Positions 1 to 50,260 of a stretch of 50,260 nucleotides of DNA are shown here, one piece after another. Numbering within the stretch: position 1 is the stretch's first letter; each line of letters begins with the position of its first letter. The DNA is taken from positions 1-50,260 of the forward strand of contig VXNZ01000044.1 in NCBI GenBank assembly GCA_009840355.1. Reading direction: 5' to 3'. Position numbers and translations under genes: made by a program. Origin of the DNA: Chloroflexota bacterium. GTDB taxonomy: Bacteria; Chloroflexota; Dehalococcoidia; Lucifugimonadales; JADFKI01. The notes beneath the pieces were generated by a model, which did not search any database, was not told where the DNA came from, and was given only the letters and a program-made list of their open reading frames with translations.

Positions 1-153
1 AAGCTGCGGTCGTTGAAAACGGACGACAACCTGCTGCTGCTGAAGACCAACATGGAAGCTGGGCACGGCGGCAGATCAGGCAGGTATGACGGGCTTTACG
101 AAACGGCGGAGGCTTACACGTTCATACTCGTGAGCATAGGGCTGCTTGAGTAG
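1..153 (+). CDS. Oligopeptidase B-like S9 peptidase, C-terminal fragment
   Basis: This frame is open from the first base and ends at TAG (151-153), giving 50 residues of the end of a protein that starts before the window. It reads NLLLLKTNMEAGHGG, then RYDGLYETAEAYTFIL, which I recognise as the C-terminal block of prolyl oligopeptidase family (S9A) enzymes, best matching oligopeptidase B. The His in GHGG is the expected catalytic histidine of the Ser-Asp-His triad. The enzyme would cleave short peptides after basic residues in the cytoplasm or periplasm. Ser and Asp lie upstream of the window, so activity cannot be judged. The subfamily is inferred from this short block only. Confidence 0.8.
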   Translation, partial: KLRSLKTDDNLLLLKTNMEAGHGGRSGRYDGLYETAEAYTFILVSIGLLE

Positions 154-250
154 CAGGAACGCTCCCGGCTGACTCCGAACACACGAAAGATGGACGGAGT
201 ATAAACTCCCTCGCGATACATCATCGAGTCGGGAAAGGGTCTTAACTGAA

Positions 251-664
251 ATGAACTCCGGCTTGCGACACCCTCCACCCAATAATTTGACTCTTCTGTT
301 CAATGCCACTCCGGGCCGCTGGATAGAAGATGCACTTGGAAGTCGTTTTGCGCATGTAGAGTCCCTTGTACCCAAAGGATATGCGGCATACGCCCGCCTG
401 TTCCATCCTGCTATGACGCAGGAAGACCGGCGCGTTCGATGGGCTACGGTCGCCGAATGGAGCGGCAAGGTCTATCACAGTCTGATGGCATTCCAGGGCA
501 TCAGCGTCCCAATAGCGGGGTATGGCTCCGCAGACCGGCCGTGGGCAGATGAACCCCGCGCAGGCGAAATGGATCCTGAAGATATTGTCGAATTGTCCCG
601 CCTCCTCTCTGATTTCACCGGCACGCCGGACCAATACTACTTTGCCGTGTGGGACGGATCCTGA
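251..664 (+). CDS. Hypothetical protein, probably truncated
   Basis: The product is 137 residues of unknown function. The motif PGRWIEDALG, followed by VPKGYAAYARLFHPA and RWATVAEW, resembles a family of uncharacterised proteins I recall from actinobacteria and Chloroflexota. Those relatives run on well past the YYFAVWDG segment where this frame stops (TGA 662-664). I therefore suspect a C-terminal truncation by a premature stop, although no clear continuation is visible in the other two frames. No ribosome binding site stands out before ATG 251. The frame follows the peptidase fragment by about 100 bases on the same strand. Function unknown; the frame is probably real because it matches a recurring protein pattern. 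Confidence 0.5.
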   Translation: MNSGLRHPPPNNLTLLFNATPGRWIEDALGSRFAHVESLVPKGYAAYARLFHPAMTQEDRRVRWATVAEWSGKVYHSLMAFQGISVPIAGYGSADRPWADEPRAGEMDPEDIVELSRLLSDFTGTPDQYYFAVWDGS

Positions 665-871
665 CCTGCGCCCCGCTTACTCTGGGACTGAGCGAGTCAG
701 CCAACTGATCAACGTCTCTAGGCTTTACCTGGCGAATTTCCATTCTTCGGTCCCCTGCCTTAACTCTACTCTACGTACTTGAGCAACTCGCATCGTAATC
801 TGTCGAAGTACACAAGAGTGTATATGCTATTCTCCCTGTTGTAAGATTCCCCTCGGAAGAGAGAGAAACAA

Positions 872-1156
872 ATGGCTGAGTTCGATCTCAATTATACCGC
901 CAGATTCTACAACGCTTACGGAGACCTCGAGTGGGAGAGACTTGAAGCCACGCCCTACGGTCGTCTTCAAGCGACGATACACGCCGACTTCATTATCGAC
1001 TCTACCACTTCTCGCACTTGCGACAGACTGTCCGCATCCATCAGTGCCTTCGATTCCGCGAATACCGCGCTGCCTATGTTCCGTCTGTACTCTCTAAGCA
1101 AGTTGAACTGGTACAACTGGTGTCTGTCCTACCGCCGTACATCTGCACACGGATGA
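872..1156 (+). pseudogene. Possible remnant of a SAM methyltransferase-like gene
   Basis: ATG 872 has a good purine-rich site (GGAAGAGAGAG) just upstream. The first 40 residues (FYNAYGDLEWERLEATPYGR) resemble the N-terminus of a group of class I SAM-dependent methyltransferases, before the nucleotide-binding fold. After about residue 42 the sequence loses any resemblance, becomes Ser/Thr-rich and ends at residue 94, with no GxGxG motif. No single-base shift restores a convincing methyltransferase. I read it as a decayed 5' end. It could instead be a genuine short unknown protein. About 200 bases before it (665-871) hold nothing recognisable. Confidence 0.35.
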
Positions 1157-1266
1157 CGGGTGCCTGTTCCGGTTTCTTTCCTTTTGAAGAGATTGCTCAC
1201 GAAAGCACCCAAGCCATCTCTCATGCCAGTCGACCATTCTGTGTCATAAGTAAAGCGAATCGGTAT

Positions 1267-1306
1267 TAGTCCCTTCCCTCCATGGGGGGAAGGTAAGGAT
1301 AGGGCA
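1267..1306 (+). repeat. Dispersed palindromic repeat, copy 1
   Basis: CCCTTCCCTCCATGGGGGGA followed by AGGTAAGGATAGGG. It is a short inverted repeat with a trailing AAGGATRGGG arm, and it recurs with variation in other intergenic spots of this window (about 3343, 25424, 31702, 31743, 33570, 34048, 38005, 49586). Here it lies downstream of the decayed frame and downstream of the ruvB stop codon. Confidence 0.6.
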
Positions 1307-1406
1307 AAGAAACCCATAACGCGCACATTGGCAAGAAATGTTGAGGACGGTCTCTCGATCGCTCTCTCTTTTCTTATCGATGCGTGATTGCGGAATGGAG
1401 GAATGG

Positions 1407-2438
1407 CTAAAACAAAGACGCCTGCGCCGAATTCGGCTCGTCCTTGCCGTAGTTGAAGCCAAGATGGTCGTATGCTAGGCGTGTTGCGATTCTGCCGCGC
1501 GGTGTCTTGTCCAGAAAGCCTAGCTGCAGGAGATACGGCTCGTACACATCCTCGATGGTGTCGGAGTCTTCGCTGATGGATGCGGCTATCGTGTCCAAGC
1601 CTACGGGACCGCCGTCGAACTTTTCGATTATCGAACGCAGCATCCTAGTGTCCGTGCCATCTAGCCCACGACCGTCCACTTCAAGCTGCGACAGCGCCGC
1701 TCGCGCGATGTCCGCCGTAATGACGCCGTCGCCTATCACTTGCGCGTAGTCGCGGACGCGGCGCAGCAGCCGGTTGGCGATGCGCGGCGTTCCCCTCGCA
1801 CGGCTGGCAATCTCGACTACGCCCTGCTCTTCCGCATCAATTTCCAGTATGCGCGCCGAACGCCCAACGATGGTCGCCATCGCGTCTTCGTCGTAGAAGT
1901 CGAGGCGATGGATGTTGCCGAACCTATCTCGCAGCGGCGGGCTGAGCATACCGTATCGCGTGGTCGCGCCGATGAGCGTGAACGGCTTGATGGACAGGTT
2001 CATGCTACGCGCCTTCAGCCCCTTGTCGATGACCCACGACACGAAGTAGTCTTCCATCGCCGGATACAGCACCTCTTCCACGACGCGGCTGAGGCGGTGG
2101 ATTTCGTCGATGAACAGGATGTCGCCCTCTTGCATCTGCGTAAGCGTGGCGACCATATCGCCGGGACGTTCTATCGCCGGGCCCGATGTGGTCTTTATCT
2201 GCGCGCCCATCTCGAACGCCATGATGTTGGCAAGAGTAGTCTTGCCAAGACCGGGCGGACCGTACAGCAGCACGTGGTCGAGAGGTTCGCCGCGCTGCTG
2301 CGCCGCCTTGACGCTGATGACGAGCAGGTTTTTCACGGCGTTCTGGCCGATGTAGTCAGCGATACGGCGCGGGCGCAGGCTGCTGTCCAACGAGTGGTCG
2401 AACTCATGCGGCGCGCCGGAAACGATGCGTTCGTTCAT
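1407..2438 (-). CDS. ruvB: Holliday junction branch migration ATPase RuvB
   Basis: RuvB is the AAA+ motor that, with RuvA and RuvC, drives branch migration of Holliday junctions during recombinational repair. The 343-residue length is normal. Visible motifs are Walker A GPPGLGKT (residues 60-67), Walker B DEIH (111-114), the sensor I stretch GATTR, the sensor II/arginine region [14 protein letters not shown], and a C-terminal winged-helix domain ending near YDHLGFNYG. The start codon overlaps the stop of the upstream DNA methyltransferase gene by four bases (ATGA), so translation is probably coupled. ruvA and ruvC are not in the window, so the gene is separated from its usual partners. Identification is secure. 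Confidence 0.97.
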
Positions 2439-3172
2439 AGCTCAGAAATCTCTTCTTGGATGCGGGATATTGCCGCCTGTGTGTAGTAATCGTCGATGTC
2501 GCAGCCGGCAAACATCCTGCCCTCTTGGAGCGCGGCGACGGCGGTCGTGCCGCTGCCTAAGAACGGGTCTATTACCATCGCGCCGCGCTCGCTGTGTTTG
2601 CGTATGAGTTCACGGAACAGGTCGAGCGGCTTTTGCGTGGGGTGAATGCGCTTGCCGCCGTGTCTCGGTATCGGATATGCGTAATCGCCGCTGTCGTAGG
2701 CGCTGTTGAACGCGGGGCTGCCGCCCTTCACGCCGACAACCGCCGTCTCGCGGCTGTTGGACAGGTAGGTGCACTTGCTGTTCAGCGGCACGGGATTGGT
2801 CTTATTCCACACCACAAGGCGCAGCATCTTGAACCCGGCATTCGATAACGCGTCGTACAGGTGGCTGATTTTCCACAAATCGTACCATACTATCGCCGTG
2901 CCGCCGCGCCGCAATACGCGGTATGCTTCCTGCGCGAGCGCGTCCAAGTCAATCTGCCGGTGGTCCCACTCCCCAAAGTCCATAGAGACGGCGAAGCGCT
3001 GCACGCCTGTCTTGACACTGCCAAAGCCTGTCTTCCTGCTGACGGAATAGGGCGGATCAGTGAGCACGAGGTCAACCGAGTTCCTGTCGAGCGAGTGCAG
3101 GAAATTGCGATAATCGGCGCACTCGATGCGGGGTTGGCTTGGGGCTGTTGTTGGGGTAATTGTAGGTAGCAC
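2435..3172 (-). CDS. Site-specific DNA methyltransferase (amino-methyltransferase)
   Basis: A 245-residue DNA amino-methyltransferase that would transfer a methyl group from SAM to adenine N6 or cytosine N4. The catalytic motif TDPPY is at residues 38-42 and the SAM-binding motif DPFLGSGTT at 202-210, preceded by HPTQKPL (177-183). Catalytic motif first and SAM motif last is the beta-class order. The target-recognition region between them is short. No restriction endonuclease gene is adjacent, so it may be an orphan methylase. The start is GTG at 3172; nothing better is visible downstream before DPPY. It heads a two-gene operon with ruvB, overlapping it by four bases. Target sequence unknown. 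Confidence 0.9.
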
Positions 3173-3261
3173 GGTGTTGACCTGCGGGTAGCATGTGTTG
3201 GCTTGACAGTTGTTTTCACTATGAAAGCGGCGCGGATGGCGCTTACCCAGAACTGGTGTTC

Positions 3262-3291
3262 ATTCTATGTGTCAGTAACATGATATGTCAA
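3262..3291 (-). promoter_or_regulatory. Sigma70-type promoter for methyltransferase-ruvB
   Basis: On the minus strand TTGACA (3291-3286) is followed after 18 bases by TAGAAT (3267-3262). This is a full -35 match and a five-of-six -10 match. Transcription would start near 3255, leaving a leader of about 80 bases before GTG 3172. The rest of the 3173-3473 spacer holds only a repeat copy and the -10-like box of the next gene. Confidence 0.6.
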
Positions 3292-3342
3292 GAAACTAGC
3301 AACTTGTCTGGCATTATGACCAATGGCGGCGCACAGAAGACA

Positions 3343-3385
3343 TCCCCACCCCCCATCTTAACCTTCCCCCGTTAAGGGGAAGAGG
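3343..3385 (-). repeat. Dispersed palindromic repeat, copy 2 (reversed)
   Basis: CCCCACCCCCCATCTTAACC followed by TTCCCCCGTTAAGGGGAAG. Read on the minus strand this gives CTTCCCC, a short loop, GGGGGAAGG, then TTAAGATGGGGGG, the fullest form of the repeat. It lies between the divergent methyltransferase genes. Confidence 0.65.
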
Positions 3386-3448
3386 ACAGACTTGCAAGCG
3401 ACAACAATAGCCTATCTCAAATTGAGCGCGGAAGGCGCCGCATTGCAG

Positions 3449-3454
3449 TATAAT
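3449..3454 (+). promoter_or_regulatory. -10 box (TATAAT) close to the next start codon
   Basis: A perfect TATAAT lies only 8 bases before ATG 3462 and 20 before ATG 3474. No convincing -35 box is present at 16-18 bases. If used, transcription would begin around 3461, giving a leaderless message at ATG 3462 or a very short leader for ATG 3474. Confidence 0.4.
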
Positions 3455-3473
3455 CGGGGGCATGGAGGTTGCG

Positions 3474-4289
3474 ATGGTTGATTTTGCGTCGCTGGGACAA
3501 GAGACGATTGGGATTTGGAACAGGAATGCCGACTTCTGGGATGAGCGGATGGGGGAAGGGAATGAGTTTCACAAATTTCTAATCGAGCCCACGCAATTGA
3601 AACTGCTCTCGCTGCAAGCAGGTGAGCGCGTGCTGGACATTGGATGCGGCAATGGGCAGTTCGTGCGGAAAATGGCGTCGCTTGGCGCGGATGTGCTCGG
3701 CGTGGACGCTGCGCCCGGTATGATCGAACACGCGCGGCGGCGCACTTCGACAGATACCGATTACGCCGGCAGCGTGCAGTTCGATGTCGTGGATGCGACG
3801 GACGAAGCCGCGATGGTGGCGCTCGGCGCGGGCGAGTTCGACTCCGTAGTCTGCACAATGGCGCTGATGGACATATCAAGCATCACACCAATCGCGAGCG
3901 CGGCACGGCTGCTGCTGAAACCGTCCGGACGGATGGTGTTCTCCGTGATGCACCCGTGCTTCAACTCGACACAAGGCTTTCGGCAGACTTTGGAGCGCGA
4001 AGAGAACGATGGCGAACTCACGGAGCGCGTGTCGGTGCAGGTTACACGCTACATCGAGCCGCACACACATAAGGGATTGGCTATGGTCGGGCAGCCGCTG
4101 CCGCAGAACTACTTCCACCGTCCGATAAGCGCGCTGCTCGGCGTATTCTTCGCGGTGGGATTCGTGGTGGACGCGATCAAAGAGCCGGTATTTCCGGAGG
4201 ATTTACCGGACGACGACAAGCTAGGCTGGCTGATGTACAAAGACATCCCGCCCGTGCTTTCGGTGCGGCTGGTTAACTTACATCGCTAG
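3474..4289 (+). CDS. Class I SAM-dependent methyltransferase
   Basis: A 271-residue soluble methyltransferase. The SAM-binding motif VLDIGCGNG is at residues 53-61, followed by the acidic VLGVDAAPGM strand, and the fold ends with a SGRMVFSVMHPCF segment typical of small-molecule methyltransferases. I chose ATG 3474 because GGAGG (3464-3468) lies five bases before it; ATG 3462 is in frame and would suit a leaderless transcript from TATAAT at 3449. The substrate cannot be told from sequence. A second methyltransferase gene starts 33 bases downstream on the same strand; the two share the fold but little else, so they are probably co-transcribed enzymes rather than a recent duplication. Confidence 0.85.
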   Translation: MVDFASLGQETIGIWNRNADFWDERMGEGNEFHKFLIEPTQLKLLSLQAGERVLDIGCGNGQFVRKMASLGADVLGVDAAPGMIEHARRRTSTDTDYAGSVQFDVVDATDEAAMVALGAGEFDSVVCTMALMDISSITPIASAARLLLKPSGRMVFSVMHPCFNSTQGFRQTLEREENDGELTERVSVQVTRYIEPHTHKGLAMVGQPLPQNYFHRPISALLGVFFAVGFVVDAIKEPVFPEDLPDDDKLGWLMYKDIPPVLSVRLVNLHR

Positions 4290-4322
4290 ACAAGATGGCA
4301 GCATAGGATAAGGACTGAGGGT

Positions 4323-5120
4323 ATGGTGAATTGGGATGAGGGCGATTCGGCGGTTTATCGCGCGCTGGCAGAAGTCGCGGTGCCGAGGCGGGATGAGCAG
4401 CTCGCGACTTTGCTGTGCCTGCTGCCGTTTGGCAGGTATGACGCCTTTCGCATTGTGGATTTGGGGTGCGGCGAGGGTGTGTTGGAATATGCGGCGCTGA
4501 CGGCGTTTCCGAAGGCGACGGCACTGGCGCTGGACGGATCGGAGTCGATGCGCGAACATGCCTCGAAACTGCTGCTGCCATTCGGGGGGCGTGTCGATGT
4601 GCGTTACTTTGCGCTGGAGTCGGATGACTGGCAGGGAGAACTGGACGGCGCGGACTGCGTAGTGTCGTCGCTCGTGGTGCATCATCTGACCGACGATGGC
4701 AAGCGGCAGCTGTTTCGTGAGGCGTATGGACGAATGAACGATGGCGGCGCACTGATGCTGATAGACTGTGTGCAGCCGGAGCGCGTCGAGGGCGTCAGAC
4801 TGTTCTCGGACGCTTACGACAGAATATCGGCGCGGCAGTCGGTCGAGCGCACGGGCGATACGGCGCTGTTCGACAGGTTCGTGGAAGAGAAGTGGAATAT
4901 CTTCAGGCATCCGGAACCAAGCGAGATGCTTTCGCCGCTGTCCGCTCAGCTCGCGTGGCTTGCGGATGCGGGGTTCGAGGGTGTGGACTGCTTCTGGCTG
5001 AACGCGGGGTATGCGGTGTTCGGCGGATACAAGGGCGGCGGCACGAAAACCGGCGGGCTGTCGCTTGTGGACGCGCGGTCGGCAGTTGAGGCGGCGTTGA
5101 CGGAAAATAGAAGCATTTAA
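4323..5120 (+). CDS. Class I SAM-dependent methyltransferase
   Basis: A 265-residue enzyme with SAM-binding motif VDLGCGEG (residues 45-52), a following acidic strand (ALALDGS) and the VVSSLVVHHL segment corresponding to motif IV of ubiquinone/menaquinone-type methyltransferases. A C-terminal SPLSAQLAWLADAGFEGVDCFW element is typical of family members whose last helix-strand pair closes the pocket. The substrate is unknown. The start at ATG 4323 follows a weak GGATAAGG site. It lies downstream of another methyltransferase gene and upstream of an acyl-CoA dehydrogenase, all on the plus strand. The stop codon runs into a short ACAGGAT-type repeat. Confidence 0.85.
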   Translation: MVNWDEGDSAVYRALAEVAVPRRDEQLATLLCLLPFGRYDAFRIVDLGCGEGVLEYAALTAFPKATALALDGSESMREHASKLLLPFGGRVDVRYFALESDDWQGELDGADCVVSSLVVHHLTDDGKRQLFREAYGRMNDGGALMLIDCVQPERVEGVRLFSDAYDRISARQSVERTGDTALFDRFVEEKWNIFRHPEPSEMLSPLSAQLAWLADAGFEGVDCFWLNAGYAVFGGYKGGGTKTGGLSLVDARSAVEAALTENRSI

Positions 5121-5147
5121 CAGGATGGACAGGATATTCAGGATAGT
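5119..5147 (+). repeat. Short ACAGGAT-type tandem repeat after a stop codon
   Basis: Three spaced CAGGAT/AGGAT units (ACAGGATGGAC, AGGATATTC, AGGATAGT) begin on the stop codon of the upstream methyltransferase gene. Similar strings follow the stop codons near 6321, 11452, 31684 and 35841. Confidence 0.45.
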
Positions 5148-5167
5148 GGGATAGTGGGAGATTGAGA

Positions 5168-6322
5168 ATGTCGGGTTATTTGTTAAGCGAGGAAGAAGCG
5201 CTGCTGAAGTCAACGGTGAAAGACTTCGTGGACAACGAAATCGCGCCGCGAGCCGCCGCATACGACGAGAGCGGCGAGTTTCCTTATGACAACTTCAAGG
5301 GGCTTGCCGAATTGGGTCTGCTAGGGCTGACCTTGGACGAAGAGTACGGTGGCAGCGGCGGCACATTCCGGCAGCTTGCCATCGCGGTCGAAGAGGTTGC
5401 ACGGGCGTGCGCCGCGACAAGCACATCGTACATCGCGCATCTATCGCTGTGCGCGCAGTTCATCAATATGTGGGGCACGGACGGGCATAAGCGGCAATTC
5501 TTGCCCAAGCTGGCAAGCGGCGAGCATATCGGCGCGTTCGCGTTGACCGAGCCGGGCTCGGGCAGCGACGCCGGGGCGATGCGCACGACCGCGACGCGCG
5601 ACAACGGCGGCTACCTGCTCAATGGCAGCAAGACATTCATCACCAACGCGCCGGAAGCGGCAGTGTTCGCGGTGCTGGCGACGCACGACCGATCGCTGCG
5701 AACACGCGGCATAGACGCGCTCATCGTCGAGGGCGACAGCGCGGGGCTAAGTGTCAACCCGCTAAAGGGCAAGATGGGCATGCGCGCGTCATCCATCGCC
5801 GAGGTGGTGTTCGAGGACTGCCCGGTGCCGTCGGAGAATCGCATGGGCGACGAGGGCGAAGGATTCCGCGAGACGATGCATGTGCTGAACTCCAGCCGCA
5901 TATCCATCGCGGCGCAGTGCGTCGGCATCGCGCAGGCGGCATACGAGGCGGCGGTCGCGCATGTGAAGCGGCGCGAGGCGTTCGGGCAGAAGCTGGCGGA
6001 ATTGCAAGCAATCCAGTGGATGATAGCGGACATGGCGACGCAGATAGACGCGGCGCGGCTGTTGGTGATGCGCGTAGCCACGCTGCGAGACGAGGGCATG
6101 CCGATAGTCAAGGAAGCGTCGATGGCGAAGCTATACGCCTCACGAGTGGCGGTGGAATCGGCTGACAAGTCGGTGCAGATGCACGGCGGCGCAGGCTACC
6201 TCGCGCCAACGGACGCCGAGCGCTACTACCGCGACGCCAAGGTTACGGAGATATACGAAGGCACATCAGAGATACAGCGGTTGGTGATTGCGCGGAGCAT
6301 CTTGCGGGACGGATTGGTGTGA
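5168..6322 (+). CDS. Acyl-CoA dehydrogenase
   Basis: A 384-residue FAD-dependent enzyme that introduces a trans-2 double bond into an acyl-CoA, passing electrons to electron-transfer flavoprotein. The N-terminal helical domain is followed by the FAD/substrate signature FALTEPGSGSDAG and GSKTFITNA. The catalytic base is Glu364 in IYEGTSEIQ, the position used in short-chain and related dehydrogenases. QMHGGAGY is the usual flavin-contact stretch. ATG 5168 is preferred over the in-frame TTG 5162 because GGGAG lies eight bases upstream. No ETF gene is nearby. Neighbouring CoA-related genes (prpB, prpD, citrate synthase) suggest short or branched acyl-CoA oxidation, but the chain length is not determinable. 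Confidence 0.95.
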   Translation: MSGYLLSEEEALLKSTVKDFVDNEIAPRAAAYDESGEFPYDNFKGLAELGLLGLTLDEEYGGSGGTFRQLAIAVEEVARACAATSTSYIAHLSLCAQFINMWGTDGHKRQFLPKLASGEHIGAFALTEPGSGSDAGAMRTTATRDNGGYLLNGSKTFITNAPEAAVFAVLATHDRSLRTRGIDALIVEGDSAGLSVNPLKGKMGMRASSIAEVVFEDCPVPSENRMGDEGEGFRETMHVLNSSRISIAAQCVGIAQAAYEAAVAHVKRREAFGQKLAELQAIQWMIADMATQIDAARLLVMRVATLRDEGMPIVKEASMAKLYASRVAVESADKSVQMHGGAGYLAPTDAERYYRDAKVTEIYEGTSEIQRLVIARSILRDGLV

Positions 6323-6347
6323 CAGGATGTACTGGATGGGGAGGATT
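6321..6347 (+). repeat. ACAGGAT-type repeat after acyl-CoA dehydrogenase
   Basis: GACAGGATGTACTGGATGGG then GAGGATT directly follows the acyl-CoA dehydrogenase stop codon. Its last GGGGAGG also serves as the ribosome binding site of the DUF433 gene starting at 6351. Confidence 0.4.
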
Positions 6348-6350
6348 GAA

Positions 6351-6591
6351 ATGACCAAATGGGTGTCCTGCGACGCGGTGGAGAGCCATCCTGAAAAATT
6401 TGGGAGGTGCGCTGATATTTCGAGGCACGCGCGTGTTGGTGTTGGTGCTGCCTGAGAATCTCAAAGACGGCGCTACGGTCGCCGAGTTTCTGGAGTGGTT
6501 TCCGGGGGTAGAGGCATGGCAGGTGCAGGCGGTTCTGGAACATGAAGCTAAAGATTCGGAGGTTTCAAGTGGCCAGCAGACGGAAAGTTAG
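6351..6591 (+). pseudogene. DUF433 antitoxin-like gene with a one-base frameshift
   Basis: ATG 6351 follows GGGGAGG and encodes MTKWVSCDAVESHPEKF. The reading then has to jump by +1 around 6402, in the run TTTGGGAGG, to continue as GGALIFRGTRVLV and GATVAEFLEWFPGVEAWQVQAVLEH. Joined, this is a complete DUF433 domain of about 79 residues, the small helix-turn-helix-like protein often paired with DUF5615/VapC-like toxins. One extra G explains the break. Either the gene is inactivated, there is a sequencing error, or a programmed +1 shift is used; the site is not a recognised slippery heptamer. The 3' end overlaps the next frame. The usual DUF5615 partner is absent. Confidence 0.7.
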
Positions 6592-6994
6592 GCTGACGAC
6601 TGGTAGGCGTCCAAATCTTTATCAGGCGAATTTTGGGGGCGTAATTGCGAATCCTTATAAAGAGAAAGGCTCTCGTCCCGGCAAAAGTGAAAGGCAATCT
6701 CTAAAAGAGAATCGGCGCATCTATCGCAACATACGGCGCGTTCTAGCCAGCGTAGGTTATAGTACACACTTCAATCCTAATCCAGACCATGATTGTTACG
6801 AAAAGAAAGTAGACGACGGCACCGTTTTCTTCGCGCATCTTCCTGACGGAAGGGTCACGGAGCACAAACCGGCGCACAAGTGGATTCTGACGATTTATGC
6901 TGCCGCTGGAGGGCACTTGCATACACACCACTCCAAGATTAGGGAGAGGATTACCTTCGTCCCAGACTTCATCCTTTCAGACGATCCCCAATGA
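6569..6994 (+). CDS. Hypothetical protein downstream of DUF433
   Basis: A basic 141-residue protein I do not recognise. GTG 6569 is chosen because GGAGG (6558-6562) lies six bases upstream; an ATG at 6542 has no such site. The N-terminal half is rich in Lys, Arg and Asn (KVRLTTGRRPNLYQ, KENRRIYRNIRRVL). The C-terminal half contains HLPDGRVTEHKPAHKW and HLHTHHSK, a histidine-rich stretch that could bind metal or act in catalysis. It overlaps the DUF433 frame by 23 bases, so the two look like one operon, as in toxin-antitoxin pairs. It shows no PIN or DUF5615 signature. Any toxin role is conjecture from position. Confidence 0.6.
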   Translation: MASRRKVRLTTGRRPNLYQANFGGVIANPYKEKGSRPGKSERQSLKENRRIYRNIRRVLASVGYSTHFNPNPDHDCYEKKVDDGTVFFAHLPDGRVTEHKPAHKWILTIYAAAGGHLHTHHSKIRERITFVPDFILSDDPQ

Positions 6995-7170
6995 TTCATA
7001 CGCCGATTAGAGCGTAGATTGATGAATCGTCCTGCGCACTCTACCTACAACAAGAGGAGAATCCAGCGCATAGGCGTTAACAATCTTGCTGCATAGCGCG
7101 TGTTGAAAGTACGGTGAGGCGTCTATATGATTGGCTTGCCATTGGTCAATTGATGTTATCCCATAAAGGT

Positions 7171-7196
7171 GGTTCGACAGGCTCACCACGAACGGA
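7171..7196 (+). repeat. GGTTCGACAGGCTCACCACGAAC-type dispersed repeat
   Basis: GGTTCGACAGGCTCACCACG then AACGG. GTTCG and CGAAC can pair around a 12-base loop. This is a widespread intergenic element that I recognise from many bacterial genomes. It lies in the 6995-7253 spacer before the prpD-like gene. Only one copy is present in this window. Confidence 0.65.
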
Positions 7197-7253
7197 ACAG
7201 ATAGTCTTTCTACCAACAATGAATCGGTATTTTCGAAAGCAAAGGATGGCAAT

Positions 7254-8633
7254 ATGTCAGATAAGTTCAGTCGCATGTTCGCCGAGTATTCGGCAGGGCT
7301 GCAGTATGAGGATGTGCCGGCGGAGTCGGCGCACGAGGCGAAGCGCCGAATTCTGGACAGCATCGGCGTGAGCATGGCAGCTTTCTCCGAGGACGCGCCT
7401 AAAGCGGCGCGGATGTTCGCGTATGATTTCGAACAGCCGAACGGCGCGACCGTCTGGGGCGCGCCATCGCGCGTTACCCCGGAAGCGGCAACATTCGCCA
7501 ACGGGCTTATGACGCGGTATCTGGACTTCAATGACACCTATCTGTCGCTTGAGCCGCTGCATCCGAGCGATATGATTCCCGGCTTTATGGCGCTGTGCGA
7601 GTGGGCTGGCAAGCCACCGCGCGACATCCTGACTGCCATCGCAGCCGGCTACGAAGTATCGGTCAACTTGTGTGACGCGGCGAGCGTGCGCGCGCACCAG
7701 TGGGACCATGTGGTGTACACCGGCATCGGCGCGGCGTGCGGCGCGGGCAGCATTATGGGGCAGTCCGCGGACACCATCGAGCACACGATTTCCATCGCCA
7801 GCGTGCCACACGCGTCAATGCGGCAGACACGCGCTGGCGAACTTTCCATGTGGAAAGGCGCGGCGGCGGCGAACTCGGTGCGAAACGCGGTGTTTGCAAG
7901 CCTCGTAGCACAGCGCGGACTAACCGGACCATACCAGCCGTTCGACGGCGAGATGGGTTTCTTCGCGCAGCTGCTGGGCGGCAAACCCTTTGACGATGCC
8001 GCGCTGACCTCCCTCACAGACGGTGCCGCTCCGACACGCATACAGGACACCTACATAAAGAAGTGGCCCGTCGAGTATCATGCGCAGAGCGCCGTGGACG
8101 CCGCGGTCGAACTGCGAGACGAACTCGGCGGCGACATCAACTTGATAGATTCGATTCACCTCGACACATTCAAGGTGTCGTACGAAATCATCGCGAAAGA
8201 CCCAGAGAAGTGGGCGCCGAAGACGCGCGAGACTGCCGACCATTCGCTAATGTACATCGTGGCGGCGGCGCTGCTCGACGGCACGGTTACCAAGCATTCG
8301 TTCTCGCAGCAGATGCTCGACAGTGCGGACGTCAAGTCGCTGCTGGGCAAAACGACCCTTGAAGAGGACGACGCGCTGACTGAAGGCTATCCGGAAGGCA
8401 TACCGAATCGCATTACCATCAAGACGAAGGACGGCGGCATGCTGGCGCGCGAGGTGAGCTTCCCGCGCGGGCACGCGATGAATAAGATGACCGATGATGA
8501 GGTCGAGCGCAAGTTCATGCTGAATGTCGAGGATGTGTGGACGGAAGAGCAGGCGCGGCGGGTCATCGACTTGGTGTGGCATATCGACGAGCAGCGCGAC
8601 TTGTCGGCGCTGATGGAGGCGATGCGGATATGA
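7254..8633 (+). CDS. MmgE/PrpD family protein (2-methylcitrate dehydratase-like)
   Basis: A 459-residue MmgE/PrpD-fold protein. PrpD dehydrates 2-methylcitrate to cis-2-methylaconitate in propionate catabolism. Family landmarks are the N-terminal AKRRILDSIGVS, YLDFNDTYL, HPSDMIPGFMALCEW, the AIAAGYEVSVNLCD helix, and KKWPVEYHAQSAVDAAVEL with the conserved H. Length is close to that of PrpD. The start ATG 7254 has a weak AAGGATGG site. The next gene, a methylisocitrate lyase-like enzyme, overlaps its stop by four bases, which supports a methylcitrate-cycle role. MmgE/PrpD relatives also act on other tricarboxylates or itaconate-like acids, so the exact substrate is not fixed. Confidence 0.9.
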   Translation: MSDKFSRMFAEYSAGLQYEDVPAESAHEAKRRILDSIGVSMAAFSEDAPKAARMFAYDFEQPNGATVWGAPSRVTPEAATFANGLMTRYLDFNDTYLSLEPLHPSDMIPGFMALCEWAGKPPRDILTAIAAGYEVSVNLCDAASVRAHQWDHVVYTGIGAACGAGSIMGQSADTIEHTISIASVPHASMRQTRAGELSMWKGAAAANSVRNAVFASLVAQRGLTGPYQPFDGEMGFFAQLLGGKPFDDAALTSLTDGAAPTRIQDTYIKKWPVEYHAQSAVDAAVELRDELGGDINLIDSIHLDTFKVSYEIIAKDPEKWAPKTRETADHSLMYIVAAALLDGTVTKHSFSQQMLDSADVKSLLGKTTLEEDDALTEGYPEGIPNRITIKTKDGGMLAREVSFPRGHAMNKMTDDEVERKFMLNVEDVWTEEQARRVIDLVWHIDEQRDLSALMEAMRI

Positions 8634-9547
8634 TCTGGATGCTGGAACGAGAGCCGGCGCAGAACCACGCCGTAAAGCTGCGCAAGATCCTGGACGCCGG
8701 CGAAACGGTGGTCGCGCCCGGCGTGTTCAACCCGCTGACTGCGATGATAGCTCGCAAGGTAGGGTTCGATGCGCTGTACTTCTCCGGCGCGGCGTTCTCG
8801 GCGAGCCTGGGGATACCGGACATCGGGCTGTTAACGCTCGCGGAGTTGACCGACTCGGTGCGGTGGATGACGCGCGCGTCCGGGCTGCCGTTTATCGTGG
8901 ACGCGGACACGGGCTTTGGCGAGGCGATAAACGTCATTCGCACAGTCAGGGAACTCGAACTGGCAGGCGCGGCGGCGGTGCAGATAGAAGACCAAGTGCT
9001 GCCCAAGCGATGCGGACATCTGGACGGCAAGACGGTCGTTTCCACTGACGCATTCGTGGAGAAGATAGCGGCGGCGGCGCAAGCGCGCGAGAATATGCTT
9101 ATCATCGCGCGCACCGATGTACGGGCAATCGAAGGCATGGAAGCGGCTATAGAACGCGGACGGCTGTGCAAGGAAGCGGGAGCCGACATCATCTTCCCGG
9201 AGGCGATGCAGTCGCCCGACGAATTCCGCATGTACGCGGACGCCGTGGGCGGCAGCCTGCTGGCGAACATGACCGAGTTCGGCAAGTCGCCGTATCTTAC
9301 GGCGAACGAGTTCGCGGCGCTGGGCTACAACATCGTGATATTCCCGGTCAGCACACTGCGCGCGGCGGCAAAGACGACCGAAGCCTTGCTGACAGACCTA
9401 AAGCGGCACGGCACGCTAGTCGATTGGCTTCCGCAGATGCAGACGCGCGCCGAACTATACGACCTAATCGAATACGACGCCTACGCCGAAGCTGATAGCG
9501 CCATAGCCCTAACCGGCGATAGGGAGTATATGAGTGGACGCGGTTAA
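8630..9547 (+). CDS. 2-methylisocitrate lyase-like (PEP mutase/isocitrate lyase family)
   Basis: A 305-residue enzyme of the isocitrate lyase/PEP mutase superfamily; PrpB splits 2-methylisocitrate into pyruvate and succinate. The metal-binding DADTGFG is at residues 91-97 and the catalytic loop KRCGH at 126-130, with the active Cys intact. NMTEFGKSP and YNIVIFPVSTLRAA are further PrpB-type stretches. ATG 8630 overlaps the stop codon of the prpD-like gene (ATGA), implying coupled translation; an in-frame extension to 8537 is only the shadow of the upstream gene. With prpD upstream and a citrate synthase downstream, a methylcitrate cycle is the simplest reading. A role in oxaloacetate or other carboxylate lyase chemistry cannot be excluded. 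Confidence 0.9.
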   Translation: MIWMLEREPAQNHAVKLRKILDAGETVVAPGVFNPLTAMIARKVGFDALYFSGAAFSASLGIPDIGLLTLAELTDSVRWMTRASGLPFIVDADTGFGEAINVIRTVRELELAGAAAVQIEDQVLPKRCGHLDGKTVVSTDAFVEKIAAAAQARENMLIIARTDVRAIEGMEAAIERGRLCKEAGADIIFPEAMQSPDEFRMYADAVGGSLLANMTEFGKSPYLTANEFAALGYNIVIFPVSTLRAAAKTTEALLTDLKRHGTLVDWLPQMQTRAELYDLIEYDAYAEADSAIALTGDREYMSGRG

Positions 9548-9574
9548 CAAAAGAGCAGTTGAGCCGCCTAATAC

Positions 9575-9814
9575 ATGGAAACTACTGAATACTATGATAC
9601 CGTTGACAGGCGCAATCACCCCGAAGTAAAGGATGAATGGGTTGAGAGAGTGTTGGACAAGCCGTACCGTACCGAAGTTCAGCCGGATGGCAGGATAAGG
9701 TATTGTGGTTACATCCCTGAAGCAGAAAAGTGGCTTCGCGTGATAGTTGAAGACGGCAAATTGCTCAACCGATTCTTCGACCACCACGCCTTGAAGAGAT
9801 GGGGAACACCATGA
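9575..9814 (+). CDS. DUF4258-like small protein, putative toxin
   Basis: A 79-residue protein. The pattern HPEVKDEWVERVLDKP, then QPDGRIRYCGYIPEAEKWLRVIVEDGKLLNRFFD, matches what I recall of DUF4258-like or related small proteins in which a PDGR-IRYWG strand is followed by a K-LRVV-DG hairpin. These often sit beside DUF2283 genes as toxin-antitoxin-like pairs. Its stop codon overlaps the start of the DUF2283 gene by four bases (ATGA), consistent with such a pair. No clear ribosome binding site precedes ATG 9575. It lies 28 bases after the prpB-like gene and so may ride on that transcript. Toxicity is inferred from context only. Confidence 0.6.
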   Translation: METTEYYDTVDRRNHPEVKDEWVERVLDKPYRTEVQPDGRIRYCGYIPEAEKWLRVIVEDGKLLNRFFDHHALKRWGTP

Positions 9815-10266
9815 ATCTGAAGATCTCATATTTCATCGATACTGACACTCTGTCCATTTGGAGCGGCATGCCTGCAAGTGAGGCGGGTAATGTTACTCAA
9901 AACCTGATTGCCGACTATGACGCGGAAGGTGAAATTGTAGGATTCACTTTGGACCACGCGGCCGAATTGCTCTTGAACATTCCATTCCAAACTGGAATGG
10001 ACTATGGTTACGAGACTATCTCATCTTCTGATCCAGACGCGTACAATCATTACGTTAAGGACGGGGCTCTGACTCTGGTCAATCTCAACGCCGTGAAATT
10101 CTCAAATCAAGTCTCCGAAAATCTAACGGCGCACTATGGCGACGATGGCGATGCGGTGGGCTTTACTCTGCTGCACGCCGCCGAATTGCTGTTGCCTTAC
10201 CTGAAGGGTGAAGTTACAACACAGGACATGCGAACCTCCGCAGGTGCAGCGGCAGATAACGACTGA
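9811..10266 (+). CDS. Tandem DUF2283 protein, putative antitoxin
   Basis: A 151-residue protein built from two DUF2283-like halves. Residues 31-54 (NLIADYDAEGEIVGFTLDHA...) and 104-127 (NLTAHYGDDGDAVGFTLLHA...) are clear copies, ending in AELLL each time. The first copy also carries the N-terminal strand ISYFIDTDTLSIW typical of DUF2283. The second copy has lost most of its N-terminal strand. ATG 9811 is chosen over 9799 because it overlaps the upstream stop (ATGA) and follows GGGGA. DUF2283 proteins are normally single-domain and about 60-70 residues, so the duplication is unusual. A role in neutralising the upstream protein is inferred. Confidence 0.75.
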   Translation: MNLKISYFIDTDTLSIWSGMPASEAGNVTQNLIADYDAEGEIVGFTLDHAAELLLNIPFQTGMDYGYETISSSDPDAYNHYVKDGALTLVNLNAVKFSNQVSENLTAHYGDDGDAVGFTLLHAAELLLPYLKGEVTTQDMRTSAGAAADND

Positions 10267-10291
10267 TCACACATTCACTGGGAGAAAAAAG

Positions 10292-11446
10292 ATGACAACA
10301 CCGGATTACAGCCCCGGACTTGAGGGCGTGATTGCTACGGAGACTTCGGTTTCATACCTAGACGTGGACATCGAGCAGATTCTGGTTCGCGGCTATGACC
10401 TTATAGAGCTGGCTCAGAATCTATGCTATACGGATGTGGCGTATCTGGTGATTTACGGCGAACTGCCGACGCCGGAGCAGGCGCGCGCGTTCTGCGACAG
10501 GCTGGTTGCCGAGTCGGAAGTGCCGGACGAGATATACCGCCTGTTCGATCTGATGCCAAAGTCCACGGTGGCGATGGATGCGCTGCGAACGGGACTGTCG
10601 TTCTTGGCAGGCTACGAAGACCCAGCCCTGCTGCACGATAACTCGCATGAGGCAAACCTTGAGAAGGGCATCAAACTGCTTGCGCAGACGCCGACCCTGG
10701 TGGTCAATTCGTACCGAGCTCTGAACGACCTGCCCATCGTGCGCCCCAATCCCGATCTTCCTTACATGGAGAACTTCCTGTACATGCTACGTGGAGAGAA
10801 GCCGGATGCGGAGTCGTTGGACGCATTCGACCGCATTCACATGTGCTACATCGAGCACGAGATGCCGAATTCGACATTCGCGGCGCGGGTCATCGCTTCC
10901 ACGCTGTCGGACATGTACGGCGCGATGGTCGGCGCGGTGGCATCGCTTAAGGGACCGCTGCACGGCGGGGCGAACGAAGCGGCGATCGAGTTCCTGATGG
11001 ACATCAACGGCACAGGCGGTCCCGGGCACGCCGAGGACTACACGATGGGCAAGCTAGAGCGCCGCGAGCGCATTATGGGCTTTGGGCATCGCGTCTATAT
11101 GCGCAAGTACGACCCGCGCGCGCGCTTCCTGATGGACTACATCCCGAAGCTTGCCAACCGCATACCGGAAGGCGAAGAGCTAGCGTCAATCTACTCGACG
11201 GTCGAGAGCGTGATGTACCGCGAAAAGGGCTTGTACCCAAATACGGACTATCCCATCGGATTGCTGTACTACCTGCTTGGCATACCGATTCCGCTGTACA
11301 CGCCGATATTCTTGGCGTCTCGCACGGCAGGCAATGTGGCGCACGTGCTAGAGCAGCACGACGACAATCGGCTGTTCCGCCCGCGCGTGATTTACGGCGG
11401 CGGGCGCGGACTCACCCCGCCGGACAAGCCTATTTCGCCGATGTAG
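10292..11446 (+). CDS. Citrate/2-methylcitrate synthase
   Basis: A 384-residue citrate synthase-fold enzyme joining acetyl-CoA or propionyl-CoA to oxaloacetate. Catalytic residues are all present: His224 in GPLHGGANEA, His266 in GFGHRVY (263-269) and Asp319 in YPNTDYPIG. HEMPNSTFAARV (from His189) is the oxaloacetate-binding stretch. It is the short form without the zinc-ribbon N-terminal domain of type II enzymes. ATG 10292 follows GGGAG by seven bases. Association with prpD- and prpB-like genes upstream suggests a methylcitrate synthase role, but the same enzyme could serve the TCA cycle. The DUF2283 module separates it from prpB, perhaps as a later insertion. Confidence 0.93.
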   Translation: MTTPDYSPGLEGVIATETSVSYLDVDIEQILVRGYDLIELAQNLCYTDVAYLVIYGELPTPEQARAFCDRLVAESEVPDEIYRLFDLMPKSTVAMDALRTGLSFLAGYEDPALLHDNSHEANLEKGIKLLAQTPTLVVNSYRALNDLPIVRPNPDLPYMENFLYMLRGEKPDAESLDAFDRIHMCYIEHEMPNSTFAARVIASTLSDMYGAMVGAVASLKGPLHGGANEAAIEFLMDINGTGGPGHAEDYTMGKLERRERIMGFGHRVYMRKYDPRARFLMDYIPKLANRIPEGEELASIYSTVESVMYREKGLYPNTDYPIGLLYYLLGIPIPLYTPIFLASRTAGNVAHVLEQHDDNRLFRPRVIYGGGRGLTPPDKPISPM

Positions 11447-11451
11447 CCAAC

Positions 11452-11479
11452 TAACAGGACGGGGGATCGGTAGGATTGG
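11452..11479 (+). repeat. ACAGGAT-type repeat between convergent genes
   Basis: TAACAGGACGGGGGATCGG then TAGGATTG lies between the convergent citrate synthase and lipoprotein genes. AACAGG (11453-11458) can also pair with CCTGTT (11487-11492), but no T-run follows, so a terminator role is weak. Confidence 0.35.
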
Positions 11480-11482
11480 TCG

Positions 11483-12463
11483 TTAGCCTGTTGGCGGCGT
11501 GATGACGATGTCGGTGTTGTAGTCTGTGTAGGTAATGGTCACTAGAAACTCGGCGTCGCCGCCAATGTCGGCTGCGCCGAGTGTATTGCTTGCAATGCCT
11601 GCGGTGTCTTGCTCATCTACGGATGTCTCGCCAGCCATGCTGAGTTGGCGCAGCAGGTTGTCGTCCGTGCCTATCCACACTTCCACGAACAGTTTGTCAA
11701 AGGCGCTGCCCAGCACATTGGCGCGCAGGTCTGCCCTGATGTGATGCGTCTGCACGCCGTCGGTCGTCTTCTCGCCGACATACTGCAAATTCGTGTAGCG
11801 CGATGTGTCCGACGGCGCCAGCACTAGATCGTATGGGTCCGGCAAGCCTGTTAGAAATAGCGGGAATTGCTCCCACGCGCCTGTTTCGGGATTGGTGATG
11901 TATGCGGTCTCGCCAATCGTGATGATGTCCAATTCCAGCAGCGCTAAGCCCAAGGCGATTTGCAGCTTGCCGTCCGAGCGGTCGGGCATTTGGAAATCGC
12001 CTATGTATCGGATGGGGAACTCCGTGCCGAATGTCTCCTCGTCCATGCGGAAACTCGCCTCCGTCTGCACGACCTTGAACACAGCGTCCACTTCGGCGTG
12101 AAACGATTGCGTATGCTGCATCGCCTCGATTGAGGCTGCAATCAGCGCGGCGGGATCGCTGTCCCTACTGATTGAAGAACCTGTGCTTGATGATGCTTCG
12201 CTTCCTTGCGCGCCGGTTGTGCTTGCGCCGACGGCGACCGGTGTACGCGTTGGCGGTGGCATCGGCGGTGCGGTTGGTGGCGGTGCTGGTGTTGCCGTTG
12301 GGACGGGCGTGAGTGTTGGCATCAGCGTTGATGTGGCTGTTGGCGTGGAGGTTGGTATGGGCGTGGGCAGTGTTTCCTCTGCCGTGCCGCATGCGGCACT
12401 GAGCGGCAGCAATGCCGTCAGCAGAATGGTGATAGTGATGATTGTAATTTTGGTTGTTCGCAT
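11483..12463 (-). CDS. LppX/LolA-like secreted lipoprotein with Pro/Thr-rich linker
   Basis: A 326-residue exported lipoprotein. A basic N-terminus and hydrophobic stretch (ITIITITILLTALLPL) lead to the lipobox-like LSAAC, with Cys25 as the lipidation site. A Thr/Pro-rich low-complexity linker spans about residues 31-75. The rest looks like the LppX/LprG fold: AASIEAMQHTQSFHAEVDAVF at its start, then a beta-rich body with GDFQMPDRSDGKLQ and VEVWIGTDDNLLRQLSM. Such proteins carry lipids or glycolipids at the outer face of the membrane. ATG 12463 is chosen because the signal peptide begins there; upstream in-frame codons add a non-signal leader. It is transcribed towards citrate synthase and away from rpsL. 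Confidence 0.8.
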   Translation of the reverse strand: MRTTKITIITITILLTALLPLSAACGTAEETLPTPIPTSTPTATSTLMPTLTPVPTATPAPPPTAPPMPPPTRTPVAVGASTTGAQGSEASSSTGSSISRDSDPAALIAASIEAMQHTQSFHAEVDAVFKVVQTEASFRMDEETFGTEFPIRYIGDFQMPDRSDGKLQIALGLALLELDIITIGETAYITNPETGAWEQFPLFLTGLPDPYDLVLAPSDTSRYTNLQYVGEKTTDGVQTHHIRADLRANVLGSAFDKLFVEVWIGTDDNLLRQLSMAGETSVDEQDTAGIASNTLGAADIGGDAEFLVTITYTDYNTDIVITPPTG

Positions 12464-12552
12464 GTTTCCAATGGTACTTGAATGGCGGCTCGCGGGCAAT
12501 TTCACATCAATGGACAAGAAGCCATTGATATAAGTATGCGGCTAAACAAATG

Positions 12553-12582
12553 TTGACATGTTTTCGTGTCTGAATGTAAAAT
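12553..12582 (+). promoter_or_regulatory. Promoter of the ribosomal superoperon
   Basis: TTGACA (12553-12558) and TAAAAT (12577-12582) are separated by 18 bases. This near-consensus sigma70-type promoter is the only clear one before rpsL. Transcription would start near 12589, with a leader of about 75 bases before ATG 12663. Confidence 0.7.
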
Positions 12583-12662
12583 ACCCGTTTGTACGACCTT
12601 TTTGTTCGTGCTGATTTTGCGTTGAGCAATTCCACACATTTTTGAGTGAATGGGGTAGAAGT

Positions 12663-13073
12663 ATGCCTACTGTGAACCAGTTGGTCAGGAAGGGACGAAA
12701 GGCGAAGCGAAAGAAGGACAAGGCTCCCGCGCTGCGTTTTTCGTTCAACTCGCTGCGAAACAGAGGCAAGCGAGATTCCGGCTCGCCGCAGAAGCGCGGC
12801 GTATGCACGCAGGTGCGTACTCAGACCCCGAAGAAGCCGAACTCGGCGCTGCGCAAGGTCGCTAGGGTGCGCCTGACAAACGGTATGGAAGTTACAGCTT
12901 ACATACCGGGCGAGGGCCACAACCTGCAGGAGCACTCGGTCGTGCTGATTCGCGGCGGTCGCGTGAAGGACCTGCCCGGCGTGCGCTATCACATCGTTCG
13001 CGGCGCGCTGGATACATCCGGCGTTGACGGACGCAAGCGCGGTCGCAGCAAGTACGGAAGCAAGAGAAACTAG
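12663..13073 (+). CDS. rpsL: 30S ribosomal protein S12
   Basis: S12 lies in the decoding centre of the 30S subunit. The 136-residue protein has the universal blocks [30 protein letters not shown] and [24 protein letters not shown]. Both lysines whose mutation gives streptomycin resistance (in TPKKPNS and GRVKDLP) are wild type. An insertion of about a dozen residues ([15 protein letters not shown]) sits before PQKRG; I recall the same kind of insertion in Chloroflexota S12. ATG 12663 fits the family start MPTVNQLVR; an in-frame upstream ATG at 12642 does not. First gene of the operon. Confidence 0.98.
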
Positions 13074-13199
13074 GTTTTTGCTGCGGTATGCAAGGGCTGC
13101 GCTGCCAAAGCGACAAGCGCGAGACGGCGGCTCCCACATTTTCGCAGCGAATATGGCTGACTATAGCTGGCAAGGGTCGAGACAAGAAGGATTTCAGAT

Positions 13200-13670
13200 A
13201 TGGCGCGTCGCAGAAGGGCAGAAGTACGCACACCACCACCTGACATCAAGCATGGCAGCGTGGAGTTAAGCCAGTTCATCAACCGGGTTATGTGGAGCGG
13301 TAAGAAGACTACCGCGCAGCGCATTGTGTACAACGCGCTGGACCTGGTGGAACAGGAAGCCAACCGCCCCGGTCTGGAAGTATTCGAGCAGGCGCTTCGC
13401 AATACAATGCCGATGCTGGAAGTAAAGTCGCGCCGAGTTGGTGGCGCGACCTACCAAGTCCCGACAGAAGTTCGACCTTCACGGCGCATGGCACTTGCCA
13501 TGCGCTGGATTATTACGGCGGCACGCGCACGCGGCAGCAGGCCGATGCACGAAAGCCTAGCCGGCCAGCTGCTCGAAGCGGCGCGCAATCAGGGCCCCGC
13601 AGTGCGGCGCAGGGAAGAAGCGCACAGAATGGCGGAGGCGAATCGCGCCTTTGCCCACTACAGATGGTAA
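13200..13670 (+). CDS. rpsG: 30S ribosomal protein S7
   Basis: S7 nucleates assembly of the 30S head and contacts tRNA in the E site. At 156 residues it is normal in length. [15 protein letters not shown] at the start, [17 protein letters not shown], and the C-terminal [20 protein letters not shown] are diagnostic. The 126-base spacer after rpsL shows no gene or terminator. A hairpin lies between rpsG and fusA. Confidence 0.98.
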
Positions 13671-13673
13671 TTC

Positions 13674-13697
13674 CGATTCCCCCGCAAGGGAGAATCG
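13674..13697 (+). promoter_or_regulatory. Stem-loop between rpsG and fusA
   Basis: CGATTC (13674-13679) pairs with GAATCG (13692-13697), with CCC/GGG continuing the stem inside and a GCAA loop (one unpaired base on each side). It ends 16 bases before fusA ATG, just upstream of its purine-rich ribosome binding site. No T-run follows, so it is not a standard terminator. It may protect or tune fusA translation, or be a dispersed ATTCCC-type palindrome. Confidence 0.45.
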
Positions 13698-13713
13698 CGA
13701 GAAGTGAGAAGAG

Positions 13714-15780
13714 ATGCCTGCAAGTTTGCAGAGTCTGGAAAAGACGAGAAACATCGGGTTCATAGCCCACATCGACGCCGGCAAGACTACGGTTACGGAA
13801 CGCGTGTTGTATTTCACAGGACGCATTCGCAAGATTGGCGGCGTGGATGATGGTACGACCGCGATGGATTGGATGGCGCAAGAGCGCGAGCGCGGCATAA
13901 CGATAACATCCGCCGCGACGACCGCTCAGTGGGGCGACTACGACATCAACATCATCGATACGCCCGGACATGTGGACTTCACCGCAGAGGTGGAGCGCAG
14001 CCTGCGTATCCTTGATGGCGGCGTGGTCGTGTTCGACGCCGTCGCGGGCGTTCAACCGCAATCGGAAACGGTCTGGCGGCAGGCGGACAAGTACGAAGTG
14101 CCTCGTATCTGCTTCGTGAACAAGATGGACCGCGTGGGCGCGGATTTCTATCGCACCATCGATTCCATATCCCATAGATTGCAGGCGAACCCAGTCGCGG
14201 TGCAGATTCCAATCGGGCAAGAGGACGATTTCCTCGGCGTCATCGACCTGATCGAAGGCAAGTCTTGGACTTGGGCTGAAGAAGGCGTTGAGATACCCAA
14301 AGAGGGTCCCGTTCCCGAAGAGTTCATCGAAGAATACCTTACCTATCGCGGCTTGATGATCGAGAAGATTGCCGAGACCGACGACGAACTTCTTTTCAAG
14401 TATATTGAAGAAGAAGAGATTACCAATCAAGAAATCAAGGATGCGCTACGCAAGGCGACAATCGGATACAGCATCGTCCCCGTGTTCTGCGGTACCGCGC
14501 TGCGAACGAAGGGCGTTCAACCGCTGATTGACGCCATCTGCGAATATCTCCCATCCCCTCTCGATGTCCCCCCTGTTACTGGCACTGCCCCCACTTCGGA
14601 TTCAGACGAAGAGCTAATCCGTTCACCCGACCCGGAAGAGCCGTTCTCCGCGCTCGCATTCAAGACGGTCTCCGACCCGTACATCGGGCGGCTGGTCTAT
14701 TTTCGAGTGTATTCCGGCACGGCGGCGTCGGGTTCGTCGGTGTATAACTCCACGAACCGCAGGCGCGAGCGTCTCGGACGCATTGTGCAGATGCACGCGC
14801 AGCACCGTGAGGAAATTGACGAAGTGCACGCAGGGCAGATTGCCGCCGCCGTAGGATTGAAGTTCACGGCGACCGGCGACACTATCTGCACGCAGAACGA
14901 CCCCATCGTGCTGGAGACCATCAGCTTCCCGGAGCCGGTCATATCGGTCGCAATCGAGCCGCGCTCGCGCGCCGACCAAGACAAGCTCTCGGACGCGCTC
15001 GTCAAGTTGTCGGACGAAGATCCTACTTTCAGGATTAACTACGACGATGAGACCGGGCAGACGATAATGTCCGGCATGGGCGAGCTTCACCTTGAGATTC
15101 TGATTGACAGGATGAAGCGCGAGTTCAGCGTTGAGGGCAATGTCGGGCAGCCGCGCGTCGCATACCGCGAGACTGTTCGCAGGGCGGCAGGCGGTGTCGG
15201 GCGGTTCGTCAGGCAGACGGGCGGGCACGGTCAGTTTGGGCATGTAGTCATCGAGATGGAGCCGGGCGAAAGCGGCTCGGGCATCGTCATCGAAGACAAG
15301 ATTACCGGCGGCGCAATTCCGCGCGAGTTCATCCCATCGGCAGAAAACGGCATACGCGAAGCCCTGAACACGGGTCCGCTGTCCGGCTTCCCGATGATTG
15401 ATGTGAAGGTAACGATGGTTGACGGCAGCTTCCACGAAGTTGACTCGTCGCAGGTCGCCTTCCAGATTGCCGGCTCTATGGCGGCGAAGGATGCGGTTAG
15501 CAAAGCGCGCGCGCAGCTGCTTGAGCCCATTATGAGCCTCGAAGTGGTAACGCCGGGCGATTTCCTTGGCGAAGTGCTGGGCGACTTGGGTCGCCGGCGC
15601 GCCGCCATCCGCAATATCGAAGGGCAAGGCGAGATTCAGGTGGTCAAGGCGGCTATCCCACTGGGCGAGAGCTTTGGCTACGCGAACGCCATCCGCTCGC
15701 AGACGCAGGGACGCGCCAGCTACAACATGGAGTTCGACAACTACGAAGCCGCGCCGGACAGCCTGCTAGTGAACAAGTAG
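13714..15780 (+). CDS. fusA: Translation elongation factor G
   Basis: EF-G is the GTPase that moves tRNA and mRNA through the ribosome. The 688-residue protein has G1 AHIDAGKTT (18-26), the switch II DTPGH (82-86) and G4 NKMD (136-139), then domains II-V, including [18 protein letters not shown] and the domain [16 protein letters not shown]. The length is a few residues shorter than usual but no domain is missing. The gene that follows is rpsJ; tuf, which usually comes next, is absent. ATG 13714 has a GAGAAG site. Confidence 0.98.
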
Positions 15781-15900
15781 CATCAGACAGACTTTAGCAA
15801 CACAGCCTTTGGCGCGTCCGACTGACGAATCTGGCAGACCAGGCGCTTGTGAGCAAGACGGCAACGGCATAGACGACAAGGGAGTTGGTAGAAGCGCGAT

Positions 15901-16218
15901 ATGGTTACAGCCAACAGCCAAAAGATACGCATCATACTGAAGGCATTCGACCACAGGCTGCTAGACCAGTCTGCTGGGCAGATTGTGGAGGCGGCTGAGC
16001 GCACTGGCGCGCGCGTTTCTGGCCCTGTGCCACTGCCTACGGCAATCAAGCGCTTCTGCGTGATTCGTGGTCCGCACATTGACAAGAACTCGCGCGAGCA
16101 CTTCGAGCTGCGCACGCACAATCGGCTCATCGACATTCTGGAGCCGACATCGAAGACCATCGACTCGCTGACACGGCTGAATGTACCCGCGGGCGTGGAC
16201 ATTTCGATCAAACTCTAA
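15901..16218 (+). CDS. rpsJ: 30S ribosomal protein S10
   Basis: S10 is a 30S head protein and, as NusE, a partner of NusB in antitermination. It has 105 residues. [34 protein letters not shown] and [13 protein letters not shown] are universal blocks. It starts the S10 part of the superoperon. The 120-base spacer after fusA has no tuf gene and no promoter that I can support. Confidence 0.97.
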
Positions 16219-16302
16219 ACGCGGCATGTAACGAGATAGGCAAGGGCAGGCGGGCAAGCCCATAGAGCCTCCCACATCGCCCATCGCATAAAGAGAACAA
16301 CA

Positions 16303-16935
16303 ATGACGGTTCATGCACTAATTGGCAAGAAAATAGGCACGACGCAGGTCTTCCACGAAGACGGGCGCGCGGATTGCGTTACCGCCATCGAAGTTGGTCC
16401 CTGCACCGTAACACAAGTGAAGACGATCGAGAACGACGGCTACGAGAGCGTGCAGCTCGGCTTCGAGCCGGTCAAGCGGCTGAACAAGCCACGCGCCGGA
16501 CACCTCAAGCGAAGCGGGCAGCAGATGTTCCGCCACCTGCGCGAAGTGGGCGTGGACGATGTTAGCGAAGTCGAAATCGGGCAGACGCTGGACGCCAGCC
16601 TGTTCGAGGAGGGCGAGGCGATCGAAGTCACCGGCAAGTCCAAAGGACGCGGATTCGCGGGCGGCGTGCGAAGGTACAACTTCCGCGGCGGTCCCAAGAC
16701 GCACGGTCAGTCCGACCGACATCGCGCACCCGGCTCCGTCGGCGCGGGCAGCACGCCCGGCCGCGTGATCAAGGGACTGCGGATGGCAGGACACATGGGA
16801 GACGAACGGGTTACATCGCGCGGGCTGGAGATTGTGCTGGCAGACGCAGAGCGCAACCTAGTTCTCGTCAGGGGCACTGTGCCGGGCGCGCGAAACGGGC
16901 TTGTTATCGTCAGAAAAGCGGGCAAGAGGAAGTAG
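16303..16935 (+). CDS. rplC: 50S ribosomal protein L3
   Basis: L3 binds 23S rRNA near the peptidyl transferase centre. The 210 residues are normal. Diagnostic are IGKKIGTTQVFHEDG at the N-terminus, the GKSKGRGFAGGVRRYNFRGG loop with HGQSDRHRAPGS, and the C-terminal LVLVRGTVPG. The glutamine in THGQS corresponds to the PrmB methylation site. rplD starts two bases after its stop. Confidence 0.98.
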   Translation: MTVHALIGKKIGTTQVFHEDGRADCVTAIEVGPCTVTQVKTIENDGYESVQLGFEPVKRLNKPRAGHLKRSGQQMFRHLREVGVDDVSEVEIGQTLDASLFEEGEAIEVTGKSKGRGFAGGVRRYNFRGGPKTHGQSDRHRAPGSVGAGSTPGRVIKGLRMAGHMGDERVTSRGLEIVLADAERNLVLVRGTVPGARNGLVIVRKAGKRK

Positions 16936-16937
16936 TC

Positions 16938-17609
16938 GTGAAGTTAGATGTGAGAAATATGAGCGGCGCCGTCGTGGAAGACATCGAAGTGCTCGACGAC
17001 TTGTTCGACGTGCCGATGAACGCCGCGCTTGTGCACCAGGTCATGGTAGGACAGCTGGCGAACAAGCGGCAGGGCACCGCCAAGGTGAAGACCCGCTCAG
17101 AGGTTGCCGGTGGCGGCGCAAAGCCCCGACCGCAGAAGTACACGGGAAGGGCTAGGCAGGGCTCAATCCGCTCGCCGATTTGGCGTGGCGGTGGCGTCGT
17201 ATTTGGTCCTACGCCGCGCAGCTACAGGCAACGAACGCCAAAGCGCGTCAAGCGACAAGCGCTCAAGATGGTGCTGTCTGACAAGGCTCGCGAGCAGCAG
17301 CTGATCGTGGTGGACGAATTGAGCATCGCGGCTGCGAAGACGAAGGAACTAGCGCAGGCGCTCAACGCGCTGGGAGTCGGCTCTTCCGTGCTGCTGGTCA
17401 GCAACGGCGCGAACGATGCCGTTGTACGCGCCGCGCGAAACATTCCCAAGACGCGAACGCTGCCCGTTGACCTGCTGAACACGGTTGACCTGCTAAACGC
17501 GAAGAGTGTCGTGATTTCCGTTGACGCGGTGCGCGAGGCGGAGCGGCTGTGGGGCGGCGATCTCGTGCGCATCAAGCAGGCGACGGCAGGTGCGGAGGAG
17601 GAAGCGTAA
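16938..17609 (+). CDS. rplD: 50S ribosomal protein L4
   Basis: L4 lines the exit tunnel and in some bacteria represses its own operon. It has 223 residues. The tunnel loop AGGGAKPRPQKYTGRARQGS is intact, and the region before it matches L4. GTG at 16938 is the start, two bases after the rplC stop. The stop codon TAA shares its last A with the rplW ATG, so translation is probably coupled. No S10-type leader target for L4 is obvious upstream of rpsJ. Confidence 0.97.
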   Translation: MKLDVRNMSGAVVEDIEVLDDLFDVPMNAALVHQVMVGQLANKRQGTAKVKTRSEVAGGGAKPRPQKYTGRARQGSIRSPIWRGGGVVFGPTPRSYRQRTPKRVKRQALKMVLSDKAREQQLIVVDELSIAAAKTKELAQALNALGVGSSVLLVSNGANDAVVRAARNIPKTRTLPVDLLNTVDLLNAKSVVISVDAVREAERLWGGDLVRIKQATAGAEEEA

Positions 17610-17899
17610 TGGACTTGCATCCCTTCGAGATACTCAGGAAACCAGTAATCACCGAGAAGAGCACAGACCTTCAGGACGACGGTCGCTATGTGTTCGAGGT
17701 TGCGCGGTCTGCAACCAAGCACCAGATAAAGTGGGCAGTGCAGGAAGCCTTCGGCGTTACCGTAACGAAGGTGAACACAATGAACAGGCGAGGCAAGAAG
17801 AAGCGCTACGGACCGCGCATGTCGCAGAAGAAGGCGATAAAGAAGGCTATCGTAACGCTCCGACCCGGCGACACGATAACGATATTTGAAGGCGTATAG
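17609..17899 (+). CDS. rplW: 50S ribosomal protein L23
   Basis: L23 sits at the tunnel exit and docks trigger factor and SRP. The 96-residue protein begins MDLHPFEILRKPVITEKS and contains YVFEVARSATKHQIKWAV and VTKVNTMNRRGKKKR. ATG 17609 overlaps the rplD stop by one base and follows the site GGAGGAG. Length is typical. Confidence 0.97.
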   Translation: MDLHPFEILRKPVITEKSTDLQDDGRYVFEVARSATKHQIKWAVQEAFGVTVTKVNTMNRRGKKKRYGPRMSQKKAIKKAIVTLRPGDTITIFEGV

Positions 17900-17914
17900 G
17901 CGAAGGCGGACATA

Positions 17915-18748
17915 ATGCCGTTAAGAGCACTAAATCCACGAACACCGGGGCAGCGCGGCGCAGTGCTGTCAACATCGGACGACATCACCACGCGTAAGCC
18001 CAAAAAGGCGCTCGTGCGCCCGATGAAGAAAAACGCGGGCCGCAACTCCCATGGCCGCATCACGGTGCGGCACCGCGGCGGCGGTCACAAGCGCCGCTAC
18101 CGCGTCATCGACTTCAAGCGCGACAAGCACGGCATACCGGGCGAAGTTACTACCATCGAGTACGACCCGAACCGCTCCGCGCGCATCGCGCTGATTAAGT
18201 ACCCGGACGGCGACTGGCGCTACATCCTCGCGCCGGACGGCTTGACCGTCGGGGACAAGATCGAGTCGGGCGAGAACGCGGAACAGCGCGTCGGCAATGC
18301 GCTGCCATTGCGCGTCATTCGCGACGGCACGCAGGTGCACAACATCGAGATGAAAGTCGGCAGAGGCGGGCAAATGGTGCGAAGCGCCGGCGGCTCAGCT
18401 CAGCTGCTCGCGAAGGAAGGCAAATACGCGCTGCTGCGTCTGCCGTCCGGCGAGATGCGCAATGTGCTAAGCGAGTGCATGGCGACTGTCGGTCAGGTGA
18501 GCAATCTCGACCACAAGAATGTGAAGCTGGGCAAGGCCGGTCGCAAGCGCAATATGGGCTGGCGGCCGCAAGTGCGCGGTTCTGTGATGTCCCCGCGCGA
18601 CCATCCGCACGGCGGCGGCGAAGGTCGTTCGCCCATCGGTATGCCGGGCCCTAAGACGCCTTGGGGCAAGCCCGCGCTGGGTTACCGCACGCGCAAGAAG
18701 AAGAAGCCGTCCGATAAGTTCATCGTGCGGCGCAGAGGTCGGAGATAG
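17915..18748 (+). CDS. rplB: 50S ribosomal protein L2
   Basis: L2 is needed for subunit joining and peptidyl transferase. It has 277 residues. [40 protein letters not shown] and the C-terminal [18 protein letters not shown] are universal; the conserved His of the HPHGGGEG stretch is present. The C-terminal tail [17 protein letters not shown] is normal. rpsS follows after nine bases. Confidence 0.98.
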
Positions 18749-18757
18749 GGTTGAGAT

Positions 18758-19042
18758 ATGTCTAGGTCAACGAAAAAAGGGCCGTTTGTGCATCCCAAGC
18801 TGGCGAAGAAGGTGACGGCAGCGCAGAACAGCCGCAGCCGCACCGTAATTCGCACATGGTCACGCGCATCGACGATTATGCCCGACATGCTCGGGCTGAC
18901 GATAGCCGTTCACGACGGACGCCGGCATGTGCCGCTGTTCATCACGGAGAACATGGTCGGGCACAAGCTCGGCGAGTTCGCGCCAACGCGCACATTCCGA
19001 GGACATATCTCCCGCTCCGAACGCGCGACTAGGGCTAGGTAG
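18758..19042 (+). CDS. rpsS: 30S ribosomal protein S19
   Basis: S19 binds 16S rRNA in the head with S13. It has 94 residues. [27 protein letters not shown] and [17 protein letters not shown] are typical blocks. A 155-base spacer with several potential hairpins follows before rplV, an unusually large gap at this position. Confidence 0.97.
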
Positions 19043-19085
19043 CACGCCGCACATCGCCAATCAAGCGTAACGCGTATCAAGTATC

Positions 19086-19161
19086 GCGGTAATGTACTGG
19101 GTATCCAGTAACCGCCCTGTCCTATCGCAATTATCGATAACAGGATTCCCGACGAATCGGG
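19086..19161 (+). promoter_or_regulatory. Structured spacer between rpsS and rplV
   Basis: Three hairpins can form in a row. First, GCGGT and ACTGG (19086-19100) pair with CCAGT and ACCGC (19105-19115) around a GTAT loop. Second, CCTGT (about 19116) can pair with ACAGG (about 19140). Third, TTCCCGA and TCGGGGAA close on a CGAA loop (19146-19163). No T-run follows any of them. Such a structured gap inside the S10 operon may be a processing or ribosomal-protein feedback site, or a mobile palindrome. Confidence 0.4.
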
Positions 19162-19197
19162 GAATAATGGAAGAGTAACATTTAGCGAGTCTGAACA

Positions 19198-19536
19198 ATG
19201 CCGGTCCGAGCAGTAGCAACAAACACGGGCTATTCCGTGAAGAAGGTCAAGCCCATCATAGACATGATACGGGGCATGCATGTGGAAGATGCGCTGAACG
19301 CGCTGCGCTACCTGCCTTCGCCGATTGCGGCGCAGGTGGCGAAGGTGGTAAGCTCCGCCGCGGCGAATGCGGAAAACGAGCTGATGGCGCAAGTGAGCGA
19401 CCTACGCATCACCGAGATTTACGCGAACGAAGGTCCGCGCGCCAAGCGCTTCAGAGCGCGAGCTCGCGGGCGCATCACGCGCATCATACGGCGCAACAGC
19501 CACATCACCGTTGTAGTTGACGAGGAGGTCTCGTAA
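19198..19536 (+). CDS. rplV: 50S ribosomal protein L22
   Basis: L22 spans the exit tunnel with its beta hairpin. It has 112 residues. VKKVKPIIDMIRGMHVEDALNAL at the N-terminus and PRAKRFRARARGRITRIIRR at the hairpin are diagnostic. The macrolide-contact loop is of normal length. The stop TAA is one base before the rpsC TTG start. Confidence 0.97.
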   Translation: MPVRAVATNTGYSVKKVKPIIDMIRGMHVEDALNALRYLPSPIAAQVAKVVSSAAANAENELMAQVSDLRITEIYANEGPRAKRFRARARGRITRIIRRNSHITVVVDEEVS

Positions 19537-19537
19537 G

Positions 19538-20368
19538 TTGGGTCAGAAGACGCACCCCATAGGGTTTAGGCTGGGCATCAGCAAGGACTGGCAGTCTCGC
19601 TGGTTCGCGTCGAAGCCCGAAGAGTACCGCAGCCTCGTCAAGCAGGATGTCGAAGTGCGAGATGTCATACTGTCTCGCTACCCGGACGCCGGCATTTCCC
19701 GCGTGGAAATCGAGCGCGGCAACGATGTCGTGATTACGATTCACACGGCACGGCCCGGCATCGTCATCGGACGTGGCGGGCAGCGCGTGGAAGAACTGCG
19801 CAAAGACATCGAACAACGGTCTGCACGGCGCGCACGCCTCAATGTACAGGAGATTAGGCAGCCCGAGTTGGATGCCTTCCTCGTGGGACGCAATATCGCG
19901 GAGCAGCTGGAACGCCGAGTCGCGTTCAGGCGCGCGATACGGCAGACCGTCTTGCGCACGATGCAAGCCGGTGCGCTCGGCATCAAGGTGCTGATTTCCG
20001 GCAGGCTTGGCGGCGCAGACATCGCGCGGCGCGAGAAGGCGATGGAAGGCAGAGTTCCGCTGCACACCCTGCGGGCGGACATCGACTACGCAATCTCAGA
20101 GGCGGCGACAGAGTTCGGCGTCATCGGCATCAAGGTTTGGATATACAAGGGCGACATAGTGCCAGAGCCGAAGCAGGCTCCCGTAGAAGAACCCGTGGCG
20201 CCGGAAACCATCGCGCCCATCGAGGTTACGGTCACGGCCGGATCCGCGGAATCGGATGGCGCAGCTCAAACGGCTGTGGCAGAAGCCCCCCCTGCACAAG
20301 CGCCTGCCGCTCCGGCAGAGCCGCCTGCGCAAGAAGCACCACCGACCGAACCCACAGCAGAGGTTTAA
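19538..20368 (+). CDS. rpsC: 30S ribosomal protein S3 with Ala/Pro/Glu-rich tail
   Basis: S3 lines the mRNA entry channel and has helicase activity there. I chose TTG 19538, because the family start is (M)[12 protein letters not shown] and GAGGAGG lies nine bases upstream. The KH domain [14 protein letters not shown] and the C-terminal domain to [12 protein letters not shown] are normal, taking about 213 residues. After that comes a tail of about 60 residues made almost entirely of Ala, Pro, Glu and Thr (for example [18 protein letters not shown]), giving 276 residues in total. The tail is predicted by eye to be disordered. Similar low-complexity tails occur on S5 and S17 here. Confidence 0.96.
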
Positions 20369-20369
20369 C

Positions 20370-20783
20370 ATGCTCCAACCCAAGAGAGTCAAGTATCGCA
20401 ATCACCACAGAGGACGGCGCAAAGGACTCGCCACATCGGGCAGCACAATGAACTACGGCGAGTTCGGAATCAAGGCGACGGAGGCTGCGTGGGTCAGCTC
20501 GCGACAGATTGAAGCCGCACGCCGCGCGATGACACGCTACGCGCGCAGAGGCGGGAAAATCTGGATTCGCATTTTCCCGGACAAGACGGTTACGGCGCGC
20601 GCCGCGGAGACCCGCATGGGCAGTGGCAAGGGCGCGGTCGATCACTGGGTCGCAGTGGTCAAGCCGGGCAGAGTACTATTCGAGATTGCGGGCGTGCCGG
20701 AAGACACAGCGAAGCACGCGCTGCGGCTCGCATCATCCAAGCTGCCGATGGGCACGACTATCGTCACCCGGCAGAACATATAG
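20370..20783 (+). CDS. rplP: 50S ribosomal protein L16
   Basis: L16 helps place A-site tRNA. The 137-residue protein has [41 protein letters not shown] and [23 protein letters not shown] 20370 starts one base after the rpsC stop. The conserved Arg in the RMGSGKG region, a hydroxylation site in some bacteria, is present. Confidence 0.97.
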
Positions 20784-20837
20784 ATAATTCAGCGATCCGT
20801 TATCAGCAGCATAACGGCGAATGGCAGGTTGGCAATA

Positions 20838-21044
20838 ATGGCGGAGATAGACGACATCAGAGCGATGTCTGACGAGGAACTCGAAGACGAGCTCGAAGAT
20901 ACGCACAGGGCGCTCATGAACCTGAGGTTCCGCGCCGCTACGATGCAGTTGGCGGACATGAACGAAGTGCGTAGAGCGCGAAAGCGCATCGCGCGCATCA
21001 AGACCGTGATACGAGAAAGGGAGCTTGCCGCAGGCGCAGTATGA
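20838..21044 (+). CDS. rpmC: 50S ribosomal protein L29
   Basis: L29 is a small helical protein near the tunnel exit. It has 68 residues: [28 protein letters not shown], then [20 protein letters not shown] 20838 is chosen over the in-frame TTG 20829. A 54-base gap separates it from rplP. Its stop overlaps the start of rpsQ by four bases. Confidence 0.95.
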
Positions 21045-21442
21045 GTTACGAACGACGCAAGGTAAGAATCGGCAAGGTGGTCAGCGACAAGATGGATAAG
21101 ACCGTCGTCGTCGCTGTGGAATGGCGCCGCCCACACCGCATCTACAACAAGCCGGTGAGACGCGAGACGCGCTTCATGGCGCACGACGCGCAGAACGAAT
21201 GCAGGCTCGGCGACACGGTTCGCATCCGCGAAGGTCGCCCGATGTCCAAAACGAAGCGCTGGCGCGTGGTTGACATCCTCCAGCGCGAAGACCTCGCCGA
21301 AGTGCAGCCGGAAGATCTGACCGCATCAGACGAGAGTGACATTATCGCCGAAGCGCGACCGAGCACCGATGTGAGCGCCAAGGTCGCTTACGAAGACGAT
21401 TCCGCCGGCGATGGCGATGGATCGGAGGCACAACAACAATGA
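21041..21442 (+). CDS. rpsQ: 30S ribosomal protein S17 with acidic C-terminal extension
   Basis: S17 is a primary 16S rRNA-binding protein of the 30S body. Residues 1-85 are a normal S17 ([48 protein letters not shown]). Residues 86-133 are an acidic tail rich in Glu, Asp and Ser that ends in [13 protein letters not shown]. Standard S17 has 80-90 residues, so this tail is extra. It overlaps rpmC and rplN by four bases each (ATGA on both sides), a tight coupled block. Confidence 0.95.
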
Positions 21443-21807
21443 TTCAGCAGTATTCGCGCTTGCGAGTTACGGACAACTCCGGCGCAAAGACGATTAGCTG
21501 CATCGGTGTTCCCGGTGGCAGCGGCAGAAAGTACGCTTGGCTCGGCGACATAATCGTCGCATCGGTCAAGGAAGCCGCCCCCGCATCCAATGTGCGGAAG
21601 GGCGAGGTTGTCAAGGCGGTCATCGTGCGCACTACGAAGAGCCACCGAAGGCAGGACGGATCGCACATTCGCTTCGACGACAACGCGGCGGTGCTGGTCA
21701 ACGACGACCAGATGCCACGCGGCACACGCATCTTCGGACCTGTGGCGCGCGAGCTGCGCGACAAGAATTTCATGCGCATCGTATCCCTCGCGCCGGAGGT
21801 GCTGTAA
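21439..21807 (+). CDS. rplN: 50S ribosomal protein L14
   Basis: L14 forms an intersubunit bridge. At 122 residues it is normal. [43 protein letters not shown] and [28 protein letters not shown] are universal. Start overlaps rpsQ; the stop shares one base with the rplX start. Confidence 0.98.
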
Positions 21808-22121
21808 TGCGACTTCGACCTGACGACATGGTAATCATCACCAAAGGGCGAGACCGCGGCAAAACCGGGCGCGTTCAGCAGGTTATGCCGAAGGACGGCA
21901 AGGTGCTTGTGGAAGGTGTGAATGTCGCCATGCGGCACACGAAGCCAACGCAGGGCATCCGACAGGGTGGCATTATCCAAAAGGAAATGCCGGTGCGTAT
22001 CAGCAATGTGCAGCTGATTTGCCCGACCACGAACGAGCCCACACGCGTGGGCTACACGCGTCTTGCGGACGGTACCAAAGCGCGCGTCTCCAAGAAGAGC
22101 GGCGAAATCATCGAACAGTAA
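21807..22121 (+). CDS. rplX: 50S ribosomal protein L24
   Basis: L24 initiates 50S assembly. It has 104 residues with a KOW motif near the N-terminus ([19 protein letters not shown]) and [35 protein letters not shown] 21807 shares its A with the rplN stop. The final residues [13 protein letters not shown] are ordinary L24. Confidence 0.97.
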
Positions 22122-22134
22122 GAGGGACCAGCGA

Positions 22135-22737
22135 GTGAGTACACAGAACGAGAACGGAGCGGCTCCCAAAGCGCCGCCCCGCATGCTGGAAAAGATACGC
22201 AGCGAAATCAGCCCCGTGATGATTCAGGACTTCGGCTACACCAGCGCTATGCAGGTGCCGCGCCTGAGCAAGGTTACGCTGAACATCGGGCTTGGCGAGG
22301 CGCTGACGAACGCGCGCGCGCTTGAAAACGCAACCCGCGACCTGACCGCAATCGCCGGGCAGAAGCCGGTTACGACCCGCGCTAAGAAGTCCATCGCCGG
22401 CTTCAAGATTCGCGAGGGCATGCCCATCGGCGTGAGCGTAACGCTGCGCGGACGGCGCATGTACGAGTTCGTGGACAGGCTGATAAGCTCGTCGCTGCCT
22501 AGAATACGCGACTTTCAGGGCGTATCGCGGCGCGCGTTCGATGGCAGGGGCAACTACTCGCTGGGCATACGCGAGCAAGTGATATTCCCCGAAATCGACT
22601 ACAACTCAATCGACCGCATCCGCGGGCTGCAGATTGTCATCGTAACCACGGCGCGCTCCGATCCCGAAGGGCTTCGGCTGCTGGAACTGATGGGCATGCC
22701 GTTCGTGCGCCAAGAATCGCGGCAGGACGCGGCGTAA
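22135..22737 (+). CDS. rplE: 50S ribosomal protein L5
   Basis: L5 binds 5S rRNA and contacts P-site tRNA. Starting at GTG 22135, with GAGGGA seven bases upstream, it has 200 residues. The N-terminal 16 or so ([15 protein letters not shown]) are an extra leader; the L5 core begins at [47 protein letters not shown] and the C-terminal [21 protein letters not shown] are diagnostic. Followed by a 111-base spacer. Confidence 0.96.
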
Positions 22738-22751
22738 GCACATTTCACATT

Positions 22752-22802
22752 AAGCCTGTCCCCTACTTTGGACGGTAACTCGCCCTAGACGGTAACAGGC
22801 TT
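22752..22802 (+). promoter_or_regulatory. Inverted repeat and direct repeat upstream of rpsN
   Basis: AAGCCTGT (22752-22759) is the exact complement of ACAGGCTT (22795-22802). Between them lie two direct copies of GACGGTAAC (22771-22779 and 22788-22796). No T-run follows. It may be a structured leader for rpsN-rpsH; S8 is a known repressor of this gene block in E. coli, but no S8 target was identified here. Confidence 0.35.
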
Positions 22803-22848
22803 GAGCTAGAATTGACCGCAGTTTGACCTTACAAAAGGCAGGACAAAA

Positions 22849-23154
22849 TTGGCTAAGGAATCTTCAAAGGCGAAGAACGATCGGCGCAAGCTGACTGTAG
22901 CGCGGTACGCCGCCAGGCGTGCCGAACTGCTTGAGATAGCGCGAGACATGAGCCGCCCGCAGCAAGAACGAGCGCAGGCACGCGACGAACTCGCGCTGCT
23001 TCCGCGAGACGCCAACCCGAACCGCGTCCGCAATCGCGACCTGATGACCGGGAGACCGCGCGGTTACATCCGCCACTTCGGGCTGTCACGCATCACCTTC
23101 CGCGAAATGGCGCTTAAGGGCTTGCTGCCCGGCGTGCGAAAGGCAAGCTGGTAA
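22849..23154 (+). CDS. rpsN: 30S ribosomal protein S14, long zinc-free form
   Basis: S14 lies in the 30S head. This is the long (101-residue) form, with no CxxC zinc motifs; [22 protein letters not shown] is where the cysteines would flank. The C-terminus [15 protein letters not shown] is typical. TTG 22849 is the start, with AAGGCAGGA upstream. Many Gram-positive and thermophilic lineages have the 61-residue zinc form instead, and some carry both. Whether this genome also has a zinc form cannot be seen here. Confidence 0.96.
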
Positions 23155-23195
23155 GCAACACCGCCGAAAGCCAAGCAACTGACAAGGGAATTGAG

Positions 23196-23597
23196 ATGCC
23201 AGTAACAGATCCAATATCGGATATGCTGACCCGTATCCGAAACGCGATTATGGCGGGGCACGATTCGGTGCCGCTGCCGCTATCCAAGATGAAGGAATCG
23301 CTCGCCGAAATCCTGAAGAACGAGGGTTTCATCGAGGGATACAGCGTTCATCGCAGGGGCACGCCACAGGGAAACATCCGCATCTACTTGCACTACCGCG
23401 ACCGCGACGAACCCGCCATAAGCGGGCTCAAGCGCGTCAGCAAGCCAGGCTTGCGAGTGTATGTGAAGAAGGGCGAGATTCCCCGTCCATACGGCGGCTT
23501 GGGTGTAGCCATCCTTTCCACTTCGCAGGGAGTGATGACGGGACGGCAGGCGTGGAGAGAGAACATAGGCGGAGAACTCCTCTGCTATGTGTGGTAA
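23196..23597 (+). CDS. rpsH: 30S ribosomal protein S8
   Basis: S8 is a primary rRNA-binding protein and in E. coli the translational repressor of the spc operon. It has 133 residues. [32 protein letters not shown] and [26 protein letters not shown] are diagnostic. An AAGGGAA site precedes ATG 23196. rplF starts nine bases later. Confidence 0.98.
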
Positions 23598-23606
23598 GGA
23601 GCCAAT

Positions 23607-24149
23607 ATGTCCAGGATAGGCAACATGCCCGTCACACTGCCATCCGGCGTTGATGTGGATATTGACGGAAGCGATGTTACGGTCAAGGGCGCTCAAGGCG
23701 TGCTGACTTACTCGTTCCACCCAGATATGACGATAGAGCGGGACAACGGTGCAGTGCTGGTCAGGCGACCAAGCGACGAGGGACCTCACCGCGCGCTGCA
23801 CGGTCTTACGCGCAGCCTGCTCGCCAATATGGTAACCGGCGTGAGCCAGGGGTTCAGCAAAAGCCTCGAACTCGTTGGCGTAGGCTACCGCGTGCAGCAA
23901 AGCGGCAAAGGCATCTCCCTCAGCGTTATGTACAGCCACCCGGTAGTCATCGACCCGCCGGACGGCATCACGCTCGAAGTTGAAGGCAACAACCGCATTC
24001 ATGTGCGCGGCATCGACAAGCAGAAGGTCGGACAGCTGGCGGCACAGATCCGCAAGGTGCGACCGCCCAATGTCTATACGGGCAAAGGCATCCGCTACCT
24101 CGGCGAACAGGTGCGCCTAAAGCCGGGCAAGAGCGCCAGAAGGGCGTAG
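23607..24149 (+). CDS. rplF: 50S ribosomal protein L6
   Basis: L6 sits near the GTPase-associated centre. Its 180 residues form two similar domains; the C-terminal one contains ISLSVMYSHPVV, RGIDKQKVGQLAAQIRKVRPPNVYTGKGIRYLGE, all typical. TAAGGAG lies seven bases before ATG 23607, one of the strongest sites in the operon. Confidence 0.98.
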   Translation: MSRIGNMPVTLPSGVDVDIDGSDVTVKGAQGVLTYSFHPDMTIERDNGAVLVRRPSDEGPHRALHGLTRSLLANMVTGVSQGFSKSLELVGVGYRVQQSGKGISLSVMYSHPVVIDPPDGITLEVEGNNRIHVRGIDKQKVGQLAAQIRKVRPPNVYTGKGIRYLGEQVRLKPGKSARRA

Positions 24150-24222
24150 CGAAACAGCCTTAATACCAGCCTAGCCTATGCCCGCTTGGGCATTTCAGGC
24201 TAGGGCAGGAGTGAACAAAGCG

Positions 24223-24591
24223 ATGGTGAAGATTCGCACTAACAAGGCGAGAAGAGTGATGCGGCACATCCGCGTGCGGCGCAAGATTGGCGGCACGGCG
24301 GAACGACCTCGGCTGGCCGTTTACCGCAGCCTGAACCACGTGTACGCACAGGTTATCGACGATACGCAGGGCGTTACGCTCGCCGCTGCGTCCAGCGTGG
24401 AATCCGCAGTCCGAAGCCAGCAGAACGGCAAGAGCAAGACTGGCGTCGCCGAGATGGTCGGCGAACTTGTCAGCGAACGCGCAAAAGAAATCGGCATCAG
24501 CCAGGTCGTATTCGACAGGGGCGGCTACAAATATCACGGCCGCGTCAAGGCTCTGGCGGATGCAGCCCGCAAGGGAGGACTGGTGTTTTAA
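24223..24591 (+). CDS. rplR: 50S ribosomal protein L18
   Basis: L18 binds 5S rRNA. ATG 24223 gives 122 residues: [48 protein letters not shown] and the C-terminal [26 protein letters not shown]. An in-frame GTG 24211 is closer to an AGGG, but the family N-terminus fits the ATG. The stop TAA abuts the rpsE ATG. Confidence 0.96.
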
Positions 24592-25401
24592 ATGGCGATG
24601 CAGCGAGACAGAGACCGAGGCAGGGACAATCGCGGGCGTGGCGACAACCGCAACCGCAGTGATAACCGCAATCGGGACAACCGAAATAGAGACAGGGATA
24701 GGGACAACCGCAACCGGGACGGCGAAGGCGAGGACGACGAGTTTCCGTTGACCGAAAGGGTCGTCAGGATTTCCCGTGTCGCCAAAGTTGTCAAAGGCGG
24801 ACGACACCTTAGCTTCAACGCCGTCGTGGTCGTGGGCGATATGGACGGGCATGTGGGCATCGGCATGGGCAAGGCGGACGCCGTTCCCGACGCCGTGCGC
24901 AAGGGCGCGACAGACGCTCGCAAGAACATCATCGAAGTTCCGCGTCAGGGCAGCACCATCCCGCACGAAGTTCTGTCGAAGTACATCGGCTCGGTGGTAA
25001 TGCTCAAGCCGGCTCAGCCGGGCACGGGCGTAATCGCGGGCGCTTCGGTGCGCGCCGTCGTCGAGCTCGCGGGCATTCAGGACATTATGACGAAGGTACG
25101 ACGCAGCACCAATCCGGTGAATGTGGTGAAGGCGACATTCAACGGTTTGCAGGAGCTGAAGAACCCGGAGCAGGAGTTTGCCAATCGCCGCAACCTGTAC
25201 GAATACGGCAGGCAGCGCGAACGCGAACGCGCCGAACGCCAACGCCAACGCCAAGCGCGCCGAGCGGCACAGCAACTGGCAGCGGCTCAACGCGCGGCGG
25301 CAGCAGAACAAGCAGAACCGGCTCCTGTAGCACCTGCGCCTGCGCCTGCGGCACCCGCAGCGCCGGCAGCGCCACCCGCGACGCAAGCGCCTGAAGAATA
25401 G
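24592..25401 (+). CDS. rpsE: 30S ribosomal protein S5 with long disordered ends
   Basis: S5 shapes the mRNA channel and affects accuracy. The S5 core spans about residues 50-210 ([49 protein letters not shown]). Ahead of it are about 45 residues built almost solely from Arg, Asp, Asn and Gly in RD/RN steps. The end is an Arg/Gln stretch and then an Ala/Pro-rich run, for 269 residues in all, against about 165 in most bacteria. At DNA level the N-terminal part is a set of imperfect repeats of GACAACCGCAACCG. Start is ATG 24592, directly after the rplR stop. Confidence 0.95.
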
Positions 25402-25423
25402 ATAAAGGTGCGCACATTCGGTT

Positions 25424-25458
25424 CACCCCATTCTAATCTCCACCATCAAGAGGGAAGG
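25424..25458 (-). repeat. Degenerate dispersed repeat between rpsE and rpmD
   Basis: CACCCCATTCTAATCTCCAC followed by CATCAAGAGGGAAGG resembles the reversed form of the intergenic palindromic repeat (as at 3343). The stem is eroded. It lies inside the ribosomal operon, in the 125-base spacer between rpsE and rpmD. Confidence 0.45.
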
Positions 25459-25526
25459 AACAAGGTGAACGGCAGTTGCGCCCAGCCCTAATACGTCCTA
25501 ATACTTGGCACGGAAAGTAGTTCCAA

Positions 25527-25709
25527 ATGGCAAACAAACTATCGGTAACTTGGAAGGTCAGCGGGATAGGCTATAAGCGAGACCAGCGCCGCACCATCGA
25601 GGCGCTAGGACTTCGCAAGCTTCACCAGACAGTCGTTCACGACGATACGCCATCCATTCGAGGCATGGTGTTCAAGGTGCGCCACCTAGTCGAGGTCGAA
25701 GAGGTATAG
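25527..25709 (+). CDS. rpmD: 50S ribosomal protein L30
   Basis: The 60-residue protein is L30, a small peripheral 50S component absent from some lineages. [31 protein letters not shown] and the end [10 protein letters not shown]-like pattern (here [11 protein letters not shown]) are diagnostic. ATG 25527. Unlike the tight spacing elsewhere, it is flanked by gaps of about 125 bases on each side. Confidence 0.95.
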
Positions 25710-25836
25710 TCGCTGCCGAAAAGACGGCGCGACCTACCACGCATATTCACGAATACTGCACGAATATCCAGGCCATAACGAAGAATCACCTTCCAACGAA
25801 CAGATTACAAGCAAGCACTCTGCAACAGGACAGAAA

Positions 25837-26286
25837 ATGCAACAGCAAGATTTCAGGCCGCCGGCGGGCGCGAAGAAGGCGCGGCGACGGCGCGGACGCG
25901 GCGACAGCAGCGGCTACGGCAGTTTCGCCGGACGCGGCATGAAAGGGCAAAACTCCCGCAGCGGCGGCGGCGTGCGACCCAACTTCGAGGGTGGTCAGCT
26001 ACCACTCACCAAGAAACTGCCGTTCATTCGCGGCTTCACGAACATTTGGCGCGTGGATTACAACGTGGTCAATGTCGAAAAGCTCGCCGCTGAGTTTGAG
26101 GCAAACAGCGAAGTCAGCCCGGAGACGCTGCGCGAATCCGGCGTGCTGCGGACGCTCAACAAACCTGTGAAGATTCTCGGACGCGGCGAAATTGACATCC
26201 CGCTTACGGTCACGGCGCACAAGTTCTCCGCATCAGCGCGGCAGAAGATCGAAGCCGCAGGCGGAAGCGTTAGGGAGACAGGCTGA
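25837..26286 (+). CDS. rplO: 50S ribosomal protein L15
   Basis: L15 is a late-assembly 50S protein. It has 149 residues. The N-terminal glycine/arginine-rich part (RRGRGDSSGYGSFAGRGMKG) with GVRPNFEGGQLPLTKKLP is typical, as is the C-terminal AHKFSASARQKIEAAGGSV. The stop TGA overlaps the secY ATG by one base. Confidence 0.97.
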   Translation: MQQQDFRPPAGAKKARRRRGRGDSSGYGSFAGRGMKGQNSRSGGGVRPNFEGGQLPLTKKLPFIRGFTNIWRVDYNVVNVEKLAAEFEANSEVSPETLRESGVLRTLNKPVKILGRGEIDIPLTVTAHKFSASARQKIEAAGGSVRETG

Positions 26287-27626
26287 TGATGCGCCAAGCG
26301 CCGGCGGCACGGCAGGATGCGGTCTCACGGCCGCAGCTTATCCAGTCTATGATCGACGCCATGCGCGTCCCGGACCTGCGCGGCAAGATTCTGTTCACGC
26401 TGGCGATGCTGGTCGTGTTCCGCTTTGTGGCGCATGTGCCAGTGCCGGGTGTTGACCCACAGGCGCTATCGCAGGCGTTCGAGTCGCAGGCGCTGCTCGG
26501 CTTCTTAGACCTTTTCAGCGGCGGCGCGCTCGCAAACCTGAGCGTTGCGGCGCTGGGCGTGTATCCCTACATCACATCGTCCATCGTGATGCAGATACTC
26601 GTACCGGTCATACCAAGCCTGAAGGCGCTCTCACAGGAAGGTGAGTACGGCCGGCAGAAAATCAACCAGTTCACGCACTACCTCGCCGTGCCAATCGCCG
26701 CGCTTCAAGCGTGGGGGCAGCTCACATTGCTGCAGCAGGCGGGCGTGCTGCCATTCATCGATTTCGGCTTCAATCTGCCCACGCTGGCAATGGTCGCATC
26801 GATGATCGCGGGCACGATGTTCCTGGTATGGCTGGGCGAGCTCATAACCGAGCGCGGACTGGGCAACGGCATCTCGCTCATCATATTCGGCGGCATCGTG
26901 GCGAGTTTCCCACGAATCATCGGTCAAGGTTTGCTGCAAAGTCAGCAGGGCGAGGGACTGCTGCTACTGGCGGCGTTCACCTTCATCGTAATCTATGCCA
27001 TTGTGCTGTTCACCGAAGCGCAGCGGCGCGTTCCGGTACAGTACGGGCGCAGCGTGTTCCGTGGCGGCAGGATGCAGCGGCAATCCGGCTCCACATTCCT
27101 GCCCTTGCGCGTGAACTCGGCTGGCATGATTCCGCTTATTTTCGCGTTTTCCATCGTCATTCTGCCCGGCACGATTGCCAGCTACTTCCGAAACCCGCTG
27201 AGCGACGACTTCGGTTCGCGCATCGCGCGGTTCTTCGCGGACAGCCTAGACCCGTCGGCGTTCCCATACTGGGCGCTGGTGTTCGTCTTAGTCGTGATAT
27301 TCACCTTCTTCTACACGCTGGTAACCTTCCAGCAACAGGACTTATCGGGCAACCTACAGCGAAACGGCGGCTTCATCCCCGGCATCAGACCCGGTCAGCC
27401 GACGCAGGATTATCTGACGCGCGTGCTGGTGCGAATCACCTGGGGCGGCGCTCTGTTCTTGGGCATCGTCGCCATCCTACCCTTCTTCGTAACATACGCC
27501 ACCGATGTGCGCTCTCTCACGCTCAGCAGCACGAGCCTGCTCATCATGGTGGGCGTCGCCCTCGACACGATGCGACAATTGGAAGCCCAGCTCCTGATGC
27601 GTAACTACGAAGGGTTTATCAGATAG
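26286..27626 (+). CDS. secY: Preprotein translocase subunit SecY
   Basis: SecY is the channel of the general secretion pathway in the cytoplasmic membrane, working with SecE, SecG and SecA. The 446-residue protein has about ten hydrophobic segments. Recognisable are the N-terminal RVPDLRGKILFTLAMLVVFR, the plug region near FLDLFSGGALANLSVAALG, ITERGLGNGISLIIFGG, the FTEAQRRVPVQYG loop, and the C-terminal STSLLIMVGVALDTMRQLEAQLLMRNYEGF. ATG 26286 overlaps the rplO stop by one base; ATG 26289 is an equally possible start. Followed after 111 bases by adk. Confidence 0.98.
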   Translation: MMRQAPAARQDAVSRPQLIQSMIDAMRVPDLRGKILFTLAMLVVFRFVAHVPVPGVDPQALSQAFESQALLGFLDLFSGGALANLSVAALGVYPYITSSIVMQILVPVIPSLKALSQEGEYGRQKINQFTHYLAVPIAALQAWGQLTLLQQAGVLPFIDFGFNLPTLAMVASMIAGTMFLVWLGELITERGLGNGISLIIFGGIVASFPRIIGQGLLQSQQGEGLLLLAAFTFIVIYAIVLFTEAQRRVPVQYGRSVFRGGRMQRQSGSTFLPLRVNSAGMIPLIFAFSIVILPGTIASYFRNPLSDDFGSRIARFFADSLDPSAFPYWALVFVLVVIFTFFYTLVTFQQQDLSGNLQRNGGFIPGIRPGQPTQDYLTRVLVRITWGGALFLGIVAILPFFVTYATDVRSLTLSSTSLLIMVGVALDTMRQLEAQLLMRNYEGFIR

Positions 27627-27737
27627 GCTGAGGTGGGCATAGCTCGGCTCATTCGCATACGAACCCTCCTATCAAGGGGGTATAAGACACATAACAGGTA
27701 GATAGGCGCAGAGCGCCGAATAGGGAAACAAGCGTAA

Positions 27738-28376
27738 GTGAAAGTCATACTCTTGGGACCGCCGGGCGCGGGCAAAGGGACACAAGCGGCGCGTGTCGCC
27801 GACGAACTGGGCGTGACACGCGCGGCGTCGGGCGACTTGTTCCGCGAAAACCTGCGCAACGAGACGGAGTTGGGCTTGCTCGCCAAGTCGTACATGGACA
27901 AGGGCGAGCTGGTGCCGGACGATGTCACAATACGGCTGGTCATGTCGTGGATTAATGCGCCAGAGCAGGACGGCGGCTTCGTACTGGACGGCTTCCCGCG
28001 CACACTACCGCAAGCGGAAGCGCTCGATAGCGCGCTAGAGCCGAGCGGCGGTCTAGACCGCGTGCTGTATGTCAATGTTGCGGCAGACGAACTAGTGCGG
28101 CGGCTCGCCGGACGCTTCATCTGCCCTATATGCCAAACGCCGTATCACCTGCTAGCATCACCGCCCAAAATCGAGGGCAGGTGCGACTTCGAAGGCGGCG
28201 TACTTTACCAGCGAGACGACGACAAGCCAGAAGTGGTAAAAAATAGGCTGCGGGTCTATTTCGATGAGACTGAGCCGCTCGTGGGACACTACCGTGGTTC
28301 CGGCGTGCTGCGCGAGATTGACGGAAAAGGCACAATTGACGCCGTTGGCGCCCAACTCGTGGACGCGCTCCGCTGA
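27738..28376 (+). CDS. adk: Adenylate kinase
   Basis: Adenylate kinase interconverts ATP plus AMP and two ADP. The 212-residue long form has the P-loop GPPGAGKGT (residues 7-15), the AMP-site DGFPRT (84-89), and a LID domain with zinc ligands Cys129, Cys132 and Cys149. The fourth ligand, often Asp or Cys, is Glu152 here. GTG 27738 is the start, giving the family N-terminus KVILLGPPGAGKG. Its position between secY and map is the classic one. The map gene seems to have its own promoter downstream. Confidence 0.98.
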   Translation: MKVILLGPPGAGKGTQAARVADELGVTRAASGDLFRENLRNETELGLLAKSYMDKGELVPDDVTIRLVMSWINAPEQDGGFVLDGFPRTLPQAEALDSALEPSGGLDRVLYVNVAADELVRRLAGRFICPICQTPYHLLASPPKIEGRCDFEGGVLYQRDDDKPEVVKNRLRVYFDETEPLVGHYRGSGVLREIDGKGTIDAVGAQLVDALR

Positions 28377-28404
28377 AACGGCTACGCAATGCGTAAACTT
28401 AATT

Positions 28405-28413
28405 TGCTATAAT
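28405..28413 (+). promoter_or_regulatory. Extended -10 promoter before map
   Basis: TGCTATAAT, a perfect -10 with the TGn extension, lies 30 bases before ATG 28444. No good -35 is present. It could give map and the downstream ribosomal genes an extra start of transcription. Confidence 0.5.
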
Positions 28414-28443
28414 AAATGTTCGGGATTAGCATTGCAGTGAAAG

Positions 28444-29247
28444 ATGATTACCTTGCGGCAAAGAGCAGATGGCATAACGATTAAGTCAGACCGAGAGATT
28501 GGTCTAATGCGGCAGGCTGGCAAGGTCGTCGCGGAAGCCAAATTTCACGTTAAGGAGGCGGTCAGGCCCGGCGTAACCACCGGCGAGCTGGACCAAATCG
28601 CCGAAGATGTGATACGCAAGATGGGTGCTATTCCGGCATTCAAGGGATATGACGCCGGCGGACCGACTCCCTTTAGCGGCACGATTTGCGCTTCGGTAAA
28701 CGAGGAGATTGTACACGGCATCCCGGGCAGCAGAGTTCTGCAAGACGGGGACATATTCAGCGTGGATGTCGGCGCGATAGTCAAGGGCTTTCACGGCGAC
28801 AGCGCATTCACCGTAGGCGTAGGCGACATATCGGACGAAGCGCAGCGGCTAATCGACGACACGCGCGAATCCCTGAAGCGCGCCATAGCGCAGGCAAAGG
28901 TGGGAGCGCGCGTAGGCGACATCGGCAACGCGGTGCAGACTTACGCCGAAGGTCTAGGATACGGCGTGGTGCGCAAGTATGTCGGACACGGCATCGGGCG
29001 CTCGTTGCACGAAAATCCGCAAGTTCCGAACTACGGCAGACCGGGACGCGGAGCGCTGCTCAGAAAGGGTATGGCAATCGCCATCGAACCTATGCTGAAC
29101 ATCGGCACAAGGGAGACTTTGGAGCTTCCGGACGGCTGGACTGTCGTCACCGCGGACGGCAAACTTTCGGCGCACTTTGAGGACACTATAGCGATAACGC
29201 AGAAGGGACCCGAAGTGCTGACTACGCCGGAAGGGTATTACTTTTAG
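28444..29247 (+). CDS. map: Methionine aminopeptidase type I
   Basis: This enzyme removes the first Met from new proteins. All five metal ligands are visible: Asp108 (FSVDVGAI), Asp119 (HGDSAF), His182 (VGHGIG), Glu215 (AIEPML) and Glu246 (HFEDTIAI). His91 in VHGIPG is the substrate-contact histidine. At 267 residues it has about ten extra N-terminal residues before TIKSDREIGLMRQAG. It follows adk by 67 bases, with a likely promoter in between. Confidence 0.98.
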   Translation: MITLRQRADGITIKSDREIGLMRQAGKVVAEAKFHVKEAVRPGVTTGELDQIAEDVIRKMGAIPAFKGYDAGGPTPFSGTICASVNEEIVHGIPGSRVLQDGDIFSVDVGAIVKGFHGDSAFTVGVGDISDEAQRLIDDTRESLKRAIAQAKVGARVGDIGNAVQTYAEGLGYGVVRKYVGHGIGRSLHENPQVPNYGRPGRGALLRKGMAIAIEPMLNIGTRETLELPDGWTVVTADGKLSAHFEDTIAITQKGPEVLTTPEGYYF

Positions 29248-29369
29248 AACGAACCTACCCGCAGCAATGGTAAAGGCAATAGCCAAGAATACGATTGGCG
29301 GGAAAACGAAATGACAACGGGCGAGCGGACGAAGAACGCCGCCCACGAATGGCACTCAAGGGAGAGTGT

Positions 29370-29588
29370 ATGCCAAAAAGGGAAACCATCGAGGTCGAAG
29401 GCACTGTAACGGAGTCTCTGCCTAACGCCAGTTTCCGCGTGGAGCTGGCTAATGGGCACGAAGTGATGGCGTATGTGTCCGGCAAAATACGCATCAACTT
29501 CATTCGAGTACTGCCCGGCGACAAAGTTCTGGTGGAACTGTCGCCCTACGATCTCGCAAGGGGCAGGATAACCTACCGCTTCAAGTAA
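29370..29588 (+). CDS. infA: Translation initiation factor IF-1
   Basis: IF-1 binds the 30S A site during initiation. ATG 29370 gives 72 residues, the exact usual size: [28 protein letters not shown] and the end [20 protein letters not shown] lies just upstream. An in-frame upstream start at 29295 would add a leader with no family match. A structured 170-base spacer follows. Confidence 0.98.
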
Positions 29589-29608
29589 CCACAATCGGGC
29601 TGTCCGCA

Positions 29609-29696
29609 ATGCCCAAAATGCCATGCCAAGCGCATGGTGGGGCATGTTCACACTTCATACGGGGCAAATCTGCAAGATTCGCCTGATTTGCGCCCC
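29609..29696 (+). promoter_or_regulatory. Structured leader upstream of rpmJ-rpsM-rpsK
   Basis: Nested and sequential hairpins occupy the infA-rpmJ spacer. ATGCCC (29609-29614) pairs with GGGCAT (29640-29645), enclosing CCATGC (29621-29626) with GCATGG (29632-29637). Next, GGGGCAAATC (29661-29670) pairs with GATTTGCGCCCC (29685-29696) apart from a two-base bulge. There is no T-run. In E. coli the alpha operon leader is the target of its repressor S4; rpsD is downstream here, so this may be such a leader. Confidence 0.45.
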
Positions 29697-29758
29697 AATC
29701 GCGCGCTGATTAGGCGGAATTTGGCAGTGGATATGCGGCAGCAGGAAAGGCAATCAGC

Positions 29759-29872
29759 ATGAAAGTATCAGCATCGGTCAAAATCAGGTGCGCCAAGTGC
29801 CGCGTGATAAGGCGGCGCGGCAGAGTTCTGATTATTTGCGAGAATCCGAAGCACAAGCAGCGTCAAGGCTAG
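29759..29872 (+). CDS. rpmJ: 50S ribosomal protein L36
   Basis: A 37-residue ribosomal protein. Translating from ATG 29759 gives [20 protein letters not shown], then [17 protein letters not shown] and TAG (29870-29872). Cys11, Cys14, Cys27 and His32 are the usual zinc ligands, so it is the zinc form. The length matches the family exactly. AGGAAAGG lies just upstream. rpsM follows after 10 bases. Confidence 0.97.
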
Positions 29873-29882
29873 GAGGGACGCA

Positions 29883-30266
29883 ATGGCGATTGTATCCGGC
29901 GTAAATATCCCCGACAACAAGCGCGTGGAAATCTCCTTGCGCAGTATCTACGGCATTGGTCCCTATCAGGCGAAGGACATCGTGGACAAGGCAGGCATCG
30001 TGGGCAATCCGCGAGTGCGCGAACTCGACGAGACCGACCTGACGCGAATCAGGGAAATCGTTGACCGCGAGAAGATGGTCGAAGGCGACCTGCGGCGCGA
30101 GGTGGACATGAACATTCGCCGCCTGATGGATGTGGGCACATACCGCGGCTTGCGCCACCGGCGTGGACTACCATCGCGCGGGCAGCGCACACGCACGAAC
30201 GCCCGCACCAAGCGCGGCAGACGCCAGACCGTAGCCGGACGCGGCCAGCGCTCCACTACCAAGTAG
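29883..30266 (+). CDS. rpsM: 30S ribosomal protein S13
   Basis: S13 is a head protein that contacts P-site tRNA and bridges to L5. It has 127 residues. [42 protein letters not shown] and the basic end [12 protein letters not shown] are typical. AGGAGGG lies just before ATG 29883, a strong site. Confidence 0.97.
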
Positions 30267-30323
30267 CGCGCCAATTGCACAATTTTATCTCTACGGACAA
30301 CAATCACGGAAAGGCAAGGCAGA

Positions 30324-30710
30324 ATGCCGCGAAGACCGCGAACCAGGCGCAGAGAGCGCAGGTCCATCCCAATCGGGAAGGCATACATACAATCCACATT
30401 TAACAACACAATAATCACGCTGGTGGACCCGGAAGGCAATGTCATCTGCTGGGGCAGCTCAGGCACGGCAGGCTTTCGCGGATCGCGTAAGTCAACGGCG
30501 TTCGCCGCACAGCGCGCCGCAGAAGACGCAGCGCGCAAAGCCCGCGACAACGGATTGCGCCAAATAGAAGTCTTCGTCAGGGGACCCGGCGCCGGCAGAG
30601 AGGCCGCTATCCGCACGCTGCAAGCGCAAGGCTTGCTGGTAACGAGCATCCGCGATGTTACGCCCATCCCGCACAACGGCGCGCGACCTCGCAAGCGGCG
30701 GCGCGTATAG
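30324..30710 (+). CDS. rpsK: 30S ribosomal protein S11
   Basis: S11 lies on the 30S platform beside the Shine-Dalgarno helix. It has 128 residues. [39 protein letters not shown] and [17 protein letters not shown] are diagnostic. The next gene, starting 27 bases after its stop, is an unrelated membrane protein rather than rpsD. Confidence 0.97.
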
Positions 30711-30737
30711 CCGCAGCAAAGCGAACAGGCATAACAA

Positions 30738-31697
30738 GTGGAACAGCCGGAGCAGCCCACACATCAGTCACCGTTCAAACGCAGCCCGTTCGAGATTGTC
30801 GGGGAGTGCCTCGGCATCTATGCCAGACACTTTCGGAAACTCTTCCTGATTGCGCTGATAGTCCAAGTTCCTTTGGCAGTCTTGGGGTTCGCTATGGCGG
30901 ACAGTCTGCCCGAGGCAGAAGACCTAGAGCGCCTTCAAGTCAACTTCATGGGCGACCCGCGAGCGTCCTTACCGGAGACTGCGACGTATTCGATGACGGA
31001 TACGCAGGAACTACCCGAACCTCTGACAAGCGATGAGATTGTCGGATTTGCGACTTCGGTGGCTAGTTTGTTCATCGCAACGCTGATCCTGCAAACCTTC
31101 GCAAGCGGGGTAACCGTAGTGGCGGTTGCTATGCAGTACGCAACCGGACGGATAGATGTAGGCGTGTGCTATGGCAGGGCTTGGTGGCGAGTGCTTTCGC
31201 TTGTCATTCTAGGTTTGTTGCTGTTTGGCTTAATCGTGCTAATGGTAGCGGGCTTAGTGCTGTTCATTGTGCCCGGCATAGTCATAATTGTGCTGATAAT
31301 CTACTGGTCTGTGGATGTGTCGGCGGTTGTGATAGAAGGCTACAAACCGATGTCGGCATTGAAGCGAAGTTTTGAGTTGGTGCGCGGAAATTGGTGGAGA
31401 ACATTCGCGGCATTGATACTGATGACGCTTGTAGTCTTTGGACTGTCTATCGTGTTGACGCTGCTGCTAACAGTTCCGATGATGCTAATAGGAAATGAAG
31501 GGGTTATAACGCAGGCGGCGAATGCGCTACTAGGAATGCTGACGAATGCGATTGTTGTACCGATAGCCGCAACTGTCGGCGCACTGATATACCTCGACCT
31601 GCGAGCGCGCAAAGAAGACTACGACATAGACACGCTAAGCCAAGAACTGGGCTTCGCGCCGCGAAACGGAAGTCAACCTGATTTACAGGATGGATAG
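30738..31697 (+). CDS. Multi-pass membrane protein (GPDPase_memb/DUF7544-like)
   Basis: A 319-residue membrane protein starting at GTG 30738. The N-terminus SPFEIVGECLGIYARHFRKLFLIALIVQVP and the later WRVLSLVILGLLL, FIVPGIVIIVLIIYWSVDVSAVVIEG, SALKRSFELVRGNWWRTF pattern match proteins annotated as glycerophosphodiesterase membrane-domain or DUF975-like. Five to six hydrophobic segments are visible. Function is unknown; such proteins are often of unknown or envelope-linked role. It is inserted between rpsK and rpsD inside the alpha operon. Its last residues (LQDG) are encoded by an ACAGGATGGATAG repeat, and two more palindromic repeats follow, so it may have arrived by insertion. Confidence 0.75.
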   Translation: MEQPEQPTHQSPFKRSPFEIVGECLGIYARHFRKLFLIALIVQVPLAVLGFAMADSLPEAEDLERLQVNFMGDPRASLPETATYSMTDTQELPEPLTSDEIVGFATSVASLFIATLILQTFASGVTVVAVAMQYATGRIDVGVCYGRAWWRVLSLVILGLLLFGLIVLMVAGLVLFIVPGIVIIVLIIYWSVDVSAVVIEGYKPMSALKRSFELVRGNWWRTFAALILMTLVVFGLSIVLTLLLTVPMMLIGNEGVITQAANALLGMLTNAIVVPIAATVGALIYLDLRARKEDYDIDTLSQELGFAPRNGSQPDLQDG

Positions 31698-31702
31698 GAT
31701 TT
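31684..31702 (+). repeat. ACAGGAT-type repeat overlapping the membrane protein stop
   Basis: TACAGGATGGATAGGATTT overlaps the end of the membrane-protein gene and supplies its stop codon TAG (31695-31697). Confidence 0.45.
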
Positions 31703-31730
31703 AGTCCCTTCCCCATTGGCGGAGAAGGCG
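31702..31730 (+). repeat. Dispersed palindromic repeat, partial copy
   Basis: TAGTCCCTTCCCCATTGGCG followed by GAGAAGGCG is the first arm and eroded second arm of the palindromic repeat. It lies 15 bases before a complete copy, in the rpsK-rpsD insertion area. Confidence 0.55.
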
Positions 31731-31742
31731 TCAAACAAAAAA

Positions 31743-31790
31743 TCCCTTCCCCTTAATGGGGGAAGAGGCTAGGATGGCGGGGCCCCCGCT
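31743..31790 (+). repeat. Dispersed palindromic repeat, complete copy
   Basis: TCCCTTCCCCTTAATGGGGG followed by AAGAGGCTAGGATGGCGGGG. CTTCCCC pairs with GGGGGAAG. It lies 37 bases before rpsD ATG and could form a strong hairpin in the mRNA ahead of rpsD. Confidence 0.65.
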
Positions 31791-31826
31791 CAACAAACAT
31801 CCTTTGGAGGGTGAAGAAGAGAAGAA

Positions 31827-32462
31827 ATGGCAAGATACACCGATGCAGTATGCCGACAGTGCCGCCGAATTGGGGAAAAACTTTACCTCAAAGGCGAGCG
31901 CTGCTACACGCCCCGATGCGCTGTGGAGCGCCGCAGGAAGCCGCCCGGAGACAGCATTCCGCGGCGCAGGCGCTCGTCCGACTGGGCGCTCCAGCTCCGT
32001 GAGAAGCAGAAGGCGCGCTTCACTTATGGCGTGCTCGAAAAGCAGTTCAGGAAGTACTTCGAGATGGCGCGGGAAAACCCCGGCGTCACCGGCGATACGC
32101 TGCTGCAGCTGCTCGAGACGCGCTTGGACAATGTGGTGTTCCGCCTTTCCTTCGCAGAGTCGCGGCAGCACGCACGCCAGCTCGTCAACCACAGCCACTT
32201 CACGGTGAACGGCAGGCGCATGGACATCCCGTCGTACCTCGTGCAGCCGGGCGATGTCATCGCTTGGAAGCGCGGTGGCTCCAACGGCAGCGTGCCGCAG
32301 TTCATCCAGGACCTGACGGAGGGTCCGCCCAAGCGGACCGTGCCTATCTGGCTGCGGCTGGACGCCGGAAAGCGCGCCGGTGAGATGGTCGCGCTTCCGG
32401 ACCCGTCCGAAATCGACACGAATATCGATGTGCGCCTAGTTGTGGAGTTCTACTCGAAGTAG
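31827..32462 (+). CDS. rpsD: 30S ribosomal protein S4
   Basis: S4 starts 30S assembly and in many bacteria represses its own operon. It has 211 residues. MARYTDAVCRQCRRIG shows the zinc-binding form, with Cys9, Cys12, Cys26 and Cys31. The S4 RNA-binding domain is RLDNVVFRLSFAESRQHARQLVNHSHFTVNGRR. Its 5' side is crowded by a repeat hairpin. The membrane-protein gene separates it from rpsK; rpoA follows normally. Confidence 0.97.
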   Translation: MARYTDAVCRQCRRIGEKLYLKGERCYTPRCAVERRRKPPGDSIPRRRRSSDWALQLREKQKARFTYGVLEKQFRKYFEMARENPGVTGDTLLQLLETRLDNVVFRLSFAESRQHARQLVNHSHFTVNGRRMDIPSYLVQPGDVIAWKRGGSNGSVPQFIQDLTEGPPKRTVPIWLRLDAGKRAGEMVALPDPSEIDTNIDVRLVVEFYSK

Positions 32463-32534
32463 CGCCGCCACTCGTCGAACTGCAATTGCACCACCGTGAT
32501 ACGGCGCTCATAGCGCGGACAGGAGATGCACTAT

Positions 32535-33563
32535 ATGGTCTTGGATTACACATTCGCACTTTCTGACATCCAAGAAGAAGAAGAAATAGAAATCACTACC
32601 GAGATAAATCAGATCGAATCCGCGGACAGGTATGGCAAGTTCGCGATCGAGCCGCTGGAGCCGGGCTTCGGCATGACGCTCGGCAATCCTCTGCGCCGCG
32701 TGCTTTACGGCTCGCTTACCGGCACGGCTATAACCTGGATTAAGATCGAAGACGTGCTGCATGAGTACGCCACGATACCCCACATGAAGGAAGAGGTCTC
32801 CGAGTTCCTGCTGAATGTCAAAGGCATTCGCCTGCGCTCCGAGACGGACCGGCCCGGCAAGTTGCGGCTGGAAGTCGCAGGTGAGGGCGAGGTGTGCGCC
32901 GCCGACATAATGGCGTCATCAAACTTCGAGGTGGTCAACCCTGAGCTGCACTTGGCGACACTCGATTCGCCGGAGGCAAAGCTCGCCGTCGAGTTCAATG
33001 TCGAACAGGGCGTCGGCTACAAGGAAGCCACAAGCGGCAGCGACCAAGTCATCGGCACGCTGCCCGTGGATGCCGTTTTCACGCCTATTCGCAAGGTCAA
33101 TTATCGCGTAGAGCCGACGCGCGTCGGGCAGCGAACCGACTACGAACGGCTCGTCATCGAAGTATGGACAGACGGCACAGTCGAACCACTCGACGCGCTG
33201 CGGCAGTCCGGCGAAGTACTGATGAACAAGTTCTTCCTGTTCGCCAAAGTGCAGATGGATTCCAGCGAGGCAGGCAGCCCGGTGCTAATTCCGAGCATAT
33301 CGCCGGAGAAGTACAACGTAACCGTCGAGACGCTGCAACTGTCATCAAGGACGCTGAACTGCCTCAAGCGCGCCGGCATCGACAAGGTTGGCGAAGTGCT
33401 TGAGAAGTCCAAGGAAGAACTGATAGCCATTCGCAACTTTGGCGAGAAGTCATACGCCGAGTTGTTCGACCAGCTTCGCGCAATGGATCTGCTGCCCGAA
33501 AATCTCGACCCGCAGAACATTGAAGAAGACGAAGAGCAAGCCGTCGCGGCCGTCGAAGAATAG
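32535..33563 (+). CDS. rpoA: DNA-directed RNA polymerase subunit alpha
   Basis: The alpha subunit starts polymerase assembly and binds activators and UP elements through its C-terminal domain. I chose ATG 32535 because AGGAG lies nine bases before it; ATG 32526 directly abuts that AGGAG. That gives 342 residues. The N-terminal dimerisation domain has FAIEPLEPGFGMTLGNPLRRVL and the C-terminal domain has SSRTLNCLKRAGIDKVGEVLEKSKEELIAIRNFG. The tail is acidic (NIEEDEEQAVAAVEE). About a normal length for bacterial alpha. Confidence 0.98.
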   Translation: MVLDYTFALSDIQEEEEIEITTEINQIESADRYGKFAIEPLEPGFGMTLGNPLRRVLYGSLTGTAITWIKIEDVLHEYATIPHMKEEVSEFLLNVKGIRLRSETDRPGKLRLEVAGEGEVCAADIMASSNFEVVNPELHLATLDSPEAKLAVEFNVEQGVGYKEATSGSDQVIGTLPVDAVFTPIRKVNYRVEPTRVGQRTDYERLVIEVWTDGTVEPLDALRQSGEVLMNKFFLFAKVQMDSSEAGSPVLIPSISPEKYNVTVETLQLSSRTLNCLKRAGIDKVGEVLEKSKEELIAIRNFGEKSYAELFDQLRAMDLLPENLDPQNIEEDEEQAVAAVEE

Positions 33564-33569
33564 CCTCAT

Positions 33570-33621
33570 GTCCCTTGACATTCCCTACCCCTAACCCCTA
33601 TGGGAAAGGTATAAGATGGGG
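33570..33621 (+). repeat. Degenerate dispersed repeat between rpoA and rplQ
   Basis: TCCCTTGACATTCCCTACCC, CTAACCCCTATGGGAAAGGT, ATAAGATGGGG in order. The trailing AAGRTGGGG arm is clear; the first arm is interrupted. Confidence 0.45.
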
Positions 33622-33687
33622 CAATCTGAAATACATTCAATAGAAATTTCCAAGACAACATACTGATTAGGAGTAGAGAGGACGACA

Positions 33688-34041
33688 ATGAGACACCGCC
33701 TCTCGGGAAGAAAGCTAAACCGCCCGACCGCGCACCGCATGCTGATGCTGCGCGGGATGGTTACGGACCTGCTCAGGCATGAGAGCATTAGGACAACGGA
33801 AGCGAAGGCGCGCGAAGTGCGCCCGCTCGCGGAGAAGGTCATTACGCGCGGCAAGCACGGGACGCTGCACGACCGCAGACAAGCCGCCGCGTTCCTGACC
33901 GACGACGATGTGCTGAGAAAGGTGTTCGACGAATTAGCCGACCGCTACGAAGACAGGCCCGGCGGCTACACGCGCATCACCAAGCTAGGACCCCGCAAGG
34001 GTGACGCCGCACCAATGGCTGTCCTAGAACTTATGCCATAG
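33688..34041 (+). CDS. rplQ: 50S ribosomal protein L17
   Basis: L17 lies near the tunnel exit. It has 117 residues. [55 protein letters not shown] and [23 protein letters not shown] are diagnostic. A GAGAGG site precedes ATG 33688. Last gene of the classic alpha operon; truA, rplM and rpsI continue the series. Confidence 0.98.
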
Positions 34042-34047
34042 CGAAGT

Positions 34048-34088
34048 TCCTTCTCCCTTCGGGGAAGATTAGGATGGGGCATGGGGGC
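34048..34088 (+). repeat. Dispersed palindromic repeat between rplQ and truA
   Basis: TCCTTCTCCCTTCGGGGAAG followed by ATTAGGATGGGGCATGGGG. CTTCTCCC and GGGGAAG can pair around a short loop. The trailing TTAGGATGGGG arm is nearly perfect. Confidence 0.6.
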
Positions 34089-34147
34089 AATGAAATCGCC
34101 CACCTTCCCCTGAAAGCAACTTGCAGAACCGGAAAGCACGCCGCTAT

Positions 34148-34906
34148 ATGCGACTTGCGTTAACAATCGAATACGAAGGCACGCGCTACCACGGTTTTCA
34201 GTATCAGGTAAATGCGCCATCGATACAAGCCGCGTTGGAGCAGGCGATAGAACGGCTGACCGGCGAGCGCGTGCGAATCAAGGGCGCGGGGCGCACGGAC
34301 GCCGGCGTGCATGCAGAAGCGCAGGTCGTCGCGTTCGACACGGATTCGACGCATACTGCGGACACATTCGTGAGCGCGCTGAACCACCACCTGCCGCAGG
34401 ACATCGCGGTGAAAGCGGCACACATCGTTGAGCCGGATTTCGACCCGCGAAGGCACGCGATAAGCCGCACATACCGATACAGCATCCTGAACAGCACGAC
34501 GCCATCGCCAATGATGCGGAGGTTCGCCTGCCATATCCACGAGCCGCTGGATGTGCCCCGGATGCACGGCGCGACACGCCCGTTTATCGGCGAGCACGAC
34601 TTCCGCAGGTTCGCGGCGCCATTGCCGCACGGCAAGTCTAGCAGCGTCCGCGCAATCTACGATGCTTCCGTGCGACAAGACGGCGATGTGATATACATTG
34701 GCGTTAGGGGCAGCGCGTTCCTGCAGCGCCAGGTGCGGCGAATGGCGGGCGCGCTGGTGGACATCGGACGCGGCAGGTTGTCGCCTGACGACCTGCAAGC
34801 GATGATAGACAATGCGCCCACGGACAAGATAGCGCACTCGCTGCCGGCGCATGGTCTGTGCCTAGTGAGAATAGAATACGCGAACTATCCCCCCTGCGCG
34901 AAGTGA
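34148..34906 (+). CDS. truA: tRNA pseudouridine synthase A
   Basis: TruA makes pseudouridine at positions 38-40 of tRNA anticodon arms. ATG 34148 gives 252 residues. The catalytic Asp51 is in [28 protein letters not shown] at the start, [10 protein letters not shown] and [19 protein letters not shown] are other conserved stretches. The usual ribosomal context rplQ-truA-rplM-rpsI supports the assignment. Confidence 0.97.
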
Positions 34907-34956
34907 AACTCGTTTCGCCGGACAGGGCAAATCGAACAATTGGAAAAGGTGAAGAA

Positions 34957-35412
34957 ATGCCAAGAGGTAACAAGCCGTATCAGACGACGGCTGCGGAATT
35001 AGAACCGGAGTGGCATGTGGTTGATGCCGCCGACAAGACGCTCGGCAGGGTGTCGTCCGAAATCGCCGTGCTGCTTCAAGGCAAGCACAAGCCCATCTAC
35101 GTGCCGCATCTGAACACCGGCGACTATGTGATTGTGGTGAACGCCGAGAAGATTCGGGTTACCGGCAAAAAGCTGGAACAAAAGATGTACTACCGGCACA
35201 GCGGCTATCACGGCGGCTTGACCGAGCGCACGCTGTCGGACATGCTAGAGCGCACGCCGACGCGCGTCATCACGCAGTCGGTCAAGGGCATGCTGCCCAA
35301 GAACGCGCTGGGCAGGCACATGCTCGCGCGAATGAAGGTGTACGCCGGACCGGACCACCCGCATCAGGCGCAGCTCGCGTCTGCCGCAGCCAAGCAAGGA
35401 GAGGAAGCCTAA
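34957..35412 (+). CDS. rplM: 50S ribosomal protein L13
   Basis: L13 is an early 50S assembly protein. ATG 34957, preceded by AAGGTGA, gives 151 residues: [48 protein letters not shown] and [21 protein letters not shown]. The start at 34957 matches family length; an in-frame upstream extension does not. rpsI begins at the next base after its stop. Confidence 0.97.
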
Positions 35413-35814
35413 ATGACGACGATGCAGCAGCAGTATTACTACGCCACGGGCAGACGCAAGTCGGCTATCGCGCAGGTCCGCCTGTTCATGGAGAACGGCC
35501 CCATCGTGGTCAACGGCAAGCCAATCGAAGAAGCATTCCCGTGGGACAACTGGCGGCGCGAGATAATGGAGCCGTTCCGCATCGCGCGTGTCGGTGGTCA
35601 ATTCCGCGTGGTGGCGAAGGTAACCGGCGGCGGCGTAACCGGGCAAGCGGGCGCACTGCGGCACGGCATATCGCGCGCGCTAATCGAAGCCGATCCATCG
35701 CTGCGAACGCCGCTCAAGCGAGCCGGTATGCTAACCCGAGACCCGCGAGTCAAGGAACGCCGCAAGTACGGTCTAAAGAAAGCCCGCAAGGCACAGCAGT
35801 ACACGAAGCGGTAG
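35413..35814 (+). CDS. rpsI: 30S ribosomal protein S9
   Basis: S9's C-terminal tail touches P-site tRNA. It has 133 residues: YYYATGRRKSAIAQVRLF, GGGVTGQAGALRHGISRALIE and the end RRKYGLKKARKAQQYTKR. The last Arg, which contacts tRNA, is present. AGGAGAGG lies before ATG 35413. Last gene of the ribosomal series; a stem-loop follows. Confidence 0.98.
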   Translation: MTTMQQQYYYATGRRKSAIAQVRLFMENGPIVVNGKPIEEAFPWDNWRREIMEPFRIARVGGQFRVVAKVTGGGVTGQAGALRHGISRALIEADPSLRTPLKRAGMLTRDPRVKERRKYGLKKARKAQQYTKR

Positions 35815-35845
35815 TTTTTCTCCACATTCCACGAGAATAATGACA

Positions 35846-35884
35846 GGATTGGATGGCCTTACTGATACAGCATCCATCCAATCC
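35846..35884. terminator. Stem-loop between convergent rpsI and ketopantoate reductase-like gene
   Basis: GGATTGGATGG (35846-35856) is the exact complement of CCATCCAATCC (35874-35884), an 11-base stem with a 17-base loop. It lies between convergent genes and could end transcription from either side, but no T-run follows. The left arm is also an ACAGGAT-type repeat. Confidence 0.45.
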
Positions 35885-35917
35885 CGTTACTTCCTGCCCA
35901 CGTAGTTGGGTATTCCC

Positions 35918-36949
35918 CTACACCATCGCCCGCAGCGGGTCTATGTTCGCCTCGGCGTAGGGCATGTCGCCGCGTTCTACTCGGCGGACTATGTCCACTA
36001 TGCCGTCGCAGAAGGGCGTGTCCACACCGACAACATCGCCGCGAGACGCGACAAAGCCGTTCAGGTAGTCAATCTCCGTGCGGCGTCCCTTCATCACATC
36101 TTGCAACATTGACGGGCGCCCCGCGCCCAAGCTGCTTGCGCCCTCCGCTAGGCGCGATTTCAGGTCTTCCATCGCCTCGGTGTTGTCGGTCGGCAGGTAG
36201 GCGTCCGCCGGCACGCCGCTTATCGGCTCGACCTGTATGCCCAGCGACTGCGCCACCCGCACGACCTCCGCCGCGATGTTGACGGACACATCGTTGACGC
36301 CGGGCGTACTCCTGACGGCTGCCGAACCCAGCCCTGTCGATGCCGCTATCGGGTTCGCCATGCTGTTGACGGCGAGCTTTGCCCAGCGCTCGCCCCAGAT
36401 GTTGCAGCTGACCTTCGTCGGCGCGATGTCGTTCATCACTTCGGCAAGCGCGTTCACGCGGTCGGTGGGCAGACCGTTCAGCTCGCCAAGCGTGAACGAC
36501 AGCTTCTCCGGGTCGCCGGTGTGAATCGCCTGCGCGGGTTCGTACAAGCCTGCGCCGAGCGTTATCACGCACGCGATTTCGCGCGAATAGCCGACGATTG
36601 GCGCAATCGTTTCGTCGTTGATGCCATTCTGCGCGGACACGATAACGCCCGTCGGCTTCAGAAAGCGCATCGCGTAGTGAGTCGCCCAAACGGTGTCGTA
36701 CGACTTGACAGCGAGAAATATCGCGTCGAACGGCTCTGATATCTTGTTCGCGTCTCCGAGATGCACGGCGTTGACGCTTGTGGTGAACTCGCCATTCTCA
36801 GCTGAAATATGCAGCCCGTCGGCGTTCATCGTGTCCACATGCTCCGCCCAAGTGTCGATGAGTGTGATGTCGCGGCCTGCCCTAGACAGGTATCCGCCTA
36901 TGACGCTGCCTATTGCGCCCGTCCCTACGATTGCAAGTCTCTCGAACAT
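35918..36949 (-). CDS. Ketopantoate reductase (ApbA/PanE) family protein
   Basis: A 343-residue NAD(P)H-dependent 2-oxoacid reductase-fold protein. The Rossmann motif GTGAIG is at residues 9-14. LAVKSYDT and the catalytic pair Lys191 and Asn195 (WAKLAVNSMANP) match the PanE residues K176 and N180. C-terminal GRRTEIDYLNGFV is the substrate-binding block. PanE reduces 2-dehydropantoate for pantothenate synthesis, but no panB or panC is adjacent; the CoA-transferase and enoyl-CoA hydratase-like neighbours on the same strand suggest reduction of another beta-branched or 2-keto acid. The protein is about 40 residues longer than E. coli PanE. Substrate uncertain. Confidence 0.85.
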   Translation of the reverse strand: MFERLAIVGTGAIGSVIGGYLSRAGRDITLIDTWAEHVDTMNADGLHISAENGEFTTSVNAVHLGDANKISEPFDAIFLAVKSYDTVWATHYAMRFLKPTGVIVSAQNGINDETIAPIVGYSREIACVITLGAGLYEPAQAIHTGDPEKLSFTLGELNGLPTDRVNALAEVMNDIAPTKVSCNIWGERWAKLAVNSMANPIAASTGLGSAAVRSTPGVNDVSVNIAAEVVRVAQSLGIQVEPISGVPADAYLPTDNTEAMEDLKSRLAEGASSLGAGRPSMLQDVMKGRRTEIDYLNGFVASRGDVVGVDTPFCDGIVDIVRRVERGDMPYAEANIDPLRAMV

Positions 36950-37017
36950 TCCTGTGTCCTCCGTATCGGTTAAATTATCCTATCCTATGCATCCTGCGCA
37001 TTGATGTAATGTAGTCG

Positions 37018-37938
37018 TTACCCCAGCAGTTCGCGGCGCACTTCGTCTAGCCGGGCGCGCTGCTCGTCGGTTACATCCGCATACGGCTCGCCCTTCTGCC
37101 GAATACTGCCTGTGAACTCGGGAGCGCGCTTTTCTATGAACGCGCGTCTGCCTTCGTCACCGTCCGCGCTGAGCTGCGTGAGCAGCGTGTTCATCAGAGT
37201 CTGCACGCGCCACGCCTCCGTTACGGGCGTATCCCGGAATCTTATCACGAACTCTTTCATCATACGCACGGCGAGCGGTGGCATGCCAGCGATATGATTC
37301 GCCACTTCTTCGGCACGGGTCATAAGCAATTCGTGCGGCACGACCTCGTTGATGAGGTTCATCCGCAGCGCTTCCTTCGCGTCGAACGGTTCGTCCGTGA
37401 GCAGGATGCGCATCACATCGGCATAGGCAATCTGCTTCATCAAGTATGTCGCGCCGGGCCCATTGCCTACCCAGCCCTGGCTTAACAGCGCGAACTTGAA
37501 GCGCGCGTTCTCGGCGCTGGCGATGCGAATGTCGGTGGATGTGAGCATCAGGTAGAAACCCGCACCCGCCGCCCAGCCGTTGATCGCTCCGACGACAGGT
37601 TTCCAAATCTGCGGGTAATGGTCACCGAGCCGCCCGTCTGCCCCAATCTTCGCCGCGCCGTTCACCGTGCCGGACGGCGGCCAGAACACGGCTTCGGCGC
37701 GGATACGCTCGCGCTCTTCGACGGTGATGTCCGGTCTAGTGGCGAGATTGTGCCCGGCGCAGAAGTGCCGGTCGCCCTTGCCGGTCAGAATCGCCACGCG
37801 CACATTCCAATCGTCCCAGACTTCTTTCCACACTTCCGCCATTTCGTCCGAAGTCTGCCGGTCGAGAATATTCGCCTTCTGCTGATTGTCAATCGTTACA
37901 TAGGCGATAGCGCCCTGCTTTTCATATTGAACTGCCAT
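37018..37938 (-). CDS. Enoyl-CoA hydratase/isomerase family protein
   Basis: A 306-residue crotonase-fold protein. The oxyanion-hole segments are HFCAGHNL (about residues 58-65) and GWAAGAGFYLML (121-132), so CoA thioester binding is likely. The two glutamates that carry out hydration in classical enoyl-CoA hydratases are not seen: Tyr129 occupies the first position and SQGWVGNGPG (near 153-162) the second region. It may therefore be a hydrolase, decarboxylase, isomerase or other crotonase. An unusually long segment (TRPDITVEERERIRAEAVFW) follows the first oxyanion loop. It stands in a minus-strand group with two CoA-transferases and a ketopantoate reductase-like gene. Confidence 0.88.
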   Translation of the reverse strand: MAVQYEKQGAIAYVTIDNQQKANILDRQTSDEMAEVWKEVWDDWNVRVAILTGKGDRHFCAGHNLATRPDITVEERERIRAEAVFWPPSGTVNGAAKIGADGRLGDHYPQIWKPVVGAINGWAAGAGFYLMLTSTDIRIASAENARFKFALLSQGWVGNGPGATYLMKQIAYADVMRILLTDEPFDAKEALRMNLINEVVPHELLMTRAEEVANHIAGMPPLAVRMMKEFVIRFRDTPVTEAWRVQTLMNTLLTQLSADGDEGRRAFIEKRAPEFTGSIRQKGEPYADVTDEQRARLDEVRRELLG

Positions 37939-38004
37939 TGTTGTACCTCATGAGTTGGTCAGTGTTTAAGTAGGTCAGTTTGTTGGTAGGTCGGTTTGTC
38001 CAAA

Positions 38005-38042
38005 GTCCCTTCCGCCTTGATGCGGAATGGTCAGGATGGGGA
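38005..38042 (+). repeat. Dispersed palindromic repeat between catabolic genes
   Basis: GTCCCTTCCGCCTTGATGCG followed by GAATGGTCAGGATGGGGA. TTCCGC pairs with GCGGAA; compensating changes keep the stem although the bases differ from other copies. It lies in the 37939-38118 spacer between the enoyl-CoA hydratase-like and CoA-transferase genes. Confidence 0.6.
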
Positions 38043-38118
38043 TTATGACGCCCGAAGGTGCATTCACGCTACATTCTGAACTAACCCACATCATTGGATT
38101 GGTATCTGATAAATCGTC

Positions 38119-39324
38119 CTAGTATATGATTTGCCGCTCAATCAAGTCATGAATTTCATCATCGGACAGCCCTAGCAATTCGCCGTACACATAGGCATTG
38201 TGCTGCCCTAATACGGGCGCGGCGGTGATGCGCGGCGCGGGACCGCCATCGAAGCGCCAGCCTAACGCGGGCAGGTCGCGCCGTTCTCCATCGCTTGTCG
38301 TAAGTGCGGTGAAGAAGCCGCCTTCGCGCAATTGTGAATCAGTGAAGACGCGCTGCGGATCTAAGTACGGCGCGGCGGATATGCCGGCGTCCTGCAGGAT
38401 TTGCATGGCGTCGTAGTCGTCGTGTTTGCGCGTCCATTCGGTGATTGCGGCATCGATGAGTGCAGCGTGGTCGCGCCTGCCGTGTGCGCCGGACAACGAA
38501 ATGTCATCTGCCAAATCCGGTCTGCCGATGATGGTACAGAGCCGGCACCACTCGTCATCGGTCCGCACGGCTATCGCAAGCCAGCGGTCATCGCCCTTGC
38601 AGCGATAGACATTATGCGGCGCGTGGTGCGTGTCCGCGTTGCCCATCGGTTGCGGCACACGGTCGTTCATCTGGTAGTCGAGCAGCGCTTCCGGAAGGCT
38701 TGCCGTCAGCGCCTCCGCCATGGAGAAGTCGATGTAGTTTCCCTCGCCGGTGGCGGCACGGTGGTTGAGCGCGGCAGTGGCAATCATCGCGAGTTCCATG
38801 CCGACCCACGGATCAGCCCACAGCCCACCCTTGATCGGCTCGGAATTCGGATAGCCGGAAATGGAGTTCCAGCCGGTGTAGTACTGTAGCAGACTGCCGT
38901 ATGCCACATAGTCCTTGTCCGGACCGGAGTGCCCAGTGCCGGACGACGACACCATGATAATGTCCGATTTCGCCTGTCGCAGCGCGTCGTAGCCAAGCCC
39001 AAGCCGTTCGATTACGCCTGCCGCGAAGTTCTCCACAACAATATCCGACAATGAGACGAGGGACAGCGCGAGTTCCAAGCCTTCCGGACGCGATATATTC
39101 AGCGCGGCGTAGAGTTTGGACTGGTTGTATGCTTGAAACGGTGCACCTCGCGTGGACGGATCCGGACGGCGCGCGCTGCCCACCTTTATGACCTCCGCGC
39201 CCATCATCGCGAGAAAGCGCGTTGCAGTGGGGCCGGCTATTATCCAGCTAAGGTCAAGCACGCGCACGCCGGTCAACGGCAGGGATTGTCCGGGCACGGC
39301 TGTATCGGGCAGGTTGTCGTGCAT
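38119..39324 (-). CDS. Type III CoA-transferase (CaiB/BaiF family)
   Basis: A 401-residue family III CoA-transferase that moves CoA between carboxylic acids through an Asp-acyl intermediate. GVRVLDLSWIIAGPTATRFLAMMGAEVIKV is the family start, VENFAAGVIERLGLGY (97-112) another landmark, and Asp171 in WADPWVGMELAM fits the catalytic Asp. TGEGNYIDFSMAEAL follows as expected. The second CoA-transferase gene lies only two bases upstream on the same strand, so the two products probably work together, possibly as a heterodimer. Acid substrate unknown. Start ATG 39324. Confidence 0.93.
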   Translation of the reverse strand: MHDNLPDTAVPGQSLPLTGVRVLDLSWIIAGPTATRFLAMMGAEVIKVGSARRPDPSTRGAPFQAYNQSKLYAALNISRPEGLELALSLVSLSDIVVENFAAGVIERLGLGYDALRQAKSDIIMVSSSGTGHSGPDKDYVAYGSLLQYYTGWNSISGYPNSEPIKGGLWADPWVGMELAMIATAALNHRAATGEGNYIDFSMAEALTASLPEALLDYQMNDRVPQPMGNADTHHAPHNVYRCKGDDRWLAIAVRTDDEWCRLCTIIGRPDLADDISLSGAHGRRDHAALIDAAITEWTRKHDDYDAMQILQDAGISAAPYLDPQRVFTDSQLREGGFFTALTTSDGERRDLPALGWRFDGGPAPRITAAPVLGQHNAYVYGELLGLSDDEIHDLIERQIIY

Positions 39325-39326
39325 GG

Positions 39327-40520
39327 CTAGGCGTCCTCGCGCAAGTAGATTTCGTTGTGCTGGCCGAGCAGCGGCGCGGGGCGTTCAGCCAATGGCAACG
39401 GCGTGCTGGGCAGATTGTACGGCGTGCCCGGGTATTGAAGCGCGCCGGCTATCGGGTGCTCTATCGTCTTGAAGAAACCGCGCTCCTTCAGGTGCAGGTC
39501 GTTAAACAGATCGTGCACCGTGTTCACCGGAAAGCAAGGGATGCGCCGCTCCTGCCCCATCCGCGCGATGTCGTGCTTGGAACGATGGCGTGTCCAATCG
39601 CCGACCAATTCCCACAAGGCGGCGAAGTTGCCTTCCCTACCTTCGCGCGTTAAGAAGCGGTCTTCGCTCGCCCAATCGGGACTGCCCATCAGCTCGACCC
39701 AGCGTTGCCATTGCGCGTCTTCGCGCGGCGAGATTGCGACATAGCCATCATTACACGGCAATATGCCGCCAACAGCGGACACCACGCCGCCGGTCGCCGC
39801 CTCTCGGACTTCTGATATTGAACGCGACGGCGGCGATTGATCGAAGGCGCAACTCGCAAGCGCGCTGATGAGATGCGTTGCCATCGCTTCGTACGCGGAC
39901 GATTGGATGTGGCAGCCCTCGCCGCTCATCCGCCGGCGAAAGAGCGCCATCAGTGTGGCAGTCGCAGCCGACATTCCGGCGACAAGTTCGGCTTGATGCC
40001 CACCGGCGCGAATCGGCGGCTCGCTATCCGTGTCCGAAACTGGTCCAAGGAGGCTGTGTGCCTGCCCACTCATGTGAAAAAGCGTCAGCTCGGTAAGCCG
40101 ATAACCTGCATAAGGTCCCCAAGTCCCGAATGGCGAAAGCGAGGTCATAATGAGCGCAGGGTTGTCTTCGATGAGATGCGCGTATCCCAGTTGTCTTTCG
40201 TCAAGCCAGCCTATTGGCATGCTCTCTATCACGATGTCGGATGCCCGCGCAAGTCGGCGTATCGCGTCAGGACAGCCTTCGGCATCAATGTCCACCGTTA
40301 CGCCATGCTTGTTGGCGTTCAGCGCGAGGAACACGCCGCTCTTCTCCGGATGCGGCTCATCGCCGGGGAAGGGGCCCATACGCCGCGCGATGTCGCCCTC
40401 AAGCGGCTCGACCTTGACGACTTCCGCGCCGAGCTGCGCCAGAATCTTGCCGCAGTACGGCACGGACACCCCTTCGCCAATCTCTAGCGCTCTGATACCT
40501 TTCAGCAGACCGTCCGCCAT
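39327..40520 (-). CDS. Type III CoA-transferase-like protein lacking the catalytic Asp
   Basis: A 397-residue relative of the downstream CoA-transferase. MADGLLKGIRALEIGEGVSVPYCGKILAQLGAEVVKVEP is the family N-terminus (ATG 40520; an in-frame TTG 40562 has no support). In the region of the catalytic Asp the sequence reads GGHQAELVAGMSAA: Glu178 stands where related proteins usually have Asp. The protein may be inactive alone and serve as the partner of the 38119-39324 subunit, or the Glu may function. First gene of the minus-strand group; its start is back to back with the luciferase-like gene. Confidence 0.88.
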   Translation of the reverse strand: MADGLLKGIRALEIGEGVSVPYCGKILAQLGAEVVKVEPLEGDIARRMGPFPGDEPHPEKSGVFLALNANKHGVTVDIDAEGCPDAIRRLARASDIVIESMPIGWLDERQLGYAHLIEDNPALIMTSLSPFGTWGPYAGYRLTELTLFHMSGQAHSLLGPVSDTDSEPPIRAGGHQAELVAGMSAATATLMALFRRRMSGEGCHIQSSAYEAMATHLISALASCAFDQSPPSRSISEVREAATGGVVSAVGGILPCNDGYVAISPREDAQWQRWVELMGSPDWASEDRFLTREGREGNFAALWELVGDWTRHRSKHDIARMGQERRIPCFPVNTVHDLFNDLHLKERGFFKTIEHPIAGALQYPGTPYNLPSTPLPLAERPAPLLGQHNEIYLREDA

Positions 40521-40729
40521 GTGATTCTCGCTTGCAGTTACAAGATTCAGTTTGCTTCGCAACAGACTATATCACAATCGATGGTGTGGTCTTCGCGCAT
40601 TCGCATACAGCGTCTTCGATAGTTCCTTTTCCCTAGCTGGTACAAGGGACTGAGTGAATTGGCATTCACCTTTTCCTACATATCTTGTCCATCCGGTCGA
40701 TTGTGCCCGCCAATTCGCACAGGGGGGTG

Positions 40730-40738
40730 TGCTATAAT
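40730..40738 (+). promoter_or_regulatory. Extended -10 promoter of the luciferase-like gene
   Basis: TGCTATAAT (40730-40738) is identical to the extended -10 before map. No convincing -35 is seen. The transcript would start near 40745, about 43 bases before ATG 40788. The rest of the 40521-40787 spacer shows nothing else I can support. Confidence 0.5.
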
Positions 40739-40787
40739 TCGGCGCTGACGACGATGCTGCAAATTGCGCCTGACAGGGAGGACTGCC

Positions 40788-41858
40788 ATGGAACTAGGCC
40801 TTTTTCTGATGCCCCTGCACTACCCACACAGACCTCACTACGAGACTTACGAAGAAGACCTTCAGCTGATGGCGCACGCGGACAGGTTGGGCTACAGCGA
40901 GACTTGGGTTGGCGAGCATTTCACGCTGCCGTGGGAAAACATGCCGTCGCCGGAGTTGTTCATCGCGCGGGCGTTGGGCGTTACGCAGCAGATGAAATTC
41001 GGCACGGGCGTGTCGCTGCTACACTACCATCACCCGGCGCATGTCGCGCACCGCATCGCCATGCTCGACCACATGGCGAAGGGGCGCATCTATCTAGGCA
41101 TCGGATCGGGCGGACCATCGACCGACACCGAGCTGTTCGGGCTGGACACCGAACTCGGCGAACCGCGCGAGCGCCTGTACGAGGCAGTTGACCTCATCCT
41201 GAAGATATGGGAAGGGGAGCCTTTCGAGTACGACAGTAAGTTCTACGACGGCAGACTGCCGGAAGCCGTGCCGGAGCGTAGGCTTGGCTTTCACATGCTG
41301 CCGTATCAGAAGCCGCATCCGCCCGTCGCGGTCGCGGGCAGCAGTCCCTTCTCAGGCACGCTGGAGATTGTCGGCGAGCGCGGTTGGATGCCGTTGAGCA
41401 CCTGTTTCCTGCACGACACATTCCTGCCGAGCCACTGGCAGGTAGTAACAAAGGGCGCCGCCAAGAGCAAAATCACGGCGTCGCGCAAAGACTGGCGCAT
41501 CTCCCGCGAGGTGCATGTCGCGGAAGACGGCAACAAGGCACGCGAAGAGGCGTTCCACACCTTTGGCCGCTTCTTCACCGACTACTGGATCCCCCTGCTG
41601 GGCAGCGGCAGAGGCTTGGACGGCTTGAAGATCGACCCAAACATGCCGGACGAAGAGTTGACACCCGAATACATGCTGGAAAACCTATGGATAGTCGGCG
41701 ACCCGGACGAGGTTACGCACAAGCTGCGCAAGCTGCACGACGAAGTAGGCGGCTTCGGCACGCTGCTAATGCTATGCCACGACTGGGAAGACAATCGCCA
41801 GCAGTGGCTAAACTCGCTAACGCTGATGAGCGAAGAAGTGCTGCCGAGACTGCCGTAG
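40788..41858 (+). CDS. Luciferase-like (LLM class) flavin-dependent monooxygenase
   Basis: A 356-residue bacterial-luciferase-fold oxidoreductase using FMNH2 or F420. MELGLFLMPLHYPHRP, YSETWVGEHFTLPWENMPSPELFIA, HPAHVAHRIAMLDHMAKGRIYLGIGSGG and RLYEAVDLILKIW are family landmarks. Unlike many relatives it has SPFSGTLEIVGERGW in place of the usual SPES/A loop. ATG 40788 follows AGGGAGG by seven bases. Such enzymes insert oxygen next to carbonyls or cleave C-S and C-N bonds. Substrate unknown. It diverges from the CoA-transferase pair, suggesting a shared catabolic theme. Confidence 0.92.
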   Translation: MELGLFLMPLHYPHRPHYETYEEDLQLMAHADRLGYSETWVGEHFTLPWENMPSPELFIARALGVTQQMKFGTGVSLLHYHHPAHVAHRIAMLDHMAKGRIYLGIGSGGPSTDTELFGLDTELGEPRERLYEAVDLILKIWEGEPFEYDSKFYDGRLPEAVPERRLGFHMLPYQKPHPPVAVAGSSPFSGTLEIVGERGWMPLSTCFLHDTFLPSHWQVVTKGAAKSKITASRKDWRISREVHVAEDGNKAREEAFHTFGRFFTDYWIPLLGSGRGLDGLKIDPNMPDEELTPEYMLENLWIVGDPDEVTHKLRKLHDEVGGFGTLLMLCHDWEDNRQQWLNSLTLMSEEVLPRLP

Positions 41859-41911
41859 CGGAGTAATGCGCCACTCCGCACCTATGCGACCGGATGATGC
41901 GCCTACGACGG

Positions 41912-42715
41912 CTACTTGCCCAACAGCGCCGCAGTGTTCCCCTTGACCAGCACGGACACTTCGGCGGGCGGCATTCCGCAATCTAGCAGCGCGGCGATTG
42001 CCATTCGCATACCTTCGGCGGGCGGTGGGTTTTGCCATTGACCTAAAGCGGTTGTGATGATGCAATGGCGCGCGCCTATGGCACGGATTGTCTTGACGAG
42101 CTGCTGCGGTGTCATTGTGGCTCGCGATGGCATGCATGCGAGAAAGGCGAACTCGGCATAGGCGCCGAGCGCGATTATACGGTGTTGCTCGTCGGGTGTG
42201 GCGACTGCGAAGGTGTGCGGTGTGGCTATCAGGCGCTCGATGCCGGCGTCTTTCGCAGCGGCGAAAAGTGCGATTGCTTCCGATGACGATATGCGCCCTG
42301 ATACAAGAGTCATATCGTTGGCGGCTATGATTTCTAGCGCTTCTCGGACGCCGGCGGTCAAGTTCCCGTTGTCGTCGGTTACTCTGACCCTATTGTAGTC
42401 CTGTGAGGGCATCGAGACTACTTGCGCACCCAGTCCGGCGGCGACTTGCACGGCGTCCGGGTTTATGCCGCCTACTGCGCTGTTGAGCGTTATCGAGCCG
42501 AATACACTCAAGCCAGGGTACATCTGGTTGAGCGCGTATGTCAGCGGCACGGTGTTGTAGTCTTGCGACCGGAGCACGAACCCACCCATCTCGGCTTCGT
42601 AGGCGCAACGGGCGACTTCCAGCGCGTCCATGCGGCGCAGTTGGCTGCCGTCCGGCGCTGCATGCACATGCAAGTCATACGCGCCGCGCAGCATCTCTTC
42701 GACCAGTTCGTTCAT
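41912..42715 (-). CDS. DUF6282 metal-dependent hydrolase-like protein
   Basis: A 267-residue protein. YDLHVHAAPD (residues 13-22) carries an HxH metal-binding pair at the start of a barrel, as in PHP and amidohydrolase enzymes. RLIATPHTFAVATPDEQ has a further His. AIGARHCIITTALGQWQNPPPAEGMRMAIAALL near the end fits the DUF6282 family I recall. It is probably a hydrolase or lactonase acting on a small organic molecule. ATG 42715 is the start. Its gene is convergent with the luciferase-like gene and divergent from the sulfite oxidase-like gene; a 12-base palindrome lies in the divergent spacer. Confidence 0.8.
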   Translation of the reverse strand: MNELVEEMLRGAYDLHVHAAPDGSQLRRMDALEVARCAYEAEMGGFVLRSQDYNTVPLTYALNQMYPGLSVFGSITLNSAVGGINPDAVQVAAGLGAQVVSMPSQDYNRVRVTDDNGNLTAGVREALEIIAANDMTLVSGRISSSEAIALFAAAKDAGIERLIATPHTFAVATPDEQHRIIALGAYAEFAFLACMPSRATMTPQQLVKTIRAIGARHCIITTALGQWQNPPPAEGMRMAIAALLDCGMPPAEVSVLVKGNTAALLGK

Positions 42716-42796
42716 CGCCGCTCCAACAGGTTAGTTCAACACTGCCAATCCAGATCGTTTGCCAGTGGGCATCGCTGTCCATTCAAAGCCGCGAAT

Positions 42797-42808
42797 TAGT
42801 GTACACTA
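42797..42808. promoter_or_regulatory. Palindrome TAGTGTACACTA in a divergent spacer
   Basis: A perfect 12-base palindrome lies 82 bases before the DUF6282 start and 105 before the molybdoprotein ATG. It could be an operator for a dimeric repressor. TACACT inside it might also act as a -10 box. No cognate regulator is adjacent. Confidence 0.35.
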
Positions 42809-42912
42809 TTGGCAACGCTATCGCCCATGCGCCGTTATGCCTGAAACTGCATCTAAATAAGTGCAGGGTAGAAGCCCGAGAAATTCAAGACATTCTAATG
42901 GAGGACAACAGC

Positions 42913-43527
42913 ATGCTGAACAAGCTGGGACGAATCAACCGCAGGCGAATGCCTACATTGGAGGACGACACGCCGCCGGGTCAGTTCGTTACAGAGAAGT
43001 TCCCAATACTGACATACGGCTCCACGCCGCGCATCAGCCTGGACACTTGGCAGTTTCGAGTATTCGGGAATGTCGAGGAAGAGATTACGCTCAACTGGGA
43101 AGAGTTCACCGCGCTTCCGCACATCAAACTGGACGCTGAGTTTCACTGTGTAACGCAGTGGAGCAAGCTGAAGAACACCTGGGAAGGCGTGGCGTTCAAC
43201 GATGTGATGAAGCTGGTCAAGCCGAATGCCGATGTCACGCATGTGATGGCGCACTGCTACGGCGGCTATTCGACGAATCTGGCGCTTGATGTGATAACCG
43301 ACGACGATGTGTTGTTCGCGTGGGCGCACGACGGCGAGCCGCTCGCCGAGGCGCATGGCGGTCCGCTGAGGCTGGTCGTGCCAAAGCGCTACGGCTGGAA
43401 AAGCGCGAAGTGGGTGAACGGGCTGGAGTTCATGACCGAGGACCGGCCCGGCTTCTGGGAGATACGCGGCTATCACATGGAAGGCGATCCGTGGAAGGAG
43501 CAGCGTTTCTGGGATGAGTTGATGTAG
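42913..43527 (+). CDS. Sulfite oxidase-like molybdopterin oxidoreductase
   Basis: A 204-residue soluble protein with the oxidoreductase molybdopterin-binding fold. FHCVTQWSKLKNTWEGV carries the molybdenum-binding Cys79. CYGGYSTNLAL and YGWKSAKWVNGLEFM are further family landmarks. There is no Tat signal, haem domain or dimerisation domain, so it is a minimal cytoplasmic form; electron acceptor and substrate are unknown. ATG 42913 is preferred because GGAGG lies eight bases upstream; ATG 42898 is in frame but has no such site. Confidence 0.9.
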   Translation: MLNKLGRINRRRMPTLEDDTPPGQFVTEKFPILTYGSTPRISLDTWQFRVFGNVEEEITLNWEEFTALPHIKLDAEFHCVTQWSKLKNTWEGVAFNDVMKLVKPNADVTHVMAHCYGGYSTNLALDVITDDDVLFAWAHDGEPLAEAHGGPLRLVVPKRYGWKSAKWVNGLEFMTEDRPGFWEIRGYHMEGDPWKEQRFWDELM

Positions 43528-43633
43528 AGACAGTAGTTTGTCAGTCTATCAGCGCGTCAGTCGGACAACGAGTTGAAAAACTACCTGCTGATTTGCGTTA
43601 GGCTTGGGTATGTTGCGAGAAGGGAGGGTGTCT

Positions 43634-43840
43634 ATGCAAACCACATCGAAATCCAAAAGCGCAGCTGCGAACTTGGACACGACGGCTAATCACAGACTTG
43701 GCACCCCGAATTGCCCGGTCGCTACCACCACTCTAGTGTTCAACACATTCAAGGAAGCGTTTCTGCATCCGACTGTTACAGGCACTCTGGAAATGCGAAC
43801 AGGTAGAGTGGTAGCACGCGACGGGAGGCGGCTTGACTAG
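43634..43840 (+). CDS. Small hypothetical protein
   Basis: ATG 43634 follows AGGGAGG and starts a 68-residue frame, MQTTSKSKSAAANLDTTANH and on. I recognise no family. It is polar and Thr-rich in the first half, with a possible compact second part (FKEAFLHPTVTGTLEMRTGR). The good ribosome binding site and a strong terminator just downstream (43862) favour a real gene. Function unknown. Confidence 0.45.
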   Translation: MQTTSKSKSAAANLDTTANHRLGTPNCPVATTTLVFNTFKEAFLHPTVTGTLEMRTGRVVARDGRRLD

Positions 43841-43861
43841 CCACCGACACTGGGATGTGAA

Positions 43862-43891
43862 AAAGCCCCTCTCATATTGGAGAGGGGCTTT
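43862..43891. terminator. Bidirectional rho-independent terminator
   Basis: AAAGCCCCTCTC (43862-43873) pairs perfectly with GAGAGGGGCTTT (43880-43891) around a six-base loop. T-rich GCTTTT follows on the plus strand and an A-run precedes it, which becomes a T-run on the minus strand. It lies between the convergent small genes at 43634 and 43957. Confidence 0.85.
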
Positions 43892-43956
43892 GCTTTTGCC
43901 ATCAAGCTGCCGTCAATTTGGCGCCGGATGGAACGGGCGCTCGTTAGATTCCGGAG

Positions 43957-44133
43957 CTATGCTGCCTTCTTCTTGCCGGCTTGGGCGGCGAGTTTTAGCG
44001 AGAAGAGGTCGGACTCTCTCGGGATGTCTATCACGTTGCCGCACTGGATGCACATGCGATACTCGCCGTAGATGTCGCGATTGGAATTCATGTCGCCGCC
44101 GCAGCGGTTGCAGGACTTCAGGTACACAGCCAT
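43957..44133 (-). CDS. Small zinc-ribbon protein
   Basis: A 58-residue protein with two CxxC pairs (CNRCGG and CIQCGN) about 20 residues apart, a classic zinc ribbon. A basic tail (LAAQAGKKKAA) follows. ATG 44133 is chosen because GAGGTGG lies just upstream; an extension to 44145 is unsupported. Zinc ribbons of this size bind nucleic acid or protein; no specific role can be assigned. Its promoter region carries the palindrome at 44221. Confidence 0.75.
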   Translation of the reverse strand: MAVYLKSCNRCGGDMNSNRDIYGEYRMCIQCGNVIDIPRESDLFSLKLAAQAGKKKAA

Positions 44134-44220
44134 TTGCCACCTCACTTATTTCTTTCCTGTCTTGACGCTTGTATTTAGCAGATTGCGTTCATCTGCAACT
44201 ACACGAATAATGATATAATA

Positions 44221-44239
44221 TTGACACGCATCGTGTCAA
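44221..44239. promoter_or_regulatory. Palindromic operator TTGACACG-CAT-CGTGTCAA
   Basis: A perfect 8-base inverted repeat spaced by three bases. Each arm starts with TTGACA, a consensus -35 box, on opposite strands. On the minus strand TATATC (44217-44212) lies 16 bases on, towards the zinc-ribbon gene; on the plus strand TATAAA (44242-44247) lies 15 bases on, towards hspR. A repressor bound here would block both directions. The regulator is unknown. The whole 44134-44442 spacer is otherwise gene-free. Confidence 0.6.
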
Positions 44240-44327
44240 GATATAAACTATACATCGAATAGTGCTTCTATATTCAACGATTGCCAATGCCTTGTAGCAA
44301 CAGCGCCTAATGCATCTACGACAATAT

Positions 44328-44357
44328 CTGCAATTTGCAGTAGGCGTTGCGTATAAT
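44328..44357 (+). promoter_or_regulatory. hspR promoter region with palindrome CTGCAA-T-TTGCAG
   Basis: TATAAT (44352-44357) lies about 85 bases before hspR ATG. A 13-base palindrome, CTGCAATTTGCAG (44328-44340), covers the place where a -35 box would be. The HspR target HAIR (CTTGAGT-N7-ACTCAAG) and the HrcA target CIRCE are not seen. Confidence 0.45.
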
Positions 44358-44398
44358 ATAACGAGTGAAATGGCGATAGGTTAGCAGAACGGCGACAT

Positions 44399-44425
44399 AG
44401 CACGAGTGCTTTCGTCAGTCGTGCT
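44399..44425 (+). promoter_or_regulatory. Inverted repeat in the hspR leader
   Basis: AGCACGA (44399-44405) pairs with TCGTGCT (44419-44425), spacing 13. It lies between the -10 box and the hspR start codon. It could be an operator or an RNA hairpin just before the GGGAGGG ribosome binding site. Confidence 0.4.
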
Positions 44426-44442
44426 GCATCGCGGGAGGGAAC

Positions 44443-44808
44443 ATGAACAGACACCGGCATGCAAGCGAGCAACTGGATGGCGTCTATATCATCAGCGTGG
44501 CGGCACGCATCCTCGAAATGCATCCGCAGACGCTGCGCAAGTACGAGCGCATCGGACTCGTGCGCCCGTCCCGCACCGTGGGCATGCTGCGTCTGTACTC
44601 GGACGAAGATGTAGCACGGCTGCGGCTCATCAAGCATCTCGTCGGCGATATGGGATTGAACCTCGCCGGCGTGCAGCTCACCTTGCTCTTGTTCAACAGG
44701 CTGTTGCAGATGAAAGCCAAAGTGCGAAACCTCGAAGGCGAGGAACTCCGGCAGTCGCTTGACGACAGCATCGACGAGATGCTGGGCATGCTGCACGGGC
44801 AGACATAA
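44443..44808 (+). CDS. hspR: HspR-like MerR family heat-shock repressor
   Basis: A 121-residue MerR-type regulator. YIISVAARILEMHPQTLRKYERIGLVRPSRT is the winged helix-turn-helix, LYSDEDVARLRLIKHLVGDMGLNLAGVQ completes it, and a coiled-coil tail (LLQMKAKVRNLEGEELRQ) follows. HspR normally represses dnaK operons with DnaK as co-repressor. Here it is the first gene of the operon, before grpE and dnaK, unlike the actinobacterial order where it is last. A GGGAGGG site precedes ATG 44443. Confidence 0.88.
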   Translation: MNRHRHASEQLDGVYIISVAARILEMHPQTLRKYERIGLVRPSRTVGMLRLYSDEDVARLRLIKHLVGDMGLNLAGVQLTLLLFNRLLQMKAKVRNLEGEELRQSLDDSIDEMLGMLHGQT

Positions 44809-44842
44809 GAGAATCGGACACAGCAATCACGGAGGACAAGAA

Positions 44843-45439
44843 TTGAGCAGCGAAGAGAGACAAGAAGAAGACGCGCCAGCCCCGGACAGCAGCGAAGAAT
44901 TACTGCGCCAAGTGCTTTCGGAGATGGAAACGCAGACGCTTCCTGAAGCGAAAGACGAAATGGAACGCGAACGCGACCAGTTCAAGGCGATGGCGCAGCG
45001 CGCGCAGGCGGACTTGGTCAACTACAGGCGGCGCGTGGACGAAGAGCGCCAGGAACTGCAGCGCAACGCGAATGCCAGCCTGTTGGCGAAGTTCCTAGGC
45101 GTGGTGGACGACTTCGAGCGCGCGATAGACATGCTGCCCGAAGACGCGGCGGCAGCGGGCTGGCAAGAAGGGCTGATGCTGGTCAAGCGCAATCTCGACC
45201 ATCTGCTGGAATCCGAAGGCGTCAGTAAGATAGAGGCGGACGGAAAACAGTTCGATCCTTATGAGCACGAAGCGGTGCACTACTTGGAATCGCCCGACGC
45301 CGAAGACGGCTCTATCATTCAAGTATTCCGAGACGGCTATCGATTGCACGACCGAGTGTTGCGTGCATCGCAGGTCATCGTCGCGAAATCCGCGCAGGAC
45401 GCGCAAACAGAATCGAACGATCAGTCAAGTTCGCAATAG
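44843..45439 (+). CDS. grpE: Nucleotide exchange factor GrpE
   Basis: GrpE releases ADP from DnaK. Start TTG 44843, with GGAGG seven bases upstream, gives 198 residues. After an acidic leader the coiled-coil DQFKAMAQRAQADLVNYRRRVDEER and the hinge NLDHLLESEGVSKIEADGKQFDPYEHEAV are clear; the beta domain VFRDGYRLHDRVLRASQVIVAK ends it. The tail is rich in Ser and Gln. It lies 34 bases after hspR and 67 before dnaK, so it is part of the same operon. Confidence 0.95.
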   Translation: MSSEERQEEDAPAPDSSEELLRQVLSEMETQTLPEAKDEMERERDQFKAMAQRAQADLVNYRRRVDEERQELQRNANASLLAKFLGVVDDFERAIDMLPEDAAAAGWQEGLMLVKRNLDHLLESEGVSKIEADGKQFDPYEHEAVHYLESPDAEDGSIIQVFRDGYRLHDRVLRASQVIVAKSAQDAQTESNDQSSSQ

Positions 45440-45506
45440 ACCCTGACACACATCATTCATCAGACACAGAACTCATTCAAGCTATTATTTTTCAGGAGAA
45501 ACATAG

Positions 45507-47408
45507 ATGGCAAATATACTCGGAATCGACCTCGGAACCACGAACTCGTGCATGGCGGTGATCGAAGCGGGCGAGCCGCGTGTGGTGGAGAACGCAGAGG
45601 GCGGGCGGACTACACCGTCGGTCGTGGGTTTGAACACGCGATCCAACGAGCGCTATGTAGGCACGACCGCCAAGCGCCAAGCGGTAACGAACCCGGAGAA
45701 CACGGTCTATTCAGTGAAGCGGCTGATGGGCAGGCGCTTCGAGGACGACAGCGTGCAGCGCGACCTGTCGCTGCTGCCCTACAAGGTAGTGCAGCATACG
45801 AACAACGACGCCTATGTCGTAATGGGCGGCAAGAACCACGCGCCGCCGGAAATCTCCGCGATGGTGCTGCAAAAGCTGAAGCAGGACGCCGAGGCAAAGC
45901 TTGGCGAGAGCATCAACCAAGCCGTCATCACCGTACCGGCGTACTTCAACGATAGCCAACGCAACGCAACGAAGGACGCGGGCCGCATCGCCGGGCTAGA
46001 AGTGCTGCGCATCATCAACGAGCCGACGGCGGCATCGTTAGCCTACGGGCTGGACAAAAAGACCGACGAGACTATCGCGGTATATGACCTCGGCGGCGGT
46101 ACATTTGACATCACTGTGCTGCAAATCGGCGAGGGCGTGTTTGAAGTCAAGGCGACGAACGGCGACACGCACCTGGGCGGCGACGACTTCGACGAGCGCA
46201 TCGTGGACTGGATTGTGGAAGAGTTCCGGCGCGAGCAGGGCATCGACCTGAAGCAGGACGGCATGGCATTACAGCGTCTGCGCGAGGCGGCGGAGCGCGC
46301 GAAGATCGAACTTTCCACGCTGATGCAGTCCGAGATAAACCTGCCGTTCATCACCGCGGACGCATCCGGCCCCAAGCATCTGGTAATGAGCCTGTCGCGC
46401 TCCAAGCTGGAGCAGCTGGTCGCCGACCTCGTACAGCGCACGATTGACCCTTGCAGGAAGGCGATCTCAGACGCCGGCGTGAGCGTGGGCGAAATTGACG
46501 AAGTAATCCTTGTGGGCGGCATGACGCGCATGCCTGCGGTGCAAAAGGTCGTAACGGACCTGTTCGACAAAGAGCCGCATCAGGGCGTCAATCCGGACGA
46601 GGTAGTGGCGATTGGCGCAGCGATACAAGCAGGCGTGCTGCAAGGCGAAGTGCAGGATATTCTGCTGCTGGACGTTACTCCGCTCAGCCTAGGTATCGAG
46701 ACGCTCGGCGGCGTGTCCACCACGCTTATCTCGCGCAACACGACAATCCCGACGGCGAAGAGCGAGACATTCACCACCGCAGCGGACAATCAGCCGAGCG
46801 TTGAGGTGCATGTGGTGCAGGGCGAGCGCAGCATGGCGGCTGAGAACAAGAGCATCGGCAGGTTCATCCTCGACGGCATACTGCCCGCGCCGAGGGGTGT
46901 GCCGCAGATCGAAGTTACATTCGACATCGATGCGAACGGCATCCTGAACGTGTCCGCGCAGGACAAGGGCACAGGCAAGGAGCAGCGCATCACCATCACG
47001 GCGAGCAGCGGCTTGGCGCAAAGTGAAATCGACCAGATGGTGCGCGACGCCGAGATGCATGCCGAGGAAGACGCGCGCCGCCGCGAAGATACGACCACAC
47101 GCAACAACGCCGAGAACTTGGCATACAGCGCGGAAAAGCTGATTGCGGACAACACAGACAACCTGCCGGCAGACCTGAAGTCCACGGCAGAAAGCAAAAT
47201 TGCCGCAGTACGCGCAGCCCTGAGTGGAGGCGACATAGCCGCGATTACCACTGCGTCCAACGAACTGCAAGAGGCGATACAGCAGCTCGGTCAGGCAGTG
47301 TACGCCCAAACAGGAGCGCCCGGCCAGCCCGGCGCGGCTCCCGGCGACATGCCGCCGGACGACGGCACCGTCGAAGGCGAATACCGTGAGGTTGACCCGA
47401 AGGAGTAA
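45507..47408 (+). CDS. dnaK: Chaperone DnaK (Hsp70)
   Basis: DnaK binds unfolded peptides in an ATP-controlled way with GrpE and DnaJ. The 633-residue protein has the nucleotide phosphate loop GIDLGTTNS (6-14), [15 protein letters not shown], the substrate domain with [17 protein letters not shown] and [10 protein letters not shown], and a C-terminal helical lid. The end [22 protein letters not shown] is the typical acidic tail. AGGAG lies eight bases before ATG 45507. No dnaJ follows; the terminator at 47445 closes the operon. Confidence 0.98.
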
Positions 47409-47444
47409 GGAGTGAGGTGGGCGGATAAGTCCTCCCAATCAACA

Positions 47445-47476
47445 ACAGGGGCGGTTCTAAGTTAAACCGCCCCTGT
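47445..47476 (+). terminator. Rho-independent terminator after dnaK
   Basis: ACAGGGGCGGTT (47445-47456) pairs perfectly with AACCGCCCCTGT (47465-47476), a 12-base stem with an eight-base loop, followed by CATTTTGT. It ends the hspR-grpE-dnaK operon. Confidence 0.85.
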
Positions 47477-47642
47477 CATTTTGTCCATGCCCCGGACACT
47501 ATCTATTCTGAGTGCCGGCACGCGCTCGGTGTCTTCGTCGCCCTCTTGTCATTGTATTGATGCGCCCGGGAATCTTCTGTTTGCACTTAACTCTCATTTT
47601 CATTTAATCAGCGTGGTGTCGATGTGTAAACGGCGTGGGCCG

Positions 47643-49343
47643 TCAGCGGTTGGACTGCGAGCGCTGCACCCGTGCCCATGTGTCGCGCAGGGTTGTTGTG
47701 CGATTGAAAATGGGCTTGCCGGACATCGTATCGCGCGTGTCCACGCAGAAATAGCCTTGCCGCTCGAACTGATAGCGGCTGCCCGGAGACGCATCCGCAA
47801 GGCCCGGTTCGAGTTTGGCGGCTTCGACGACTACCAGCGATTCCGGGTTCAGGAGCGACAGCCAGTCCGCGCCGTCGTCGGCTTCTTCGTCGGGGTTCCA
47901 GCGCGTGAACAGGTGGTCGTAGAGGCGCACCTCGGCATCTATCGCGTGCGCGGCGGAAACCCAGTGCAGCGTGGCGCGCACGCGGCGTCCGTCCGGCGCG
48001 CTGCCGCCTCGCGTTTCCGGATCATAGGTGCAACGCAGTTCTATCACCTCGCCGTCATCGTCCTTCACTACTCCCTCACACTTGATGAAGTAGCCGTAGC
48101 GCAAGCGTACTTCGCGTCCGGGCGCGAGACGATAGAACCTACGCGGCGGGTCTTCCATAAAGTCATTGCGCTCGATGTACAGTTCGCGCGAGAACGGGAC
48201 ATTGCGCGTGCCGGCGGTCTCATCCTCAGGATTGTTCACGGCATCCAGCCAGTCTGTTTCTCCTTCGGGGTAGTTGGTGATGACGACCTTCAACGGACGG
48301 ATAACAGCCATGGCGCGCGGCGCGGTCTTGTTCAGATGACCGCGGAGGCTGTGCTCTAACAGCGCGATGTCTATGATGGCGGCGTTCTTCGCCACGCCTA
48401 TTCTGTCGCAGAAGTCGCGGATTGCCTCCGGCGTGTAGCCGCGCCTGCGAAAGCCGGCAATCGTTGGCATTCGCGGGTCGTCCCAGCCGTTCACATAGCC
48501 GCCTTCGACTAGGCGCAATAGACGGCGCTTGCTAAGCACGGTATGGCTCAGGTTTAGCCTCGCGAACTCTATCTGGCGCGGCTGGTACATGCCCAGTTCT
48601 CCCAAGAACCAGTCGTACAGCGGGCGATGATCTTCGTATTCCATCGTGCAAATGGAGTGCGTGATGTGCTCGATGGAGTCGGATTGCCCGTGCGCGAAGT
48701 CGTACATCGGATATATGCACCACTTGTCGCCGGTGCGGTGGTGCTCGGTGTTGAGTATGCGGTACATCACGGGGTCGCGCATGTTGATGTTGGGCGATGC
48801 CATGTCGATTTTGGCGCGCAGCACATGCGCGCCGTCCGGAAACTCGCCGTCTTTCATGCGCTCCAGCAGATCAATGTTCTCTTCGACTGAGCGCTCGCGG
48901 TAAGGGCTTTCCCTGCCCGGCTCGGTCAGCGTGCCGCGATACTCGCGTATCTCGTCCTGGCTGAGGCTGTCCACATACGCCTTGCCGTCTAGCACGAGCT
49001 GCTTGGCGAATTCGTAGAGTTCGTCGAAGTAGTCGGATGCGTAGAGTTCGCGGTCGTGCCAGTTGAAGCCCAGCCAGCGCACATCCTCTTTCTGCGATTC
49101 GACATATTCGACGCTTTCCTTTGTGGGGTTCGTGTCATCGAAGCGCAGGTTGCACAGCCCGCCGAAGTCGCGCGCCAAACCAAAGTTCAGGCAGATGGAC
49201 TTGGCGTGCCCGATGTGCAGGTAGCCGTTCGGTTCGGGCGGGAAACGGGTGTGAACGCGCCGGTCGAACCTGCCGGATTCGTTGTCGTCGTTGATTGCCT
49301 GCTGAATGAAGTTAGACAATGCCGATTCTTCGTTGATAGTCAT
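47643..49343 (-). CDS. glnS: Glutaminyl-tRNA synthetase
   Basis: GlnRS charges tRNA-Gln with glutamine directly. The 566-residue class I synthetase has [15 protein letters not shown] (HIGH at 43-46) and VLSKRRL (269-275) in place of KMSKS, which is the GlnRS form. The GlnRS/GluRS-specific [35 protein letters not shown], with its fixed YDFAH, and the C-terminal anticodon-binding beta barrels are intact. Many bacteria lack GlnRS and use GatCAB, so its presence is of note. It is convergent with dnaK. The stop is 200 bases from the dnaK terminator; its own terminator is not seen. Confidence 0.97.
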
Positions 49344-49762
49344 GGGTTACTACTTCCTTGTCTCATGCCGCCTAGACTCGTCCCAACCTCGCCGTCCGGG
49401 AGAAATTATTGTGAAAAGAATAACACATCCATAACTTTGCTGGTTGGCGACTATTGGCGGCAATTACCGTATGACGACGGCTCATCTGGCGAAAATGTGT
49501 CGCAACACGAAGGCGTAATTGTGGTAATATCAAGCGCGGAGCAGACCTCGTAGGGCTAGGCACAGTCAATTCGAGCCAATGCACCGCATCCTAGCCTTCC
49601 CCCACCAAGGGAAAATACAAACGGAAATCATGCACACTTCTGATATTTCAGGGGCATTAAGAAATGGCGGCAGTATTAGCTTGCCGTTTCACTTGATATA
49701 GATTTGACTTTTGGCAAGCGGACGCTTCACTGAAACGGCTTCGAGTCTGGGCGGCAAACACA
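49344..49762. other. Gene-free spacer between glnS and the MarR gene
   Basis: These 419 bases separate divergent genes. I see no tRNA or open frame with support. They hold one reversed copy of the dispersed repeat (49586-49612) and two overlapping inverted repeats before the MarR gene: GCTTGCC (49679-49685) with GGCAAGC (49713-49719), and CCGTTTCA (49684-49691) with TGAAACGG (49731-49738). These could be MarR operators. No clear -35/-10 pair was found for either gene. Confidence 0.5.
49586..49612 (-). repeat. Dispersed palindromic repeat, reversed, truncated copy
   Basis: GCATCCTAGCCTTCCCCCAC followed by CAAGGGA. On the minus strand this gives CCCTTGGTGGGGGAAGG then CTAGGATGC, matching the repeat core and trailing arm, with a shortened first arm. 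Confidence 0.55.
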
Positions 49763-50236
49763 ATGGATGATACACACAGTCAAGAGCTGACGGCACGATT
49801 CATAGCGGCGGCAGAGTTTCTCAACCGGCAGATGCATTTGCACCGTCTGGACGCTTGGGAAAACCTGGGCCTGACCATTCCACAACTGCGAACTCTGATG
49901 TTGCTGGAAGAACAAGGCCCCATGCGAATGGGTGCCATATCCTCGCACTTGGGCAGAGCGCTGTCCGCAACCACTTCCGTCGTGGACCGCCTTGCGGAGA
50001 AGGGCCTAGTCGGGCGACTTGCGGACCCGGACGACAGGCGAGTGGTCCTGTGCGACCTGACCGATAGTGGACGCAGCACCGTCTACCAGTTCTGGCGACT
50101 CTCGGAGGACCGCACGCAAATGATAATAGATTCGCTCAGTCCGGAGCAGGTCGAAGCCGTCGTACGCGCTCTGGAAGTAGTTCAGGTCGCCGAGCAGGAA
50201 ATCCAAGGGAATTATACGGAAAGGTTGACAAGATAA
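49763..50236 (+). CDS. MarR family transcriptional regulator
   Basis: A 157-residue winged helix-turn-helix regulator. LTIPQLRTLMLLEEQGPMRMGAISSHLGRALSATTSVVDRLAEKGLVGRLADPDDRRVVLCDLTDSGR is the MarR DNA-binding domain, with the DPDDRR wing intact. Terminal helices form the dimer interface. These proteins respond to phenolic or other small ligands, or to redox. The target is unknown; inverted repeats upstream could be its own operators. A promoter overlaps its last codons and drives a gene beyond the window. Confidence 0.93.
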   Translation: MDDTHSQELTARFIAAAEFLNRQMHLHRLDAWENLGLTIPQLRTLMLLEEQGPMRMGAISSHLGRALSATTSVVDRLAEKGLVGRLADPDDRRVVLCDLTDSGRSTVYQFWRLSEDRTQMIIDSLSPEQVEAVVRALEVVQVAEQEIQGNYTERLTR

Positions 50237-50253
50237 CCAAGTCCTGCTATACT
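50225..50253 (+). promoter_or_regulatory. Near-consensus promoter pointing out of the window
   Basis: TTGACA (50225-50230), 17 bases, then TATACT (50248-50253), with a TGC extension just before the -10. It overlaps the stop of the MarR gene, so the next gene downstream, outside the window, likely has its own strong promoter. Confidence 0.65.
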
Positions 50254-50260
50254 CAATATC

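Follow-up and report, generated by a model that had tools for sequence, protein, structure and literature searches.

A conserved HAIR-like palindrome merged with the hspR promoter is a predicted HspR operator in a Dehalococcoidia bacterium

The window, a stretch of 50,260 nucleotides from a Chloroflexota bacterium of the class Dehalococcoidia (contig VXNZ01000044.1), carries a chaperone operon in which hspR (44443-44808) is followed on the forward strand by grpE (44843-45439; Pfam GrpE, 148.5 bits) and dnaK (45507-47408; NCBIfam DnaK, 988 bits). Upstream of hspR lies a small gene on the reverse strand (43957-44133), which starts at 44133 and is divergent from hspR. The hspR product is a MerR-family heat-shock repressor of 121 amino acids that matched Pfam MerR_1 and passed the HspR profile NCBIfam NF047375 with 105.9 bits, the curated cut-off being 105. 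Its best match was the 97% identical HspR of Chloroflexi bacterium SB0664_bin_29, with SAR202/Dehalococcoidia metagenome assemblies as the closest sources, and the solved structures nearest to it by sequence are chains of the MerR-family protein GlnR. The divergent gene encodes a zinc-ribbon protein of 58 amino acids (CxxC...CxxC) with a weak LysW-like match in a profile search, and homologues of this gene adjoin hspR in 46 other loci, in most of which they are divergent from it. Between the zinc-ribbon gene and a molybdopterin oxidoreductase gene there is a strong hairpin at 43861-43894, flanked by A and T tracts, which is likely to be a bidirectional terminator.

Three palindromes had been described in an earlier note on this DNA between the zinc-ribbon gene and hspR, and all are present: palindrome 1, TTGACACGCATCGTGTCAA (44221-44239, composed of TTGACACG-CAT-CGTGTCAA), palindrome 2, CTGCAATTTGCAG (44328-44340), and palindrome 3, AGCACGA-N13-TCGTGCT (44399-44425, forward strand). 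As single sequences they barely exceed chance, since a palindrome with 8-bp arms arises in 14% of dinucleotide shuffles of the 309-bp region and a short-spacer palindrome with 6-bp arms, the type of palindrome 2, in 42%; the case therefore rests on comparison, and conservation alone tells the three apart. The pattern TTGA-N11-TCAA of palindrome 1 was found in 50 of the 55 upstream regions of dnaK-linked hspR genes of the order, sites that are related by phylogeny, and with one mismatch in the remaining five (G008, G011, G014, G019 and G035), where shuffling gave an expectation of 0.47 per 55-region set. The 55 were the full-length readable regions upstream of dnaK-type hspR in a search that took in 41 families. 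Other spacings from N4 to N19 occurred 0 to 3 times in this set and none recurred. Similar figures came from a second, organism-named collection that overlaps the first in organisms, with the pattern at 75/80 hspR loci and other spacings 0 to 4 times. The consensus of the box is cTTGACAYR-N3-YRTRTCAAg; over 52 aligned sites position 4 is C at a frequency of 0.92 and position 5 is A at 0.98, and the outermost bases are C at 0.60 and G at 0.56, the window itself having A on the left and G on the right. The conservation of palindrome 1 spans the order and reaches outside it, and at the level of sequence the palindrome was confirmed as a real, deeply conserved element.

A consensus -35 box, TTGACA, is present on each strand of palindrome 1, as had been claimed. 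On the forward strand it occupies 44221-44226, the very bases of the predicted operator half-site, and column conservation places a -10, TAAACT, 17 bp from it at 44244-44249. The TAnnnT motif 17 bp past TTGACA on the hspR strand is strongly constrained (first T 0.96, A 0.94, last T 1.00) and stands at ~17 bp in 98-100% of the named loci. As the TTGACA half-site is followed by a -10 at exactly 17 bp in nearly every genome, the predicted operator and the promoter coincide. The likely -35 of hspR had been placed under palindrome 2, but the conserved hspR-grpE-dnaK promoter lies within palindrome 1 instead. On the reverse strand TTGACA at 44234-44239 would be the -35 of a divergent zinc-ribbon promoter, and TATCAT at 44210-44215, with an 18-bp spacer, is its likely -10, as judged from the sequence, from the conservation of the reverse -10 and from its dependence on gene orientation. 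A reverse -10 at 16-18 bp was found at 31 of the 46 loci with a divergent zinc-ribbon gene (67%), compared with 2 of the 10 with a tandem upstream gene (20%) and a background of 5%; the Fisher p for divergent against tandem loci is 0.011, phylogenetic kinship being ignored. The reverse TTGACA also tracks the zinc-ribbon gene and was found at 22/46 loci with it (48%) and at 1/21 without, again ignoring kinship. The occurrence of promoter elements on both strands, which follow the divergent gene, supports shared divergent control as far as sequence can indicate it. Of the proposal that one repressor could silence both directions, the divergent promoters at palindrome 1 were borne out, and the repression itself would be expected by analogy.

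Palindromes 2 and 3 had been taken for operators as well and were rejected as such, being unconserved and at chance level in shuffles. Palindrome 2 is part of a leader stretch that is conserved in the genus, with CTGCA.TTTG and the downstream GTTGCGTATAATATAACG maintained, but its symmetry is broken in 3 of the 5 species. Palindrome 3 is present only in the genome of the window and its closest relative (G002), between which there are two compensatory pair changes and one mismatch, and it is probably a leader RNA hairpin, which fits these sequences better than an operator does. The leader also contains ATAACG-N15-GGTTAG (44358-44384, forward strand), which overlaps both GTTGCGTATAATATAACG and the TATAAT of the earlier note. 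In the form YAACG-N15/16-GGTTAG(C) this element was found with near-fixed spacing in 14 genomes of several families (the window with G001-G004, G006, G007, G012, G029, G042, G046, G047, G050 and G053), at varying distances from the promoter and the start codon, and it had no match in Rfam. As a genome-wide motif YAACG...GGTTAG was discarded, with 7 matches vs 10 for a control and hence no enrichment. The idea that the entire leader forms a structured RNA was likewise discarded, with a folding z-score of 0.00 against shuffles and Rfam matches that were only sub-threshold and fell at the upstream terminator hairpin. The invariance of GTTGCGTATAATATAACG in five congeneric species could be taken to mean that the genus actually uses the TATAAT at ~44352 as its hspR promoter, palindrome 2 being the operator of that promoter. 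This is quite unlikely given the broken, chance-level symmetry of palindrome 2 and the observation that outside the genus only YAACG...GGTTAG persists and TATAAT does not. With the conserved promoter in palindrome 1, TATAAT may be a second promoter.

The operator of HspR is known as HAIR, CTTGAGT-N7-ACTCAAG (PMC6102357, PMC7464140). The distance from TTGA to TCAA is 11 both in HAIR and in the palindrome 1 box, whereas the inner bases in the window are CA/TG and not the GT/AC of HAIR, and for this reason an exact test for HAIR fails. The earlier statement that no HAIR is visible was therefore wrong in spirit, as the box keeps the frame TTGA-N11-TCAA, and the suggested new recognition sequence holds as a HAIR variant with changed inner bases but not as an unrelated sequence. 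Judged by its bases palindrome 1 is a remodelled HAIR, in which the outer TTGA...TCAA and the spacing are kept. It resembles the HAIR of Streptomyces in the outer TTGA...TCAA, which C and G flank most often in the consensus, the spacing, the place before the dnaK operon and clpB, the MerR-type HspR and the layout expected for autoregulation. It differs in that the inner GT/AC is here CA or TA, the half-site TTGACA doubles as the -35 box, the operon begins with hspR and the divergent zinc-ribbon gene would share the operator. In Helicobacter pylori and Campylobacter jejuni HspR also has imperfect HAIR-like repeats as its sites, some of which overlap core promoters (PMC6102357, PMC7464140), but there the operators extend over 70-80 bp, several binding events take place and HrcA shares in the control, whereas here there is one box whose promoter geometry is fixed. 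The canonical TTGAGT half was found in 0 of 75 hspR boxes, compared with 11 of 17 clpB boxes of relatives, and where a clpB box has one TTGAGT half the other is mostly TATCAA-like. A simple reading would be that service as a promoter element changed TTGAGT to TTGACA. An N7 centre is found in GlnR and TnrA sites too, but the operators of GlnR differ from the box in half-site and physiology.

Genome-wide scoring was done by pattern searches, in which four places in the genome of the window matched TTGAYAYNNNNNRTRTCAA perfectly or with a single mismatch, hspR being one of them. A look before other chaperone genes had been proposed as a check, and it came out in favour of the proposal: the box precedes clpB and, in some relatives, hsp20 or dnaJ. 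In the genome of the window (clpB at G000:C9:93623-96040) it is one mismatch off the pattern and lies 73 bp before the start codon, with TATACT further down; clpB of relatives is also preceded by a box. The -35 of clpB promoters is mostly elsewhere or offset from the box, whereas in hspR promoters the half-site is the -35. Further boxes were found between dnaJ and hsp20 (G028) and before dnaJ-hspR2 (G014 and G029), and a box with the same 17-bp layout stands before hspR-clpB operons both elsewhere in the class and in further classes of the phylum (G310, G232 and G172). The third box in the genome of the window, on contig C12 (L003 5158-5176), stands before an ORF of 62 amino acids (L003 5218-5403) that had no family match. 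Box, ORF and a -10 at 17 bp recur in two congeneric relatives (G002 and G004), and another (G001) keeps the box with the ORF further off.

The HspR proteins that accompany the box have the recognition helix HPQTLRKYE. The box accompanies hspR of this type even outside the class, and outside the order operator and helix type are correlated, kinship being ignored. Two other candidate regulators are encoded in the genome of the window, HrcA and a second HspR-like protein (L089 5300-5695; G000:C8:17299-17694, minus strand), which lies behind dnaJ, is 48% identical and has a QTLRYYE helix, and either might be thought to bind the box. No HrcA was detected in 12 relatives; 11 of these carry the exact box, and the 12th has it with one mismatch. 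The operator of HrcA, CIRCE (TTAGCACTC-N9-GAGTGCTAA), is likewise an inverted repeat and a chaperone operator, but the box differs from it in sequence and spacing. CIRCE is absent at the hspR locus, in agreement with the earlier note, and with up to 3 mismatches it had no match in the genome of the window. A 4-mismatch variant, TTAGCAGAC-N9-GTCTGCTAA, two bases off per arm, was found ~126 bp upstream of the groES match (L323). The dnaJ-linked second hspR is mostly without a box before its own operon. With the absence of HrcA from box-keeping genomes, the separate CIRCE variant of groES and the association of the box with the HPQTLRKYE type, this makes it very unlikely that the box belongs to another regulator, and HspR remains the preferred binder. 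The second HspR-like protein (G000:C8:17332) could share or own some of the box sites.

That palindrome 1 is merely two overlapping divergent promoters, TTGACA back to back with no repressor, would account for the hexamers on both strands and for a reverse -10 conserved where a divergent gene exists, but it is most improbable, as TCAA is retained at the N11 spacing in the ten loci whose upstream gene is tandem (no selection effect, because 75/80 loci keep the box overall), clpB boxes hold the dyad despite a -35 elsewhere or offset, and no promoter requires TTGA-N11-TCAA.

Palindrome 1 is very probably the operator of HspR, a remodelled HAIR merged with -35 boxes in an autoregulated chaperone switch that has clpB as a second target. 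This draws on the box itself and how well it is conserved, on the promoter geometry, on the pattern of the regulon and on the boxes that are hybrids with HAIR halves; binding, repression and release on heat would be as they are for HspR in Streptomyces, Helicobacter and Campylobacter (PMC6102357, PMC7464140). In such a switch the inner GT/AC would have become CA (or TA), a change by which the proximal half-site could double as the -35 TTGACA of the hspR-grpE-dnaK promoter, and where a divergent gene exists the distal half-site would often have become a -35 too. Bound as a dimer, HspR would mask the -35 and the spacer and keep RNA polymerase out in either direction until heat or unfolded protein sets the repressor free. 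The chaperones would then be induced under autoregulation, with clpB as the second HspR target.

A wider proposal, for which the case appears evenly balanced, is that in this Chloroflexota lineage HspR with the helix HPQTLRKYE has shifted its specificity, that the 19-bp box provides at once the repressor half-sites and the -35 hexamer for each of two divergent promoters, that the zinc-ribbon protein and the small genus-specific ORF join the chaperone regulon and that the half-old, half-new boxes of clpB record the change. No published HspR site for SAR202 or related Dehalococcoidia was found in the literature searched, and the box gives a testable heat-shock regulon for these mostly uncultured bacteria. 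It would also indicate that the same bases can come to serve both as repressor site and as promoter element, the clpB boxes being mixed forms, and would link a conserved zinc-ribbon protein to chaperone control.

The fourth of the matching places, a one-mismatch box, TTGAGATTTGGCGTATCAA (L284 510-528; G000:C26:19909-19927), was seen about 50-70 bp before a gene for a possible membrane-anchored thioredoxin-fold protein, with no evident -10 at this site. A search of the genome of the window for canonical HAIR with up to 2 mismatches gave 59 matches vs 56 for a control pattern, an uninformative list, one member of which, ATGAGTTGACTTGACTCAT, precedes hsp20. The gene for the second HspR-like protein adjoins a divergent hsp20, before which stands GATATGAGT-CAAGTCA-ACTCATATC, a sequence close to canonical HAIR.
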